Shown piece by piece: positions 1-64,000 of a DNA stretch of 64,000 bases. Under the pieces are notes generated by a model. The model did not search any database. It saw only the letters and a list, made by a program, of their open reading frames with translations, and was not told where the DNA came from. Within the stretch, counting starts at the first letter, position 1. Each line of letters starts with the position of its first letter. The stretch comes from Gammaproteobacteria bacterium (GTDB lineage Bacteria; Pseudomonadota; Gammaproteobacteria; UBA5861): assembly GCA_022360445.1 (NCBI GenBank), contig JAKSCV010000033.1, forward strand, positions 1 through 64,000, in the 5' to 3' direction. The translations under genes and the position numbers were made by a program.

Positions 1-555
1 ATCATCAGTGGTCGGCGGGGGAGTCGCCTCTTCTACAGCATGGCTGACATAAAGTATCGGAATCAACAGATCATCTTTCACCCATCTGATGTAAGGCAAG
101 ATGCTCTGTTTACTGCCCCAGCCCAAGACGACCAGCAGTTCGTCCATGAACACAATATCCGGAATTGCCAGCAAAGCTCTCACAATGGCTATGCGTTACC
201 GCTCTCTACCCGGGAGCGTCGTTTCGATCGCGCGCGATAGCAGATGACTAATACCCAGTATTTCAACCACTGCTTTCAGCTGAAAGCTGACATGAGTTTT
301 GGGCACCCTGTCGAACCCGTATTCAATATACGGCGCACTGAAGGTGAGAAACAAGGCTGACTTCCTGGAAAACATAGCCGACCTTTTGATGATGTATGCG
401 AACACTTTTATTGTTTTGCTTATGCAGCCAGCAGCTTGTGCCTACTTTTATGTAACCTGCCTGTGGTTTTTCAAGCTCTGTAATTGTGCGCAGAAAAATT
501 GTTTTGCCGGACCCGGATGGCCCGAGACAGCGCTGACAGCCGTACTTATCCATCT
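1..555 (-). pseudogene. modC: modC remnant (molybdate ABC transporter ATPase), frameshifted
   Basis: Reading the minus strand across several frames gives recognisable pieces of ModC. Near 553-490 there is a Walker A piece (GPSGSGKTIFLRTI), followed by a Q-loop piece (VGYVFQEVSLVSHL). Near 290-190 lies the degraded signature region (LPGRER then RIAIVRALLA). Near 175-25 lies the Walker B/D-loop/H-loop part (DIVFMDELLVVLGWGSKQ, then IPILYVSHAVEEA). The Walker B Asp-Glu pair is followed by Leu instead of Pro, and the pieces are in different frames with stops between them, so no functional ATPase can be made. The C-terminal MOP/TOBE part is not seen and would lie beyond the left edge. It pairs with the modB remnant just upstream on the same strand. 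Confidence 0.8.
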
Positions 556-639
556 AAGACCCACATTTAGTAAAAATTTTATGTAATGCCAGTTGGACTT
601 GAATATACAAACTACTTATTACGATGAGCGGTGACCCCA

Positions 640-1000
640 CCAGTTGAACCGGTAAATCGCCAACAACGTAGCGGTTGTGCAACAAAGGTTAATGAGTAAA
701 TCATGGAGCCAATCACCATCCCCGTGAACAAAGAGGCAAGGCGTTCCAAACCTGTTTTTTCAAAGAAAAAATCAAATATGTGAGGGCGATCAGGCCCATC
801 AGCAAATAAAAACCCAATACCGTGGAAGGTAACACCAAAGGCAGCGCAACTCCGCCGATAACAGATGTTTGGTTCAGTGGGTTATTCTCGCGAGCCATCA
901 AGCAACGGGAATGGATAACAACAGCAAGGTCGTTGTGATCACAGCTCATTTTATTGTTAACCAAGCAGGCATAAAATCCATCAAACGACGCGTCCAATCT
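640..1000 (-). pseudogene. modB: modB remnant (molybdate ABC transporter permease)
   Basis: Minus-strand reading gives the characteristic ModB membrane segment (ALPLVLPSTVLGFYLL) at about 870-820. After a frame change it gives LERLASLFTGMVIGSMIYSL and FVAQPL at about 755-660, which match the part of ModB following its loop. The pieces are in two frames and the C-terminal half is absent, so this is a truncated, frameshifted pseudogene. Its position upstream of the modC remnant fits the usual modABC order. No modA could be recognised upstream. Family assignment rests on motif recognition only. Confidence 0.75.
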
Positions 1001-1149
1001 TCAGCTTCTTAATCAATTTTTAGTCGGATTATTTGTAGTAGAATTGATTTTAATGTACCTCCTTGCCAAGCAGATCCCTCTATATAACGGTAACCATTTA
1101 TCTCACAACAACTTCACCGAATGGAGAGTAAAATAAACACTTAGTCAAT

Positions 1150-1780
1150 GGCTTAAGAAGGGCTTTATTCCTGGCTTTTGTGACCTTACCCTTTTCTGCC
1201 ACAGCTGAATAATCACAATGCCAAGAGTCCGTCCTATCAAACGATTGAAGTCATCGAAAATATCTGGATGCTTCAATGAAAGGGTGGAAATATCGGGGTT
1301 TTTACCGGTGTTCAAGGGACTGTACTGATTGATGATGATTATCAGGATATGTCAGATACTCTGAAAACGGCACTGGAGAAGTTTGGGGGTGCCGATTCAT
1401 TGAACGATATTATCAACACACATTGGCACGCTAATCACACCCAGGACAATCGGACTCTAGGTGGTAAAGCCTCCATTGTTGCACACGATAATGTCCGTAC
1501 CCGATTGCTCAGCAGCCAGAAGATGAAGTTATTCAAGATGGTCCCTGAGATTTACCCGATTGAGGCCGTTCCATCCATTGCTTATTCTCAAAAAATGACA
1601 TTGCACATAGATAGTGAAACCATCGAGATCGTCCATTTCCTGAATGATCATACCGGTGGCGATTCTGTGATTTTCTTTAGAAACGCCAATGTCGTCCATA
1701 CGGGTGGCCACTTTTTCTCAGGCTTTTTCCCTTTTGTCGACATTATTGATAACTTGATGAGTCTTTTGCGTTTTTCTTGA
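1150..1780 (+). pseudogene. Metallo-beta-lactamase-fold hydrolase, broken
   Basis: A degraded secreted metallo-hydrolase of the MBL-fold type that begins with a signal peptide. A signal-like segment (RALFLAFVTLPFSATAE) at about 1157-1207 ends in TAA. After a frame change the reading continues YQTIEVIENIWMLQ at about 1233-1274, then an in-frame TGA, then KGGNIGVFTGVQGTVLIDDD. From there the frame is open to 1780. The zinc motif normally HxHxDH reads HWHANH here, the later HTDGD motif reads HTGGD, and the usual Gly-Asp metal position reads Gly-Gly. The C-terminal third is missing. Together the stops, frame change, altered ligands and truncation mark a dead gene. A shorter protein could be translated from 1349 (143 codons) but would lack catalytic ligands. 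Confidence 0.75.
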
Positions 1781-1982
1781 CGTATAACATCTTCATTGAC
1801 TAAACCTATTTTCTTACACCAAATAATCATAACAACACTGTAGACGTGCCATTTAAAAAACTACTAGAATGGTGGGCCAGCTCTCGACACGGTTGGCTTT
1901 CGTTGAGGCACAACTTTCATTGAGTCTGGCGGGTAATTAGGTCTTTTCAAATTGGAATTTTAACAATATCAGGAGGCTGTCG

Positions 1983-3365
1983 TTGTCAGACACCCTTTGG
2001 AAAAGTTGTCTGTCTCACTTGGAAACAGAGCTGTCAGAGAGTGATCTCAATACGTGGATCAGGCCACTGAATGTCGGCGGAACTCCCGGTGAAGTCCTGC
2101 GTATTTATGCGCCCAACCGGTTTGTTATGGAGTGGGTCAGAGATCATTACCTATCCATTATTGAAAAGACTTTATATAACTACGACGAGCAAAAAAATAT
2201 AAAGGTTGTACTCGAAGTTGGCACAAGTGCACCATCTCCAACCCTGGCGAGTGAACACCCAAAAAAACCAACACAAACAATCAATGGCAAACCACGGTCT
2301 AATGGCCGTAGAAAAACCGGTTCACAGACCTCTTTACCTCCTGTCGAACACAATTTGGCACCTAATTACGTATTTGACCAGTTTGTCGAAGGCAAATCTA
2401 ACCAGTTGGCCAAGGCAGCCTGTTCGCAAGTCGCGATTAACCCAGGTGAAGCATACAATCCCTTGTTCATCTATGGCTCCACAGGGCTGGGGAAAACCCA
2501 TTTGATGCAAGCGGCAGGGGCTTTGATGCTTAATAATAAGCCTGATGCAAGGATCGTTTATTTACACTCTGAGCGTTTCGTTGGAGAGATGGTTAAAGCT
2601 CTTCAACAAAATAACATCAATGAATTCAAACGGTTCTATAGGTCCTTAGATGCTATGTTAATCGATGACATTCAGTTTATTGCGGGCAAGGACAGGTCTC
2701 AAGAAGAGTTCTTTCACACCTTTAATTCTCTTCTTGAAGGGCAGCAGCAAATTATCATTACTTGTGATCGCTATCCAAAAGAAATTGATGGCTTGGAGGA
2801 ACGGCTCAAATCTCGCTTCGGATGGGGTCTAACCGTTGCGATTGAACCCCCAGAGCTGGAAACACGTGTCGCGATTTTACACAGTAAGGCAGAACTATCT
2901 GGCGTAACCCTCCCCAACGAGGTCGCTTTTTTTATTGCAAAGCGAATACGCTCTAATGTGCGTGAACTTGAAGGAGCTCTCAGCCGAGTTATTGCAAATG
3001 CACAGTTTACCAATCAAACAATCACACTTGAATTTGCTCAAAATGCGTTACGCGATTTACTGGCCTTACAAGAAAAACTGATTACTATCGAAAATATTCA
3101 AAAAACTGTCGCTGACTATTATCAGCTCCGTACGATTGATCTTTCCTCAAAGCGGCGAAGCCGGTCAATAGCGCGGCCTCGACAAATGGCAATGGCCTTA
3201 GCTAAAGAACTCACGAGTCATAGCTTCCCGGAAATCGGGAGCGCATTTGGAGGCAGAGATCATACAACCGTAATCCATGCCTGTCGAAAAGTAAAACAGC
3301 TGATGACAGAAGATGCGAAGTATGAAAGTGATTACCAAAATCTTTATCGAACACTCAGTAAATAA
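1983..3365 (+). CDS. dnaA: Chromosomal replication initiator protein DnaA
   Basis: Replication initiator that binds DnaA boxes at oriC and opens the duplex in its ATP form. The 460-residue protein has the four usual domains: an N-terminal DnaB/DiaA-interaction domain (1-85), a variable linker rich in Pro/Thr/Lys (about 85-120), the AAA+ core, and the C-terminal DNA-binding helix-turn-helix. Visible motifs are Walker [11 protein letters not shown] (165-174), Walker B LIDDIQF (226-232) and the DnaA signature [14 protein letters not shown] near 425-440. The start is TTG at 1983, chosen because a perfect AGGAGG lies at 1971-1976, six bases upstream; a TTG start may hold expression down. First gene of dnaA-dnaN-recF-gyrB. 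Unusually, the upstream neighbours are pseudogenes and not rpmH. Confidence 0.98.
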
Positions 3366-3547
3366 GCTGTGGATAAAAAAGAGATGGGGAAACTCTTAGA
3401 AAGATATCCACAATCCGCACACAGGAATGGAAGACGTTATCATCAAAGAAGGCAAGCCAAAGAAAGGTGCTAAACTCTTAATATAAAAGTAAAAAAGAAA
3501 GATATCCCCAAAGCAAAGAAGGGCTAATAATAACAGGTATATATATT
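3366..3547. promoter_or_regulatory. dnaA-dnaN spacer with DnaA boxes, possible part of oriC
   Basis: This 182-bp non-coding spacer contains a perfect DnaA box in reverse orientation (TGTGGATAA, 3368-3376) and a near-perfect forward box (ATATCCACA, 3404-3412, 8 of 9 matches to TTATCCACA). It ends in an AT-rich stretch before dnaN. In several bacteria the dnaA-dnaN spacer is part of oriC or an autoregulatory site for dnaN. Two boxes are few for a complete origin, so this may be only one part of a bipartite origin. Confidence 0.55.
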
Positions 3548-4651
3548 ATGGAATTAATATTAAATAAGGAAAATCTCTTAGACGCGCTCAACGCAATCCA
3601 AGGGGTCGTCGAGAAAAGAGGGATAAACCCGATTCTTAGCAATGTTCTTTTTTTAGGGGTTGGAGACGAGCTGTGTCTGACGACCACGGATACGGAAGTT
3701 GAGTTGCAGGCGTCTTTTGTCTCGGGGTCTCTTGAACCTTTTGAGATAACGTTGCCGTGCCGGAAGCTGACAGATATCTGTAAAGCATTACCTAGCCAAG
3801 CTGACATAGCCTTGTCGATCTCTGACGGGAAGGCAACGCTCACATCTGGCCGATCCTTGTTTTCTCTGGCAACCCTTCCAGCGTCCGATTTCCCTCGGAT
3901 ACCTTTCCCTGAAGAAAGAGAAGAAACGCTGAGCATTCCTTCCGTAACACTCAAAAAAGTCCTCGATAAAACCTTTTTTTCTATGGCTTTACAAGATGTT
4001 CGATATTATCTTAACGGCCTTTATTTTAGTTTGGCTCAGGATAAGCTTCTAACGGTAACGACAGACGGGCATCGATTATCGCTTTGCACCGAGACATTGA
4101 ACGGCCCGTTTGAAACATCTTTTAGCATGATTATCCCTCGAAAAGGGGCGCAAGAAATTTTGCGCCTTCTGGATGATTCCAGTGAGAGTGCGGTACTAAG
4201 ACTGATAAAAAATCATTTATGCGTTGAGAAAGGCAGGCATAAAGTAATTACTAAATTGATCGATGCTCAATACCCAGATTATGAAAAAGTTGTCCCTTCT
4301 GGCGGGAATAAACATCTTACCGTCGAGAAAGAAACCCTTAAGCAAAGCTTGCTTAAAGCATCCATCCTATCTAATGAAAAGTACAAAGGAGTTCGGCTCA
4401 GTATTGGAGGGGGCACTCTCGAAGTGACAACGCATAATCCCGAACATGAAGAAGCTAAGGACGAGATTGATGTTAATTACCAAGGAGAAAGCATCAGCAT
4501 CGGTTTTAATGTTGTTTACTTATTGGATATTTTGAATGTTATTGATGGTGATGAGATAACAATGACGTTAAAAGATGAAAACAGTAGTTGCTTGATCACC
4601 TCACAGTCGCAAGCAGGATCTCAGTATGTCGTTATGCCAATGCGACTCTAA
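3548..4651 (+). CDS. dnaN: DNA polymerase III beta sliding clamp
   Basis: Ring-shaped processivity clamp that tethers DNA polymerase III and many repair proteins to DNA. The length (367 residues) is the family norm, with three repeated clamp folds. Recognisable stretches are the N-terminal LLDALNAIQGVVEKR with NPILSN, the central RYYLNGLYF and TTDGHRLSLC, and the C-terminal ending YVVMPMRL, which closes the peptide-binding groove and is nearly invariant. The ATG at 3548 follows a weak ribosome-binding site (ACAGG). It lies between dnaA and recF, with only 12 bp to recF. Confidence 0.97.
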   Translation: MELILNKENLLDALNAIQGVVEKRGINPILSNVLFLGVGDELCLTTTDTEVELQASFVSGSLEPFEITLPCRKLTDICKALPSQADIALSISDGKATLTSGRSLFSLATLPASDFPRIPFPEEREETLSIPSVTLKKVLDKTFFSMALQDVRYYLNGLYFSLAQDKLLTVTTDGHRLSLCTETLNGPFETSFSMIIPRKGAQEILRLLDDSSESAVLRLIKNHLCVEKGRHKVITKLIDAQYPDYEKVVPSGGNKHLTVEKETLKQSLLKASILSNEKYKGVRLSIGGGTLEVTTHNPEHEEAKDEIDVNYQGESISIGFNVVYLLDILNVIDGDEITMTLKDENSSCLITSQSQAGSQYVVMPMRL

Positions 4652-4663
4652 AGGCCATATCGA

Positions 4664-5749
4664 TTGCCACTAGAAAAAGCGCACATTAAAAACTTCAGGA
4701 ACATTGAAGAAGCTCTGCTAACATTCGATAAGAGATTTAATCTAGTTATTGGAAAGAATAGATCGGGCAAAACATCTCTGATCGAAGCACTCTATCTTTT
4801 GTTCTCATACCGTTCTTTTCGAACACAAAACCTTCAAGAAACCATCGCACAACATGCTTCCCAAAACTTTGTACAAGGTGTTTTTATCAATACTGAAGGG
4901 GAAAGAATAAAAGCTCGTGTGGAGCGCCTTAGAAACAACTCCTCATCTATTTTCACATGTAATAACAATGAAATAACGAAACTGTCTAGCTGGGTGAGAC
5001 AGGCGCCGACAATGCTGGTTAATTCAGATATCCATCAACTAATTTCAGGAAGTCCTCAAGGGAGAAGGAGGTTACTTGATTGGGGTGTGTTTCACGTGGA
5101 ACCTCTGTTTGAGGTGTCCTGGAAAACGTTTTCACGATTGTTGAGACAGCGGAACGCGCTCTTAAAACGATCGCCAAAGAAAGAGGTTATTGCAACCTGG
5201 GATGAACTTTTCGTAGAAGCCGCTGAAGAAGTGACACGATACAGAGAAATGCATATCGCTAAATATACCCCTGTCATTTGCGAACTAGGAAAAAGAGTCT
5301 TAGGGGATGAGCAGATAAAATTAACGTACCAGCGAGGTTGGCCTGAAGGGGTTAGTCTGAAGGAGATCTTATCTCTCGCAGTAGAACGAGACACTAAAAT
5401 AAAAAACACTGAATACGGCCCACACCGGGCGGATCTCTCTATCTCTGTAGGGAAGGGAAGTAGCCGTTATTTTTCTTCGAGGGGTGAGCAAAAGTTACTC
5501 GGCTACGTGCTAAGTGCTGCGCAAACAATATTACTTAATCAAGAAAAAAATTTGCAGTGTATAATACTGTGTGATGATTTGGAGTCAGAGCTGGATGAAA
5601 AGAGCAGCAGACTTTTAGTAGAAATGCTGGCGACACTCCCTCATCAAACAATCGTCACCTCAATTAATGGGGCGTATAACCTCTACAAAAAAACTGACCC
5701 TCATGTGTTCCACGTGAAACATGGGGAATTCAGCCACAATCCGACATGA
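4664..5749 (+). CDS. recF: DNA replication and repair protein RecF
   Basis: SMC-like ATPase that works with RecO and RecR to load RecA at single-strand gaps. The length (361 residues) is normal. It opens with HIKNFRNIEEALLTF. The Walker A motif GKNRSGKTSL (30-39) has Arg33 where most RecF proteins have Gly. The ABC-type signature is SSRGEQKLLGYVLSAAQ and the Walker B region is ILCDDLESELDEKS. The start is TTG at 4664, with AAAGG about ten bases upstream. It lies 12 bp after dnaN and 18 bp before gyrB, so it is probably cotranscribed with them. Confidence 0.95.
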   Translation: MPLEKAHIKNFRNIEEALLTFDKRFNLVIGKNRSGKTSLIEALYLLFSYRSFRTQNLQETIAQHASQNFVQGVFINTEGERIKARVERLRNNSSSIFTCNNNEITKLSSWVRQAPTMLVNSDIHQLISGSPQGRRRLLDWGVFHVEPLFEVSWKTFSRLLRQRNALLKRSPKKEVIATWDELFVEAAEEVTRYREMHIAKYTPVICELGKRVLGDEQIKLTYQRGWPEGVSLKEILSLAVERDTKIKNTEYGPHRADLSISVGKGSSRYFSSRGEQKLLGYVLSAAQTILLNQEKNLQCIILCDDLESELDEKSSRLLVEMLATLPHQTIVTSINGAYNLYKKTDPHVFHVKHGEFSHNPT

Positions 5750-5767
5750 TAACTATCGAGAAACTGA

Positions 5768-8188
<2,421 letters not shown>

Positions 8189-8817
8189 GTGTTTGGAAGT
8201 GTTACCTGCGTGAATATAGCAACCTTTCTTGGTTTCTTCGATTTAAAGTCAATAACCTTTTGATAGTTTTGAATTTTCACTGATTGTAATAGGGTTTATT
8301 ATCTTATTGTAAAGATTCCTTTCAATGAACAAGGGATCATGTCAATGTGGTTCGATCCAGTATTAGTTTAAGGCAACCCCTTTGATTGCTGTCACTGCAT
8401 GGCATATTAAAGTTATCTGGGTCGACAATGGAAAAGCTAAAATGAGATTTTCCGTGGATTAATAGAAAAGCGCTATTTTCAATTGACTAAAAAAGAAACG
8501 ACTACTCGGCTATTTTGATCAATATGTGGTCCATATTTATTTACAACGCATGGGCTGAGCTATAGAAGGTTTTGGGGATGTTGTCGTCAGCAGGCTGCTT
8601 GAGACAAGCATCAAGCCAAGCTGACAGAGAGCATAATGGGCGGTTGAATTAGCTCAAGGCAAGCAGCCGGGACAATCGCGCGTGCTGACGTTATTAATGA
8701 TTGCTTTTGTGGATGATATAAAAAGCAAGTGCTAAGTTCCCCATTGTTGATCACGCCACGATTTTTAAGAGGCGCGCCAGCCATGAGTTAAACTGAGTCA
8801 ATGCTGATCACTTAATA
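8189..8817. other. 629-bp stretch without a recognisable gene
   Basis: This lies between the 3' ends of gyrB and glnS. No intact gene, RNA gene or clear terminator was found in either strand. The stretch 8560-8720 is more GC-rich and has a short open frame ending MIAFVDDIKSK (about 8697-8730), which faintly recalls the start of an IS3-type transposase, but the match is too weak to call. A 16-bp palindrome (CACTTAATATTAAGTG, 8809-8824) overlaps the glnS stop codon. The stretch is probably decayed sequence, like that left of dnaA. Confidence 0.5.
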
Positions 8818-10506
8818 TTAAGTGCCAAGAGTTGCTTGTTTTTTTTGGATTTTTTCCCATTCGTCACGTAATTGCACTGTTCGGTTAAAAACAAGCCCGT
8901 TTTTTGAGGAATGCCCTTTGTCCAGACAAAAATAACCCTCGCGTTCAAACTGGACGCCGCTTGTGAGTGGCTCACTTAAGCTTGGTTCAAGTTTACAGTG
9001 GTTCAGTGTCAGCAGCGAATGGGGATTAATATGATCCATAAAATCGCCGCTAGCGCTGGGTTCAGGGATGCTAAATAAACGATCATAGAGGCGAACTTCT
9101 GCGTTTACGGCATAATGAGCAGGGACCCAATGAATCACGCCCTTTACTTTGCGGCCTTCTGGCTTTTTCCCGAGCGTATTAGGGTCGTAGGTGCAGATGA
9201 GCTTTTCAATCTCACCACTTTCATTTTTTACGACTTCTTTACATTTGATGACATACCCGTAACGGAGACGAACTTCTCCACCCAGAACTAAGCGTTTGAA
9301 TTTGGGTGGAGGGTTTTCAGCAAAGTCCGTTTGGTCGATATACACTTCACGCGTGAAGGGCAAGGTCCGTTCGCCAAGCTCTGGCCGGTTTGGATGGTTG
9401 GCCAAGGTCAAGGTTTCTTCTGCATCATCGGGATAGTTTTCAATAACAACTTTCAAAGGTCTCAGGATGGCCATTCTTCTGGGTGCATTTTGATTCAAGT
9501 CATCCCGGATACAACTCTCCAGCAAAGACATTTCTACGGTGCCATCGTTTTTTGTTATACCAATGCGGTTGCTGAACTCTATGATAGAAGTGGGTGTATA
9601 GCCCCGGCGTCGCATGCCGGATAAGGTGGGCATGCGAGGGTCATCCCAACCATCTACGATGCCTTTATCCACTAATTGTGCCAGCTTTCGTTTGCTAACA
9701 ACCGTGTATTCGAAATTAAGCCGCCCAAACTCTATTTGTTGGGGGTGGCACGGTACGGGAAGGTTATCTAGGAACCAGTTATAGAGAGGGCGGCGAACTT
9801 CGAATTCTGTGGTGCACAATGAATGAGTCACTCCCTCAAGGGCATCGGAAATGCAATGAGTATAGTCATAGAGAGGGTAGATGCACCACGCATCCCCGGT
9901 GTGATGATGTTGCGTATGGCGGATGCGATACATGGGAGGATCGCGCATCACAAGATTGGGTGAAGTCATATCAATTTTTGCGCGTAGAATATGGGCGCCA
10001 TCTTCAAATTCACCACTGCGCATGCGTTGAAACAGATCAAGATTCTCCTCAATAGTGCGGCTACGATAAGGGCTATCTTTACCTGGAGATGTCAATGTTC
10101 CGCGATAATCACTTATTTCCTCGGCACTTAAGCTGTCGACATAAGCTTTGCCCTGTTGGATGAGTTCTACTGCATATTGATACAGTTGCTCAAAATAGTC
10201 AGACGCATGGCAAAGTTTGTCCCACTCAAAGCCGAGCCATTCCACATCCGTTTGAATGGCTTGAGTGTATTCAATGTCTTCTTTTTCAGGGTTTGTATCG
10301 TCAAAACGCAGATTACAGTGGCCGTTAAATTGTCGAGCAATGCCGAAGTTAAGGCAGATTGATTTTGCATGTCCAATATGGAGGTAGCCATTGGGTTCTG
10401 GGGGGAAACGGGTTGCTACGTGACCGCCATATTTATTTGTTTCGAGATCTTTTTCTATGATGCGGTGGATAAAAGAGCCCTTAGCCGGGGAATCAGTGGA
10501 AGACAT
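8818..10506 (-). CDS. glnS: Glutaminyl-tRNA synthetase
   Basis: Cytoplasmic class I synthetase that charges tRNA-Gln with glutamine. The HIGH motif appears as [11 protein letters not shown] and the KMSKS equivalent as [11 protein letters not shown], followed by the GlnRS-specific [18 protein letters not shown]. The C-terminal half is the tRNA anticodon-binding beta-barrel pair with [12 protein letters not shown] at the end. The length is about 562 residues, close to the E. coli enzyme. The start is taken at ATG 10506 ([10 protein letters not shown]) because GAGAG lies about 12 bases upstream. An in-frame TTG at 10524 would add six atypical residues. Its presence implies direct glutaminylation, typical of gammaproteobacteria. 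It is monocistronic in this window. Confidence 0.97.
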
Positions 10507-10664
10507 ATAACAACAATCTCTCAAATTATTCTAAAAACAATAAATTATATGTAAAAATCCTCAAAAAGCGTGAGGTTTAGATTTTTACAGAATCAGAACG
10601 GGGATATAGGCCATCGTACCAGAAGTCAAAGTGGGTTGATCAAAACGATAATCTGACAGGTAGG

Positions 10665-11327
10665 TCATTCGGTAGGTTCATTTTTTAGACAAGGCTGGCC
10701 TATAACACAATGCATGTTGTAGCTGGAGGCAGCCACCCATTCCAATAAACTTTCCAAAAACTGATGAGTGATTTGGTCAAACGCGGTGATGATTTGTGGC
10801 TTACCACGACCACTAACAGAGATACGATATTCAAAAGTGTTCTCGAAAAAAACCGACTTTTTCCATCGGTCTACTAACTTTGCCTGTACCCGGAGGTGGA
10901 CCTGTTGACCGGCTTGGGCAGCATTAATCACATGGTAATCTCGAATCTCTGTTTGCAGAATGTAATCAGTGACTAAACCGATTGTTTGACGCTGGACAAA
11001 AGTGAAAGACTCACTTTGCTCAAACGTTTCAAGAACCAACGTTTGTAACATTTCTGGCAGGGGCTCAACCCATCGCATGCCTTGGATAAAACCCACTTTA
11101 TTTTTGTTTTCACGAATGGCAATACGTTTAGCGTGCAATCCGCCAATGGCATCTGGATAATCAATGCCTAAATGCCATAATATTTTAGATTTTGAAGTTG
11201 TTTCAGTGACAGGCGGAGATGTTAGCTGGTAGAGATCATTCGGTGCTGGTGTGCTGAGTAATGAGCCACAACCTGATATCATCAATAACAGAGTAGCGGT
11301 TGTTAGGCTGCGCAAAAATCCGCTCAT
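10665..11327 (-). CDS. ABC-transport auxiliary lipoprotein (PqiC/YmbA-like)
   Basis: Predicted outer- or inner-membrane lipoprotein accompanying an MCE-type lipid transporter. The signal peptide ends in the lipobox LMISGC (cleavage before the Cys near residue 20). The rest (220 residues in all) has the pattern of the ABC-type transport auxiliary lipoprotein family, with an early Tyr-Gln-Leu after the mature start and a strand-rich core. Its start overlaps the end of the MCE gene by 4 bp (ATGA-type overlap), so translation is coupled. By analogy with PqiC it should sit at the periplasmic side of an MCE tunnel. Family assignment comes from pattern and neighbours. Confidence 0.8.
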   Translation of the reverse strand: MSGFLRSLTTATLLLMISGCGSLLSTPAPNDLYQLTSPPVTETTSKSKILWHLGIDYPDAIGGLHAKRIAIRENKNKVGFIQGMRWVEPLPEMLQTLVLETFEQSESFTFVQRQTIGLVTDYILQTEIRDYHVINAAQAGQQVHLRVQAKLVDRWKKSVFFENTFEYRISVSGRGKPQIITAFDQITHQFLESLLEWVAASSYNMHCVIGQPCLKNEPTE

Positions 11328-12310
11328 TTTATCTCCGTGAAACCATCGTGTTCACCACTGATTAAAAACAGCGCACCTTCCGATTGTAGTTTTTCAACGA
11401 TTTGATCCAGCTGATATACGAGAACACGGGCTTCGTCAACAAATTGGCCAATCCCAGGCAGTGTTTCGCCAGTGAAAGAACGTATGGGTTCCCTGTTTTC
11501 AGATAAGAGATCATCAATATTGCTCGAAAGGCTTACGAGATTTTGTAAAGATCTGTTGAGGGAGGTGGCGACAGCGGGAATCTCGTCATCCAATAACTGG
11601 TTAACGCCAGCCAGTGTTTTTTGTCCTTCGCCAAAAAAAGTCACTGTTGAATCAGAAGCCAGAGAAACCCTCTCAGCAGCGTAATCAATCGTTTGCAAGC
11701 TTTGATTCAAAGCTGTGAGCGTCGTAGTGATTTGCGCCTCGTTATCTTGAAGCATCTGGCTGAAGCTGTTGAGGTTGTCGACCATGCTGCTAAGCTTTTG
11801 GACGTTTTTATCACTAAAAACATGGTTGAGTTGGTCAAGTAGATTGACCGTTTTCACCATTAACTCTGGGACACTGGTAAACAGTTTTTCTACTCGGGAC
11901 TCCTCTGATGGAACCGGAGTAGACTCGGTTAGAGAAATTGTGAGATAAGGGCTGTTTGGTGTCGCCCCTTGTATGTTGACGTAGGCGACGCCGGTTAGTC
12001 CCTGTACTTCGAGGGATGTGGTATCCCCCTCCCGCAGAAGGAATTTGCTATCAATCGCCATTGAGACAATGACTTTGCTGGGATCTGCCGGGTCAATGTC
12101 AATAGAGGTCACATTACCAGCCTTAATACCTCGGTAGCGGACGTCGCTGCCCAGCTCTAAGCCGGTGACTGAGCCTTCAAACAGAGTTTGATAACGGACA
12201 GGGGTTTGGTCGCCAGTGGTTTTTACAAGCCAACCGACAAAAAAAAGCAGGCCAAAGAGGGAAAGTAACACGAAAATACCCACCAGCAAGTGTTTGGCTC
12301 GAGTCTCCAC
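11324..12310 (-). CDS. MCE/MlaD-family lipid-transport protein
   Basis: Periplasmic substrate-binding subunit of an MCE-type phospholipid or hydrophobic-compound transporter. It has one N-terminal membrane anchor (HLLVGIFVLLSLFGLLFFVGW, around residues 6-26) followed by the MCE domain (FEGSVTGLELGSDVRYRG, VTSIDIDP, LTGVAYVNIQG). The C-terminal long helical region probably forms the MCE oligomer barrel. The start is GTG at 12310 (VETRAKHLLVG), two bases after the ATPase stop. The frame is open further upstream to 12382, but that stretch lies inside the ATPase gene and is not MCE-like. About 328 residues. Third gene after the permease and ATPase. Confidence 0.9.
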   Translation of the reverse strand: METRAKHLLVGIFVLLSLFGLLFFVGWLVKTTGDQTPVRYQTLFEGSVTGLELGSDVRYRGIKAGNVTSIDIDPADPSKVIVSMAIDSKFLLREGDTTSLEVQGLTGVAYVNIQGATPNSPYLTISLTESTPVPSEESRVEKLFTSVPELMVKTVNLLDQLNHVFSDKNVQKLSSMVDNLNSFSQMLQDNEAQITTTLTALNQSLQTIDYAAERVSLASDSTVTFFGEGQKTLAGVNQLLDDEIPAVATSLNRSLQNLVSLSSNIDDLLSENREPIRSFTGETLPGIGQFVDEARVLVYQLDQIVEKLQSEGALFLISGEHDGFTEIK

Positions 12311-12312
12311 GT

Positions 12313-13095
12313 TCAGTTGATATCCATTGATAGAGGTTCCTGTTCTCGGGTTCGTACACCATGGAAGTAAGCTTGAATCCAAGGGTGGGGGTGCTTAACC
12401 AGCTCATCAAGTGGTGCTGTAACAAGTACTTGTTTCTCTGCAAGAACGGCGATACGGTCACATATAGCATACAAGCTGTCCAGGTCATGTGTAACGATCA
12501 GGACAGTCAGCCCTAACGTTTTTTGCAAATACTGGATTAATTCGTCCAACGCTGCGGCAGCGATAGGGTCCAGGCCGGCAGTTGGTTCATCAAGAAAAAC
12601 AATTTCTGGATCGAGCACCAAGGCGCGTGCTAGTCCAGCACGCTTGCGCATACCCCCCGAGAGTTCTGAAGGAAATTTATCACCTGCCTCAGTCGGTAAT
12701 CCGACCATCTTGATTTTCAGTGAGGCCAGTTCGCTGACGAGATCACGAGGCAGTGCATAGGCTTCACGCAGTACAGCCTCAACATTTTGAGCGACAGTCA
12801 GAGAACTGAATAACGCGCCATCCTGGAATAAAACTCCCCAGCGTTTCCCGATGGCCTGACGTTTAGATTCTGATAACGCAGAGATGTCCTGACCAAATAC
12901 TCGAATATGGCCTGAGGACGGTTTAATCAGTCCGATAATCGTTTTCATCAAGACAGATTTGCCTGTGCCAGATCCACCTACAATGCCGAGAATTTCACCC
13001 CGCTGAACTGTCAGGTTCAAATGCTCGTGAATCGTGTGCTCACCGAGCCGTGTCGTCAGATTTTGCACATCAATAATGTGTTCTTTACTCAACAT
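12313..13095 (-). CDS. ABC transporter ATPase, MlaF/Ttg2A type
   Basis: Cytoplasmic ATPase driving the MCE-type lipid transporter. Walker A is GGSGTGKSVLMKTI, with a Ser-Gly-Thr run typical of MlaF. The signature is ELSGGMRKRAGLARAL, with the Met-Arg-Lys replacement of Gln-Gln typical of this subfamily. Walker B is EIVFLDEPTAGLDP and the switch His is in VTHDLDSL. 260 residues, the usual length. It begins 3 bp after the permease gene and ends 2 bp before the MCE gene, so it is part of a compact operon led by aroE. Confidence 0.93.
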   Translation of the reverse strand: MLSKEHIIDVQNLTTRLGEHTIHEHLNLTVQRGEILGIVGGSGTGKSVLMKTIIGLIKPSSGHIRVFGQDISALSESKRQAIGKRWGVLFQDGALFSSLTVAQNVEAVLREAYALPRDLVSELASLKIKMVGLPTEAGDKFPSELSGGMRKRAGLARALVLDPEIVFLDEPTAGLDPIAAAALDELIQYLQKTLGLTVLIVTHDLDSLYAICDRIAVLAEKQVLVTAPLDELVKHPHPWIQAYFHGVRTREQEPLSMDIN

Positions 13096-13098
13096 TCG

Positions 13099-14229
13099 TT
13101 AAAAGTCTATTTCACTAAAAAAGATAGAAAAGACAGCATCCATAATGATAACGAGAAAGATGGAGAGCACAACGGATGTTGTTGTCCGTTGGCCAACGGA
13201 CTCAGCATTCCCACTCACCTGAAAACCACAAAAACAGCCCACCAGTGCAATCACAGCTGCAAACACGGGCGCTTTAATTATGCCAACATAGAATGTAGAT
13301 GGCGCGATCACTGTTTGCAGTTGTTGAATAAATAACATAGGGTTGATGTCCAGCGTTATCCAACTGATCAAAGCACCACCAGCCAGGCCAGCGAAGTCTG
13401 CGATAAATGTGAGCAGGGGTAAGGTTAAAACCAGTGCTAGCAGACGTGGCAGGAGTAGCACAATCATAGGATCGAGGCCCATGGTGCGCATTGCATCGAT
13501 TTCCTCATTTACCTTCATCATACCGATTTGTGCAGTAAATGCGCTTCCAGATCGGCCGGCAACAATAATGGCTGTAATCAGAATGCCAAGTTCGCGCAAA
13601 ATCGAAACCGCGACAAGGTCCACGATAAAAATATTGGCACCAAATTGCTTCAGTAAAGTGGCTCCCTGGTAGGCAATAACGACACCGATTAAAAATGCTG
13701 TCAGACTGACAATGGGGAGGGCTCTCATACCCACCATTTCCATATGGTGCAAAGTGGCTGTGACACGCATAAGTGCTGGATTTTTGAATACCCGGCCAGT
13801 TGTTGTCACCATATGCCCGAGAAAAGCAATAAAGCGTAATGCTTCGTTCCAGGAAAATAGAAAGGACCGTCCAATGGAAATTAAGCTGTCAGTAAGCCAG
13901 GCGTTCGTGATTTTTTCTTTCCGTTGCTGCTGCCCATATTCTTGAACGTATGTCAGCAAGGTTTGGTGTTCGGGGGAAATATTTTTGAGTTGGCAGTGGG
14001 TTCCGTTTTCCTCTAAACGCAGCAAAGTGCGTTGTAATAGCCAAGCGCCGCTGGTATCCAAGCTCTTCAGAGCTTCGCATTCAATGCATAATTTATTGGT
14101 TGAAATTTGGGGCAAAAGGGCATCGATTTCTTGAACCAAGGTGGCCAGTGTACTTAATTGCCAAGCTCCGCCAGCAACCAGTATTGATTCTTGCTGACTT
14201 TGGTGGTGATTCAACCAGACATCCGGCAC
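13099..14229 (-). CDS. MlaE-type permease with N-terminal STAS-like domain
   Basis: Inner-membrane permease of the MCE lipid ABC system. The C-terminal 260 residues are the MlaE/YrbE fold with about five membrane segments and the conserved cytoplasmic stretch (ELGILITAIIVAGRSGSAFT then AQIGMMKVNEEIDAMRTMG). The first 110 residues form a STAS-like domain (IECEALKSLDTSGAWLLQRT), equivalent to the separate MlaB of E. coli, so the two subunits are fused here. 376 residues. It lies 2 bp downstream of aroE and 3 bp upstream of the ATPase. The fused arrangement is known from other gammaproteobacteria and explains why no separate mlaB is present. Confidence 0.9.
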   Translation of the reverse strand: MPDVWLNHHQSQQESILVAGGAWQLSTLATLVQEIDALLPQISTNKLCIECEALKSLDTSGAWLLQRTLLRLEENGTHCQLKNISPEHQTLLTYVQEYGQQQRKEKITNAWLTDSLISIGRSFLFSWNEALRFIAFLGHMVTTTGRVFKNPALMRVTATLHHMEMVGMRALPIVSLTAFLIGVVIAYQGATLLKQFGANIFIVDLVAVSILRELGILITAIIVAGRSGSAFTAQIGMMKVNEEIDAMRTMGLDPMIVLLLPRLLALVLTLPLLTFIADFAGLAGGALISWITLDINPMLFIQQLQTVIAPSTFYVGIIKAPVFAAVIALVGCFCGFQVSGNAESVGQRTTTSVVLSIFLVIIMDAVFSIFFSEIDF

Positions 14230-14231
14230 AG

Positions 14232-15065
14232 TCAGTCTCTTAATTCACCAATAACGGACTGGGTGTTTGGGAAAACACCTTCCCAAATAAAAAAGGCTTC
14301 GGCGGCTTGCTCAACCAGCATCCCTAAGCCATCAACCGTTACGCGAGCATTTGCTTGAGTGGCCCACTGGAGAAAAGCAGTTGGCTCCTTGGCGTAAGCC
14401 ATGTCATAGCAAAAAGCGCTTTGAACAATTTCGGGGTTAATTTCAGGGATAGCGCCAGACAAACTGGCAGATGTTCCATTAATAACGATATCGAACGCGC
14501 ATTCTGGGACTTGATCAAAACCGCACCCTGTAATAGGTCCATACGCTGCAAATGTTGAGGCCAATTGCTGTGCTTTCTCAGCGGTGCGATTGGCAATGAC
14601 GATCTGCTCGGGCTTACAGGCGAGTAAAGGGAAGATGACGCCTCTGACCGCTCCACCAGCACCTAGAATTAAAATATTTTTTTGAGAGATGGCTTGTTTT
14701 TGATTATCTTTAATATCCCGAACCAGGCCTATACCGTCAGTATTGTCACCGGTAATGAACAGTTGTTCGTTTTGCTGTTGAAAGCTCAGTGTATTCACAG
14801 CGCCTGCGATTCTTGCCCGTTCGCTCAGGTGATCACAGCGTTGAAAAGCTTCCATTTTAAACGGCACGGTTATATTGGCGCCCAAAGCACCGCTTCTTAT
14901 AAAAGTCTCTAACGTCTCATTAAATTTACCCAGTTCCGAGAAAAGGCGGATGTATTCAATCGGCTGTTTGGTTTGTGCGCCAAACGCTGTGTGGATAAAA
15001 GGAGACAAGCTGTGTTCAACAGGGTTGCCAATAACGGCATATTGATGGATTGTTGGCAATGTCAT
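14232..15065 (-). CDS. aroE: Shikimate dehydrogenase
   Basis: Catalyses NADPH-dependent reduction of 3-dehydroshikimate to shikimate, the fourth step of aromatic amino-acid synthesis. 277 residues. The substrate-binding motif NPVEHSLSPFIH lies at the N terminus. NITVPFK carries the catalytic Lys. The Rossmann motif is LGAGGAVRG, and NRT follows as the NADP-phosphate-binding stretch. The C terminus has DGLGMLVEQAAEAF. It seems to be the first gene of an operon continuing into the lipid transporter (2-bp gap), although no functional link is obvious. Confidence 0.96.
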   Translation of the reverse strand: MTLPTIHQYAVIGNPVEHSLSPFIHTAFGAQTKQPIEYIRLFSELGKFNETLETFIRSGALGANITVPFKMEAFQRCDHLSERARIAGAVNTLSFQQQNEQLFITGDNTDGIGLVRDIKDNQKQAISQKNILILGAGGAVRGVIFPLLACKPEQIVIANRTAEKAQQLASTFAAYGPITGCGFDQVPECAFDIVINGTSASLSGAIPEINPEIVQSAFCYDMAYAKEPTAFLQWATQANARVTVDGLGMLVEQAAEAFFIWEGVFPNTQSVIGELRD

Positions 15066-15078
15066 GATGTGCGTCTAA

Positions 15079-16194
<1,116 letters not shown>

Positions 16195-16195
16195 C

Positions 16196-16846
16196 TTAAT
16201 GTGCTTTCTTGATCGGAGTTGAGGGGGCGTCCTGGCTCTTTGCATGTTTTCGAGAAAGCTTTTCTAACATAGTGCGAATGGCTATTCGGTCTTGTTTATC
16301 CAGTTCAAAATCACCACCAAACATGGAAGAAAACTCATGGAGCATCTTATCAACATGTTCGGTTGTACTTTTCAGCTTTTCCTCGAGTTGTGTGTTGCGC
16401 GTCTTCAGTGTGTCGATGGTGACTTTTTCAGGTTCACTTTGAGGACCCTCCAGGCCGCTCTCTTTCATTAAAAACTCAGAAACTGCTTGGTTTCCATCCA
16501 GGTAGTTTTGAAGCATTTTGGGGAATTGGTTCAGTTGGTTGGTTTTTTTTTTGAAGAAAATATCACCGACCAGCTCATAGAGTTGAGTTTCTACGGCTTT
16601 TTCTTGGTTGATTAACTGAGTGCATGCTTCTTTTTTTTCTACGGATGATTGGCACTCTAACGATTGAAGCCGGGCCTGGGCTTTATTTTCGACGGAAGTT
16701 GTCATTAGGTTCAAATATCGGCCTAAGGATTTACGGGCTGCAGAGCGACGCATCACGGATATCACCAATATTGAGAGGCTGGCTGTTGTACTGATGACTA
16801 GCGCCTCAAGTAAAAAAATATAGGTTAAGGGATGGATTTCGATCAT
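16196..16846 (-). CDS. Uncharacterised membrane-anchored coiled-coil protein
   Basis: 216 residues of unknown function. One membrane segment near the N terminus (YIFLLEALVISTTASLSILV, about 9-28) is followed by a basic stretch (MRRSAARKS) and a long charged, helical region with coiled-coil character (TRNTQLEEKLKSTTEHVDKM). The C terminus is basic and hydrophilic. Its start overlaps the stop of the VWA gene by 4 bp (ATGA), so translation is coupled and the two products probably act together at the inner membrane. The coding strand has a run of ten A (16543-16552) in Phe-Phe-Lys-Lys-Lys-Thr, a possible slippage site. Confidence 0.75.
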   Translation of the reverse strand: MIEIHPLTYIFLLEALVISTTASLSILVISVMRRSAARKSLGRYLNLMTTSVENKAQARLQSLECQSSVEKKEACTQLINQEKAVETQLYELVGDIFFKKKTNQLNQFPKMLQNYLDGNQAVSEFLMKESGLEGPQSEPEKVTIDTLKTRNTQLEEKLKSTTEHVDKMLHEFSSMFGGDFELDKQDRIAIRTMLEKLSRKHAKSQDAPSTPIKKAH

Positions 16847-18789
16847 GGTTCTTCGTTTTTCTTTTCTTCTTCCAATAGCTGGTCGATGTCGACGTCATTG
16901 ATGGATTTGCTATCGCCCTCGGGTAGCTCGGTGTTCTCTTCGACCATGTTGGTGGATGTTTCAATAGCCGGTTCGTTGGTGACTTCGTCAAGTAAGTCAT
17001 TTTGTGCGTCTTTGTCCGCTGACCTTTTGCCTTCCGTTTTTTGATTTTCCTGAATGTCCTTTGTGGCGTTTGCCCGCTGTTTTTTCTGGCGCCACACTCT
17101 CCAGCCAATAAATCCGATTCCACCGAGTAAAACATTCACCCCTCCTGCAATACCGCCAATAAATAGCCAGTTGACGTCATTGGAAGCGGTCGCTACGTTA
17201 TCAAACTTAGGAGAAAGCGGGTTTTCGATCGTTTCTCCAAACGTGATAGGAGGGAGTGACATTCGCAGGGGCTCTCCGTCAATGCTATCGGCATGTAGGG
17301 CGATTTCGATGGCGTGTTTGCCCGCTTCTGTGGCATTTTCAATGGATGCGATTAGACTGCCCGTTTCGTTGGGGTGAAAAGTCAGGCGGGAACTGCGACT
17401 GACAGGTGGGTGGAGCTTTCCCGAAACGCGCAACGACTCCGGTCTAATCTGATCGGTTTTGGGCGTGATTGAAAGTGTATATGCTCCGGCCTCTTTATCT
17501 AGGACAGTAAGGTCGACTGTCACTGGCCAGCGTACTTGAAACGTATGTTCAACAGCGCGTTGAAATGTTTCGCCACTGACTTCCAGCATCAGTTTATGCT
17601 TACCGCTGGCCTCAGTCGCGGAGATAATAGCGCTAAAGAGGCCGTCTCCGGCGATATCATCTTGCTCTGAACCTTCGTCATTGAGTAGAACGGAGTGGAC
17701 CTGGTTGGGTTCGGCGGCATGTTGAAGCTCCATCATAACCAATTGAAGAAAGTTCTCTTGAACGATGCGTTCACCTTGATCTGTAATTTCTGCTGTAAAA
17801 CGAAACGTTTGGCCCGGCAGCACATAATTGGGTAAATCGCCTAAATTAACTCTAAGATCGGTAACGATCATAACTTTGTTATCAGGATCTGCAGGCCCTT
17901 TGATTTGCCACAACCCGGGAGGAGGTTGATCAATGGTGATGATGTCGTAGGTTGAGTTTTGACTCCAGCGGATGTTTTCTGAGAGTCTTTGAGCAGACAG
18001 AATCTGCTCACTGGGATCAACCAAGTGAATCGGTGCTGCCCGCTCAAGGTGAAATAATAGGATTGTCATTTCATTAACACTGCTGTCTACGGTAAATCGA
18101 TTGTCACTGATTGGCAGTGTGTCCAACTGCACGGACTTTTCGAACATGTGCAAAAAGATACGTTGCAACTCATCGGCTGAGTTGGCAATTTCAAACCAGC
18201 CATCAGTTGCTTGGGACAGGCGCTGTAATAAGGTTTTATCGGCGCTCTCAGAAAGAGCAATGGTATGCAATTTTATGTTCGTATCGCGTAATTGGGGGAG
18301 CAGCGTGTTAAGAACTCGCTCTTTTGACGCCTGATTTTCCGCCTTGTTCTTAGAGATATCTACAACACCGTCTGTTAACATAATGACGCTACGCAGGCGC
18401 TCATCATCTTTTTCTTTCCAATCTGAGGTGGCTGCGGTAAGCGCGGCTTCAATGTGAGTAAATAAACCACCGGAATGAATTTTTTTGGCCTGTTCTGTGG
18501 CAGACTTTTTCCATTCATCATTCACTTTGCCCACCGGTATCAGGGGGGTTACGCCTTCCGCAAAAAGCCATACTCCACTGAGGGTATTATCTGGAAGTAA
18601 ACTGGACAGCAGTTTAAGTGCAGGTTGACGCAAGTTATGGGGGTCGTGCTTTTTCATGCTGCCGGACACGTCTATCAGTACACGGATATCACTGGTTTTT
18701 TCAGCAGCATTGGCTATTCGCACGGAAAGCAAGCAGCTCACAATAATTAGTGCTAAAAATATTCTTGCGAGGACTTTCAAAACCAACAC
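16843..18789 (-). CDS. VWA-domain membrane protein (TIGR03503-like)
   Basis: A 648-residue exported protein. It has a signal peptide (about 1-28, ending NAA), then a von Willebrand A domain with an intact MIDAS motif (LIDVSGSM) and a threonine/aspartate metal-site pair (GGLFTHIE, MLTDGVVD). A long beta-rich extracytoplasmic region follows (about 240-540), then one membrane segment (WLFIGGIAGGVNVLLGGIGF, about 550-570), and finally an acidic, Glu-rich cytoplasmic tail. The pattern matches a conserved but uncharacterised VWA family of marine gammaproteobacteria that I recall as TIGR03503; this name is from memory. It is cotranscribed with the downstream coiled-coil gene. No function is assigned. 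Confidence 0.8.
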   Translation of the reverse strand: MLVLKVLARIFLALIIVSCLLSVRIANAAEKTSDIRVLIDVSGSMKKHDPHNLRQPALKLLSSLLPDNTLSGVWLFAEGVTPLIPVGKVNDEWKKSATEQAKKIHSGGLFTHIEAALTAATSDWKEKDDERLRSVIMLTDGVVDISKNKAENQASKERVLNTLLPQLRDTNIKLHTIALSESADKTLLQRLSQATDGWFEIANSADELQRIFLHMFEKSVQLDTLPISDNRFTVDSSVNEMTILLFHLERAAPIHLVDPSEQILSAQRLSENIRWSQNSTYDIITIDQPPPGLWQIKGPADPDNKVMIVTDLRVNLGDLPNYVLPGQTFRFTAEITDQGERIVQENFLQLVMMELQHAAEPNQVHSVLLNDEGSEQDDIAGDGLFSAIISATEASGKHKLMLEVSGETFQRAVEHTFQVRWPVTVDLTVLDKEAGAYTLSITPKTDQIRPESLRVSGKLHPPVSRSSRLTFHPNETGSLIASIENATEAGKHAIEIALHADSIDGEPLRMSLPPITFGETIENPLSPKFDNVATASNDVNWLFIGGIAGGVNVLLGGIGFIGWRVWRQKKQRANATKDIQENQKTEGKRSADKDAQNDLLDEVTNEPAIETSTNMVEENTELPEGDSKSINDVDIDQLLEEEKKNEEP

Positions 18790-18985
18790 CTGTTAAAGTT
18801 AAGCGACTTCAGCCCCTTGGATCGGCTAAAGTGAATAAATACTTTAAGTGAACGAGCCAGAATGGCGGCTAAATTTGGTCTTTTGACTGGGATTTCTGAT
18901 AAAAAAAAGGCATTATTGCCCGCTACCACGTCACAGAGAGTCTCACGCCCTCAGGGAAGAGTGTGTCGTTAAATTTTATCTTTAG

Positions 18986-19651
<666 letters not shown>

Positions 19652-19702
19652 ACCACAGGGGTTAAAGTCTGAAGCGCACATAGCTTTTTCGGAGAGAAGC
19701 AG

Positions 19703-20179
19703 GTGATCGGATTAATTCCACCAAGGCAAGGTGATAGGCCCGTAACGACAGCGACTAACCCTCATGAGCAAAGGAGCCAAAATCCGTCCCCCGAGATTTA
19801 CTCAGAATTAAAAGCACGCGCATTTAGCTTTCAGTGTATTGACCGTGTTCCAAGCCGCATCTCTGTTCCAGGTGCGGAAGCTCTCTGGATGCATGATGCG
19901 TGTTGTCATGGCCCAGCTGAAGCATTTCTGGTGGGTAATGAATTTGCACATATCCACCCAGAGTACGATGGTAGTTTGCATTTAGCCCTGCCGGAAAAGG
20001 TAGCCAATGAGTTGATCGAAAAGGGCTGGGCAGAACCTCATCCCGTTGCCAAGCTGGGATTGATTCCTTCGACCATCATCATGGTATACGCCCCTCGGAA
20101 TTATGAAGAAGTTGACTGGGTTGTAAAAATTATCGAAGCGTCCTATGGATTTGCCCACGGTACTGATGGGAAACTTTAA
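19703..20179 (+). CDS. DUF5519 ('luciferase family') protein
   Basis: 158 residues. After a variable N terminus the protein has the DUF5519 pattern: NEFAHIHPEYDGSLHLALP, then KGWAEPHP and VMVYAPRNYEEVDWV, ending ASYGFAHG. This family is named after luciferase by automated annotation, but I know of no demonstrated luciferase activity for it and none should be assumed. The conserved His-rich stretch suggests a small-molecule or metal-binding fold. Start GTG 19703, with a GAGAG-type site about ten bases upstream. It is followed after 3 bp by a Rieske protein gene, so the pair is probably an operon downstream of adk. Confidence 0.7.
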   Translation: MIGLIPPRQGDRPVTTATNPHEQRSQNPSPEIYSELKARAFSFQCIDRVPSRISVPGAEALWMHDACCHGPAEAFLVGNEFAHIHPEYDGSLHLALPEKVANELIEKGWAEPHPVAKLGLIPSTIIMVYAPRNYEEVDWVVKIIEASYGFAHGTDGKL

Positions 20180-20182
20180 ACG

Positions 20183-20521
20183 ATGAAGTCAGGTACGGTG
20201 CTTTGTCGGCGCGCTGATCTGAAACACTCCAAATGCAAAAGTGTGTCATTTGGCGAGCTTCCGGAAAAAAAGCGTTACTTTGTCATTAAGTCAGGCCAGG
20301 ATGTATATGGGTATATCAATAGTTGCCCGCATACTGGAGCACCTTTGAATTGGCTGCCGGATCAGTTTTTGGACTCTGAAGGGCAGTATATTCAATGCAG
20401 CTTGCATGGCGCATTGTTTGAAAAGCACACGGGCTTGTGTATTTATGGGCCATGCAGAGGCGCATCATTATCGCCTGTGGCCATTCGTATTGAACAAGAT
20501 GACACCGTTGTATTGGACTAG
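20183..20521 (+). CDS. Small Rieske [2Fe-2S] protein
   Basis: 112 residues, with a single Rieske domain and no membrane segment. The cluster ligands are seen as CPHTGAPLNW (Cys-X-His) and QCSLHGALFE (Cys-X2-His), with a C-terminal CRGASLSPV closing the fold. It resembles the ferredoxin component of ring-hydroxylating dioxygenases or the small subunit type NirD, but no oxygenase gene is present nearby. It directly follows the DUF5519 gene (3-bp gap) and overlaps cysQ by 4 bp at the 3' ends. Confidence 0.88.
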   Translation: MKSGTVLCRRADLKHSKCKSVSFGELPEKKRYFVIKSGQDVYGYINSCPHTGAPLNWLPDQFLDSEGQYIQCSLHGALFEKHTGLCIYGPCRGASLSPVAIRIEQDDTVVLD

Positions 20522-21324
20522 AGATACGAGGCCCAGTTCAGGTCGGCGTCGCCAAAAACAAAAAAATCAGGGTTAAGCAGGGACTCTTTTGTGTTGTAAC
20601 GCAGTTCCTGCATATTAACATCGGTAAAAAAGCCGCCTGCTTCTTCAACGATACATTGCGCTGCGGCTGTATCCCACTCAGAAGTCAATCCAAGCTTGGG
20701 GTAAATGTCAGCAGCACCTTCAGCAACCAGGCAAGATTTAAGTGCGCTGCCCAGTGGGACCGTTTGGTAGTTGCCGAGATTGCTCAAAAATGTTTTTAAG
20801 CGTTCACCTGTATGGTTGCGCCCATAGGTAACGGTAAAACGTTTTTTACGAGAGGCTAACCTGCGAACATGAATTTGAGTGGCGGGTTTATTTTCAAAGA
20901 CCTTCCAGGCACCGTTAAACTGACTGGCAAAATAGCTGATGCCTAAAACAGGGGCATGAACAACACCGAGCAAAGGTTTCCCTTCGCTGATCAGTGAAAT
21001 GTTAATACTGAATTCGCCATTACGTTTAATAAACTCCCGTGTACCATCAAGAGGGTCAACAAGCCAGTATAGGTGCCACTTTGACCTTTCACCATAAGGA
21101 ATTTCAGACGACTCCTCTGTGAGAATTGGTATACTGGCTGTTAAGTGCTTGAGCTTTTCAATAATAAACTGATTTGCAATAAGGTCAGCTGTTGTAAGTG
21201 GGGTGTTATCACTTTTACTTTTGACATCATAGTTGCCAAAATAGACATCGAGTATTTGTTTACCGGCATCAACAGCGATACCTAGCACATCCTGTGTCAG
21301 TTTGTTGAGTTCCTTGGGATTCAT
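20518..21324 (-). CDS. cysQ: 3'(2'),5'-bisphosphate nucleotidase
   Basis: Lithium-sensitive phosphatase of the inositol-monophosphatase fold that recycles 3'-phosphoadenosine 5'-phosphate formed during sulfate assimilation. 268 residues. Motifs include LTEESSEIPYGERS, the metal site WLVDPLDGTREFIKRNGEF and the C-terminal SEWDTAAAQCIVEEAGG. ATG 21324 is preferred to the adjacent GTG. It converges with the Rieske gene, with stop codons overlapping by 4 bp. A second member of the same fold lies at 26259-27035. Confidence 0.93.
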   Translation of the reverse strand: MNPKELNKLTQDVLGIAVDAGKQILDVYFGNYDVKSKSDNTPLTTADLIANQFIIEKLKHLTASIPILTEESSEIPYGERSKWHLYWLVDPLDGTREFIKRNGEFSINISLISEGKPLLGVVHAPVLGISYFASQFNGAWKVFENKPATQIHVRRLASRKKRFTVTYGRNHTGERLKTFLSNLGNYQTVPLGSALKSCLVAEGAADIYPKLGLTSEWDTAAAQCIVEEAGGFFTDVNMQELRYNTKESLLNPDFFVFGDADLNWASYL

Positions 21325-21430
21325 CACTATTTCTCTTGATGTAGTCGTTAAATATATCGGTAAAAAAATTTTTTTCTAGAGTTAATAATAGCTGTTACAA
21401 GCTATTAAAAAGGCTGAGGTTTTCACAAAT

Positions 21431-22135
21431 TTGTCTTCAACAAAATTAAAAGATAGCAATCATGAAGGGCTTAAGCATTTTGACTGGTCGAAAGTTGAAA
21501 CAGTATTGTTGGACTTAGATGGGACATTACTGGATTTGCATTTTGACAATTTCTTCTGGCGCGAAATGTTACCTCTACACTATGCCAAGCTTAACAAAAC
21601 TTCTTTAGAAAGCGCCAAAGAAACGCTGTACGCACAGATTGAGTCGGTGAGCGGTACAATTTCTTATTACTGTTTGAACTATTGGGAAGAAAAACTGGGT
21701 TTAGACATCGTGCAGCTTAAAAGAAATTTTTGTGAAAAAATTGCTTTAAGACCTAATGTATTACAGTTTCTTAACTATTTAAGAAAAATAGATAAAAGAG
21801 TGATTTTGGCAACCAATGCACACAGAGAAAGTGTTGAGTTGAAAATGGATGTTACGGACATTTTTTCAAAATTTGATCGCATTTATAGCTCACATGATTT
21901 TGGTTTTCCTAAAGAGAATCAGGCATTTTGGGAAACACTACAAACAGTTGAACCGTTTAATAGGCATAAAACACTTTTCATCGATGACAATGAGTCTGTT
22001 TTAAAAGCAGCAGATAGGTTTGGTATTCAGTTTTTAATGGGAATATTGAAACCAGATAGTCAAAAATCTAATATTACATTAGATGGATATGACCAGATTT
22101 CTAATTTTGGGGACTTAATGGGTGAAACCTTTTAA
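21431..22135 (+). CDS. HAD-family GMP/IMP nucleotidase (YrfG-like)
   Basis: Haloacid-dehalogenase-fold phosphatase of 234 residues. Motif I is [19 protein letters not shown], closely matching YrfG, followed by motif II ILATNAH and motif III/IV KENQAFW and [10 protein letters not shown]. YrfG of E. coli dephosphorylates GMP and IMP, and the same role is inferred here. The start is TTG at 21431 with no strong ribosome-binding site. The 3' end overlaps yidD by 14 bp in another frame, suggesting cotranscription. Confidence 0.88.
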
Positions 22136-22364
22136 GGCGATATTGATCTGGATGATTAAAGCTTACCGTTATGCTGTGAGCCCTTTTTTGCCACCAAGTT
22201 GCCGGTTCACTCCTACGTGTTCGGAATACATGATACAGGCAATTGAACGTCATGGTGTATTCACAGGTGTTTTTTTGGGACTCAAACGATTGTGTCGTTG
22301 CAACCCCCTCCACCCTGGTGGGCATGACCCTGTTCCAGAAAAAAGTAATAGGGAGCGAGCGTAG
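22122..22364 (+). CDS. yidD: Membrane protein insertion efficiency factor YidD
   Basis: 80-residue peripheral inner-membrane protein that helps YidC insert membrane proteins. The family signature is plain: [20 protein letters not shown] then [14 protein letters not shown] and a C-terminal RCNPLHPGG. In most gammaproteobacteria yidD sits in rpmH-rnpA-yidD-yidC beside dnaA. Here it is an orphan about 20 kb from dnaA and overlaps the nucleotidase gene, indicating rearrangement near the origin. Confidence 0.96.
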
Positions 22365-22472
22365 ATAAAGTATAAATTTATTGACTCTTTCAGGCTTAAG
22401 AACGAGTGTATGATCAGTAATCTCTAAAACAACTTCTTTTCTATGTTAAATATGCTGAGTAAGATGGCCTAT

Positions 22473-23396
22473 CTATGCGCCAACAACTGGAATTTTATTT
22501 GATTCAGAGTCTTTCAGTTTTTCTGCAACGGATTGCTTAACCAAGGAGACGAGTTCTAAAATCGCACCCGGGCGAGTAAAGCTTTTGCGCCATGCCAGTA
22601 AAATTCTTCGTGAAGGACTAGGCTCAATTAGTTCGCAAGAAGTCAATAAATTATCCGCATAACTACCCATGTTGATAGCGTATTTTGGGAAAATACTGAT
22701 TCCTAAGTTAGATGCGACCATGTGCCGTATTGTCTCGAGAGAAGGGCTTTCGCTTTTTGTCCTCAGTGTAGGAAAAAATGACATAATTTGATCACGCAAA
22801 CAGTGATTTCGACTTAGCATTAACAGACTTTCTAGCCGTAACTCGGAAAATGGAATATGTTTTCTATTACCCCAAGGGTGGCCAATAGGTAGCACGAGTC
22901 GGAAAGGCTCGTCATAAAGAAGGGTCGTTTCAATACCGGGCTCTGAGAAAGGTTCGGAAACAATCACCGCATCCAATTCGCCTTTTTTCAGGCGGTTTTG
23001 GAGAACTAGTTTCGAGTTTTCTTCTGGGATGATGCGCAACCTGGATTGTGATCGGTGTGTTGTTAGAATTAATTTTGGCAGTAAATACTGTCCTATTGTT
23101 GTTAAAGCACCGAGCTTGATGGGGTCCGCGAGTTGGTCAATGCCTTCACTTGCGATCTGTTTAAGTAAATCAGACTCCTCCAGAATACGTTGGGCCTGCT
23201 CAATAATTCGCTTTCCGATTGCCGTGACGGTGACTTCGCTTTTACGGCGCTCGAATAAGGTAACATCCAGTTCTTCTTCGAGCTTTCTAACGGCCACGCT
23301 CAGAGTGGGTTGACTTACAAAACAGCTGCTTGCTGCACGTCCGAAGTGTCGCTCCCGTGCGACAGCGACAATATATTTAAATTCGGTTAATGTCAT
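22473..23396 (-). CDS. OxyR-like LysR regulator lacking Cys208
   Basis: LysR-type regulator of 307 residues. The N-terminal winged helix-turn-helix (residues 1-60: FGRAASSCFVSQPTLSVAV) and the effector domain closely resemble OxyR, the peroxide sensor. The sensing cysteine is conserved at the exact OxyR position (Cys199 in RNHCLRDQIMSFFPTL). The resolving cysteine Cys208 is replaced by Phe, so the classical Cys199-Cys208 disulfide cannot form. Other cysteines are Cys25 in the helix-turn-helix and one near the C terminus (LLTSCELIEPS), which might substitute. It may respond by a sulfenic acid or mixed disulfide. No catalase or peroxiredoxin gene is adjacent; the cold-shock gene lies upstream on the same strand. 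Confidence 0.85.
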   Translation of the reverse strand: MTLTEFKYIVAVARERHFGRAASSCFVSQPTLSVAVRKLEEELDVTLFERRKSEVTVTAIGKRIIEQAQRILEESDLLKQIASEGIDQLADPIKLGALTTIGQYLLPKLILTTHRSQSRLRIIPEENSKLVLQNRLKKGELDAVIVSEPFSEPGIETTLLYDEPFRLVLPIGHPWGNRKHIPFSELRLESLLMLSRNHCLRDQIMSFFPTLRTKSESPSLETIRHMVASNLGISIFPKYAINMGSYADNLLTSCELIEPSPSRRILLAWRKSFTRPGAILELVSLVKQSVAEKLKDSESNKIPVVGA

Positions 23397-23508
23397 TAGC
23401 CATCCACGCTAAATATCTGTATTTTAAAAATAAAACAGCCCTGTCCTTAAGGTTTCCGCACTTTTTAATAGTAATGCAGTTAAATACGGAGGTGAGCTTG
23501 ATTCCACA

Positions 23509-23529
23509 CTATACTTTTACCAAGTATAG
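23509..23529. promoter_or_regulatory. 8-bp inverted repeat between csp and the OxyR-like gene
   Basis: CTATACTT, a five-base spacer (TTACC), then AAGTATAG form a perfect inverted repeat in the 228-bp spacer between the cold-shock gene and the regulator, both transcribed leftward. It lies about 113 bp upstream of the regulator start. It could be a hairpin at the end of the csp transcript (no T-run follows) or an operator for the regulator. It does not match the spacing of the classical four-part OxyR site. Confidence 0.4.
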
Positions 23530-23624
23530 GTGACTATTGCCAGCAGATTGCTGAAATACATCAAACAAATATAGATAAGGCTATTGCGTGGGTAGAGTCA
23601 AGCGTTTGATCTTCTTGTTTAGGG

Positions 23625-23849
23625 CTAGCTAGGTTCAAGCTCTAGTACTTCTACTTCCGCGGCTTGCAGGCCTTTTTCCCCTTTAACAGGTACAAAAGTG
23701 ACTTGTTGACCTTTGTCCAGTTTTTTATAACCGTCGCCTGAAATCGATTTAAAGTGCACGAAAACATCTTCTTCACCCTCTTGCTGAATGAATCCGTACC
23801 CTTTTGCGCAATCAAACCACTTAACGACCCCGGTGAGCTTCTCTTGCAT
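23625..23849 (-). CDS. Cold-shock-domain RNA-binding protein
   Basis: 74-residue single cold-shock domain that binds single-stranded RNA or DNA as a chaperone. RNP1 is KGYGFIQQ and RNP2 is DVFVHFKSI, preceded by the canonical [11 protein letters not shown]. The start is ATG 23849, four codons inside the longest frame, because GGGAGGAG lies six bases upstream. It resembles CspA/CspD types. Its upstream leader contains two perfect hairpins (separate entries), typical of genes regulated after transcription. Confidence 0.95.
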
Positions 23850-23908
23850 ATCTCCTCCCAAATCTATTAGATCTAATGATTAATTTTACTTATAATTAAA
23901 AGATTTAT

Positions 23909-23972
23909 TTGCTATGAATATAGCAATAAAATGAGCGTTAGATCAAAATTTTCTGGTCATAACCTTATGACC
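23909..23972 (-). promoter_or_regulatory. csp leader with two perfect hairpins
   Basis: The AT-rich region upstream of the cold-shock gene holds two inverted repeats. TTGCTAT/ATAGCAA has a four-base loop (23909-23926), and GGTCATAA/TTATGACC has a two-base loop (23955-23972). A 12-bp palindrome, ATTAGATCTAAT, lies closer to the start. If transcribed they would be in the 5' leader, where cspA-family genes carry temperature-responsive structure. Alternatively they could be operators. Confidence 0.45.
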
Positions 23973-24020
23973 CGCTTCATGAGGGTATATGGCTCATCAA
24001 TAGCAGATAAAAATATGTGA

Positions 24021-24254
24021 TCAGGAAACGTTTCTACGGGCTTTTTTGCGAGCAACTTTATGCAAGTAAAGTTGATAGAGATAGTCGTTAGGCCGAAGCC
24101 GTTGGAGAATTCTAAACAAGCGTTCGGCTTTATCGTAATTTCGTTTACGGTAATGCAAGATTGCTTTTTGGTGGAGTGATAGATATTGCTTGATTTGAGG
24201 TGTAGCTTCTAACTTGTTGCACACAGGTTCAAGCAGTTTGACATGCTTTTTCTT
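24021..24254 (-). pseudogene. C-terminal part of the adenylate cyclase, after an in-frame TGA
   Basis: This reading frame continues directly and in phase from the upstream cyclase gene. After VIRVK comes TGA (24257-24255), then KKKHVKLLEPVCNKLEATP and a TPR-like helix-rich end (HYRKRNYDKAERLFRILQRL). Related cyclases usually have Gly after the Val-Lys, so a single GGA-to-TGA change explains the break. The 67-residue part starting at GTG 24224 is open but has no good ribosome-binding site. It is best read as the lost C terminus of one original 440-residue gene spanning 24021-25343. Confidence 0.75.
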
Positions 24255-25343
24255 TCATTTTACGCGAATAACATCTAAGTCACGGAAGAAAATGCCAGGG
24301 ATTAAAAGAGCCGTTTCTTTACTTAAAATAATGGGCACCTTATAGGTGCGTGTTTGAGACTCAAGTCTTTCTGCAGTATTGACGGTATCGCCGATAACGG
24401 TGTAGGCCATTCGGTACTTAGAACCAATGTTTCCGACGTTTGTTTCACCACTGCTCAAGCCGATACCTACGTGGATCTCAGGTTTTCCTTCAGCCTTAAA
24501 ACGCTCATTCATAGGAATGAGTTCACGTTGAATTTCCATGGCCGCTTCTAAGGCGGCGCTTGCGTGGTCTGGATTCGGCACGGGCGCTCCCCAAAAAGCC
24601 ATGATGCAATCACCCATGTATTTATCAATGGTTCCCTCGTATCGGATAATGATTTCACTGGCCATCGAAAAGAAGTCATTTAGCCATGTGGCAAGCTCAC
24701 GAGGAGAGAGGCTCTCGGATATTGTTGAAAAACCTTGAATGTCACAGAACATAACGGTCAATTCACGCGACTCACCTTTGAGATTCACTGCCTCTGGATT
24801 ATCTGAATAGAGTGAAACCAGTTCGGGAGGGATATATTGACAAAGCATATTTGTCATTTGTCTTCGGCCTTTATACTCAGCGTAAAAGCTGAGTAAGAAA
24901 TAACCGAAGAAAAGCAGTGCTAACGAAGTCAATCCTACTTTAAGAATCAGTTCACTGTTATTGGGAGGGGCATTGTATGCAAGCAAAAAGATAAAAATTG
25001 CGACAACAATAATTAAAAAAGACGCTTGAATGAGTCGTAAATAAGACAAGGCACCAGCAACTAAAAAGCAAGCCGCTTGGGCGACCAAAAAGGAGACGCT
25101 GTAGTTGTAAGAAGGAAAATTGTCTGGGGCGAGAAGCGGTGACAAGACAAGGGTGTCAAAATTGGCCAACACTTCCCAGGTCGAACTAAAGCTCACTGGA
25201 ACGTTGAGGTAAGTCAGGGGTATGGACAGAAAAAATACAATAAGCTGGATACTGAACAAAATAAAAACGATCTGCCGGCTAGCCTGGTTTTTCTTAAAGA
25301 TGGGGAAAAAGCCCGCTGATTTGTTTTTATCTTTATACCTCAT
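24255..25343 (-). CDS. Class III adenylate cyclase with membrane N terminus, truncated
   Basis: Makes cyclic AMP from ATP. The N-terminal 160 residues hold about five membrane segments (for example VFILFSIQLIVFFLSIPLTY). The catalytic domain follows: ELTVMFCDIQGFSTISESL with the first metal Asp, then TIDKYMGDCIMAFWGAP with the second metal Asp and a Lys typical of adenine recognition, and YTVIGDTVNTAERLE with the purine-contact Asp. The catalytic domain is complete, but the protein ends at an in-frame TGA at 24257-24255 where homologues continue. 362 residues as translated. The enzyme may still be active because all catalytic residues precede the stop. Confidence 0.88.
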   Translation of the reverse strand: MRYKDKNKSAGFFPIFKKNQASRQIVFILFSIQLIVFFLSIPLTYLNVPVSFSSTWEVLANFDTLVLSPLLAPDNFPSYNYSVSFLVAQAACFLVAGALSYLRLIQASFLIIVVAIFIFLLAYNAPPNNSELILKVGLTSLALLFFGYFLLSFYAEYKGRRQMTNMLCQYIPPELVSLYSDNPEAVNLKGESRELTVMFCDIQGFSTISESLSPRELATWLNDFFSMASEIIIRYEGTIDKYMGDCIMAFWGAPVPNPDHASAALEAAMEIQRELIPMNERFKAEGKPEIHVGIGLSSGETNVGNIGSKYRMAYTVIGDTVNTAERLESQTRTYKVPIILSKETALLIPGIFFRDLDVIRVK

Positions 25344-25534
25344 AGCGACCCAAACCGTTCATTATTGTATGTTCTTATCAAAGTATTACACTAAATCGGA
25401 CTTATGTAATTCCCTTATTTTCGGGATGGTCTGATTGTGCCCAATTTGGGTTTTTTTGTGTAGTTTAGTACATTGGGAAATATTACAAACGTATTATCGA
25501 CCATGATAACTGGATATTGAATGAGGCGTTAACC

Positions 25535-26254
25535 GTGAGTCAAAAAAAATCATTTGCAATTCATGCCCTTGAACTAGGCCCGATGGAGAACTTTATCCAC
25601 ATCGTTCACGACTTTGAAACAGGTTCAGCCGCTGTCGTTGATCCCGCATGGGATGTGCCGACTATTTTAGACTCTGTAGACAAACTTGAGGCTCGGGTGA
25701 CAGATATCCTACTCACGCATAGTCATCGAGATCATGTTAACGGTGTTGATGAGTTACGAGAAGCATCGGGTGCAAATTTACACATTCATGAGGCCGAATA
25801 TGCGTTCTGGGCACAGAAACCCGAGAATACTACTTTGCACCAAGACGGTGATCAAGTTCGAATAGGGGCAACAACATTTACATGGATTCACACCCCCGGT
25901 CACACACCTGGTTCATCATGTTTTTATTTTCCAGACCACCTAATTACGGGTGACACACTGTTTGTTTACGGTTGTGGGCGTTGCGACCTTCCCGGAGGGA
26001 GTCCTGAAAGCATGTTCAATGCGCTCGAGCGTTTAAAGGGTATGCCTAAAAAAACCATTATTCACCCTGGTCATAACTATTCAATACAAACAACATCGAC
26101 GATTGAAGAAGAAATCGTGGGTAATCCTTTTATGCACTGGGAAGACTTGGAAGCTTTTACCCGCTATCGCCTCGTCGAACATGAGCGAACCCGTCAGTCT
26201 CCCTATGGCCCTATAACCAAATCAGATCTTAAAGCCGCGGGATTAATGCAGTAG
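25535..26254 (+). CDS. MBL-fold hydrolase, glyoxalase II-like
   Basis: Metallo-hydrolase of about 239 residues with intact binuclear zinc ligands: LTHSHRDHVNG (HxHxDH), HTPGHTPGS, TGDTLF and IIHPGHNY. The stretch GCGRCDLPGGSPESMF resembles both glyoxalase II (S-D-lactoylglutathione hydrolysis) and persulfide-dioxygenase relatives, so substrate is not certain. The start is GTG 25535, chosen because GAGG lies eight bases upstream; an in-frame TTG at 25517 is possible. It is divergent from the cyclase gene and converges on the IMPase-fold gene 4 bp downstream. Confidence 0.85.
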   Translation: MSQKKSFAIHALELGPMENFIHIVHDFETGSAAVVDPAWDVPTILDSVDKLEARVTDILLTHSHRDHVNGVDELREASGANLHIHEAEYAFWAQKPENTTLHQDGDQVRIGATTFTWIHTPGHTPGSSCFYFPDHLITGDTLFVYGCGRCDLPGGSPESMFNALERLKGMPKKTIIHPGHNYSIQTTSTIEEEIVGNPFMHWEDLEAFTRYRLVEHERTRQSPYGPITKSDLKAAGLMQ

Positions 26255-26258
26255 CCTA

Positions 26259-27035
26259 TTAACTTAAGTGGGCTTTAGCTTCGTTGTAAAGTGCTTCGCA
26301 GGATGCGCCAAGAACACTGGTCGATTTTGTCGTTATAGGGCGTCCCTCAAGGTCAGTAAAAATACCTCCGGCTTCGGTGATAATGAGCGAAAGAGCTGCG
26401 ATATCCAAAATATTGACATCTGATTCAAGTACAAGATCTATTTTTCCGGCTGCGAGCAGATGGTAATGGAAAAAATCACCATACCCTCGGGTGCGGTGTG
26501 CTCTGGCAACCAGTTTTGAAAGGCCGGCCCATTGTGAAGTCTGCTGTGCCAAGCTGACAATATTGCCAAATGAGAGTGTTGCTTTTTCGAGGGGGAGGGC
26601 TTCACTGACATGGATAGGCTGATCATTCAAAAAAGCGCCCTGGCCGCGTTCAGCCCAAGCCATTTCCTCAAAAATTGGGGCATTTGATAGGCCTAAAATA
26701 ATTTCGCCGTGCCGCATGAGTGCGATTTGTGTCGAGAACAAGGGATACTGGCGAACAAAGCTCTTGGTTCCATCGATAGGGTCAATCAACCACGTAAATT
26801 CAGCATCAGGATTGCTTTGCCCCAACTCTTCACCCCAAAAACCATGGTCTGGAAAGTGCCCACTAATCACTTTGCGAATGGCCTCTTCTGTTTCAACATC
26901 CGCTTGGGTAACTGGTGTTAGGTCTTCTTTGATAGTAATGGCAAGATTGCTCAGGTAATACTTTTGGATAACATCTTGGGCAGCTAGTGCGGCATCAATA
27001 GCCGCCCTTAAAAAGTCACTTTTACTCATTTTCAT
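26259..27035 (-). CDS. Inositol-monophosphatase-fold phosphatase, probably histidinol-phosphatase
   Basis: 258-residue Mg-dependent phosphatase. Metal-binding motifs are GEELG and WLIDPIDGTKSFVRQYPLF, then the C-terminal LDIAALSLIITEAGG. The sequence resembles the histidinol-phosphatase (HisN) branch (KEDLTPVTQADVETEEAIRK), which dephosphorylates L-histidinol phosphate, but inositol- or nucleotide-phosphate substrates cannot be excluded. It differs from the CysQ-like gene at 20518. Single gene, converging with the MBL hydrolase. Confidence 0.82.
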   Translation of the reverse strand: MKMSKSDFLRAAIDAALAAQDVIQKYYLSNLAITIKEDLTPVTQADVETEEAIRKVISGHFPDHGFWGEELGQSNPDAEFTWLIDPIDGTKSFVRQYPLFSTQIALMRHGEIILGLSNAPIFEEMAWAERGQGAFLNDQPIHVSEALPLEKATLSFGNIVSLAQQTSQWAGLSKLVARAHRTRGYGDFFHYHLLAAGKIDLVLESDVNILDIAALSLIITEAGGIFTDLEGRPITTKSTSVLGASCEALYNEAKAHLS

Positions 27036-27215
27036 CTGAATCGTATTGGGAAGGCAGATAGTCTAACAAGTTGTCGATTAATAACCGAGCTGAACGAGAA
27101 TTAATGTGTGACAGAAGTGTATTAACGGTTTCATTAAGTATCAGTACATAATAGAAGCTGATTCAAACACGTGATCGCGTTACCATAGCGAAATACAATC
27201 TTTCCGGAGCTTACA

Positions 27216-27491
27216 ATGATTGATTCCCATCTGTTTGATACGATTGCCGAGTCATTAAACAAGTTAGCCCCGCCAGGGGCGGCTGAAATTAAAGAAGATT
27301 TTAAACGAAATATTCGCACCAATATTCAAACAGCCCTTGAGAAAATGGAGCTTGTAACTCGCGAAGAGTTTGATGTTCAGCAAGCACTCTTAACAAAAAT
27401 GCGTGAAAAACTCGCCGAGCTGGAGCGGCGCGTAGTCGAACTGGAATGTAAACTGGATGACTCAGAGCATGCATCAAACCACCCTGAGTAA
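27216..27491 (+). CDS. ubiK: Ubiquinone biosynthesis accessory factor UbiK
   Basis: 91-residue BMFP/YqiC-family protein, a trimeric coiled-coil accessory of the aerobic ubiquinone-synthesis complex (with UbiJ). The N terminus has SLNKLAPPGAAEIKEDFKRN; the C-terminal half is a coiled coil (KMREKLAELERRVVELECKL). The ATG at 27216 follows CGGAGC. It is 4 bp upstream of comM, an arrangement conserved in many gammaproteobacteria. Confidence 0.95.
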   Translation: MIDSHLFDTIAESLNKLAPPGAAEIKEDFKRNIRTNIQTALEKMELVTREEFDVQQALLTKMREKLAELERRVVELECKLDDSEHASNHPE

Positions 27492-27495
27492 CTGA

Positions 27496-29007
27496 ATGTC
27501 GCTCGCTGTCGTGCATACTCGGGCGTTGATTGGTATCCGCTCCGTACCGGTCCAGGTTGAAGTGCATTTGTCGGGAGGCTTACCATCCCTGTCGATTGTC
27601 GGATTACCTGAAGCGGCGGTCCGGGAAAGTAAAGATAGAGTCAGAGCCGCTATTCAAAACTCACAATTTGAGTTTCCTGCACGAAGAATTACCGTCAATT
27701 TAGCACCGGCGGACCTGCCTAAGGAAGGTGGGCGTTATGATTTACCCATTGCTCTGGGAATTCTCATTGCGTCAGGGCAACTCAAGACAGAGAAATTAGA
27801 GCAACTGGAATGTGTTGGTGAGCTGGCGTTAGGGGGCGCGCTTCGTCCTATTCATGGGATCTTGCCGACGGCCATTGGCACAGCCGAGAGTGGGCGGACG
27901 CTCGTCTTCCCGGCGGATAACTTTGCAGAAGCTTCATTGGCCGAGCCGTGCGCACTCTGCCCTTGTGAGCATCTCTTGTCGCTTTGCGAACATTTAGCCC
28001 GCCCGGAGGGCTTGCCGATAGCGCAGGGATCACATAATGAGCCGGCATCTTTTTCGTTTGCGACGGACTTCTGTGATGTTAAAGGCCAATATCAGGCCAA
28101 ACGCGCGCTTGAGGTCGCTGCTGCCGGATCGCATAACCTGCTTATGATTGGTCCACCAGGCACGGGAAAATCGATGCTGGCAACCCGACTGCCGACGATC
28201 ATGCCTCCGTTGACGAATGCTGAAGCCATCAGTACAGCCGCTGTACGTTCCATCAGCAGTGAAGCGTTTGATGTGGGGCAATGGCAAGCGCGTCCATTTC
28301 GTTCTCCACACCATACAGCCTCAGGTGTTGCCCTTGTCGGGGGCGGGAGTAATCCAAGGCCTGGAGAAATCTCACTGGCCAATAACGGTATTTTGTTTCT
28401 CGATGAACTGCCAGAATTCGATCGGCGTGTACTTGATGTTTTACGTGAACCGATGGAAACAGGAACAATCACCATTTCCCGTGCTGCCCGGCAGGCAGAG
28501 TTTCCTGCGCGGTTTCAACTTGTTGCGGCCATGAATCCTTGTCCTTGTGGTTACCATGGCGACTCTGAAACAGCTTGCCGGTGCTCACCGGACCAACGTC
28601 AGCGTTACCTGGGGAAAGTATCGGGCCCGCTTTTGGATCGAATTGATCTCCATGTCGAAGTCGGGCGCGTTGAACATGCTCAACTACAAAAGCCAGATGC
28701 CAACGCCGAGACGAGTACCACTGTGCGCACCCGGGTTATGGCGGCCCGTAAAATCCAGCTGGCCCGTGCGGGGAAATTAAATGCCCAGTTGAGCCCCAGT
28801 GAAATCGATTGCTTTTGCTCCCTCCAACCAGAAGAAAGCCGTTTACTGGAAAGTGCGGTAAAGCGCATAGGCCTCTCTGCCCGTGGTTACCACCGCATCT
28901 TAAAAACAGCCCGAACAATTGCAGATCTGGGCGGAAGTGATCCCATTTTATCGAGCCATCTTGGTGAGGCTATTGCGTATCGCTCACTTGATCGCGTGTT
29001 GCACTAA
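27496..29007 (+). CDS. comM: ComM/YifB-family AAA+ ATPase (DNA branch-migration helicase)
   Basis: 503-residue Mg-chelatase-like AAA+ ATPase; ComM promotes branch migration during natural transformation. The N-terminal part is the Lon-protease-like domain (VEVHLSGGLPSLSIVGLPEA). The AAA core has Walker A MIGPPGTGKSMLATRLP, Walker B GILFLDELPEF and AAMNPCPCGYHG with a zinc-binding Cys cluster (CRCSPDQRQRYLGKVSGPLL). The C-terminal domain ends with RGYHRILKTARTIADL. Its presence hints at transformation ability but many non-competent bacteria also have it. Confidence 0.95.
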   Translation: MSLAVVHTRALIGIRSVPVQVEVHLSGGLPSLSIVGLPEAAVRESKDRVRAAIQNSQFEFPARRITVNLAPADLPKEGGRYDLPIALGILIASGQLKTEKLEQLECVGELALGGALRPIHGILPTAIGTAESGRTLVFPADNFAEASLAEPCALCPCEHLLSLCEHLARPEGLPIAQGSHNEPASFSFATDFCDVKGQYQAKRALEVAAAGSHNLLMIGPPGTGKSMLATRLPTIMPPLTNAEAISTAAVRSISSEAFDVGQWQARPFRSPHHTASGVALVGGGSNPRPGEISLANNGILFLDELPEFDRRVLDVLREPMETGTITISRAARQAEFPARFQLVAAMNPCPCGYHGDSETACRCSPDQRQRYLGKVSGPLLDRIDLHVEVGRVEHAQLQKPDANAETSTTVRTRVMAARKIQLARAGKLNAQLSPSEIDCFCSLQPEESRLLESAVKRIGLSARGYHRILKTARTIADLGGSDPILSSHLGEAIAYRSLDRVLH

Positions 29008-29047
29008 AAACTCTAAATTCCCTCAGCGCGCCGCCGCTAGAGCGAAT

Positions 29048-29455
29048 ATGAAGAAAATAACACTATTATTGTTTACCCTATTCTTATTTTCACATCCCGC
29101 TTTGGCAAAAGATATGGATGGAGAGTTTGCAGTATTTGGGCCCGGCGGTGACAGTTGTCAGCAGTTTTTAACCGCACAAAAGTCGGGTGGCCATCCAGCA
29201 TACGCCTACCAGGAGTGGGCGTTAGGTTACCTCTCTGCATTCAACTTGATTGTAAAGAATACGTACAACATTATGGGTACCCGTTCGATGGATGAGGTCT
29301 TGGATTGGCTTCAGGACCACTGCCGCTACCAACCCAGCACACTGTTTGTTAATGCGATTGCGGCGTTAACAACGAGACTTTATCCGGAAAGAAGGAATAT
29401 GGCGCCGAATAAAAATACGGCAGAAAAGTGGAAACGTACTTTTGGCAGTGAATAG
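29048..29455 (+). CDS. Small secreted protein with two conserved cysteines
   Basis: 135 residues with a clear Sec signal peptide (MKKITLLLFTLFLFSHPALA, cut before KDMDG). The mature protein carries a recurring pattern in small exported proteins: GDSCQQFL, then YQEWALGYLSAFNL and WLQDHCRYQPSTLFVNA, ending in a TRLYPER-like stretch. The two cysteines probably form a disulfide, and the fold may resemble HdeA/HdeB-like acid chaperones, but this is uncertain. ATG 29048 is chosen because the signal peptide begins there, although the frame is open upstream within comM. It lies 40 bp after comM and converges with rlpA. Confidence 0.75.
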   Translation: MKKITLLLFTLFLFSHPALAKDMDGEFAVFGPGGDSCQQFLTAQKSGGHPAYAYQEWALGYLSAFNLIVKNTYNIMGTRSMDEVLDWLQDHCRYQPSTLFVNAIAALTTRLYPERRNMAPNKNTAEKWKRTFGSE

Positions 29456-29478
29456 CGATACCTGGGTATGACGCTGAT

Positions 29479-30294
29479 TTAGCTTTTTACAGGTCTTCTT
29501 TCTGTAATAGTGTGTGTATCGCCAATACCGGCTGCTGCCAGTTGCGACATAATTGACAGGGCTTTTTCCGGCTCAGGGAAAGGGCCTATTCTTACACGGT
29601 AGAGGTGTCCACCATTTTGGTGAGATGTGTAAATACGCGTATTTTTAACACCCAGAGACATCACTTTTTGTTGTAACCGCTGTGCATTTTCCTTGTTTTC
29701 AAAGGCCCCTAGTTGAATGTATACCTGTTCTTCATAAGTTTGATGAGAAGTGTGTTTTAGAGACTTTTCTGGCGAAAGTGCCCTGACTTCAACATATCCG
29801 GTACCTTTGGAAAAAATACCGAGTTTTGCCGCAGCTGCATAAGATAAATCAATTAAACGCTTTCCATGGAAAGGCCCGCGATCATTCACTTTTGCGACAA
29901 TTTTTTTGCCATTATTTAGATTCGTAATTTCAACGTAGGTGGGTAAGGGTAAGGACTTGTGGGCTGCCGTAATTTCGTACATGTTAAATGGTTCGCCACT
30001 GGATGTTCTTCGTCCATGAAATTTTGAACCATACCAAGATGCAATACCTCGCTCAACGTAGTTTTCACTACTATCCATAACATAGTAGCGTTTACCAAAA
30101 ACCACATAAGACTTTGGATTGCCATAAGCACTTCGTGGCTCAGGTTTAGGGATGGCATCTCGAATGGTGTTTGCGTTAATCGGCTTGCCCGGACCATCGC
30201 GCGGCTCGAGCACACGGGTCGGTGCACAGGCATTGATGCTAAGCAATATAGCAACTATTGAAAGGATCAGTAACCAAATGAGTTTAGGTTTCAT
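29479..30294 (-). CDS. rlpA: RlpA-family septal-ring lipoprotein with SPOR domain
   Basis: 271-residue lipoprotein. The signal peptide ends in a lipobox with Cys at about residue 23 (LSINAC). A double-psi beta-barrel follows (GIASWYGSKFHGRRTSSGE, then KVNDRGPFHGKRLIDLS), the lytic-transglycosylase domain of RlpA that cleaves naked glycan strands. A C-terminal SPOR domain (EEQVYIQLGAFENKENAQRL) targets denuded septal peptidoglycan. It is the last gene of the mrdA-rodA-mltB-rlpA set, 6 bp after mltB. Confidence 0.93.
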   Translation of the reverse strand: MKPKLIWLLILSIVAILLSINACAPTRVLEPRDGPGKPINANTIRDAIPKPEPRSAYGNPKSYVVFGKRYYVMDSSENYVERGIASWYGSKFHGRRTSSGEPFNMYEITAAHKSLPLPTYVEITNLNNGKKIVAKVNDRGPFHGKRLIDLSYAAAAKLGIFSKGTGYVEVRALSPEKSLKHTSHQTYEEQVYIQLGAFENKENAQRLQQKVMSLGVKNTRIYTSHQNGGHLYRVRIGPFPEPEKALSIMSQLAAAGIGDTHTITERRPVKS

Positions 30295-30300
30295 AACAAT

Positions 30301-31284
30301 CTAACGAGCGGTTTGAGCGCGTTCCTTTGAGATGGCCTGACCAAGCTGGTATACCGCCATTGCATATAAATGACTGTGATTATAGCGGGTAATGACATAG
30401 AAGTTGGGATGCCCGATCCATAACTCGGGACCTGTTGTACCCGCGAGCTCCATAACCGTATAGGTAGAAGACGCGCTGTGGGTCTGCAAACCAGCAGCGG
30501 TAAGTTGAGTATCCGTAATGGTAGGCTTCAAGGACTTTTTGATTAAGAGTTTGTATCGTTCATCCTGAATCTGGAGTTGCTCGGCAACGGGCTTGTCTTT
30601 CTGCCAACCATGGCGAGAAAAGTAATTGGCAACACTGCCAATGACATCATCCATATTCGATAAAAGATCCCGGTGGCCGTCTTTGTTGAAATCGATCGCG
30701 TAATGTCGGTAGCTGCTGGGAATAAATTGCGGGATGCCCATAGCTCCAGCATAAGAGCCTGTAACGGTGGTTGGTTGAATACTTTCCTCTCTGGAGAGCA
30801 GTAAAAACTCTTCAAGTTGGCGGCGAAAGAAAGCAGAGCGAGGTGGGTAATCGAAAGCCAACGTTGTCAGTGAATTGAAAACAGGGTGCTTTCCCGTGAA
30901 ACGGCCGTAAAAAGTTTCGACGCCGATGATGCCAACAATAATGGCGGGGGGTACGCCAAACTGTTTTTCGGCTTTGCTCAGAATGGCCTGATTTTGATTC
31001 CAGAAATCGACACCTTGGGTGATCCGGTTGGATTGGATAAAAATGGGTCGGTAAGTGGCCCATGTGTGTGTTTTTTCAGCGGGCCGGGCAATCGCTTCCA
31101 AAACCTGAGTTTGTTTTTGGGCGACCTGGAGTAGCTGTTCGAGTTCGGAACGGCTCCCACCATGTTTGCTGATAAACGTATCAATGAAGGCTTTAACATC
31201 AGGGTTTTGCAGATAACTGGCCTGTGAAAAAGCGGGAAAGGTGCCTGCAAAAATCAGTAGTAAAAATGAAATGATAGTGCGCAT
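30301..31284 (-). CDS. mltB: Lytic murein transglycosylase B
   Basis: 327 residues from ATG 31284, with a signal peptide (MRTIISFLLLIFAGTFPAFS) and GGAGG upstream. Two upstream in-frame starts are less likely. It cleaves peptidoglycan with formation of 1,6-anhydromuramyl ends. The catalytic Glu lies in GVETFYGRFTG, followed by the substrate-groove motifs YAGAMGIPQFIPSSYRHYAI and DGHRDLLSNMDDVIGSVANY. There is no lipobox, so it is probably soluble in the periplasm and not anchored. It lies between rodA and rlpA. Confidence 0.94.
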   Translation of the reverse strand: MRTIISFLLLIFAGTFPAFSQASYLQNPDVKAFIDTFISKHGGSRSELEQLLQVAQKQTQVLEAIARPAEKTHTWATYRPIFIQSNRITQGVDFWNQNQAILSKAEKQFGVPPAIIVGIIGVETFYGRFTGKHPVFNSLTTLAFDYPPRSAFFRRQLEEFLLLSREESIQPTTVTGSYAGAMGIPQFIPSSYRHYAIDFNKDGHRDLLSNMDDVIGSVANYFSRHGWQKDKPVAEQLQIQDERYKLLIKKSLKPTITDTQLTAAGLQTHSASSTYTVMELAGTTGPELWIGHPNFYVITRYNHSHLYAMAVYQLGQAISKERAQTAR

Positions 31285-31351
31285 GGGTATAGTTGCCTCC
31301 TGCATAAGCGCATGATGGTTGCTGAAGTTCCGGGGCAAACCTGTCACGTAT

Positions 31352-32473
31352 TTATCCCGACAATAAGCGCCGGTGAGCCTGCGCCGACATAATCATGCCA
31401 AAGCTCACCATGAGTGTCACCATTGATGTGCCGCCATAGCTCACCAGTGGTAGGGGTACACCTACCACGGGCAGTAGCCCGGTAACCATGCCGATGTTTA
31501 CGAACACATAGATAAAAAATGTCAGACTCAAGCTCCCTGCCAGCAGGCGAGCATAGGTTTCTTGGGCATCCGCGGTAATGTAAAGGCTTCTAAAAATAAT
31601 AAAGGAATATAAAAGCAGCAGCGAACAGGCGCCGAGCAGACCAAACTCTTCACCCATAACGGCAAAGATAAAGTCGGTCGTTCTTTCAGGTAGAAACTGA
31701 AGCTGGGATTGAGAGCCATTGAGCCAACCTTTCCCGTAAATTCCCCCGCTGCCAATGGAAATGGTTGACTGGATAATGTGGTAGCCCGAACCCAATGGAT
31801 CGGATTCGGGGTTCAAAAATGTTAAGACACGCTGCTTCTGGTAGGTATGCATATTGTACCAAAGCAGTGGGAGTGCAATTAAAGCGAGCAATAACAGACT
31901 GAATAAATAGCGAAAACGAATACCGGCGAGAAAAATGACAAAAAAGCCCGAGCTGGCTACAAGTAACGCAGTGCCAAGGTCGGGTTGTTGTGCAACTAAA
32001 AATGCCGGGGCAATAATCAGCCCGGCTGTTGCTATTATTTGGAAAAATGTGGGCGGCAATGGGTGGCGGTTGATTGACCAGGCCACTGCCATCGGAACGG
32101 CAATCTTCATAATTTCAGAGGGCTGAAAACGAATAAAGCCAAGATCTAGCCAACGTTGCGCGCCTTTGCCGGTATCACCTATGAGTAATACCGTGAATAG
32201 CCCCAAAAGCCCTACAGCAAAAAAGTAGGGAGACCATTTTTGTAAAAGTGTTGGGGGAATATTGGCAAAAACGATCATTGCAAAAAAGGCAATGCCGAAA
32301 TGGATCAGGTGGCGAATGACGGCATTAAAATTCTCACCAGAAGCGCTGTACAAAACCACAGTACCCCACCCAAAGAGTAAAACCAGGACAATTGCCAGCG
32401 GGTAATCCAGCCGGAGTAGATTGGCAATCTTAAAAAACAGAGGGACAGTGGGTTTAGAGGAGGGCTTTAGCAT
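31352..32473 (-). CDS. rodA: Rod shape-determining peptidoglycan polymerase RodA
   Basis: SEDS-family membrane glycosyltransferase that makes glycan strands during cell elongation with PBP2. 373 residues with about ten membrane segments, including WGTVVLYSASGENF near the N terminus and FIRFQPSEIMKIAVPMAVAW, VAQQPDLGTALLVASSGFFV, GYHIIQSTISIGSGGIYGKG and the C-terminal VGVPLPLVSYGGTS. It lies 24 bp downstream of mrdA, as in most rod-shaped bacteria. Confidence 0.96.
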   Translation of the reverse strand: MLKPSSKPTVPLFFKIANLLRLDYPLAIVLVLLFGWGTVVLYSASGENFNAVIRHLIHFGIAFFAMIVFANIPPTLLQKWSPYFFAVGLLGLFTVLLIGDTGKGAQRWLDLGFIRFQPSEIMKIAVPMAVAWSINRHPLPPTFFQIIATAGLIIAPAFLVAQQPDLGTALLVASSGFFVIFLAGIRFRYLFSLLLLALIALPLLWYNMHTYQKQRVLTFLNPESDPLGSGYHIIQSTISIGSGGIYGKGWLNGSQSQLQFLPERTTDFIFAVMGEEFGLLGACSLLLLYSFIIFRSLYITADAQETYARLLAGSLSLTFFIYVFVNIGMVTGLLPVVGVPLPLVSYGGTSMVTLMVSFGMIMSAQAHRRLLSG

Positions 32474-32497
32474 GGTTTGGATCGCTCAATAATACGG

Positions 32498-34348
32498 CTA
32501 TTGCTTATGCAGGTATGACGTAAAATAAGCATCCAGAACCTTGCGTGCAATAGGAGCCGCTACAGAGCCACCGCTTTCGCCATGTTCTGCGATAACAGCA
32601 ATGGCAACCTCAGGTTGTTTAACGGGAGCAAAGCCAATGAACAGCGCATGGTCCCGTAATTTTCGACGTAAATTTTCAGAATTGTATTCTTCACCCTGGG
32701 CGATACCGAATACTTGAGCAGTGCCTGTTTTTCCTGCAACAGGATAGCGGGCACTTTGAAAGGCACGGTAGGCCGTACCTTTTACATGTTGGGTTGAGTT
32801 TTTCATAGCATCAATGACGTAATCGATATGAGGGCGTTTGATACGATTTTTTTCTATTTGAACCGCTTGTGAGAGTTCCATAAAGTTGCCGCCTTCCTGA
32901 GTGGCATATAGTAGCTTAGGCTGGTAACGAACACCCCGATTTGCCAATGTAGCAGCCATATTGGCCAGCTGAATCGGTGTCATCGTCATGTACCCTTGGC
33001 CAATGCCTGTGATTAAGGTCTCCCCTGGGTACCAGGGTTTACCACGCATTTTCTTTTTCCATTCCCGGGAAGGGAGAGTGCCACGTGCCTCGGCCGTGTT
33101 GTCAATGCCAGTGATTTGCCCGAGTCCAAAACGCTTCAGCATGGGCGATATTCTGTCAATTCCCAGCCGCAAGGATAAGTCATAGAAGAGAATATCGCAG
33201 GATTCGATGATGGCATCATCCAGACGCACCAAACCGTGCCCCGTGCGCTTCCAGTCGCGATAACGGCGATCATCATTAGGCAATAAATAGAAACCTGGGC
33301 AAAAAATCTGACCTTTGGGTGTTTGCAGACCGCTGTCCAGCCCTGTCAGCGCAATAATGGGTTTTATCGTAGAGCCTGGTGGATAAAGGCCAGAAACAGC
33401 ACGGTTAAAAAGCGGGTGATCCGTGTTTTGATTCAGCTGTTCGAATTCTTTCTGGGAAATACCTTTGGGGAAAAGATTAAGGTCGAATCCGGGTTTACTC
33501 ACCATAGCCAAGATATCGCCTGTTGAGGGTTGAATCAAAATGATGGATCCGGAATAACTTTGAAGCGCGGTTTCAGCAGCACGTTGTAACTCAATATCAA
33601 TCGTCAAAAACAGGTTGCGACCCGCAATGGGGGGCGTGGTATCCAAGGTTTTTATAATCCGGCCTTGTGCATTGACTTCAACGTGCTTAAAACCAACCGA
33701 GCCGTGGAGCGTATCTTCGTGATAACGCTCGACACCGGTTTTACCAATCAAATCCGTACCGCTGTAGTTCGCCTTATCCCGTTCTAACAAATCAGCATCA
33801 TTGATTCGCCCCACATAGCCAATGGCATGAGACGCCAATGAGCCAAAGGGATAGCGCCTGACGGAACTGGCCGTGATATTAACACCGGGAAAACGATGCT
33901 TAACGGCAGAGAGCTTGGCCACGTCATCAAAACTGAGATCAAAAATGAATGGAATACTTTGAAAAGATCTCGCGCCTGACAAACGTTGCTGAAACTGATT
34001 AATATCTTTTTGGTCAATGTCCAAATATTGCTTGAGTGCTGTGATGGTCGCTGGAACATTGGCGACTTGCTCCGGGGTGATTTCCAGCCGGTAATTGGGA
34101 ACATTCTCTGCCATAACGATGCCAGAGCGGCTATAAATGAGTCCCCGGTTGGGAGGGACTGCCTGTATTTGAATCCGGTTATTTTCTGAACGGGTGGAAT
34201 AATAGTCGTGACTTGACCATTGCAAAAAAAGAAGCCGTGAAACGATGATCGAAAATAAAACGGCGCAAAAGAGGGCAGCAATCATTGCCCGTTTGCGAAA
34301 AATGCTGGCCTCAAGGTATTGATCGTGAATTTTATCTTTTTGCTTCAT
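32498..34348 (-). CDS. mrdA: Penicillin-binding protein 2, elongation transpeptidase
   Basis: Cross-links peptidoglycan during rod elongation. About 616 residues: short cytoplasmic N terminus, one membrane anchor (AMIAALFCAVLFSIIVSRLL), a dimerisation domain with NRIQIQAVPPNRGLIYSRSG, then the transpeptidase domain with active-site PGSTIKPIIAL (SxxK), SCDILFYDLSL and KTGTAQVFGIAQGEEY. ATG 34348 begins MKQKDKIHDQYLE; the upstream ATG 34375 adds nine residues and no clear ribosome-binding site decides between them. First gene of the mrdA-rodA-mltB-rlpA operon. Confidence 0.96.
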   Translation of the reverse strand: MKQKDKIHDQYLEASIFRKRAMIAALFCAVLFSIIVSRLLFLQWSSHDYYSTRSENNRIQIQAVPPNRGLIYSRSGIVMAENVPNYRLEITPEQVANVPATITALKQYLDIDQKDINQFQQRLSGARSFQSIPFIFDLSFDDVAKLSAVKHRFPGVNITASSVRRYPFGSLASHAIGYVGRINDADLLERDKANYSGTDLIGKTGVERYHEDTLHGSVGFKHVEVNAQGRIIKTLDTTPPIAGRNLFLTIDIELQRAAETALQSYSGSIILIQPSTGDILAMVSKPGFDLNLFPKGISQKEFEQLNQNTDHPLFNRAVSGLYPPGSTIKPIIALTGLDSGLQTPKGQIFCPGFYLLPNDDRRYRDWKRTGHGLVRLDDAIIESCDILFYDLSLRLGIDRISPMLKRFGLGQITGIDNTAEARGTLPSREWKKKMRGKPWYPGETLITGIGQGYMTMTPIQLANMAATLANRGVRYQPKLLYATQEGGNFMELSQAVQIEKNRIKRPHIDYVIDAMKNSTQHVKGTAYRAFQSARYPVAGKTGTAQVFGIAQGEEYNSENLRRKLRDHALFIGFAPVKQPEVAIAVIAEHGESGGSVAAPIARKVLDAYFTSYLHKQ

Positions 34349-34432
34349 CAGGCAAATGAGTCTACCAGCATTCACTTTGTTGATAACGTATGGGTGTTAA
34401 AATGAAACAACTTATTGTATATACCGTAACGT

Positions 34433-35026
34433 ATGATTAAAGAAGATGATGAGTTGTATAAAGAGTTCATAGCCCCTTTTCTGCTCAATAAGCAGGATCC
34501 TGGCCAGAATGATCCCACAGAGACGTTTCTTTGTGGAGCGAGGCTTGGAAAAGCTACCATCAAACCGAGTAAAAGGTCTGTTTTCTTTTTTAATGACTTT
34601 GGAAAAGAAAAACTTTTTGTAGTAACCAGCCTGCGCACTTTTGTTGTCATTCGAAAGAAAAAGACGTTTTTTCGAAGAAGCGGTTTAGTCTTTATTCTAA
34701 AAGAAATGAGCAAATCTAAGGTGGCCGGGGTTTCGGTGACATATGGGAGTCGTCATTCCAGGCTTGTGATCGAGTTTAAAGGAGATGAGCACTGGGAATT
34801 GGAAATTTCAGGCAAAGAAGGCAGTAATGAAAGTGCGAGCGAAGCTTACAAATTCATCAAAAAATTTCAGCTGGAAGTTGCGAAAAAAGAGAGTGATAAA
34901 AAATCGGAGCTGAAAAAGCTACAGGAAAATGCCTTTATCCAGTATGCCGGTGCGATGAATAAAATTTCTGAGTCAACAGAGACAATAGCCGACGCTATAG
35001 ATCATGGAAAAAAAGAAGATGGCTGA
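34433..35026 (+). CDS. Uncharacterised cytoplasmic protein, possibly PH-like
   Basis: 197 residues not assigned to a known family by eye. There is no signal peptide or membrane segment. The middle (about 60-135) is strand-rich with basic turns (LFVVTSLRTFVVIRKKKTFF, VTYGSRHSRLVIEFKGDEHW), reminiscent of bacterial PH-domain proteins. The C-terminal 60 residues are charged and helical. It is a lone gene between divergent mrdA and convergent glcD; its codon use looks like that of the neighbours. Confidence 0.7.
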   Translation: MIKEDDELYKEFIAPFLLNKQDPGQNDPTETFLCGARLGKATIKPSKRSVFFFNDFGKEKLFVVTSLRTFVVIRKKKTFFRRSGLVFILKEMSKSKVAGVSVTYGSRHSRLVIEFKGDEHWELEISGKEGSNESASEAYKFIKKFQLEVAKKESDKKSELKKLQENAFIQYAGAMNKISESTETIADAIDHGKKEDG

Positions 35027-35079
35027 GAAAGATACCAATGAAAAAAAGCCTGACGGATAAAAATGTCCCGGTGGTTGCT

Positions 35080-36531
35080 TTAAAAGCGAGGTATATCAGG
35101 GAAAGGTAGTTGCCCATGGTGTACGTGCATGGCGCCAAACTCTGCGCAGCGGTGTAAGGTCGGGATGGCTTTATCTGGGTTAAGAATACCGGCTGGGTCA
35201 AAAGCGGCCTTAAGTCGATGAAACTGCTCAAGCTCACGATCATTAAATTGAACACACATTTGGTTAATCTTTTCCATTCCCACACCGTGTTCGCCCGTAA
35301 TTGTTCCCCCAACATCAACGCAGAGTTCAAGGATTCGGCCACCTAAAGTTTCTGCGTTTTCCAACTCCCCGGGCACATTGGCATCAAACAAAATGAGCGG
35401 GTGCAAATTGCCATCCCCGGCATGAAAAACATTGGCCACTCTTAACCCCGTTTCGGCAGACATTTCCGCAATACGGCTTAACACAAAAGCCAGCTGGGCG
35501 CGGGGAATCGTGCCATCCATACAATAGTAATCGGGTGAAATACGCCCCACAGCCGGGAAAGCATTTTTGCGCCCGGCCCACAAGCGATTTTTTTCTTCCG
35601 CATTTTTCGCGTGTACCATCTGTTTCGCGCCGGCCTGTGAGAGCAGTTGGGTTGCTATTTCTGTCTCGGCATCCACTTCACTGGCGATGCCATCCAGCTC
35701 GCACAACAAAATGGCCGCAGCCGACTTCGGGTAGCCGGCATGGATAAAGTCTTCAGCAGCTTGAAGGGATAAGTTGTCCATCATCTCCAAACCAGCGGGA
35801 ATGAGACCTGCGCTAATGAGCGTATTAACCGCTTCGCCTGCCACAGTCACCTCATCAAAAGAGGCCATGATCAATGTTGAAGACTCTGGTAGTGGAATGA
35901 GTTTGACAACTGCTTCAACCACCACCCCAAGCAAACCTTCTGAGCCAATCATTGCCGCCAGCAAATCATAGCCGCTGGCGTCCAGACAAGTACCCCCCAG
36001 CGTCAGTTGCTCACCGTCACTGGCTATAAACGTAACCTCCATGACATTGTGTACGGTAAGGCCGTATTTAAGACAATGCACACCGCCTGAGTTTTCGGCA
36101 ATATTGCCGCCAATCGTACAGGCAATTTGTGAAGAGGGATCGGGTGCGTAATATAAGCCATACGCCGCTGCGGCCTCTGAAATTGCCAGATTGCGAACAC
36201 CAGGCTGAACGCGGGCTGTTGTGTTGTCGACATCGATCGAAAGGATACGATTGAGTTTTGACAAGCTTAATAAAATACCTTTGGCGTGTGGCAGCGCTCC
36301 CCCTGAAAGACCGGTACCCGCTCCTCGAGCAACCACAGGGACACCGGCCTGGTGGCAGAGTTTCATCACCGTTTGAACGTGTGCTGTGGTTTCCGGCAGC
36401 ACAACAGCCAGAGGCGTTTCCCGGTACGCGCTTAACCCATCGCACTCAAACGGGTGGAGCTGCTCAGGTAAATCGAGCACGGCACCTTTTGGCAAGTGGC
36501 CTTTTAACTTTGTAATCAGCGCTTTGGTCAT
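35080..36531 (-). CDS. glcD: Glycolate oxidase FAD-binding subunit GlcD
   Basis: 483-residue FAD-dependent oxidase of the GlcD/D-lactate dehydrogenase family, oxidising glycolate to glyoxylate. FAD-binding motifs are VVARGAGTGLSGGALPHAKG and GLYYAPDPSSQIACTIGGNI, with ENSGG. The C-terminal part includes FHAGDGNLHPLI and the redox-loop GTITGEHGVGMEKI. Partner subunits GlcE and GlcF, needed for classical glycolate oxidase, are not adjacent. It is divergent from the aminotransferase gene, with about 110 bp between starts. D-lactate or another 2-hydroxyacid is an alternative substrate. Confidence 0.87.
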   Translation of the reverse strand: MTKALITKLKGHLPKGAVLDLPEQLHPFECDGLSAYRETPLAVVLPETTAHVQTVMKLCHQAGVPVVARGAGTGLSGGALPHAKGILLSLSKLNRILSIDVDNTTARVQPGVRNLAISEAAAAYGLYYAPDPSSQIACTIGGNIAENSGGVHCLKYGLTVHNVMEVTFIASDGEQLTLGGTCLDASGYDLLAAMIGSEGLLGVVVEAVVKLIPLPESSTLIMASFDEVTVAGEAVNTLISAGLIPAGLEMMDNLSLQAAEDFIHAGYPKSAAAILLCELDGIASEVDAETEIATQLLSQAGAKQMVHAKNAEEKNRLWAGRKNAFPAVGRISPDYYCMDGTIPRAQLAFVLSRIAEMSAETGLRVANVFHAGDGNLHPLILFDANVPGELENAETLGGRILELCVDVGGTITGEHGVGMEKINQMCVQFNDRELEQFHRLKAAFDPAGILNPDKAIPTLHRCAEFGAMHVHHGQLPFPDIPRF

Positions 36532-36644
36532 AAGTCAGGGTTTTTGCTATTAGGAAAAGAATGGATTGTTTGCGAAAATAACCTTTTTAGTTCAGCTATT
36601 TCAATCGTCAAAGCGCATTTTGCGCAACAGTGAGGGTACACCTT

Positions 36645-37817
36645 ATGAGTTTTCAAACATTTCACCCCCCCGTTCGCACCTTAATGGGGCCTGGCCCTTC
36701 GGATGTTCATCCACGCTTGAGTGAAGCTCTGGGGCGACCGACGATTGGACACTTGGACCCTGAGTTCATCCGACTCATGGATGACATTAAGCAACTGTTG
36801 CAATATGCATTTTGTACCCAAAATGAACTGACCATTCCTGTTTCAGCTCCTGGATCGGCCGGGATGGAGACATGCTTCGTTAATCTCGTTGAGCCCGGTG
36901 ACAAAGTGATCATTTGCCGTAACGGTGTTTTTGGCATGCGCATGATTGAAAATGTTGAGCGCAGTGGTGGTGAGGCAGTCGTGGTAGAAGATGATTGGGG
37001 ACAAGCCGTTGATCCACAAAAACTTGAAGATGCCCTTAAAGCACACCCCGCTGCGAAGCTGGTGGGATTTGTTCATGCAGAAACGTCAACCGGTGCGCGT
37101 TCCGATGCAGAAACACTGTGCAAACTTGCAGCAAAGTACGATTGCCTCAGCATTGTCGATACAGTGACCTCACTGGCAGGCATACCGGTGGAGGTTGATC
37201 GTTGGGGAGCGGATGCGGTTTATTCCGGTACACAAAAATGCTTGTCCTGTACGCCGGGCTTATCACCTGTCACCTTCAGTCCGGCGGCCGTCGAAAAGAT
37301 CAGGAATCGTAAAAGCAAAGTACACAGCTGGTTTCTGGATTTGAATCTGGTCATGGGGTACTGGGGAGAAGGTGCAAAGCGCGCATATCACCATACGGCA
37401 CCCATTAATGCCCTGTATGCCTTGCACGAGTCGCTGGTGATGTTGCACGAGGAGGGCTTGGAAAATGCCTGGGCGCGCCATGCCACGATGCATCAGGCGC
37501 TTCGCGCAGGACTTGAAACCATGGGCATCAATTTTTTGGTTGATGGGGCAAGCCGCTTACCCCAGCTGAACGCCGTTTTTATTCCAGAAGGTGTGGACGA
37601 TGCGGCGGTGAGAAGCCAGCTTCTGAATCGATTCAATCTGGAGATTGGTGCTGGACTGGGTGAATTTGCCGGGAAAGTCTGGCGTATTGGTTTGATGGGT
37701 TACAGTGCCCGAGCGGAAAATATCCTCTTGTGCCTCAGCAGCTTGGCAGCTGTATTAGGGGCTCAGGCTAATGGGGATGAAGCAATTCAGGCGGCACTGA
37801 GACAACTGGAAAACTAA
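36645..37817 (+). CDS. Serine/alanine-glyoxylate aminotransferase
   Basis: PLP enzyme of 390 residues, class V aminotransferase. It transfers an amino group from serine or alanine to glyoxylate, giving glycine. The start MSFQTFHPPVRTLMGPGPSD is typical of the SgaA/AGT branch. The PLP Lys is at about residue 198 in YSGTQKCLSCTPGLSPV, with the preceding Asp in SIVDTVTSLAGIPVEVD. ATG 36645 is preceded by GAGGG at 36632-36636; an in-frame GTG 36630 is less likely. It faces away from glcD, whose product it could use. Confidence 0.92.
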   Translation: MSFQTFHPPVRTLMGPGPSDVHPRLSEALGRPTIGHLDPEFIRLMDDIKQLLQYAFCTQNELTIPVSAPGSAGMETCFVNLVEPGDKVIICRNGVFGMRMIENVERSGGEAVVVEDDWGQAVDPQKLEDALKAHPAAKLVGFVHAETSTGARSDAETLCKLAAKYDCLSIVDTVTSLAGIPVEVDRWGADAVYSGTQKCLSCTPGLSPVTFSPAAVEKIRNRKSKVHSWFLDLNLVMGYWGEGAKRAYHHTAPINALYALHESLVMLHEEGLENAWARHATMHQALRAGLETMGINFLVDGASRLPQLNAVFIPEGVDDAAVRSQLLNRFNLEIGAGLGEFAGKVWRIGLMGYSARAENILLCLSSLAAVLGAQANGDEAIQAALRQLEN

Positions 37818-37820
37818 TCC

Positions 37821-38222
37821 TTGCCCACATTTCAACTGAAGCGGCGGGTACTCTGGCACAGCATCGGTGTGATCATCGTCGCTTTAGTGTGGTACTTGTC
37901 GCTCACTTCGGCACCGATCAGAGTGGGTCTCCCTTTTTTTGATAAAGCCACCCATATGTTGGCTTATTTGATCCAAACACTCTGGTATCTGCAGCTTTAT
38001 CGAAAACACTCTAAAAGACTGCTGATTGGGGTCGCTTTTATCGCCATGGGCTCGGTCATTGAATATATTCAAAGTTTTCACCCCATGCGGTATTTCGATG
38101 TCGCCGATATGCTCGCCAATGGACTCGGCGTGGCGGCGGCTTATGTGTTGAGTTATACCCCAGTGGGGCGCTTTTTATTCTGGTGTGAGCAACACTTGAA
38201 TCGTCACCATCCTAACGCGTAG
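37821..38222 (+). CDS. VanZ-like membrane protein
   Basis: 133-residue integral membrane protein with about four helices. The VanZ-type signature is [19 protein letters not shown] and [20 protein letters not shown] followed by [12 protein letters not shown]. The role of VanZ-like proteins of this size in Gram-negatives is not known. Start TTG 37821 lies 3 bp after the aminotransferase stop. The 3' end overlaps the convergent cobQ by 11 bp. Confidence 0.85.
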
Positions 38223-39675
38223 TGAAACCGACTGAGGGGAAAAGGGCTTGCAGATCGAGCGACTTTTCGAGGGTATCTGCGATGAGATCTATACCGGCTT
38301 CCTGTTTAGTGTAAAAGTTTTCATTGTGGGGAGCTTCTAAACCGGCCCAGGCCAGAAGAGCCTGGCAGGCAGTGCCTTCATTAAACAGACCGTGTAAATA
38401 GGTTCCGATGATCTGTCCATCGGGCGAGACAGCCCCATCATTTTTGACGCCCAAATCAATGGCGGGGGATTGCAGTGCGGGCCCTTCGGAAATGCCCGTG
38501 TGTATTTCATAGCCGGAAACCGGGCAACTCAGCAAAGTTAATGTACCCTGTTGTTCAAAAAGCTGCTTTTCTTTTTCCAGTGTTGTGGACATATCCAGCC
38601 AATTCAAGCCAGGGCATGTGCCTGCGGGCCCTTCAATGCCGTGAGGGTCATGGATTACCTGCCCGAGCATTTGAAAGCCACCACAAATGCCAATGAGCTT
38701 TCCCCCATAGCGCAGATGGCGCTGGATAGTCTTTTCCCACTCTTGTGCAAGCAGCCACTGCAAGTCTGAGCGAACACTTTTACTGCCGGGCAGAATAATC
38801 AGGTCGGCGGGAGGAATGGGCTGACCGGCCTCCACAAACTGCAGATTCACTTGAGGATGTAAGCGGAGGGGATCAAAATCGGTGTGATTACTGATGCGAG
38901 GCAGCCGTGGCACAATGATATGGAGCAACCGGTCCGTGCCTTTCACTTGTTGGCGCGCGACAGCGTCTTCAGCTTCCAGATACAACTGACGTAAATAAGG
39001 CACGACACCGAGGATGCGCTTTTTTGTGTATTCTTCAAGCCAGTCGAGTCCGGACTGAAGCAGTTGAACGTCCCCTCGGAAGCGGTTAATCACCAGGCCT
39101 CTCACGCGCGCTTGCTCGTGGGTGCTTAACAACGCGAGTGTGCCAACCAGGTGGGCAAAAACGCCGCCTCGGTCAATATCGGCAATGAGCAGCACAGGGC
39201 AATCGGCTGCTTCGGCAAACCCCATATTGGCGATATCATGATCGCGTAAATTGATTTCCGCAGGGCTTCCTGCGCCCTCCACAATCACATACTCATAAGC
39301 CTGGGTCAGGCGACGATAAGATGCCATAACCGCTTCCATAGCTTTAGGCTTGAACGCATGGTAGTCCACTGCATTCATCTCGCCTACCACTTTGCCGTGA
39401 ATAATCACTTGTGAGCCAATGTCCGTGTTCGGCTTGAGCAAAACAGGGTTCATATCGGTATGAGGCACAAGCCCACATGCCTGAGCTTGAACGGCTTGTG
39501 CCCGGCCGATCTCGCCGCCATCCGTCGTGACGGCGCTGTTAAGTGCCATATTCTGCGGTTTAAAAGGAGCGACGCGCTTACCACGGCGCGATAAAATTCG
39601 GCACAGACCGGTCACAATCGAGCTTTTTCCTGCGTCAGAGGTCGTACCTTGTACCATGAGGGTTTTGCTGTTCAT
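38212..39675 (-). CDS. cobQ: Cobyric acid synthase
   Basis: ATP- and glutamine-dependent amidase that amidates four carboxyl groups of adenosylcobyrinic acid a,c-diamide. 487 residues from ATG 39675, five bases after the preceding stop. The N-terminal dethiobiotin-synthetase-like domain has [20 protein letters not shown] and [11 protein letters not shown]. The C-terminal glutaminase domain has the catalytic Cys in [12 protein letters not shown] and a His in [11 protein letters not shown]. Last gene of the cobN to cobQ operon. Confidence 0.96.
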
Positions 39676-39680
39676 TGATG

Positions 39681-40658
39681 TCAATCACGCAGGGCTGTTT
39701 CTAATCGGTTCCAGTCAGCCTCTGTTGCAGGTAGACCACAGCGGATACTGGCTGGTTCGGGAAAGTATCGCAAGAGAATACCCTGGTGAGCAAAGGCTTC
39801 AAAAATTTCAAAGGCTTTGGAAGTATGCACCCACTGAAATAAGGCCACGTTGCCAGAGGGCGCCAAGCCGTGTTGCGTCCATAAACCATTCAGACGCGTT
39901 TGTGCCGTTTGTAATGCTTCCCGGGTGTGTCCTTGCCACTGGGTATCACGGAGTGCAGATTGGGCAATGTAGCGGCTGGGGCCACTGATACACCAGGGTC
40001 CCAGGGCTTCATTCAACTGGGTTAACAGCGCGGTTTCTGCCAGCACAAAGCCGACGCGTGCACCGGCCAGTCCGAAGAATTTACCTAGTGATCGCAGCAC
40101 AATGAGTCCTTTTTTTAGGGTGTGCTGGGCCAGGCTGTATTCGGGTGTGGTATCAATGAAGGCTTCATCAACAATCAGCCAGCCACCTTTTTGCTGAAGC
40201 GCGCGGTGCCAGCGGAGCAAGGTATTACACGGTAAAAGCCGCCCTGTTGGGTTGTTGGGGTTGATGATCACAACAACGTCGTGATCGTGAATTTCGCGTT
40301 CAGTGGGGGTTTCGGTACACCGTTGGACATTGTGCCCGGCAATGCGCCAGGCGTGAGCGTGCTCTGCATAGGCCGGTGTTGGAATTAAAACGGTTGAGGG
40401 CCTGCGGAGTTTTGGCAGGGCTTGAATCGCCGCTTGAGACCCGGCAACAGCTAATAAGTGGGAGGCCTGATAGTAAGTTTGAGCCGCTTGATGAAGGCCA
40501 TCGTTGTCCTCGGGCAAGCGGTTCCAGACTTGCCGGGGTAATTCAGGAGGGACAGGCCAGCCAAGTGGATTGATGCCGGTGGAGAGATCCAGCCATTCAC
40601 TCAGCGGAATCCCATAATCGCTTGCCGCCTTGCGCAGTTGTCCACCGTGTTCAAGCAT
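39681..40658 (-). CDS. cobC: L-threonine-O-3-phosphate decarboxylase
   Basis: PLP enzyme of class I/II aminotransferase fold making (R)-1-amino-2-propanol phosphate, the linker of cobalamin. It is called CobC in Pseudomonas denitrificans naming and CobD in Salmonella naming. 325 residues. It opens with [20 protein letters not shown] and [11 protein letters not shown]; the PLP Lys is in [18 protein letters not shown], preceded by [12 protein letters not shown] and LIVDEAFID. The reading frame overlaps cbiB by 8 bp and ends 5 bp before cobQ. Confidence 0.93.
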
Positions 40659-41574
40659 AGATCAAGGCTCCGGCCAAGGCAACGCCAATCCACAGGTAGG
40701 TGGTGTTTTTGATCATCGTCAGCCCACGCTCAATATCGCGCAGTGTCGGTGGAAGGCCGACGCCGAAGGGCGGGCGTTTGTGCCACTTTCCCTGGTAACG
40801 TGCGCGCCCTCCCAATCGAACATTCAGCGCACCGGCGCCAGCGGCCATCACAGCGCCGGCATTCACGCTGGCATGGCGTCGACCTTGTTTTCGCCAGCAC
40901 CTTAGCGCTTGTTTAAAATTGCCAAGGAGCGCGTAACTCAGCGCTGTCAAGCGGGCGGGAACCCAGTTCAAAGCATCATCACAGCGGGCGGCAAACCAGC
41001 CAAAATAGATGAATCGTGTTGTGCGGTATCCCCACATGGCATCCAGCGTATTAATGAGCCGGTAGGCGATGGTCCCAGGTGCACCGGCAATCAGAAACCA
41101 GAACAGGGCTCCAAAAATGGCATCGTTACCATTCTCCAGAGTGGACTCGAGTGTGGCTTGGGCAATTTCTTCTTGATTGAGGAGTTGCGTATCTCGGCTT
41201 ACAATTTTACTTAACTGGACTCTGGCATCGGGTAGGTCATCATTGCGTAATGCAACCAGGATAGCTTCCGTGTGTGCTTGCAGGCTATCGCCGCCAATAC
41301 AAAAGAAGAGCACGATGGCCGTTACCACCATATTGACGATGGAGAAAGGTGTTTGGGTCAATTCGGTGGTCAGCAGTATGGCGGGAAGCACGGCAACACC
41401 CACTGCGAGTACGCCACTCAGGCGCGTAGAAACGGGAGTTTTGCGTTTGTTAAGGTTTTTTTCGATCCAGTTGGCGAGGCGTCCGAACCCTATCAGTGGG
41501 TGATATTTGGTGGGTTCTCCTAGAATCTTGTCGGCAAGAACAGCCAGTAACAAAATGAGTGCCTTTGTAAACAT
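40651..41574 (-). CDS. cbiB: Adenosylcobinamide-phosphate synthase
   Basis: Integral membrane enzyme (CobD in P. denitrificans naming, CbiB in Salmonella) that attaches aminopropanol or its phosphate to adenosylcobyric acid. 307 residues. Typical features are LAVLADKILGEPTKYHPLIG at the N terminus, LENGNDAIFGALFWFLIAGA, RLINTLDAMWGYRTTRFIYF and the C-terminal VGLPPTLRDIERGLTMIKN. It overlaps the threonine-phosphate decarboxylase gene by 8 bp. Confidence 0.95.
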   Translation of the reverse strand: MFTKALILLLAVLADKILGEPTKYHPLIGFGRLANWIEKNLNKRKTPVSTRLSGVLAVGVAVLPAILLTTELTQTPFSIVNMVVTAIVLFFCIGGDSLQAHTEAILVALRNDDLPDARVQLSKIVSRDTQLLNQEEIAQATLESTLENGNDAIFGALFWFLIAGAPGTIAYRLINTLDAMWGYRTTRFIYFGWFAARCDDALNWVPARLTALSYALLGNFKQALRCWRKQGRRHASVNAGAVMAAGAGALNVRLGGRARYQGKWHKRPPFGVGLPPTLRDIERGLTMIKNTTYLWIGVALAGALIYA

Positions 41575-41588
41575 AAGTACGTAATGGT

Positions 41589-42260
41589 CTAGACAGTTGG
41601 AAGATCGCGCAAGTGAATGTAATCCGCGCCCATTTGGCTGGCCAGTAGTTTACAGCGCTGCAAGGGAATGCGGTGGTATTCGGTATCAATGATGAGTGCC
41701 GGGCTGCTCAGCGATATTGTGGGGGTTGGGCTGCGGCCATCTGTGAACAGCATCAGTTGTGCCTGCGTTAATGATTGGCGCTGATGGTGTTTGCATAATG
41801 TGTTGATGTGTTTAAACGCGAGATCAAGCGGTGTTCCACCCCCGCCACGGATTGACGCCAGTACTGACCGGTAATCTTTTTGGGGTTTACCCAGTGGGAT
41901 TAATGTGTCCACACGTTGGCCGGAAAACCGGATCAGTGCCGTTGATCGCCGCTCCAGATAAGCTGTTTTTAGCAGCGTATCCAATGCACCTTTGACGTGG
42001 TGTAAGGCTGCGCCCACCATGGCCGAGGCCGAGCAGTCCACGGCCAGAATCAGCGCAGGGCTACGCTTAACGTGCTTGCGTTTGTAACGGAGCTGTTCTT
42101 TTTTGAGCGAAATGTGAGGAGATGAGCTCAAAGTTTGGACCCAGTGAATTTGGGTGCTGAGTTTTTCCTGCCCTGGGGAGGTGTTTTGTAAGTGATGCGA
42201 GCGAGATGGGCCGATTTTTTTTCGCAGTGGGCGCTTGGATTCGGCCCCACTGCTCAGCAC
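41589..42260 (-). CDS. ChlD/CobT-like VWA subunit of a cobalt chelatase
   Basis: 223 residues: a basic N-terminal linker followed by a von Willebrand A domain with MIDAS DCSAS (in ALILAVDCSASAMVGAALHH) and the second metal motif FTDGRSP. The GGGGTPLDLAF stretch is characteristic of ChlD/BchD VWA domains. With the ATPase upstream (7-bp overlap) it corresponds to a BchD/ChlD split in two short genes serving CobN. It probably bridges the ATPase and the large subunit during insertion of cobalt into hydrogenobyrinate diamide. Confidence 0.85.
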   Translation of the reverse strand: MLSSGAESKRPLRKKIGPSRSHHLQNTSPGQEKLSTQIHWVQTLSSSPHISLKKEQLRYKRKHVKRSPALILAVDCSASAMVGAALHHVKGALDTLLKTAYLERRSTALIRFSGQRVDTLIPLGKPQKDYRSVLASIRGGGGTPLDLAFKHINTLCKHHQRQSLTQAQLMLFTDGRSPTPTISLSSPALIIDTEYHRIPLQRCKLLASQMGADYIHLRDLPTV

Positions 42261-43294
42261 TTTTTTTCGAGAAAATCACCAATGTCCAATGGTTGGCCAA
42301 TCGGAACCTCGGCAGTATCCTGGGCTGCGTTCTGGAAGCCGTCCGCCGTCATTTGGGATGTGTCCTGGGAGGAAGGCCCGGTATTGGGCGGCCTGCGTGA
42401 CGGCGGGTTCGCCTTTCCAGGCGGCTCAGCTTTGGATTTACGGCGGTGTCGCAATGCGAGTTCGGCGACGGCGTCAATGTGCTGTGTTGTGATGGTGGGG
42501 CTGCCGTTCAGAGCGGCATAAGCCCGTGCTGCTCTGAGCAGACTGAGATCGGCGCGGACACCTTCCAGATGTTCTTGTGCACAGCGGTCGGCGACCTGCT
42601 CAATCACGCTCTCCGTAAAGTCAATAGAAGGCGCTGTACGCCGGGCCTCTATGAGTGTTTCTTTCAGCTTTAATTCGTGATGTTGGTAAGCCGCAGTAAA
42701 GGCTTCGGCGTCCAGGTCATAGGCCAAGCGGCGGGTCACTATCTGCTGACGAATACGGGTGATCGGTGAGTCCGCAATGGATACAGACAGCCCGAAACGG
42801 TCGAGAAGCTGGGGCCGAATTTCACCTTCGTCAGGGTTCATGGTACCGATCAGGACGAAACGGGCATCGTGTGTGTGACTAATGCCATCGCGCTCGATGC
42901 AGTTCATGCCAGAGGCGGCGGTATCCAGCAAGAGATCGACCAGGTGGTCGGGTAACAGATTGACCTCATCGACGTAGAGAATTCCAGTGTGTGCCTTGGC
43001 CAGTAACCCAGGGCGGAAGTGAACCTTTTTATCGTTGAGTACGGCTTCCAGGTCGAGTGTGCCAACCAGTTGTTCTTCACTTGCGCCGAGCGGCAGGTTC
43101 ACAAAGGGGGCGTCGAGTAAAGGCGCGAGCCCACGCGCCATTGTCGATTTGGCTGTGCCGCGCCCGCCTTCAATTAATACCCCCCCTAACAGGGGGTCAA
43201 TAGCCGCCAGCAGCAGGGTAAGCTGGGCCTGGGTTTGTCCAACCAGTGCGGTGAAAGGAAAGTGTGTGCTATTCAAGGCCGGTCTCTTGGTCAT
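42254..43294 (-). CDS. ChlI/BchI-like AAA+ ATPase of a cobalt chelatase
   Basis: About 346 residues. The AAA+ core has Walker A EGGRGTAKSTMARGL, Walker B ILYVDEVNLLPDHLVDLLLD and sensor stretch GTMNPDEGEIRPQLLDRFG, all typical of ChlI/BchI. The tail (about 285-346) is proline-rich and acidic, like the linker that joins AAA and VWA parts in ChlD. The start is ATG 43294, overlapping the end of cobN by 26 bp in another frame. It powers the aerobic CobN chelatase where the CobS/CobT pair is replaced by ChlI/ChlD-type proteins. Confidence 0.88.
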   Translation of the reverse strand: MTKRPALNSTHFPFTALVGQTQAQLTLLLAAIDPLLGGVLIEGGRGTAKSTMARGLAPLLDAPFVNLPLGASEEQLVGTLDLEAVLNDKKVHFRPGLLAKAHTGILYVDEVNLLPDHLVDLLLDTAASGMNCIERDGISHTHDARFVLIGTMNPDEGEIRPQLLDRFGLSVSIADSPITRIRQQIVTRRLAYDLDAEAFTAAYQHHELKLKETLIEARRTAPSIDFTESVIEQVADRCAQEHLEGVRADLSLLRAARAYAALNGSPTITTQHIDAVAELALRHRRKSKAEPPGKANPPSRRPPNTGPSSQDTSQMTADGFQNAAQDTAEVPIGQPLDIGDFLEKKC

Positions 43295-46200
43295 GTTCAA
43301 GGGCTAATAAAAGTGATGTCAGTTTTTCCTGATAATCGCCCGCATTTTCCCATAAGCCGCGTTGAATTGCTTCCAGCAGGCGCTCTGTGCTTTCTTTGAG
43401 CGCAGCGGGGTTGTTGTCTGACATAAATTGCTGGTTGGCCTCGTCCAGCAGGTAATGGTCGGCGACCATTTGATATTGGTAATCCGACACCACTCGGGCA
43501 GTGGCATCGTAAGCAAATAGGTAATCGATAGTGGCGGCCATTTCAAAAGCGCCCTTATAGCCATGGCGTTTAATGCCCTTCAGCCATTTGGGATTGATTA
43601 CACGTGAGCGCACAACACGGTTGATCTCTTCCTTCAATGTCCGCGCTTTTGGCGCTTCGGGGAGGGAATGATCCATGTGATAAACGGGCGCTTCTTGACC
43701 CGACAGCGTGCTTACCGCAGCGGCCATGCCACCTTGAAATTGGTAGTAATCATCAGAGTCCAGAATATCGTGCTCACGGTTGTCCTGATTGTGCAGAACC
43801 GCATCAAGGCTGCCCAGGCGTTGCCGGAAAGCAGCGTGTGCCGCTTCCCCTTCACTGTTCTGGCCGTAGGCATAGCCGCCCCAGTTGACATAAGCATCGG
43901 TCAAATCCGAGCGTTTATCCCAGCAACCTTCATCAATCAAGCCTTGCAAGCCAGCACCATACGCACCGGGTTTGGAGCCAAAAACGTGGTAGCGAGCTTG
44001 CTGTTTAGCTTGTTCGGTAGGGAGGCCTTGTGTCTCAAGTTCCCGTTGACGGTTTTGTACACGAAACCGAATGGGGTTCTGTGTCTCGGGTTCGTCAAGT
44101 TCAGCCACTTTGTTAACAGCGGCGTCATAAAGCTTAATGATGTTCATGAAGGCGTCGCGAAAAAAACCGGAAACGCGTAATGTGACATCGACTCTGGGCC
44201 GGTCTAGCAGCTCGATAGGCATGACTTCAAAGTCGACAACGCGATGGCTGCCGGGAGACCAGACCGGGCGTACGCCCATGAGCGCAAAAGCTTGAGCAAT
44301 GTCGTCGCCGCCGGTGCGCATGGTGGAGGTGCCCCACACGGAGAGCCCCAAACGGGTGGGGAAGTCACCGTGCTCTTGCAAATAGCGCTCAACAAATGCC
44401 TGGGCGGATTTGAGCCCGAGCTGCCAGGCTGTTTGCGTAGGGACGGCGCGCACATCCACGGAGTAAAAATTTCGGCCAGTCGGCAGGACATCGAGTCGCC
44501 CACGTGAAGGCGCGCCGCTGGGGCCGGCCGGCACAAACTGGCCGTCGAGCGCATGGCAACACTGGGACAACTCATTGCTGGTACTGGCCTGCAGCAGCGC
44601 AGCCAGTGTGCTCTTCGCGTACTGGATGATGGGTGCGGTGGCCGGTAACGTGTCGAGTACGGATGGGTCGTGTTCTGATAAAAGCTGGCGCGCCAAGTGT
44701 TCAAGCCGTTCTCGGGTATCCCCCTGGCTCCGCCAAGGAGTGTCGCAGATGCGAGTTAACACCTCAGGGCGTTGATCTCGCCAGGGCTTTTCTGGCTGGC
44801 AGTTGAGTGGGTCAAATGTTGTTGAAAAACCAAAATCCTGGCACAAAGCGCGGATTAAACTACCGTTCTGGGCTTTTCCGTCCTGACGTGGAAGCCGTAG
44901 CAGTGCGACGGTGGTGTCGAGCCACTGATCCCCGGCCAGTGCCTGACCAAAGATGTGTAAGCCATCACGAATCTGGGCTTCTTTGAGTTCGCAGAGGTAG
45001 GCATCCAAGCGGTTGAGTGCCGTTTCTTCGTCGTTTATCGGGCTGGTTTTTTGCGAGGTAATTTCTTCATCAAGGTGGTGTTTGCGAGTGGCCTCCAGAA
45101 TCTCGCGCCGAAGTAGTTTTGCTCGCTTGGGGTCGAGCTGTTGGGCATGGTAGTACTCGTCGATGAGCCGTTCGAGATTGGCCAGAGGCCCGTAACTTTC
45201 CGCGCGCGTGAGTGGCGGGATCATGTGGTCGATGATGACCGCTTGTGTGCGGCGCTTGGCCTGACTGCCTTCACCCGGATCATTCACGATGAAAGGGTAA
45301 ATATGCGGCATAGGGCCGAAGATCAGGTCGGGCCAGCAGTTTTCTGACAGTGCCAGGCTTTTCCCCGGCAACCATTCCAGGCTGCCATGCTTACCGACGT
45401 GGAGGATCGCATCAGCATTAAAAATATGACGGAGCCAAAAGTAAAAGGCAAGGTAACTGTGCGGTGGCACCAGGTCGGGGTCGTGATAGGTCGCATAGTG
45501 GTCAAGGTTGTAACCGCGGGCCGGCTGGATACCGATGAAGACATGGCCGAGCTCGAAACCGGCAATGGGTAAGTGCCCATCCCGTAGCCCCGGGTCGCTT
45601 TCGACCACGCCCCAGCGGTCGATTACAGCTTGCTGGTTTTGTTCGGGTAGCTGGTTGAAGTAACGGGTGTAATCAGTCAGGGAAAGTAGAAAGTTGGCAG
45701 GGCGCAAGGCGCGGGTATCAAGATCGTTGGTGATGCCAGATGTTAAACGTTGCATCAGCTGCTGCCCGGTCTCGGGAATATCACTGAGCGTGTAGCCTTG
45801 TGCATTCAGCCGGTTCAGGATGTTGATGACGGATGCCGGTGTGTCCAGACCCACGCCGTTGCCCAGGCGCCCTTCACGTGTGGGATAGTTGGCTAAAATT
45901 AAGGCGACTTTTTTGTCACCGTTCGCTTTGTTGCTGAGTGCCGCCCAGTTTTTGGCAAGTTCTGCTACAAATTCACAGCGGCCGATTTCTGGCTGGTAGT
46001 AGGCGATATCCACTTGTGTTTGTTCATTATGTGTGTCTAATTCTTTGAAGCTCACAACTCGGCTGATAATACGTCCATCGACTTCGGGCAACGAGACGTT
46101 CATGGCCAGATCCTGGGGCTTTAAACCCAGCGTGCTGCTGTCCCAGGCATCACGATTGCTCCCGGCGAGGATCACCTGGAGCACAGGTGCCGAGGAGGGA

Positions 46201-47048
46201 ATGGGGGCTTCGAGTGCATCGCTGGCTTCGTCGATACTGGAAATTGCAAAGGCGGTTGTATTCAGAATGATGTGTGTTTGTGAGTCTTCGAGCAGTTGTT
46301 GGAGGACTTCCATGCACAGGGGGTCTTTCAGTGATGCGACAGCCACCGGTAAAGGGTTCAGACCCTTTTTCTGCAAGGCACGAATGAGCGCATCAATCAC
46401 CGCTGTGTTACCTGCCTGGAGATGCGCTCGATAAAACAGGATTGTTGCAGTTGGTTGATTGGGGTTCCACTGGACTTGCCAATCTGAAAGTTGGCAGGTT
46501 TGTAAGTCAGAGTGGTAGAGGCTCACTCGGGGTAGCGCAAGCGGTGGTCGGTATGGGGTGGGTTGATGGAAAAAGCAGGTCCTGATAAAGCCATACAGGG
46601 ATTCAATATTTTTGACTCCTCCTTCGCGGAGGTAGCGCCAGATTTGATCAGCTCCCTGGCTTGGAACGGTACTATGCTGAGTCAGCTCAGGGTCCGGTTT
46701 ATCGTCCCCAGGCACTAAGACTAGTTTGATATTTTTTTTTCCGGCAATAGCCGCCAGTTGTTCAACGCCGTATGGCCAATAACCCTGTCCACCTAGGATG
46801 GAGGCAATGATCAGCTTTGCGTGTTGCAGGACATCGTCAATATACAAGTCAACGGAGGCGTGTTGGCGCAAATGCATCAGATTAACCAGCCGCACAGAAG
46901 GGTAATCATGGGGGAGTTGGCGCGCTAGCAAGGCGAGCTCTGTGTCGGCTGTAGAGAGGATGACGATTTCAGCAGGTGATTGTTCAATGCGGGCAATACC
47001 GGCGCTGTCGTCAATAAAACCACCGGGAACAGTTTTCAGTAAATGCAT
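43269..47048 (-). CDS. cobN: Cobaltochelatase large subunit CobN
   Basis: 1,259-residue subunit binding hydrogenobyrinic acid a,c-diamide and cobalt; the ATPase/VWA partners are encoded just downstream. Recognisable parts are NYPTREGRLGNGVGLDTPAS, HDPDLVPPHSYLAFYFWLRH, HVGKHGSLEWLPGKSLALSE and GRNFYSVDVRAVPTQTAWQL, all typical of CobN. The length matches CobN (not the ChlH/BchH of chlorophyll synthesis, which is named by pathway context). First gene of a six-gene operon running to cobQ. No cobalamin riboswitch was recognised in the 100 bp upstream. Confidence 0.95.
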   Translation of the reverse strand: MHLLKTVPGGFIDDSAGIARIEQSPAEIVILSTADTELALLARQLPHDYPSVRLVNLMHLRQHASVDLYIDDVLQHAKLIIASILGGQGYWPYGVEQLAAIAGKKNIKLVLVPGDDKPDPELTQHSTVPSQGADQIWRYLREGGVKNIESLYGFIRTCFFHQPTPYRPPLALPRVSLYHSDLQTCQLSDWQVQWNPNQPTATILFYRAHLQAGNTAVIDALIRALQKKGLNPLPVAVASLKDPLCMEVLQQLLEDSQTHIILNTTAFAISSIDEASDALEAPIPSSAPVLQVILAGSNRDAWDSSTLGLKPQDLAMNVSLPEVDGRIISRVVSFKELDTHNEQTQVDIAYYQPEIGRCEFVAELAKNWAALSNKANGDKKVALILANYPTREGRLGNGVGLDTPASVINILNRLNAQGYTLSDIPETGQQLMQRLTSGITNDLDTRALRPANFLLSLTDYTRYFNQLPEQNQQAVIDRWGVVESDPGLRDGHLPIAGFELGHVFIGIQPARGYNLDHYATYHDPDLVPPHSYLAFYFWLRHIFNADAILHVGKHGSLEWLPGKSLALSENCWPDLIFGPMPHIYPFIVNDPGEGSQAKRRTQAVIIDHMIPPLTRAESYGPLANLERLIDEYYHAQQLDPKRAKLLRREILEATRKHHLDEEITSQKTSPINDEETALNRLDAYLCELKEAQIRDGLHIFGQALAGDQWLDTTVALLRLPRQDGKAQNGSLIRALCQDFGFSTTFDPLNCQPEKPWRDQRPEVLTRICDTPWRSQGDTRERLEHLARQLLSEHDPSVLDTLPATAPIIQYAKSTLAALLQASTSNELSQCCHALDGQFVPAGPSGAPSRGRLDVLPTGRNFYSVDVRAVPTQTAWQLGLKSAQAFVERYLQEHGDFPTRLGLSVWGTSTMRTGGDDIAQAFALMGVRPVWSPGSHRVVDFEVMPIELLDRPRVDVTLRVSGFFRDAFMNIIKLYDAAVNKVAELDEPETQNPIRFRVQNRQRELETQGLPTEQAKQQARYHVFGSKPGAYGAGLQGLIDEGCWDKRSDLTDAYVNWGGYAYGQNSEGEAAHAAFRQRLGSLDAVLHNQDNREHDILDSDDYYQFQGGMAAAVSTLSGQEAPVYHMDHSLPEAPKARTLKEEINRVVRSRVINPKWLKGIKRHGYKGAFEMAATIDYLFAYDATARVVSDYQYQMVADHYLLDEANQQFMSDNNPAALKESTERLLEAIQRGLWENAGDYQEKLTSLLLALEHDQETGLE

Positions 47049-47089
47049 AGGTTTTCACGGTCAAGGCCCATTTTGGCTCTTGCATAATG

Positions 47090-47106
47090 TACTTTAATTT
47101 AAAGTA
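47090..47106. promoter_or_regulatory. 17-bp perfect palindrome between divergent cobN and a chemoreceptor gene
   Basis: TACTTTAA, a central T, then TTAAAGTA form a perfect palindrome in the short gap between the divergent cobN and chemoreceptor genes. It is positioned like an operator shared by both promoters, and no riboswitch is seen in the gap. The regulator is unknown. The AT-rich sequence makes chance palindromes more likely, so confidence is limited. Confidence 0.4.
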
Positions 47107-47166
47107 TTTGTTTTAAAGGCCGAAGTTCAGGTTACTAACTTAAATTGTATGCAATGGACGAACGCC

Positions 47167-48777
47167 ATGAAACAACTTTCTATCCGTTACAAAATCCTTT
47201 CGGTTGCTGCTGTTGGAGTAATCGGCTTTTTCATTTATTTAGGTGCGAATTATGTTACGGGCAGCACAAATGTGAAGAGCATGGGAGGTGTTGTCAATAA
47301 ACACTTCCCGATTTTACAGCAAGTCGATCAGGCGAAAGTGCGCGTTTTGCAAATTGAGGAGCTATATAAAGGTCTCGGTGCAAGTGGAGACATGGATTTA
47401 TTAGAAAGTGCTCAGGAAAAGCGGCAAGAGTTTGTCAAGTTGATGAATGAAGTGGCCATTATAACTCCCGAGCTTGAAGGTAAAACGACCGCTGTAAAAA
47501 ATAAACTGGAGCAGTGGGCGGATTCGGCGGAAACAATTTCTCGTGGCATGGCCGAGGGTACCCTTGATTTCTCGACGATTTCAGAAAAAGCCGATCAGAT
47601 GGCGGCACTTAAGAAAGTGCTTGATACAGACCTGTCCGAGTTTCGTCAGAATCGGTACCTTGCCTTCAAAGGTGCGGTTGATTCGGCTATCAAAAATACA
47701 GAGTCAGCGCTTATGTTTGGCTTACTTATGGGTGTTGTCATGATTATCACTATGTCAGTCACGGCCATACTGATTACGGGTATGTTGATGAGAAACCTCA
47801 GTAATGTGATTACATCAATGCGGGAAATCGCCGCAGGTGATGGTGATTTAACCCAACGAATTCAAACCAGCAGCAAAGATGAAATGGGTGACTTGGTTTT
47901 TTGTTTCAACCAGGTCATGGACAATTTGCATGAGATTGTGAAGCAAACATCTCAGACGGCAGCACAGTTAGGTAACGAGTCTGAATCGTTATCGAGTGGG
48001 ACTGTGCAAACGGAACAACGCATGCAACAGCAACGGGAAGAAGTGGATGGATTGGCCTCTTCTATTAATGAAATGGGCGAAACTGTTAAAAATGTAGCTG
48101 CCAATGCGGCAAGTGCGGCTGATGCGGCTAATGACGCGAATAGGGATGCCTCCGATGGTCAAAATATTGTCGTGAGAGCGGTTGATTCCATCAATAAATT
48201 GGCAGAAGAAGTGGACCGGGGCACCTCTACTATCCAGCAGCTTGCTGATGACACGGTGCAGGTTGGGACGGTTTTGGATGTCATTGGTGGCATTGCAGAG
48301 CAAACGAACTTATTGGCGCTCAATGCTGCCATTGAAGCTGCGCGGGCCGGTGAGCAGGGGCGAGGGTTTGCCGTTGTGGCTGATGAGGTTCGGACCTTGG
48401 CCTCGCGCACTCAGGAGTCAACCCAGGAAATTCAAAACATGATTGAGAAGCTGCAATCAGGCGTGCAAGCCGCGGTCAGCGTGATGGAGTCGAGTAAAGA
48501 GCAGGCGAAATCCAGTGTTGAGCAAGCGTCATCCGCAGGTGATGCCTTGACTTCCATTACAGGGAAAGTGTCTACAATCAAAGACATGAATATCCAGATT
48601 GCACAAGCTACCGAGCAACAGGAGAGCCTCTCCAGCATTATTCAGGCTAACGCGAACAATATTTTGCAGATTACACAAGCGTCTTCTGATGCGGCCGAGC
48701 ATTCATCGCAATCCAGTCAGGCACTTAATGACCTGGCCCATGAGTTGCTTGCGGTTGTGAGCAAGTTCAAAGCTTGA
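47167..48777 (+). CDS. Methyl-accepting chemotaxis protein
   Basis: About 536 residues. An N-terminal membrane segment ([20 protein letters not shown]), a periplasmic helical sensor domain (about 30-180), a second membrane segment ([20 protein letters not shown]), a HAMP domain ([20 protein letters not shown]) and the cytoplasmic signalling hairpin with tip [20 protein letters not shown] then [14 protein letters not shown]. There is no C-terminal CheR-docking pentapeptide. The periplasmic sensor is of the four-helix type with no motif that names a ligand. ATG 47167 gives the typical basic start [12 protein letters not shown] 47149 is also possible. It lies 23 bp upstream of the porin-like gene. 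Confidence 0.94.
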
Positions 48778-48800
48778 ACTGTGAATAGGGAGATTTAAGT

Positions 48801-49850
48801 ATGAAAGTAAGGGATAGAAAAACACTCCGTGTTATTGCAACTTTTTTATTGGCACTGCCCGTGACGTTACTGGCTAATGAAGATTTATCCATTAACGGTT
48901 TTTTAAGTGTTGGCGCATCAAAAAGTGACGCTGATGCGGTTTATTATGAAGGGATTGCCGATGAGGTCAGTTTTGAGCCCGATACGGTTGTTGGTGTTCA
49001 ATTCTCAGCACCGGTTACGGAAATGGTGAGTTTTACTACACAGCTTCTTGCAAGCGGTAACAAGGATACTTATGACTTAGCTGCCGACTGGGCTTATGCG
49101 GACTTCTCGGTAGGAGACAGTGCATCTATTCGAGCAGGGCGTGTAAAACTCCCTGTCTTTATGGCTTCTGAGTACCTTGAAGTGGGCGCTGCCTATCCTT
49201 GGGTCCGGCCACCGGAAGAAGTGTACTCGGTGGTGCCTGTGTCGGCATTTTCAGGTGTCAGTGCACACTATACTGGAAATTTTGGCAATTTTGATTTTTC
49301 GATAGAGCCTTACTACGGGTCACATACAGAAGATATTCCGCAGCCAACGGGTGTCTTGTCATCAACAGTCAGAGGATTTACCGGAGCAAGTCTTACGCTT
49401 GGAAATGACGTGTTCACGCTTCGAGCGGGAGGGCTTCAAGGACAGTTGACAATACCAGAAGTGGGTTTAGACGACGAGGAGTTGTCGTTATTTAGCGTTG
49501 GGGCCCGTATTGATTGGGAAAATGTACTCATTCTATCGGAATACGCAAGTAGAGATATTCCTGGCATTGTCGCAGATTCAGAGGGCTGGTACGCTATGTT
49601 GGGTTACCGGGCCGGCAAGTTTTTGCCGCATGTAACGGTTGCGCAACTTGACACCGATGAAGTTACACCTTTGGCACAAAAACAAAAATCAACAACAGTG
49701 GGTGTCCAATATCAACTCGATTACTCCACTTTGCTAAAAGTGGAGTGGAAAAATATCGAGCTACAGGAAGGTTCAGCAGGTTTGTTTTCGACCCTACCGA
49801 GTGACGATAAAATCAGTATTTTCAGCGCCAGCGTTGATCTGACCTTCTAA
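48801..49850 (+). CDS. Porin-like outer-membrane beta-barrel protein
   Basis: 349 residues with a signal peptide (about 1-25, VTLLANEDLSI at the cut). The mature protein opens with a strand typical of porins (SINGFLSVGASKSDADA), alternates hydrophobic residues, and ends with Phe (ASVDLTF), the usual outer-membrane insertion signal. It resembles the trimeric porin-like family of marine gammaproteobacteria. The solute is unknown. Between the chemoreceptor and the small PstS-like gene, 23 bp and 16 bp away, suggesting a shared transcript. Confidence 0.82.
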   Translation: MKVRDRKTLRVIATFLLALPVTLLANEDLSINGFLSVGASKSDADAVYYEGIADEVSFEPDTVVGVQFSAPVTEMVSFTTQLLASGNKDTYDLAADWAYADFSVGDSASIRAGRVKLPVFMASEYLEVGAAYPWVRPPEEVYSVVPVSAFSGVSAHYTGNFGNFDFSIEPYYGSHTEDIPQPTGVLSSTVRGFTGASLTLGNDVFTLRAGGLQGQLTIPEVGLDDEELSLFSVGARIDWENVLILSEYASRDIPGIVADSEGWYAMLGYRAGKFLPHVTVAQLDTDEVTPLAQKQKSTTVGVQYQLDYSTLLKVEWKNIELQEGSAGLFSTLPSDDKISIFSASVDLTF

Positions 49851-49866
49851 AGGAGTGAGAAATCTC

Positions 49867-50304
49867 ATGAAAACGATGAAGCTAAAATCATTACTATTGG
49901 GTCTGACATTTACGCTGGGGTTGATCACGTTTCCTTTACAGGCAGGTGTTGTTGTTATTGGCCATGTAAGTAACAATGCTAGCTTGGATAGCAAGCAGAT
50001 TGCACGGATCTTTCTAGGTAAAGCCACGAAGTTTCCAGGTGGAGCAAAAGCGGCACCGGTCGATCAGGCACCAGGAAGTGCAGCCCGAACCGACTTTTAT
50101 AACAAAGTTGTGGGTAAGGGCGAGGCAAAAGTCAAAGCGTATTGGAATCAACGCATTTTTGCAGGAAAGGGAAAAGGGCGTCCAAAAGAAATTGGTGATG
50201 GGGCTGCGGTGAAAAGCTGGGTCTCAAGTCATCCGAAGGCTATTGGCTACATTGACAGCAGCCTGGTGGATGACTCCGTTAAAGTGTTATTTTCTGCTGA
50301 TTAA
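49867..50304 (+). CDS. Small PstS-like periplasmic protein
   Basis: 145 residues with a signal peptide (about 1-25, ending LQAG). The mature part resembles the N-terminal lobe of phosphate-binding PstS-like proteins (VIGHVSNNASLDSKQIARIF then LGKATKFPGG and HPKAIGYIDSSLVDDSVKVL). At 145 residues it is half the usual PstS length and probably a single-lobe or accessory protein. ATG 49867 follows GGAG about ten bases upstream; a GTG at 49855 is less likely. A strong hairpin follows it. No pst transport genes are nearby. Confidence 0.78.
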   Translation: MKTMKLKSLLLGLTFTLGLITFPLQAGVVVIGHVSNNASLDSKQIARIFLGKATKFPGGAKAAPVDQAPGSAARTDFYNKVVGKGEAKVKAYWNQRIFAGKGKGRPKEIGDGAAVKSWVSSHPKAIGYIDSSLVDDSVKVLFSAD

Positions 50305-50310
50305 TCCTGT

Positions 50311-50333
50311 CGGGAGGCGGTGCCCGCCTCCCG
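50311..50333 (+). terminator. 10-bp GC-rich hairpin without a T-tract
   Basis: CGGGAGGCGG, loop TGC, then CCGCCTCCCG make a perfect 10-bp stem seven bases after the PstS-like stop codon. No T-run follows on the plus strand and no T-run is on the other side, so it is not a classic intrinsic terminator. It may protect the 3' end of the transcript or act with Rho. It lies between convergent genes. Confidence 0.5.
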
Positions 50334-50355
50334 TCAAAGCTACGAAATGCTTCTG

Positions 50356-51267
50356 TTACATACCAATTAAGTCTGCTCTTTCAACAATATTTTGTTGAAT
50401 ACGTACAGAAGCCGCGTCGACCAGTACACCATCAACAGAAATAGCGCCAATACCTTTGGCCTCTGCTTCCGCATAAGCTTCTGAAAGTTTTCTCGCCATA
50501 TCTACTGCCTCTTGCTCTGGCGAAAAAATTTCTAACGCCGGTTGAACCTGTGCTGGATGAATGGCCCATTTTCCCGCGCAGCCAAGGAGCTGAGCACGCT
50601 TGCATTCAGTCCGGTAACCGGGCTCATCTTTGAAGTTGCCGAAAGGACCGTCGATGGGGTCAACACCTGCAGCTTTCGCCGCAATCACCATTTTGTAACG
50701 GGGGTAGTGCCAGATATCTCCAGGATAATCAACGGTGCCGCCAATGGCGCGAATATCGATTCCCTGAGAAGCTGAATAATCGCCCATACCGAAAATCATA
50801 GCTTCAAGGCGCTCAGAAGAAAAGGCAATGTCATCAACGTTCATCATGGCCTCGACTTCTTCAATTAATATCTCGATACCAATCCGGTTTTTGATACCCA
50901 GATCCATCTCAAGTTGTTTGAGCAATGTTTCTACCCAAAGCACATCTCGTGCATATTTAACTTTAGGGATCATAAAGGTATCGATGTATTCACCCGCTTC
51001 TTTGACCAGGTCGATGATGTCACCATAGGCATAAGGTGTTTCAAGGTCGTTGATGCGAACGCAGCGAACGGTTTTCCCCCAGTCTCCCTTCTTAAGGGCG
51101 TCAATAATTTTTTTCCGGGCATCTTTTTTGGCACTGGGTGCGACAGCATCCTCCAGGTCCAGGAAAACATGATCGGCAGTACCTGCGATGGCTTTGGCCA
51201 TTTTATTTTCATCACTACCGGGAACCGCCAGCTGCGAGCGTCTTAAACGTTTTGGTTTTGTGTACAT
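50356..51267 (-). CDS. CitE-family CoA-ester lyase: malyl/beta-methylmalyl- or citramalyl-CoA lyase
   Basis: 303-residue TIM-barrel aldolase-type lyase. Motifs are SQLAVPGSDENKMAKAIA, FLDLEDAVAPSAKKDAR, RINDLETPYAYGD, MIPKVKYARDVLWVE, the metal/acid region GMGDYSASQGIDI, and DPIDGPFGNFKDEPGY with GKWAIHPAQVQPAL. These are close to the Mcl1 malyl-CoA/beta-methylmalyl-CoA lyase of phototrophs (from memory), which splits malyl-CoA to acetyl-CoA plus glyoxylate and beta-methylmalyl-CoA to propionyl-CoA plus glyoxylate. The same fold includes (S)-citramalyl-CoA lyase. Last gene of the six-gene operon. Confidence 0.82.
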   Translation of the reverse strand: MYTKPKRLRRSQLAVPGSDENKMAKAIAGTADHVFLDLEDAVAPSAKKDARKKIIDALKKGDWGKTVRCVRINDLETPYAYGDIIDLVKEAGEYIDTFMIPKVKYARDVLWVETLLKQLEMDLGIKNRIGIEILIEEVEAMMNVDDIAFSSERLEAMIFGMGDYSASQGIDIRAIGGTVDYPGDIWHYPRYKMVIAAKAAGVDPIDGPFGNFKDEPGYRTECKRAQLLGCAGKWAIHPAQVQPALEIFSPEQEAVDMARKLSEAYAEAEAKGIGAISVDGVLVDAASVRIQQNIVERADLIGM

Positions 51268-51283
51268 AAGCTTCTACTTTCCC

Positions 51284-52528
51284 CTAGTTGATGGCGCCAT
51301 TTTTTCTGTAAGTGAGAATTTCCTCATTGGTGAGATTAAATTCCCGCAGGACTTCCGCAGTGTGTTCTCCCAGTAGAGGGCCTCTTCCTCGAACGCCAGA
51401 TTCGGTTTTGCTGGTTGAAATTGCTGAGCCGGCAATGGTGACTGGAGTGTCAGCACCAGGCTGTTCGACTTCTACCAACATGTTGCGTATTTTGAAGTGT
51501 TCGTCGTTAAAGATATCTTCAATATTGTTGACAGGTCCAAAGGGGACCAGAGTGCCAAGCTGTTGAGCCAGTTCAGACTTCGTCTGTTGTCGAGTCCATT
51601 CACTGACCATGTTGTTCACCTCTGTTCTTCTCTCTGAACGGGAAGCATTGAGTGCATAGCGGTCATCAGTCCCTAGCTCAGGTACGCCCATTTTTTCAGT
51701 CAAAATGACCCAGAAATGATCCGATGGACATCCGATAGTGACCCAACCGTCCTTAACTGGGAACAGCCCAAAAGGGCACAACATGGGGTGTGCGTTTCCC
51801 TCTGGCCCAGGAATAATATTTTGATAACTGTATTGGTAGACAATGCGCTCACATAAGGAGAGTACGCTGTCTGTCATAGATACATCGAGAAATTGCCCCT
51901 GTCCTGTGCGCTCGGCATGATATACGGCCGCGAGAATACCGAAGGCATTGAGAGCTCCCGGGAAAATATCACCGACACCGGGGCCTATCTTAATCGGCTG
52001 AGGATTGTCAGGCCCTGGGCCTGTAATGCCCATGATGCCCCCCATGGCTTGGGAAACAACATCGTAAGCGGGCCAGGTTTCATAAGGCGACTCGCCAAGT
52101 CGCTTGTCACCGAAGCCCCGAATGGTTGCGTAAACAAGTTTAGGGTTAATTTTTGCAAGTGTTTCGTAGGAAAGCCCTAGTCTTTCCATGACGCCTGACC
52201 GAAAGTTTTCGACCAGAACATCGGCCTCTTTGACGAGGCGTTTGAGTAGTGATTTTCCTTCTTCTTTTTTCAGGTCAATGACCATGCTGCGTTTGCCACG
52301 GTTGATGCTGGCAAAATAGCCACCGAATGTTTCATGCTCCCGGCTGGTTTTAAACGGCCCCATCGGGCGTGTAACATCACCCGTTGGGGGTTCAACTTTG
52401 ATGACATCGGCACCCTGATCGGCCATTAACATGGTGCCGTAAGGGCCAGATAACATTAATGTGAGGTCAAGGACTCTTAGGCCTTCCAGTGCTCCGCCTT
52501 TCGGTGCGCCTGAGATTGCTCCCTTCAT
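51284..52528 (-). CDS. Family III (CaiB/BaiF) CoA-transferase, mesaconyl- or itaconyl-CoA type
   Basis: 414 residues. CoA-binding/catalytic pattern is RVLDLTLMLSGPYGTMLMAD, then DLKKEEGKSLLKRLVKEADV, VENFRSGVMERLGL and the catalytic Asp in GQFLDVSMTDSV. Family III members transfer CoA between dicarboxylates, for example mesaconyl-C1-CoA to C4-CoA in the 3-hydroxypropionate bicycle or succinyl-CoA to itaconate. It lies 16 bp upstream of the lyase and overlaps the MaoC gene by 4 bp. The exact substrate is inferred from neighbours. Confidence 0.85.
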   Translation of the reverse strand: MKGAISGAPKGGALEGLRVLDLTLMLSGPYGTMLMADQGADVIKVEPPTGDVTRPMGPFKTSREHETFGGYFASINRGKRSMVIDLKKEEGKSLLKRLVKEADVLVENFRSGVMERLGLSYETLAKINPKLVYATIRGFGDKRLGESPYETWPAYDVVSQAMGGIMGITGPGPDNPQPIKIGPGVGDIFPGALNAFGILAAVYHAERTGQGQFLDVSMTDSVLSLCERIVYQYSYQNIIPGPEGNAHPMLCPFGLFPVKDGWVTIGCPSDHFWVILTEKMGVPELGTDDRYALNASRSERRTEVNNMVSEWTRQQTKSELAQQLGTLVPFGPVNNIEDIFNDEHFKIRNMLVEVEQPGADTPVTIAGSAISTSKTESGVRGRGPLLGEHTAEVLREFNLTNEEILTYRKNGAIN

Positions 52529-53004
52529 TGATTACCCCAGTGGCTGCGTCGCTTAACTAAAGTGCGTCGTTCACCTTCAAATACAATATCGTTATTTTGG
52601 TTGACGCCCCAATGTTTGAAATGGACTTCACCGGCATCTTCCCGGTCTGCATCTTTTACAGCGAGTACCTCAGTGTAGCCATACAGGGTGTCGTCATGAC
52701 AGACGGGGACTTTGAAGCGGATTTTATTCAAGCCAAGCTCGGCTAAGGCATTTTCGCTGGTGTCCTGGCTTGCCAGTCCGATGATAAGGGAAGCGGTGCA
52801 ACCACCGAATGTAATACGCTTTCCAAAGCGTGTTTTTTCCATGATGTGTTCGTTGAAGTGACCTTGGGCTGTGTTCATCACCAGGTTTGTGATGAGCACG
52901 TTTTCAAGTTCAGAGACGGTTTTCCCCCGCGCATGTTTGATGACTTCACCCGGTGTGAAATCTTCAAAGTAATTGTCGTTGCCCGTAAGTGCTGAAACGT
53001 TCAT
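52525..53004 (-). CDS. Single-domain MaoC-family hydratase, first of two
   Basis: 159 residues, one MaoC hot-dog domain. It starts NYFEDFTPGEVIKHARGKTV. In the catalytic segment, Asn44 and His49 (NTAQGHFNE) stand where (R)-specific enoyl-CoA hydratases have Asp and His. The Asp is thus replaced by Asn while the His is kept. Its start is 19 bp after the dehydrogenase stop and its end overlaps the CoA-transferase start by 4 bp. Mesaconyl-CoA hydratases usually carry two MaoC domains in one chain, so this and the second MaoC gene may together form one enzyme. Function is inferred. Confidence 0.8.
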   Translation of the reverse strand: MNVSALTGNDNYFEDFTPGEVIKHARGKTVSELENVLITNLVMNTAQGHFNEHIMEKTRFGKRITFGGCTASLIIGLASQDTSENALAELGLNKIRFKVPVCHDDTLYGYTEVLAVKDADREDAGEVHFKHWGVNQNNDIVFEGERRTLVKRRSHWGNQ

Positions 53005-53023
53005 TCGGATCTGTCCAGGTAAG

Positions 53024-54190
53024 TTAATCGAATTTACTCTTGCCGAGTAGGTGATCAGAGATAATGCGCAGTTGAATTTCGGAGGTGCCTTCGAAGATTT
53101 TGGTTAGCTTGGCATCACGCCAGTAGCGTTCAATTGCGTGGAGATGGGTGTAACCGGCCCCCCCAAAAATTTGTAATGCTTCGCTGGTGACACGTTCGGC
53201 CATTTCGGAGGCAAAATATTTGGACATGCCCGCTTCCTTATCGCAACGGCCACCCTGATCCACTTTTTCGCAAACGGAGTAGTTCAGTTGGCGGGCTGCT
53301 TCAATTTCAGTGGCCATTTTGGCCAGTTTGAAACGCGTGACCTGGAAGTCACCAATCGGACGGCCGAACTGGGACCGCTCCTTGACGTAGGCCAGTGTGT
53401 CATCAAGCGCACCCTGGGCCAAACCAATGGCACGTGCTGCGGTATGTGCTCGGGCCGTGACTAAAAAGTCACCCATGGCGTAAAAGGCTTTGCCTTCTTC
53501 TCCAATCATGTCGTCATTGGATACACGCACATTATCAAAATAAAGTTCCCAGGTTTTCCAGCCAAAATAACCGATTTTGGGGATGGGACTGCCTTGTACC
53601 CCTTTTGGTAACTCGCCTCTGGGTTTGTCGACCTTGAAGAAGGTTAAACCTTTGTGTTTTGCTTGGGGGTCAACTTCTGGGTTGGTGCGGGTGAGTACCA
53701 GAATGTAATCGGAACCGTCAGCAAAGGTGCACCAGTATTTGTTGCCAGTAATAAGCCAGTCGTCGCCATCGCGCACAGCACGGCAGGTGACATTCGCAAC
53801 ATCTGAGCCCGCATTGGGCTCAGATAGTGAGGCCGCTGCGAGTAATTCGCCTGTAGCAATTTTTGGCAGGAAAGCTTTCTTTTGTCCTTCTGACATGGTT
53901 TTTGCGCCAATCATGCCATTTCCACGGGCAATAAGGCTGGCAACGCTCATCCAGCTGCGGGAAAGTTCTTCTGTAATTAAGCAGTATTCAAAGCATCCCA
54001 GCCCCATGCCGCCATACTCTTCGGGAATGGTGATGCCAAAGTAACCCATGTCGGCAAGCTTGTGACGTAGTTCTTCAGGAATGTCGCCCTTTTCAGGGTC
54101 AAGCTTATTGGCAACCGGGAGTACTTCGTTGATGGAAAACTGGTGAGCGACGTCTTTAATCATTTGCCGCTCTTCGGTCATATAATTCAT
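53024..54190 (-). CDS. Acyl-CoA dehydrogenase
   Basis: 388-residue flavoprotein with the three standard parts: N-terminal helical domain, beta domain (AAASLSEPNAGSDVANVTC, GNKYWCTFADGSDYILVLT) and C-terminal helical domain with FGRPIGDFQVTRFKLAKMA, QIFGGAGYTH and the catalytic Glu region KIFEGTSEIQ. It oxidises an acyl-CoA to an enoyl-CoA and passes electrons to ETF. Length and motifs are of the ordinary short/medium-chain type; it is shorter than methylsuccinyl-CoA dehydrogenase of the ethylmalonyl pathway. It overlaps the second MaoC gene by 4 bp. A C5-dicarboxyl-CoA substrate is inferred from context only. Confidence 0.92.
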   Translation of the reverse strand: MNYMTEERQMIKDVAHQFSINEVLPVANKLDPEKGDIPEELRHKLADMGYFGITIPEEYGGMGLGCFEYCLITEELSRSWMSVASLIARGNGMIGAKTMSEGQKKAFLPKIATGELLAAASLSEPNAGSDVANVTCRAVRDGDDWLITGNKYWCTFADGSDYILVLTRTNPEVDPQAKHKGLTFFKVDKPRGELPKGVQGSPIPKIGYFGWKTWELYFDNVRVSNDDMIGEEGKAFYAMGDFLVTARAHTAARAIGLAQGALDDTLAYVKERSQFGRPIGDFQVTRFKLAKMATEIEAARQLNYSVCEKVDQGGRCDKEAGMSKYFASEMAERVTSEALQIFGGAGYTHLHAIERYWRDAKLTKIFEGTSEIQLRIISDHLLGKSKFD

Positions 54191-54681
54191 AGGATACCTG
54201 CTCCTTTTTTGCTGACCATGTTGGTCCGCTTAAATTCAATAACACGGTCGCCTTTTTGATTGAACCCTTGTGTATGCCAGGTCACAATGCCGACGTCGGA
54301 GTTTTTTTCAGACTCCCGTTTGTTGATCACCTCAGAGCGGGCGGTGAGTGTGTCGTCTGGATACACGTGGCCTTCAAAGGTGAGGTCATCAACGCCCAAA
54401 AAGGCGCCTCCAGCTTCACTTAAATCTTCAACGCTCAAGCCAAAAACGGTTCCAAAGACGATCATCGGGTTGAGTACAATGCTTTTGTGCCCATGTGCTT
54501 TTGCATACTCAGCATTGAAGTAAAGCGGGTTTGCTTGAATAGTGAGTGTCGAGAAAAGCGAGTTATCGCTTTCGTTGAGAGTTCGGCCCCAGTGGTGCTC
54601 AAAGACTTGTCCAAGCTCAAATTCTTCATAGAAGTGGCCTTTGGGTCGGAGTTTGGCTTTGGTTAAAAAGATATCTGTCAT
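54187..54681 (-). CDS. Single-domain MaoC-family protein, second of two
   Basis: 164 residues, one MaoC-like domain (GHFYEEFELGQVFEHHWGRT then DDLTFEGHVYPDDTLTARSE). In the catalytic segment, Gln49 and Tyr54 (QANPLYFN) replace the Asp and His of active enoyl-CoA hydratases, while the Asn-Pro between them is kept. It is therefore probably a non-catalytic partner, or uses a different chemistry. It overlaps the acyl-CoA dehydrogenase start by 4 bp and lies 11 bp after the MmgE/PrpD gene. Confidence 0.8.
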   Translation of the reverse strand: MTDIFLTKAKLRPKGHFYEEFELGQVFEHHWGRTLNESDNSLFSTLTIQANPLYFNAEYAKAHGHKSIVLNPMIVFGTVFGLSVEDLSEAGGAFLGVDDLTFEGHVYPDDTLTARSEVINKRESEKNSDVGIVTWHTQGFNQKGDRVIEFKRTNMVSKKGAGIL

Positions 54682-54692
54682 GTAATCATCCG

Positions 54693-56048
54693 TTATTTTT
54701 TGACGAGCATCGTCGTTAAATCTGCTGTATTAGATAGTGTGTCCAACGCTGCGATGCAGGCTACGATGTCTGCCGCATGTGATCTATCACAAATAGGGTT
54801 AACCAGGCTGTGAAATTTGGCTTCCAGCTGGTCCCACTGAGCTTGTAAGTCTGTCCGGGCGATACCCACGTCGGCCTCGCTTTCGTAAGTCTCACCGGAT
54901 TGGGTTTCAACGGTTACGAGGGCCGCCGTTTGAGGTCTTGCTGTACTGGTTTCCACAGAGACTTTATTGCGCAAAGCAACGAGATGACGATCCTTCGCAT
55001 GCTCGTCGCTGTAACTGTTCATAGCGGCGGTGTCGATACCGGCTAATGCAAAAGCCGCGGTATGGCGCAAACTGAATTTTGTCTCTAGCCCTGTCTCTGG
55101 CGATAGGATATTACAGACTCGAAGAGAGTTGGGGTCCACTGTTACTTGTATGCGAGTAATGGCTTCCGGGCTGAGTTGGTGCTCTCTGTGGATATGTGCG
55201 GCCGCCTCTATTGCCGAGTGAGTGAGGTAGCAAGCGGCATGGTATTTAAACAAGTTTTCACGGATACGATAGTCATCACTGTCCCCCTTGCCTTTTTCAG
55301 GGTTGAAAGAATCTGTTTGGGTTTCCGCAAACCCTTGTTCGCACTCGATCATATCAGCACGGCTGGTAAAATTCTTTTTGGCCAAGCTGGCAGCCAGTAA
55401 TCCATTAAGGGCAGCTTTGCCAGCATGAAAGGGTTTACACATGGTGCCAAACTGTGATTTTAGCCCAGCGGCTTGAGTGGCAGCGATGCCCAGCGCGGTG
55501 GCCATTTTCTGCTCGCTAAGCCCCATGAAGTGACCACAGCCGGCGGCGCTTCCGAATGTGCCGATCGTGGCTGTGGCATGCCAGCCACGATTATAGTGGG
55601 ACTGCCCCATTGCTGCGCCAATGCGGCACTCTGTTTCATAGCCGGCAACAAAGGATTCAATTAATTGTTGGCCGCTAGCATGATGTTGTTCTGCCAGAGC
55701 CAGAACTGCCGGTAGAACTGTGACTGTGGGGTGGCCGGTGAACTGCATATTGACATCATCGTAGTCCAGCGCGTGAGATGCCGCGCCATTAATCAGTGTG
55801 GTTTGTTGTATTGAAAGCTTTTCACCAAAACCGACAACTGTTGCCTGAGGGTGGCCGCCTTGTTCACGTTCATTTTCGAGCAGTATCTTTGTGAGGGGCT
55901 CATCCGCACCGGCCAGTGTTACGCCGACCCAGTCGAGAATACATGTTTTGGCGATGAAAACGACGTCTTCAGGCAGCATCTGGTATCGATAGCGCGTGGC
56001 GTTTTCGGCGATGTTGAGCGTTAAATTTTCAGCACCCGTCGTGGTCAC
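54693..56048 (-). CDS. MmgE/PrpD-family protein
   Basis: About 452 residues. Family motifs are NGAASHALDYDDVNMQFTGH, GYETECRIGAAMGQSHYNRG, GWHATATIGTFGSAAGC and KPFHAGKAALNGLLAAS. The family includes 2-methylcitrate dehydratase, cis-aconitate decarboxylase and isomerases of small carboxylates. The start is GTG 56048, since GGAGG lies six bases upstream and the open frame further up is not family-like. It is the first gene of the six-gene operon. An MmgE/PrpD gene also occurs in the Pseudomonas itaconate-degradation cluster (from memory). Its reaction here cannot be assigned. Confidence 0.86.
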   Translation of the reverse strand: MTTTGAENLTLNIAENATRYRYQMLPEDVVFIAKTCILDWVGVTLAGADEPLTKILLENEREQGGHPQATVVGFGEKLSIQQTTLINGAASHALDYDDVNMQFTGHPTVTVLPAVLALAEQHHASGQQLIESFVAGYETECRIGAAMGQSHYNRGWHATATIGTFGSAAGCGHFMGLSEQKMATALGIAATQAAGLKSQFGTMCKPFHAGKAALNGLLAASLAKKNFTSRADMIECEQGFAETQTDSFNPEKGKGDSDDYRIRENLFKYHAACYLTHSAIEAAAHIHREHQLSPEAITRIQVTVDPNSLRVCNILSPETGLETKFSLRHTAAFALAGIDTAAMNSYSDEHAKDRHLVALRNKVSVETSTARPQTAALVTVETQSGETYESEADVGIARTDLQAQWDQLEAKFHSLVNPICDRSHAADIVACIAALDTLSNTADLTTMLVKK

Positions 56049-56133
56049 GAGCATCCTCCATAAAAGGTTTATTATGTTTCTTTTTGGTCTGTCCAATCTA
56101 CCAATAGGCCTGATTTTTTTCAATCAGCGAGTG

Positions 56134-56859
56134 TTATCTTGGGTTTGGTAAGCTGGGAGCCCATGTCTGTCCATCAAAATATTCAACAGGCCTATATTCA
56201 ACTTTGTAAGCCATTTTTCTGCACTGTTTGATCCAATAACCCAGGTAAAGGTGCGGTAAACCGAGCTTCTGTATGTATTGGATTTGCAATAAAACGGCAA
56301 ATTTTCCGAGTCCTCTGTTTAAAGCGGTAGGCTCGTAGTAGGTGTAAACGGCCGATAACCCGTCATCCAGGTGGTCGCTGACGATGCCCGCGAGCAAAGT
56401 TCCTTTCTCTCGCACTTCAAGAATTTGCGTAGTAGACCAGTTTGAAAGCAAAAAATTACGGTAGTCTTCTGGCGTTGAATCCGCCATTTCGCCTCCAGAA
56501 TGACGAGCATTGAGGTAGCGCGAGTACAGTGCAAAATGCTCTTCGTAAAAGTCGCCATTGATGGACGTTATTTCCAGGTTGGCGTTTGCTTTCCAGTTTC
56601 TTTTTTGGCTGCGATTTGCCTTGAAATGATCAACAAGAACACGGATCGGTATGCAGGCTTGACACGGCTTGCAGTGAGGCCGGTAGACAAGGTTTCCACT
56701 GCGCCGGAACCCCTGCTGTGACAGCTGTGAATACAAGGTTAGATTTAAACTGTGCTCTGGATCTAAAAACAAAGAATAAGACTGATTTTCGGGAATGTAG
56801 GAACAGGTTTGAGGACCTGTTAAATAAAATGGTAATAGAGTGTCTGCTACCATAATCAT
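56134..56859 (-). CDS. Aspartate/glutamate leucyl- or arginyl-tRNA-protein transferase
   Basis: 241 residues of the Ate/Bpt family, which adds Leu (Bpt) or Arg (Ate) from charged tRNA to acidic N termini, marking proteins for ClpAP degradation. The Cys cluster CKPCQACIPIRV is visible, as are CSYIPENQSYSLFL, GIVSDHLDDGLSAVYTYYEP and YLGYWIKQCRKMAYKVEY. Gammaproteobacterial members are usually leucyl-transferases (Bpt). An in-frame ATG six bases downstream is equally possible. Monocistronic. Confidence 0.92.
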   Translation of the reverse strand: MIMVADTLLPFYLTGPQTCSYIPENQSYSLFLDPEHSLNLTLYSQLSQQGFRRSGNLVYRPHCKPCQACIPIRVLVDHFKANRSQKRNWKANANLEITSINGDFYEEHFALYSRYLNARHSGGEMADSTPEDYRNFLLSNWSTTQILEVREKGTLLAGIVSDHLDDGLSAVYTYYEPTALNRGLGKFAVLLQIQYIQKLGLPHLYLGYWIKQCRKMAYKVEYRPVEYFDGQTWAPSLPNPR

Positions 56860-56943
56860 GCCTGTGGAGAAAGTTGAGTTAGACGCATATGGATAGTGCG
56901 TTTAGATGATATTTAACCGAGCTAGTTTAACAAGGAATTAATC

Positions 56944-57375
56944 ATGAATGCGTTAAAGACGCCCCCATTTTTGTCTAAGACATTTGTTATTTTTTTTGAT
57001 GCAATGGCGCTATCCGCCATTTTATTGGCAACAACTTATATGATGTTTGATGCTGGTGTCAGTTCTATTGTGATTCCGGTCGTTTTCTTTTCCGGCGTCA
57101 TTGTCATTTGCATGGTATTGGCTGGTGTATACAAAACACGACGAACCGATAAATTACTACAAATCACTGGACGCACTTTGCTTGCCTTTATTGCGGCGAG
57201 TGTCCTTTTGCAAGCAGGCGTTTATTTCGGTGTGTTTACTGGAATGAGCCAGGTTATTACGGGTGTGCCAGTTGCGCTAGCCTTCTTCGCTTTAGGTACA
57301 CTACGTCCCTTAACTCTGAAAAAGCAAGGGCCATCAATAGCGCCTCGGGGTGAACAAGGTCAGCAAGGCGCCTAA
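56944..57375 (+). CDS. Uncharacterised four-helix membrane protein
   Basis: 143 residues with four predicted membrane segments (for example FFDAMALSAILLATTYMMF, IVIPVVFFSGVIVICMVLAG and TLLAFIAASVLLQAGVYFGV), a positively charged loop KTRRTDK, and a hydrophilic C-terminal tail. The topology resembles the N-terminal membrane part of undecaprenyl-phosphate sugar transferases, but no catalytic domain follows. There is no clear functional neighbour; it converges with tyrS. Confidence 0.7.
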   Translation: MNALKTPPFLSKTFVIFFDAMALSAILLATTYMMFDAGVSSIVIPVVFFSGVIVICMVLAGVYKTRRTDKLLQITGRTLLAFIAASVLLQAGVYFGVFTGMSQVITGVPVALAFFALGTLRPLTLKKQGPSIAPRGEQGQQGA

Positions 57376-57408
57376 CCCAGGTTACCCAACGTTTAGCATT
57401 TGCTCGAG

Positions 57409-58593
57409 TTAAGTGGTTTTAACGCGAGCAAATTTGCGTTTTCCTACCTGGTAAATATGCTCAAATCCTGGTTTGATCACTCGGTTTTTATCTGTAATAC
57501 GCTCACCATCAATTCGGACGGCTCCTTGTTTCAGCATTCGCAGTGCTTCGGAGGTACTGGGCACTAATCCACTGGACTTTAGAAGGTTGGCAATGCCTTG
57601 CCCTTCTTCGCCAACGTGAATGACGATTTCTTGAATGTCGCTGGGTATTTGTCCTTTCTGAAAGCGGGCCTTGAATTCTTGAGAGGCCTTTTCGGCCACA
57701 GCCAGGCCATGAAAGCGCTCCACTAATTCACTTGCCAGCGACGACTTTGCTTCCCTTGGGTGTCCTTCCTTGAGTAAAGCTATTTCTGAGATACTTTTAA
57801 AAGATAATAATTCATAATAGTTCCACATTAGCTCGTCTGAGATGGACATGATTTTTCCAAACATCTCGTTGGGCGCTTCATTGATGCCAATGTAGTTACC
57901 TTGAGACTTAGACATCTTTTGTGTGCCGTCTAAGCCCACAAGGAGTGGCATTGTAATCACAGTTTGGGGTGTTTGACCCTCCATTTTTTGCAGTTCCCGA
58001 CCCATCAGTAAATTAAACCGTTGATCTGTGCCGCCAAGTTCGATATCTGCCTCAAGTGCAACAGAGTCATAACCCTGGATTAAGGGGTAAATAAATTCGT
58101 GTATGGCAATTGGCTGTCCACTTTTATACCGTTTACTAAAGTCTTCGCGTTCCAGTATTCGAGCAACGGTTTGCCGGGAAGTCAATTGGATAAGCGCAGC
58201 GGCACTCATTTCGCCCATCCATTGCGAGTTGAAGACAACGCGCGTTTTTTCTGGGTCCAGTATTTTGAAGATTTGCTGCTGGTAAGTTTGGGCATTACGC
58301 TGAACTTCTTCGGGGGTCAAAGGGGGGCGTGTTGTGTTTTTACCGGTCGGGTCGCCAATCATGCCGGTAAAGTCTCCAATTAGGAAAATAATTTCGTGGC
58401 CGAGCAGTTGAAATTGCCTAAGTTTATTAATTAACACAGTATGACCAAGGTGGAGGTCCGGTGCAGTTGGATCAAATCCTGCCTTAACCTGCAAAGGGCG
58501 ACCTAACTTAAGCTTTTCAATCAGGTCTTCTTCCAGAAGAATGGCATCAACACCCCGTTTGATTGCACTGAGGGCTTCTTCAAACGGCATCAT
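57409..58593 (-). CDS. tyrS: Tyrosyl-tRNA synthetase
   Basis: 394 residues, class I synthetase. HIGH-type motif [20 protein letters not shown], then the long [18 protein letters not shown] stretch, the Tyr-recognition region and [12 protein letters not shown]. The C-terminal S4-like RNA-binding domain ends at about residue 385. This is the TyrZ-like type with a long insert, common in Pseudomonas and marine gammaproteobacteria. It is divergent from the M23 peptidase gene, and tyrS/M23/anmK are neighbours in many gammaproteobacteria. Confidence 0.97.
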
Positions 58594-58687
58594 AGATATT
58601 TCCCATAGTGGCGGAATAAAGTAAAATCATCTAATAAATATACAGTTAACAATAAAATACAATATTTTACATTAAAAATACCTTGGT

Positions 58688-60253
58688 TTGACTACTTGTC
58701 ATACCGGCGGTATCTTGGCATTTTCAAAGCGTGGGCAGTCATCAGACGTGACGAAAAAAGTAAGAGGTATAAAGCTGGATTATAGCGATGTTCGATACAG
58801 TTCCGCTATAGCAGGCCGTAGAAAATCTCATCGCTGGTTTCAAGTTTTTCTGGCTCTGCTTGTACTGGTGATAGCGGTAGTGACAGCAAGCGCTTATACA
58901 TCGAAGCCACAAGTGAGCCAGGTGAGCCTGGCATTGCCGAATCACACAAGTGCTGCTCCTCTTACCCTGGATTCCAGGGATCAGGCGGCAGATCAAGCAA
59001 GCCAAGATACACAACAGCCTCTTGTGTCCTCTAAATCACAAGAAGTTGCCATACTTTCAAAACCAGTTCAGTTGCCAAGCACACGGTCTCCAGAGTCTGA
59101 GATACAAGTCCCTCAGCCATCAGGCACTTCTTCTGTAGATGCTTCACCATCTTTGTTACGCAAGGTGAAAGCTGTTGTTAAGCCAGGAGATACCCTGTCT
59201 GGCTTGTTTAATCGAAATGGTATTGACGCCAACACCTTATTTAACGTGCTTGAGGTGGGCCCGGTTGCAAATCATTTAAAGCGACTATTCCCGGGTGATG
59301 AGTTTCACTTCACCTTTCAGTCTGATCAGTTTTTGGGTCTTGAATACCCGATTGATGATGAGAATACACTCTTAATTGAACGCTCTGGCGAAGAGTTTAC
59401 TGCACAGACCATTACCCGCTTATTGGATGTTCAGGTTAAATCAGTCCAGGGAGTTATTGAGTCCTCTCTTTTCCTTTCCGCACAAAAAGCTGGTCTCTCA
59501 GATGCCATGACTATGGAAATTGCGAGTATTTTTGGATGGGACGTGGATTTTGCACTTGAGGTGCGTGAAGGAGATAGCTTTGCGGTGATTTACCAAGAGC
59601 TTTACCGAGACGGAAAAAAAATCAGGGACGGAAAGGTTCTAGCGGCAGAATTCGTTAACCGGGGGCGTGTTTACCGTACGGCCTATTACAAGATACCCGG
59701 CGGCAGAGGCGAGTACTTTACCGCGGATGGTAAAACATTGCGTAAAAGCTTTATTAGAACGCCGGTCGATTTTGCTCGTGTATCTTCAGGCTTTTCATTA
59801 AGTCGCAAACACCCGATATTACATACAATACGTGCGCACAAAGGTGTTGACTACGCAGCGGCTAAAGGCACGCCAATAAAAGCCTCTGGAGATGGAAAGA
59901 TTATCTTTGCAGGCCGGAAAGGCGGCTATGGGAACACGCTAATCATTAAACATGGTGAAAGATATACGACTCTATACGCACACTTGTCGCGCTTTGCAAA
60001 AAATATTCGCAGCGGGGTTCGTGTCAGGCAGAGCCAGATTATTGGTTATGTGGGAAGTACCGGTCTGGCATCGGGCCCTCATTTACACTATGAGTTCCGT
60101 GTGAATGGTGTCCATCGTAACCCATTGACGGTCAGGTTCCCCGGCGCTGCGCCCTTGCCTCAAGCACACTTGGTAAACTTCAAGACAAAAACGGCTGATC
60201 TTTTTACTCAGCTGGGTGCAATCAGCTCCACAACACAGGTGGCAGAAAATTAA
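58688..60253 (+). CDS. M23-family peptidase with N-terminal anchor and OapA-like domain
   Basis: 521 residues from TTG 58688; a later GTG 58748 (MTKKVRGIKLDY) is a good alternative and neither has a clear ribosome-binding site. A membrane segment (FLALLVLVIAVVTASAYT) precedes a Ser/Gln-rich linker. A LysM/OapA-like region follows (KAVVKPGDTLSGLFNRNGID). The M23 (LytM-type) peptidase domain has RAHKGVDYAAAKGTPIKASG and HLHYEF, carrying the zinc ligands, so the enzyme looks catalytically complete (HxxxD and HxH). It cleaves peptidoglycan cross-links or crosslinked peptides. It lies 3 bp upstream of anmK. Confidence 0.92.
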   Translation: MTTCHTGGILAFSKRGQSSDVTKKVRGIKLDYSDVRYSSAIAGRRKSHRWFQVFLALLVLVIAVVTASAYTSKPQVSQVSLALPNHTSAAPLTLDSRDQAADQASQDTQQPLVSSKSQEVAILSKPVQLPSTRSPESEIQVPQPSGTSSVDASPSLLRKVKAVVKPGDTLSGLFNRNGIDANTLFNVLEVGPVANHLKRLFPGDEFHFTFQSDQFLGLEYPIDDENTLLIERSGEEFTAQTITRLLDVQVKSVQGVIESSLFLSAQKAGLSDAMTMEIASIFGWDVDFALEVREGDSFAVIYQELYRDGKKIRDGKVLAAEFVNRGRVYRTAYYKIPGGRGEYFTADGKTLRKSFIRTPVDFARVSSGFSLSRKHPILHTIRAHKGVDYAAAKGTPIKASGDGKIIFAGRKGGYGNTLIIKHGERYTTLYAHLSRFAKNIRSGVRVRQSQIIGYVGSTGLASGPHLHYEFRVNGVHRNPLTVRFPGAAPLPQAHLVNFKTKTADLFTQLGAISSTTQVAEN

Positions 60254-60256
60254 TAC

Positions 60257-61372
60257 ATGGAAGGGTTTTTTGTTGGTTTGATGACGGGAACCAGCGCTGA
60301 CGGTATTGATGCCGCACTTGTTAAGTTTCATGGTGAAAAGTGCGCAATTCTAGCAACGCACTACCATAAATACCCTTTATCACTACGAAAAAAAATATTG
60401 GCTGTCGCAGAGGTTAGCAATGATCGGCTGGATGAAGTAGCCACTCTTGATGTTATGTTAGGTGAAATGCTTGCAGTGGCGACTTTAAGCGTGATTGAGA
60501 GAGCTGGTCTCGTGCCAAGTCAGGTCCACGCGATTGGAAGCCATGGGCAAACCATCCGTCACAGAGCTGACTGGCAAAAACCCTTTACCGTGCAAATCGG
60601 TGACCCGAACACCATTGCTGCGCAGACTGGTGTCCGTGTTGTTTCTGATTTCCGGCGTATGGATATCGCTGTCGGTGGCCAAGGTGCACCTTTGGCACCT
60701 GCTTTTCACCATGCAATGTTTGAGTCTGAGACGGAAGCCCGTGTTGTTCTTAACTTAGGCGGTATTGCAAACATTACGATTTTGCCGACAGCACTCTCTG
60801 GTGAAGAAGTCACTGGTTTCGACACAGGGCCCGCTAATTGTTTGATGGATGCTTGGATCAGTGCTGTTAAGCAAGCCCCGTTTGATGAGTGCGGCGACTG
60901 GGCCGCTAGTGGGCGTGTGAATCAAGCACTATTGGACCAATGCCTAAGTGATCCTTATTTTTCTCTCGCACCGCCCAAAAGCACGGGGCGAGAATATTTT
61001 AATCTCACATGGCTTCAAGCGCATTTGAGCCAATTAAAAGATGACATTCCTGCTGAAGATGTTCAAACCTCGTTATGTGAGTTGACCTGCCGTTCGATTA
61101 CGCGAGCGATTGAAAAGCATGCGCCGAGGGCTCAGCACCTTATTATTTGTGGTGGAGGTGCTAATAACCACTTTTTAATACAAAGGCTTTCGGAAATGCT
61201 GGGCGCTATGAGAGTCGAAACCAGTCGTGTATGCGGTATCGAACCCTCTTGGGTTGAAGCGGCTGCATTTGCATGGCTAGCTCGACAGCGTTTGTGTCGC
61301 AAGCCAGGAAATTTGCCGAGTGTAACCGGCGCGAAGCGAGCGGTTTTATTGGGTGGTATTTATGAGAGTTAG
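60257..61372 (+). CDS. anmK: Anhydro-N-acetylmuramic acid kinase
   Basis: 371 residues. Phosphorylates and hydrolyses 1,6-anhydro-MurNAc, the product of lytic transglycosylases such as the MltB and RlpA encoded earlier in the window. Motifs are GLMTGTSADGIDAALVKF, IGSHGQTIRHRADW, LNLGGIANIT, DTGPANCLMDAWI and the C-terminal IICGGGANNHFLIQRL. It follows the M23 peptidase gene by 3 bp and ends in a strong terminator. Confidence 0.96.
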   Translation: MEGFFVGLMTGTSADGIDAALVKFHGEKCAILATHYHKYPLSLRKKILAVAEVSNDRLDEVATLDVMLGEMLAVATLSVIERAGLVPSQVHAIGSHGQTIRHRADWQKPFTVQIGDPNTIAAQTGVRVVSDFRRMDIAVGGQGAPLAPAFHHAMFESETEARVVLNLGGIANITILPTALSGEEVTGFDTGPANCLMDAWISAVKQAPFDECGDWAASGRVNQALLDQCLSDPYFSLAPPKSTGREYFNLTWLQAHLSQLKDDIPAEDVQTSLCELTCRSITRAIEKHAPRAQHLIICGGGANNHFLIQRLSEMLGAMRVETSRVCGIEPSWVEAAAFAWLARQRLCRKPGNLPSVTGAKRAVLLGGIYES

Positions 61373-61412
61373 CTTGAATACTTCAAGTTTATGAATTAGC
61401 AAGTCAAATTAT

Positions 61413-61444
61413 AAAGAACCCGCTTTATTGAAGCGGGTTCTTTT
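61413..61444. terminator. Bidirectional rho-independent terminator
   Basis: A perfect 13-bp stem (AAAGAACCCGCTT paired with AAGCGGGTTCTTT) with loop TATTG. T-runs flank both ends (TTTT after the right arm, and AAA before the left arm giving TTT on the other strand), so it can serve both anmK (plus) and hsp20 (minus), which converge here. Confidence 0.93.
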
Positions 61445-61471
61445 ATCTCATACCACTGCTTCTTTAGTGAT

Positions 61472-61984
61472 CTATTCGAGTGATATTTTTTGACGCTGTA
61501 CTTTTTGAACCTTGGGCAGTGTTAGCTCAAGTAGGCCGTCATTAAAAGAAGCTTTGGCTGCATTGGCATCGACTTGGCTTGGCAAGGGAAGTGTTCGGGA
61601 AAAGCTGCCGCTCGATATTTCACTGCGGATATAGTCTCCTTCTTCAACTTTTTCCTCATGTCGGCTCTTGCCGGATATTGAGATGCTGTTTTCAGTGACT
61701 GAAACATCTACATCTTTTTTATCGACGCCAGGCATTTCTGCGCGGACGATAACTTCTGTGTCTCGGTCCAGGATATCAACTTTAGGCAACTGCGTTTCAA
61801 GAGAGCTTTTGGCATCGAACAAAGAGGGCCACTCTGCACTGAATGGGTGCCGTAAGCGTTGTGGAAAAAAGTGATCAAAAAAATGATCCATATCTTCAAA
61901 CGCTCTGAGCGAGTGATGCGCTTTACTTGTTTTTGGTGAACGGGTTTCTTTTACTTCAACGGTTTTTTTCTCTTCAGTAGTCAT
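61472..61984 (-). CDS. Hsp20-family small heat-shock protein
   Basis: About 170 residues. The N-terminal region is variable (charged start, FFPQRLRHPFSAEWPSLFD). The alpha-crystallin domain follows (VDILDRDTEVIVRAEMPGVD, then DVSVTENSISISGKS and SGSFSRTLPLPSQVDA), ending with a C-terminal IxI-like KISLE. It acts as an ATP-independent holdase. ATG 61984 is chosen for AGGAG upstream, and 15 bases of extra frame upstream look non-native. A perfect FNR/Anr box lies about 80 bp upstream. Confidence 0.94.
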   Translation of the reverse strand: MTTEEKKTVEVKETRSPKTSKAHHSLRAFEDMDHFFDHFFPQRLRHPFSAEWPSLFDAKSSLETQLPKVDILDRDTEVIVRAEMPGVDKKDVDVSVTENSISISGKSRHEEKVEEGDYIRSEISSGSFSRTLPLPSQVDANAAKASFNDGLLELTLPKVQKVQRQKISLE

Positions 61985-62061
61985 TGTTTTCTCCTGCACT
62001 CAATTTTGAACAAAAGAACAAGTACACGATTAAATTCTCAAGCACACCCTTTAAGATCATA

Positions 62062-62075
62062 TTGATTTATATCAA
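62062..62075. promoter_or_regulatory. Perfect FNR/Anr-type box upstream of the Hsp20 gene
   Basis: TTGAT, four bases, ATCAA: an exact match to the FNR/Anr/Dnr consensus, centred about 84 bp upstream of the Hsp20 start, between hsp20 (minus) and the 3' end of hemY (minus). An AT-rich stretch, GAGAAT, lies about 22 bases after the box on the minus strand and could be the -10 region, which would put the box near -41.5 (a class II activator position). The site suggests oxygen-responsive control of the small heat-shock protein. Confidence 0.65.
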
Positions 62076-62194
62076 AAAAATGTGCTGAATTTGGATCGGT
62101 ATCGATGTTCTTTAAGTATGGGTTGGGTGCCGGTGTTTCAAGTCCACTGTCCGATTAAAGGCCATCAGAATCTCTGTGTTGGGCGGCTACTGCA

Positions 62195-63454
62195 CTAAGA
62201 AATATGTTTCATTAAGACCGGTGCTTGTTCGTGAGCGGTGTCCGTTATTTCTGCAGTTTCTGGTGCGGATATTGCCTCCTTCGCGAGCACTTGAAAACCT
62301 TGGTTGTAGCAGTTATAGGCTTCATCCATTTCTCCCGTATCGGCAAGAAGCTTGCCGAGTGCCCGGTAGGCTTCTGCTGATGGTTCAATGGCAATCGCTG
62401 TTTGTAAACTACTACGTGCTTTACCCCAAAGTTTGGCCTTTGCTGCGAGCCTGCCGAGTGCCAATAGAAGCTTAGGGTTATCAGGAGCCTGTGCTAACCA
62501 CTTTTCAATGTGGGCAACTTGCTTGTCCAGGTTTTTACTATAAACCTTGCCATAAAGTGCAATTAGATCATCATTCCAGTTGTGGTTAATCGCTTCTCGC
62601 AGGAGCTGTTCGGCAGGTTCGTTGACATTCCCCGATATTAATTTTTCTGCATAGCTGGCAATAATATCAGGCTGTTTGTGCGCTTGTTTGGGTAAATTTT
62701 GCCACATCATGATGGCATCTTCGCTGGTTTGTGCTTCTGACAGTTGGCCTAACCAGAGCTGATGTTCAAGACCATTTGCCATAGTTGTTTGCAGGAGTTT
62801 TTGCTTCTTTAAGCTTGGCATGAGTGTTTGTAGCGCAGACCATTCGCTTAATTCCACATAGGTTTGCGCAAGCAATATTAATACGCTGTTTTTGCGCGAG
62901 TTATTGTCATCAGCAAGTTTTTCCAGCAGAATTTTTGCCTGCTCAGGCTGTTGTTGAGTCAGTAATAGCTTAGCCTGAATGATGTCTACCGTGGTTTTTT
63001 CTTCTGGGCCGATGTTGGATGCGTGATTAAGTTTTTGGTCGCGCACTTTTATGTGGTGCTGTTGTTCAGCGGAATAAGCATGCAGCACATGACTAATAAA
63101 TCTTAAATCAGCATTGCTTTGGGTTTTTGTGAGTAACTTTTCTGCCTGCGAGTAGTTCCCTTGGATGAGTTGTATTAATCCATCGGTTAAGGTTTTTGCG
63201 GCATTAGCATTGCGCCGGTTTTGCCTGCGTACTTGGAATCGAGTGGGTAATGTTAGCAACCATGAGATAAGGAGTGTGCCTAAATAAAGCACTAGACAAA
63301 GGCTAATCAATGCGACAGCAAACAAAGCCAACGAGGTTTCAACTACCCATTCGTTTGCATAATTTAAGGTAATAAAGCCTGGCTCGCCATGGAGTAGCAT
63401 AGCAACGCCCAAAAACAGCGTGAGCAGAATGAGTGAAAAAATCAGAGCTTTCAT
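62195..63454 (-). CDS. hemY: Heme biosynthesis-associated protein HemY (TPR)
   Basis: 419-residue inner-membrane protein with two N-terminal membrane segments (IFSLILLTLFLGVAMLLHG and ETSLALFAVALISLCLVLYL) and a helical TPR-rich C-terminal domain (KLLLALGRLAAKAKLWGKAR). HemY of this type is not the oxygen-dependent protoporphyrinogen oxidase of Bacillus with the same symbol; it is a conserved partner of HemX of unknown molecular role, suggested to gather heme enzymes. The start overlaps hemX by 4 bp. Confidence 0.93.
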   Translation of the reverse strand: MKALIFSLILLTLFLGVAMLLHGEPGFITLNYANEWVVETSLALFAVALISLCLVLYLGTLLISWLLTLPTRFQVRRQNRRNANAAKTLTDGLIQLIQGNYSQAEKLLTKTQSNADLRFISHVLHAYSAEQQHHIKVRDQKLNHASNIGPEEKTTVDIIQAKLLLTQQQPEQAKILLEKLADDNNSRKNSVLILLAQTYVELSEWSALQTLMPSLKKQKLLQTTMANGLEHQLWLGQLSEAQTSEDAIMMWQNLPKQAHKQPDIIASYAEKLISGNVNEPAEQLLREAINHNWNDDLIALYGKVYSKNLDKQVAHIEKWLAQAPDNPKLLLALGRLAAKAKLWGKARSSLQTAIAIEPSAEAYRALGKLLADTGEMDEAYNCYNQGFQVLAKEAISAPETAEITDTAHEQAPVLMKHIS

Positions 63455-64000
63455 TCTCTTTCTCCTTGGTCCTCGGGAGTGTATTGGGCTTGTACTTGAC
63501 GCAATGCTTGTAACGCGTTACCCAATTGAATATCTGCTGCCAGCTGAGCGTTCATGATGCGTTGCAAATCTTCGATGTAGCGTTTCGTCACCTTCTGTGT
63601 TGTGTCGTAATAGGTGTCGAGGTGTTTGATAGCGGTCGACAGGTAGTTTTTAAAACTTTCCTGATCTTGTCGAAGCGTTGCAATTTGGGCCGCTTGCAGG
63701 TCCAGGCGGAGCAACTCCCCCGCCTCTAGAGAAACGGACTCATCAATATCGTCATGTTCGATACGTTTTACAATCACCAACTGCTCGAGCATGTCAGCTA
63801 AGCGGCCTTGGCGAGGCTCTGTTTGATCCTCAGCTTGTGATGTGGTTGGTTGCGACGGATTTTGGCCTTTCAGTTGTAAAGGCAGGGTTCGAACGCGTTT
63901 GATCATTTCAGACAAGGCAAAAGCAGTGCCTTCTATGTCTGGTCTTTCTGCGCCACGGAGCAGGCTGATTTCTTCAGCAATGGTTTTTCTTACTGGGAGG
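63451..64000 (-). CDS. hemX: HemX, C-terminal part (gene continues past the window edge)
   Basis: Reading through to the right edge on the minus strand gives an uninterrupted frame, with RKTIAEEISLLRGAERPDIE then GTAFALSEMIKRVRTLPLQL. This is the HemX (uroporphyrin-III methyltransferase-like, DUF513) C-terminal part; the N-terminal membrane anchor and proline-rich segment are beyond 64000. It is hemY's upstream neighbour in the hemCDXY arrangement common in gammaproteobacteria. HemX lacks the SAM-binding methyltransferase domain despite its name in some databases. Confidence 0.88.
   Translation of the reverse strand, partial: LPVRKTIAEEISLLRGAERPDIEGTAFALSEMIKRVRTLPLQLKGQNPSQPTTSQAEDQTEPRQGRLADMLEQLVIVKRIEHDDIDESVSLEAGELLRLDLQAAQIATLRQDQESFKNYLSTAIKHLDTYYDTTQKVTKRYIEDLQRIMNAQLAADIQLGNALQALRQVQAQYTPEDQGERE

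What the first reader, a model, noticed from the sequence alone, without database searches (positions are those of the whole stretch)
24021..25343. Adenylate cyclase interrupted by an in-frame TGA at a conserved glycine
The frame runs through TGA (24257-24255) without shift. The sequence before and after matches one cyclase: VIRVK, stop, KKKHVKLL. Homologues usually have Gly after Val-Lys, and GGA to TGA is one base. The catalytic domain is whole, so the product may be active but lacks its C-terminal TPR-like part. It could be recent inactivation, readthrough, or an assembly error.
Basis: seen in the sequence. Interest (0 to 1): 0.5.

Follow-up and report, generated by a model that had tools for sequence, protein, structure and literature searches.

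The report
Adenylate cyclase cut by nonsense base
In this environmental bacterium the gene for a membrane-bound enzyme that makes the signal molecule cyclic AMP carries one premature stop codon just before its enzyme domain ends, which is an ordinary broken copy (or a single-base sequence error), because the relatives that could be compared are uninterrupted there.

Summary
A TGA (24257-24255, minus strand) interrupts one open frame, 24021-25343, without a frameshift. The same-genus relative (MAG UBA5861) has an uninterrupted 444-codon gene with a glycine codon there; 103 of 107 more distant homologues align across the site and all 103 have Gly. So the gene is not naturally short. "The catalytic domain is whole" fails: the stop lies in the turn before the last beta-strand of the class III cyclase fold, so that strand is lost as well as a helical, weakly TPR-like tail. 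Catalytic residues are kept. The 77 tail codons show 9 synonymous and 0 amino-acid differences from the relative: the stop is very recent, an error, or read through. No UGA-reading tRNA was found among 33 (an incomplete set), no SelB, no UGA reassignment. It is the only lone nonsense change in an otherwise intact gene among 195 stop comparisons. The genome has a CRP, one class III cyclase and no class I cyclase. Most likely a recent loss-of-function allele; a consensus error cannot be excluded without reads. Ordinary.

The parts
24258..25343 (-). Truncated open frame, 362 codons: N-terminal helical (probably membrane) part plus most of a class III nucleotidyl cyclase domain
   Evidence: PF00211 76.4 bits against a cut-off of 21.9; helices in the relative's model, membrane location inferred
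24255..24257 (-). In-frame TGA at the position of a conserved glycine (codon 363; residue 367 of the relative)
   Evidence: Gly in 103 of 103 homologues aligned across the site, of 107 extracted
24021..24254 (-). Rest of the frame: 77 codons plus the natural stop 24023-24021; encodes the last strand of the catalytic domain and a three-helix, weakly TPR-like tail
   Evidence: TPR_2 below cut-off
24210..24779 (-). Extent of the catalytic domain by structural alignment of the relative to CyaB (relative's residues 193-382); 24210-24254 lies beyond the stop
   Evidence: coordinates converted and checked
24216..24242 (-). Last beta-strand of the catalytic domain (relative's residues 372-380), lost by the stop
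   Evidence: coordinates checked
24609..24611 (-). Conserved Asp (relative's D249); with D205 (window 24741-24743) the pair expected to bind metal; both before the stop
   Evidence: 36 of 36 homologues in A1 have Asp at both columns; coordinates checked; metal-binding role recalled from class III cyclases

Best explanation
A very recent single-base nonsense substitution (Gly codon to TGA) in the genome sampled. Translation stops after codon 362, inside the last beta-hairpin of the class III cyclase domain. The product keeps the N-terminal helical part and the catalytic residues but lacks the last strand of the catalytic fold and the helical tail, so it is most likely misfolded or inactive (inferred). 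Since this is the only class III cyclase found and the genome encodes a CRP, the likely consequence is little or no cAMP for CRP in this strain (inferred).
For: Relative intact with Gly at the site; Gly in 103 of 103 homologues aligned across it, of 107 extracted. Stop lies before the last strand (Pfam profile extends past it). Rest of the frame undecayed: 9 synonymous, 0 nonsynonymous differences, as a recent change predicts. Only lone nonsense change in an otherwise intact gene among 195 own-to-relative stop comparisons (53 in the window, 142 in a second sample; 25 further frames skipped), so the sampled sequence is not generally error-ridden. One PF00211 hit in the genome, no class I cyclase, CRP over the equivalog cut-off.
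Against: A single base in one assembly, with no reads to support it. The untouched tail fits a consensus error or a minority-strain base equally well, and fits readthrough too. A CYTH-domain protein (a family that includes class IV cyclases, recalled) is present in both genomes, so cAMP may have another source. Loss of activity is inferred from the fold, not measured.
Confidence: 0.55

Rival explanations
1. Consensus, assembly or strain-mixture error: the organism's gene is intact and the TGA is a wrong or minority base in one assembly.
For: One base, nothing else decayed, 77 of 77 downstream residues kept. The genome is in 110 contigs with 1.87% estimated contamination, as in draft or metagenome assemblies. 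The change is G to T on the coding strand, a class also produced by oxidative damage in libraries (recalled).
Against: No other lone nonsense change in an otherwise intact gene in 195 stop comparisons with the relative, so errors are not frequent; but one error in the window cannot be excluded by that.
Confidence: 0.35
2. Leaky stop: UGA is read through (most often as Trp), giving some full-length enzyme.
For: Tail still looks selected. In E. coli TGA is the leakiest stop and is mostly read as Trp (PMC11126739, passages seen).
Against: Gly in 103 of 103 aligned homologues, so a Trp in that turn would probably harm the fold (inferred). None of the 33 tRNAs found has an anticodon for UGA, though that set holds no tRNA-Ile and is thus incomplete; tRNA-Trp has an ordinary 5-bp anticodon stem (read by eye); SelB is absent at cut-off; Rfam finds nothing in the window at gathering scores. 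No homologue aligned across the site has a stop there, so a programmed signal is not conserved.
Confidence: 0.06
3. Naturally short but active cyclase, the tail being dispensable.
For: Six checked conserved residues are kept in the truncated product. A few homologues end sooner after the Gly (22 residues in L057; 35, 37, 37 and 39 in L020, L021, L025 and L026).
Against: Those too continue past the Gly far enough to hold the final strand; none of 103 ends at the site. The relative's frame is 444 codons. The last strand of the catalytic fold is lost.
Confidence: 0.04

Closest known systems
Class III adenylate/guanylate cyclase domain (PF00211), for example P. aeruginosa CyaB (3r5g)
   Same: PF00211 over cut-off; the relative's model aligns to 3r5g_A with Z 27.2, rmsd 1.6, 188 residues; Asp/Lys/Asn/Arg columns kept
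   Different: The window's copy stops before the last strand of the domain and has lost its tail
CHASE2-type proteobacterial adenylate cyclases with an 80-90 residue C-terminal helical tail
   Same: Same order of cyclase domain, VKGK turn and tail in most of the 103 homologues
   Different: Neither the window protein nor its same-genus relative has a CHASE2 match; they have a short N-terminal helical part instead
Ordinary nonsense alleles and young pseudogenes
   Same: Single stop in an otherwise intact, conserved frame
   Different: Nothing beyond the position, in the last hairpin of the catalytic fold

Membership tests
Class III nucleotidyl cyclase (PF00211) | Profile match over the curated cut-off | tested here: met
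   76.4 bits against 21.9 for the 362-codon product
Class III nucleotidyl cyclase (PF00211) | Conserved catalytic residues (two metal Asp, Lys, Asp, Asn, Arg) | tested here: met
   Present at all six columns checked in A1, all before the stop; roles recalled
Class III nucleotidyl cyclase (PF00211) | Complete catalytic fold including the last beta-strand | tested here: not met
   Stop at residue 367 of the relative, strand 372-380 lost; CyaB aligned to residue 382
Class III nucleotidyl cyclase (PF00211) | Cyclase activity | not testable with these tools
   Needs an assay
CHASE2 adenylate cyclase | N-terminal CHASE2 domain (PF05226) | tested here: not met
   No CHASE2 match for the window product (E up to 1) or for the relative's 444 aa (E up to 0.01); 29 of the 38 members of A1 match it, most members being cut to their last 444 residues
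TPR repeat tail | TPR profile over cut-off | tested here: not met
   TPR_2 21.0 bits against 27 for the 77-codon tail
Selenoprotein | SelB in the genome | tested here: not met
   Over the cut-off in 0 of 2 genomes; weaker matches (9 in G000, best 191.1 bits against a cut-off of 242.25) are taken as other translation GTPases
Suppressed or recoded UGA | A tRNA whose anticodon reads UGA | tested here: inconclusive
   None among the 33 tRNAs found in the genome, but the set lacks tRNA-Ile and is thus incomplete
Pseudogene by nonsense mutation | Orthologue intact at the same site | tested here: met
Pseudogene by nonsense mutation | Stop present in the organism's reads | not testable with these tools
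   No reads held

The most novel reading that the evidence does not exclude
The stop is real and leaky, so that the only class III cyclase found in a genome that encodes CRP is made in full only at the UGA-readthrough level, turning a point nonsense change into a low-output setting of cAMP signalling.
Probability: 0.04. Interest if true: 0.45.

Novelty: new member of a known kind. Interest (0 to 1): 0.12.

Why it matters
If real, it is a natural strain-level loss of the one class III adenylate cyclase found in a bacterium that encodes CRP. It corrects the idea that the truncated product has a complete catalytic domain. It does not point to new biology.

Tried and rejected
Naturally short gene: rejected; the relative and all 103 homologues that align across the site continue past it (4 of the 107 extracted, L022, L024, L027 and L029, did not align across it and were not counted). 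Frameshift: none.

UGA reassignment: in the two samples 51 of 61 TGA stops fall at the same codon in the relative (11 of 14 and 40 of 47), and the differing ones are mostly short wobbles of the C-terminus. Told against this: TGA stops differ from the relative more often (10 of 61) than TAA or TAG stops (4 of 134), but the reverse comparison leans the same way (TGA 5 of 60, TAA/TAG 3 of 137), so it is no property of this genome alone. No significance was computed. Frames skipped because they matched below 75% or not to the end: 3, 10, 22 and 23 in the four comparisons.

Other in-frame stops: one search listed 4 (relative C20 to window) and 10 (relative C44 to own C63) relative frames with a stop in the own genome. 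Most lie near either end of the frame. Two further mid-frame cases: a membrane-protein gene near 144.4 kb of own C63 with a TGA at a Trp position but with other lesions, an ordinary decayed gene; and a 119-codon frame of the relative with an own TGA at codon 59 and the rest kept (own C63 23097-23456), which lies antisense to a longer own frame (22460-23446) and is taken as non-coding. It was not put to a coding test.

Selenocysteine: SelB absent at cut-off. Suppressor tRNA: none found in an incomplete set. RNA element: no Rfam match in the window. tRNA genes in the window: none.

Two apparent 70-residue deletions against the relative were runs of N in the relative's scaffolds; my notebook entry, which lists one as a real difference, is wrong there.

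Paper searches: (6 searches). Nothing listed there described this gene (searches listed nothing; one search showed 12 of 1,625, 10 of 76). I saw passages of PMC11126739; for the others only the listings and starts of abstracts.

Full report
Observation. The minus-strand frame 25343 to 24021 is open except for TGA at 24257-24255. The 362-codon product matches the class III cyclase catalytic domain (PF00211, 76.4 bits against a cut-off of 21.9). The 77 codons after the stop stay in frame and end at TGA 24023-24021.

Relatives. The window is the first 64,000 bases of contig C71 of a 3.46-Mb genome in 110 contigs. In a search of 56 genomes, own included, the only other genome of the genus is G001; its stretch is also held as Halothiobacillaceae bacterium UBA5861, DJFX01000053.1. 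Its gene is uninterrupted, 444 codons, with a Gly codon at the site. I extracted 107 more distant homologous frames (28, 79, which kept the best 80 of 576 confirmed relatives from a capped list). Of these 103 align across the site and all 103 have Gly; most continue for about 80-90 residues. The gene is therefore not naturally short.

Where the stop falls. The Pfam cyclase profile reaches position 175 of 183 in this genome only by running through the stop, and 176 in the relative. An AlphaFold2 model of the relative's protein (mean pLDDT 84.7; 92-98 for residues 201-310 and 321-440 in blocks of ten, 80 for 311-320) ends the cyclase fold with strands 355-363 and 372-380; residue 367, the stop's position, lies in the turn. 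The first 80 residues are modelled poorly (39-66). CyaB of P. aeruginosa aligns over model residues 193-382 with Z 27.2, rmsd 1.6 and 188 residues. So the truncated product lacks the last strand and three tail helices (386-403, 407-420, 425-442). The catalytic residues checked are all before the stop and conserved (36 of 36 homologues at five columns, 35 of 36 at the sixth). Complete residues do not make a complete fold: I judge the product probably inactive, which is inference.

Age. Against the relative there are 23 synonymous and 13 nonsynonymous differences in codons 1-165, 40 and 1 in the catalytic part up to the stop, and 9 and 0 after it. If about half of the nine changes had arisen under no selection, zero amino-acid changes would have a chance of about 0.1-0.6% (a rough model). 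The stop is thus much younger than the split from the relative, or is not in the organism, or is read through.

Error or real. In orthologous frames of the window, 50 of 53 stops fall at the same codon in the relative; of the 3 that differ, two are short C-terminal differences (3 and 9 residues) and one is this gene (3 frames skipped). In a second sample (200 kb of own contig C63) 131 of 142 agree and 22 were skipped. Of the 11 that differ, one keeps a conserved frame after the stop, in a gene with other lesions. One further 119-codon relative frame with an own TGA at codon 59 lies antisense to a longer own frame and is taken as non-coding. The own sequence has no N in either sample. The sequence is thus not error-ridden, but a single wrong base cannot be excluded.

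Decoding. None of the 33 tRNAs found has an anticodon for UGA; the set holds no tRNA-Ile, so it is incomplete and this is weak evidence. tRNA-Trp has a 5-bp anticodon stem (read by eye). SelB is over the cut-off in 0 of 2 genomes. No Rfam family reaches its gathering score in the window.

Role. The genome has one PF00211 match, no class I cyclase (PF12633), one CYTH protein of untested function and, among seven cNMP-binding matches, a protein over the NCBIfam cut-off for CRP, 341.9 against 266 bits (two of the seven were scanned). The natural reading is that this cyclase feeds CRP; the stop would then silence that path in this strain. This link is inferred.

Verdict. An ordinary, recent nonsense allele of a conserved, probably membrane-bound class III cyclase, or a single-base error in the assembly.

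Noticed in passing
window 25303-25476: A 174-base run identical to the same-genus relative, spanning the promoter side and the first codons of the cyclase gene; the longest identical run in the window's alignments, the next being 137. Possibly a conserved regulatory region between the cyclase gene and the divergent metallo-hydrolase gene at 25517-26254.
   Followed up: partly
window 1-1743: Frames of the relative match here at 65-74% protein identity with 1, 3 and 6 stops: probably decayed genes at the contig end.
   Followed up: no
own genome contig C63, about 143.9-144.7 kb (L182): A membrane protein gene with an in-frame TGA at a Trp position plus other lesions, next to remains of a CoA-transferase-like gene (labels recalled): ordinary decay.
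   Followed up: partly
L112:19432-19702 and L187:3364-3630: Runs of N inside genes of the relative's scaffolds mimic 70-residue insertions, one of them opposite the chemotaxis gene at window 47149-48777.
   Followed up: yes
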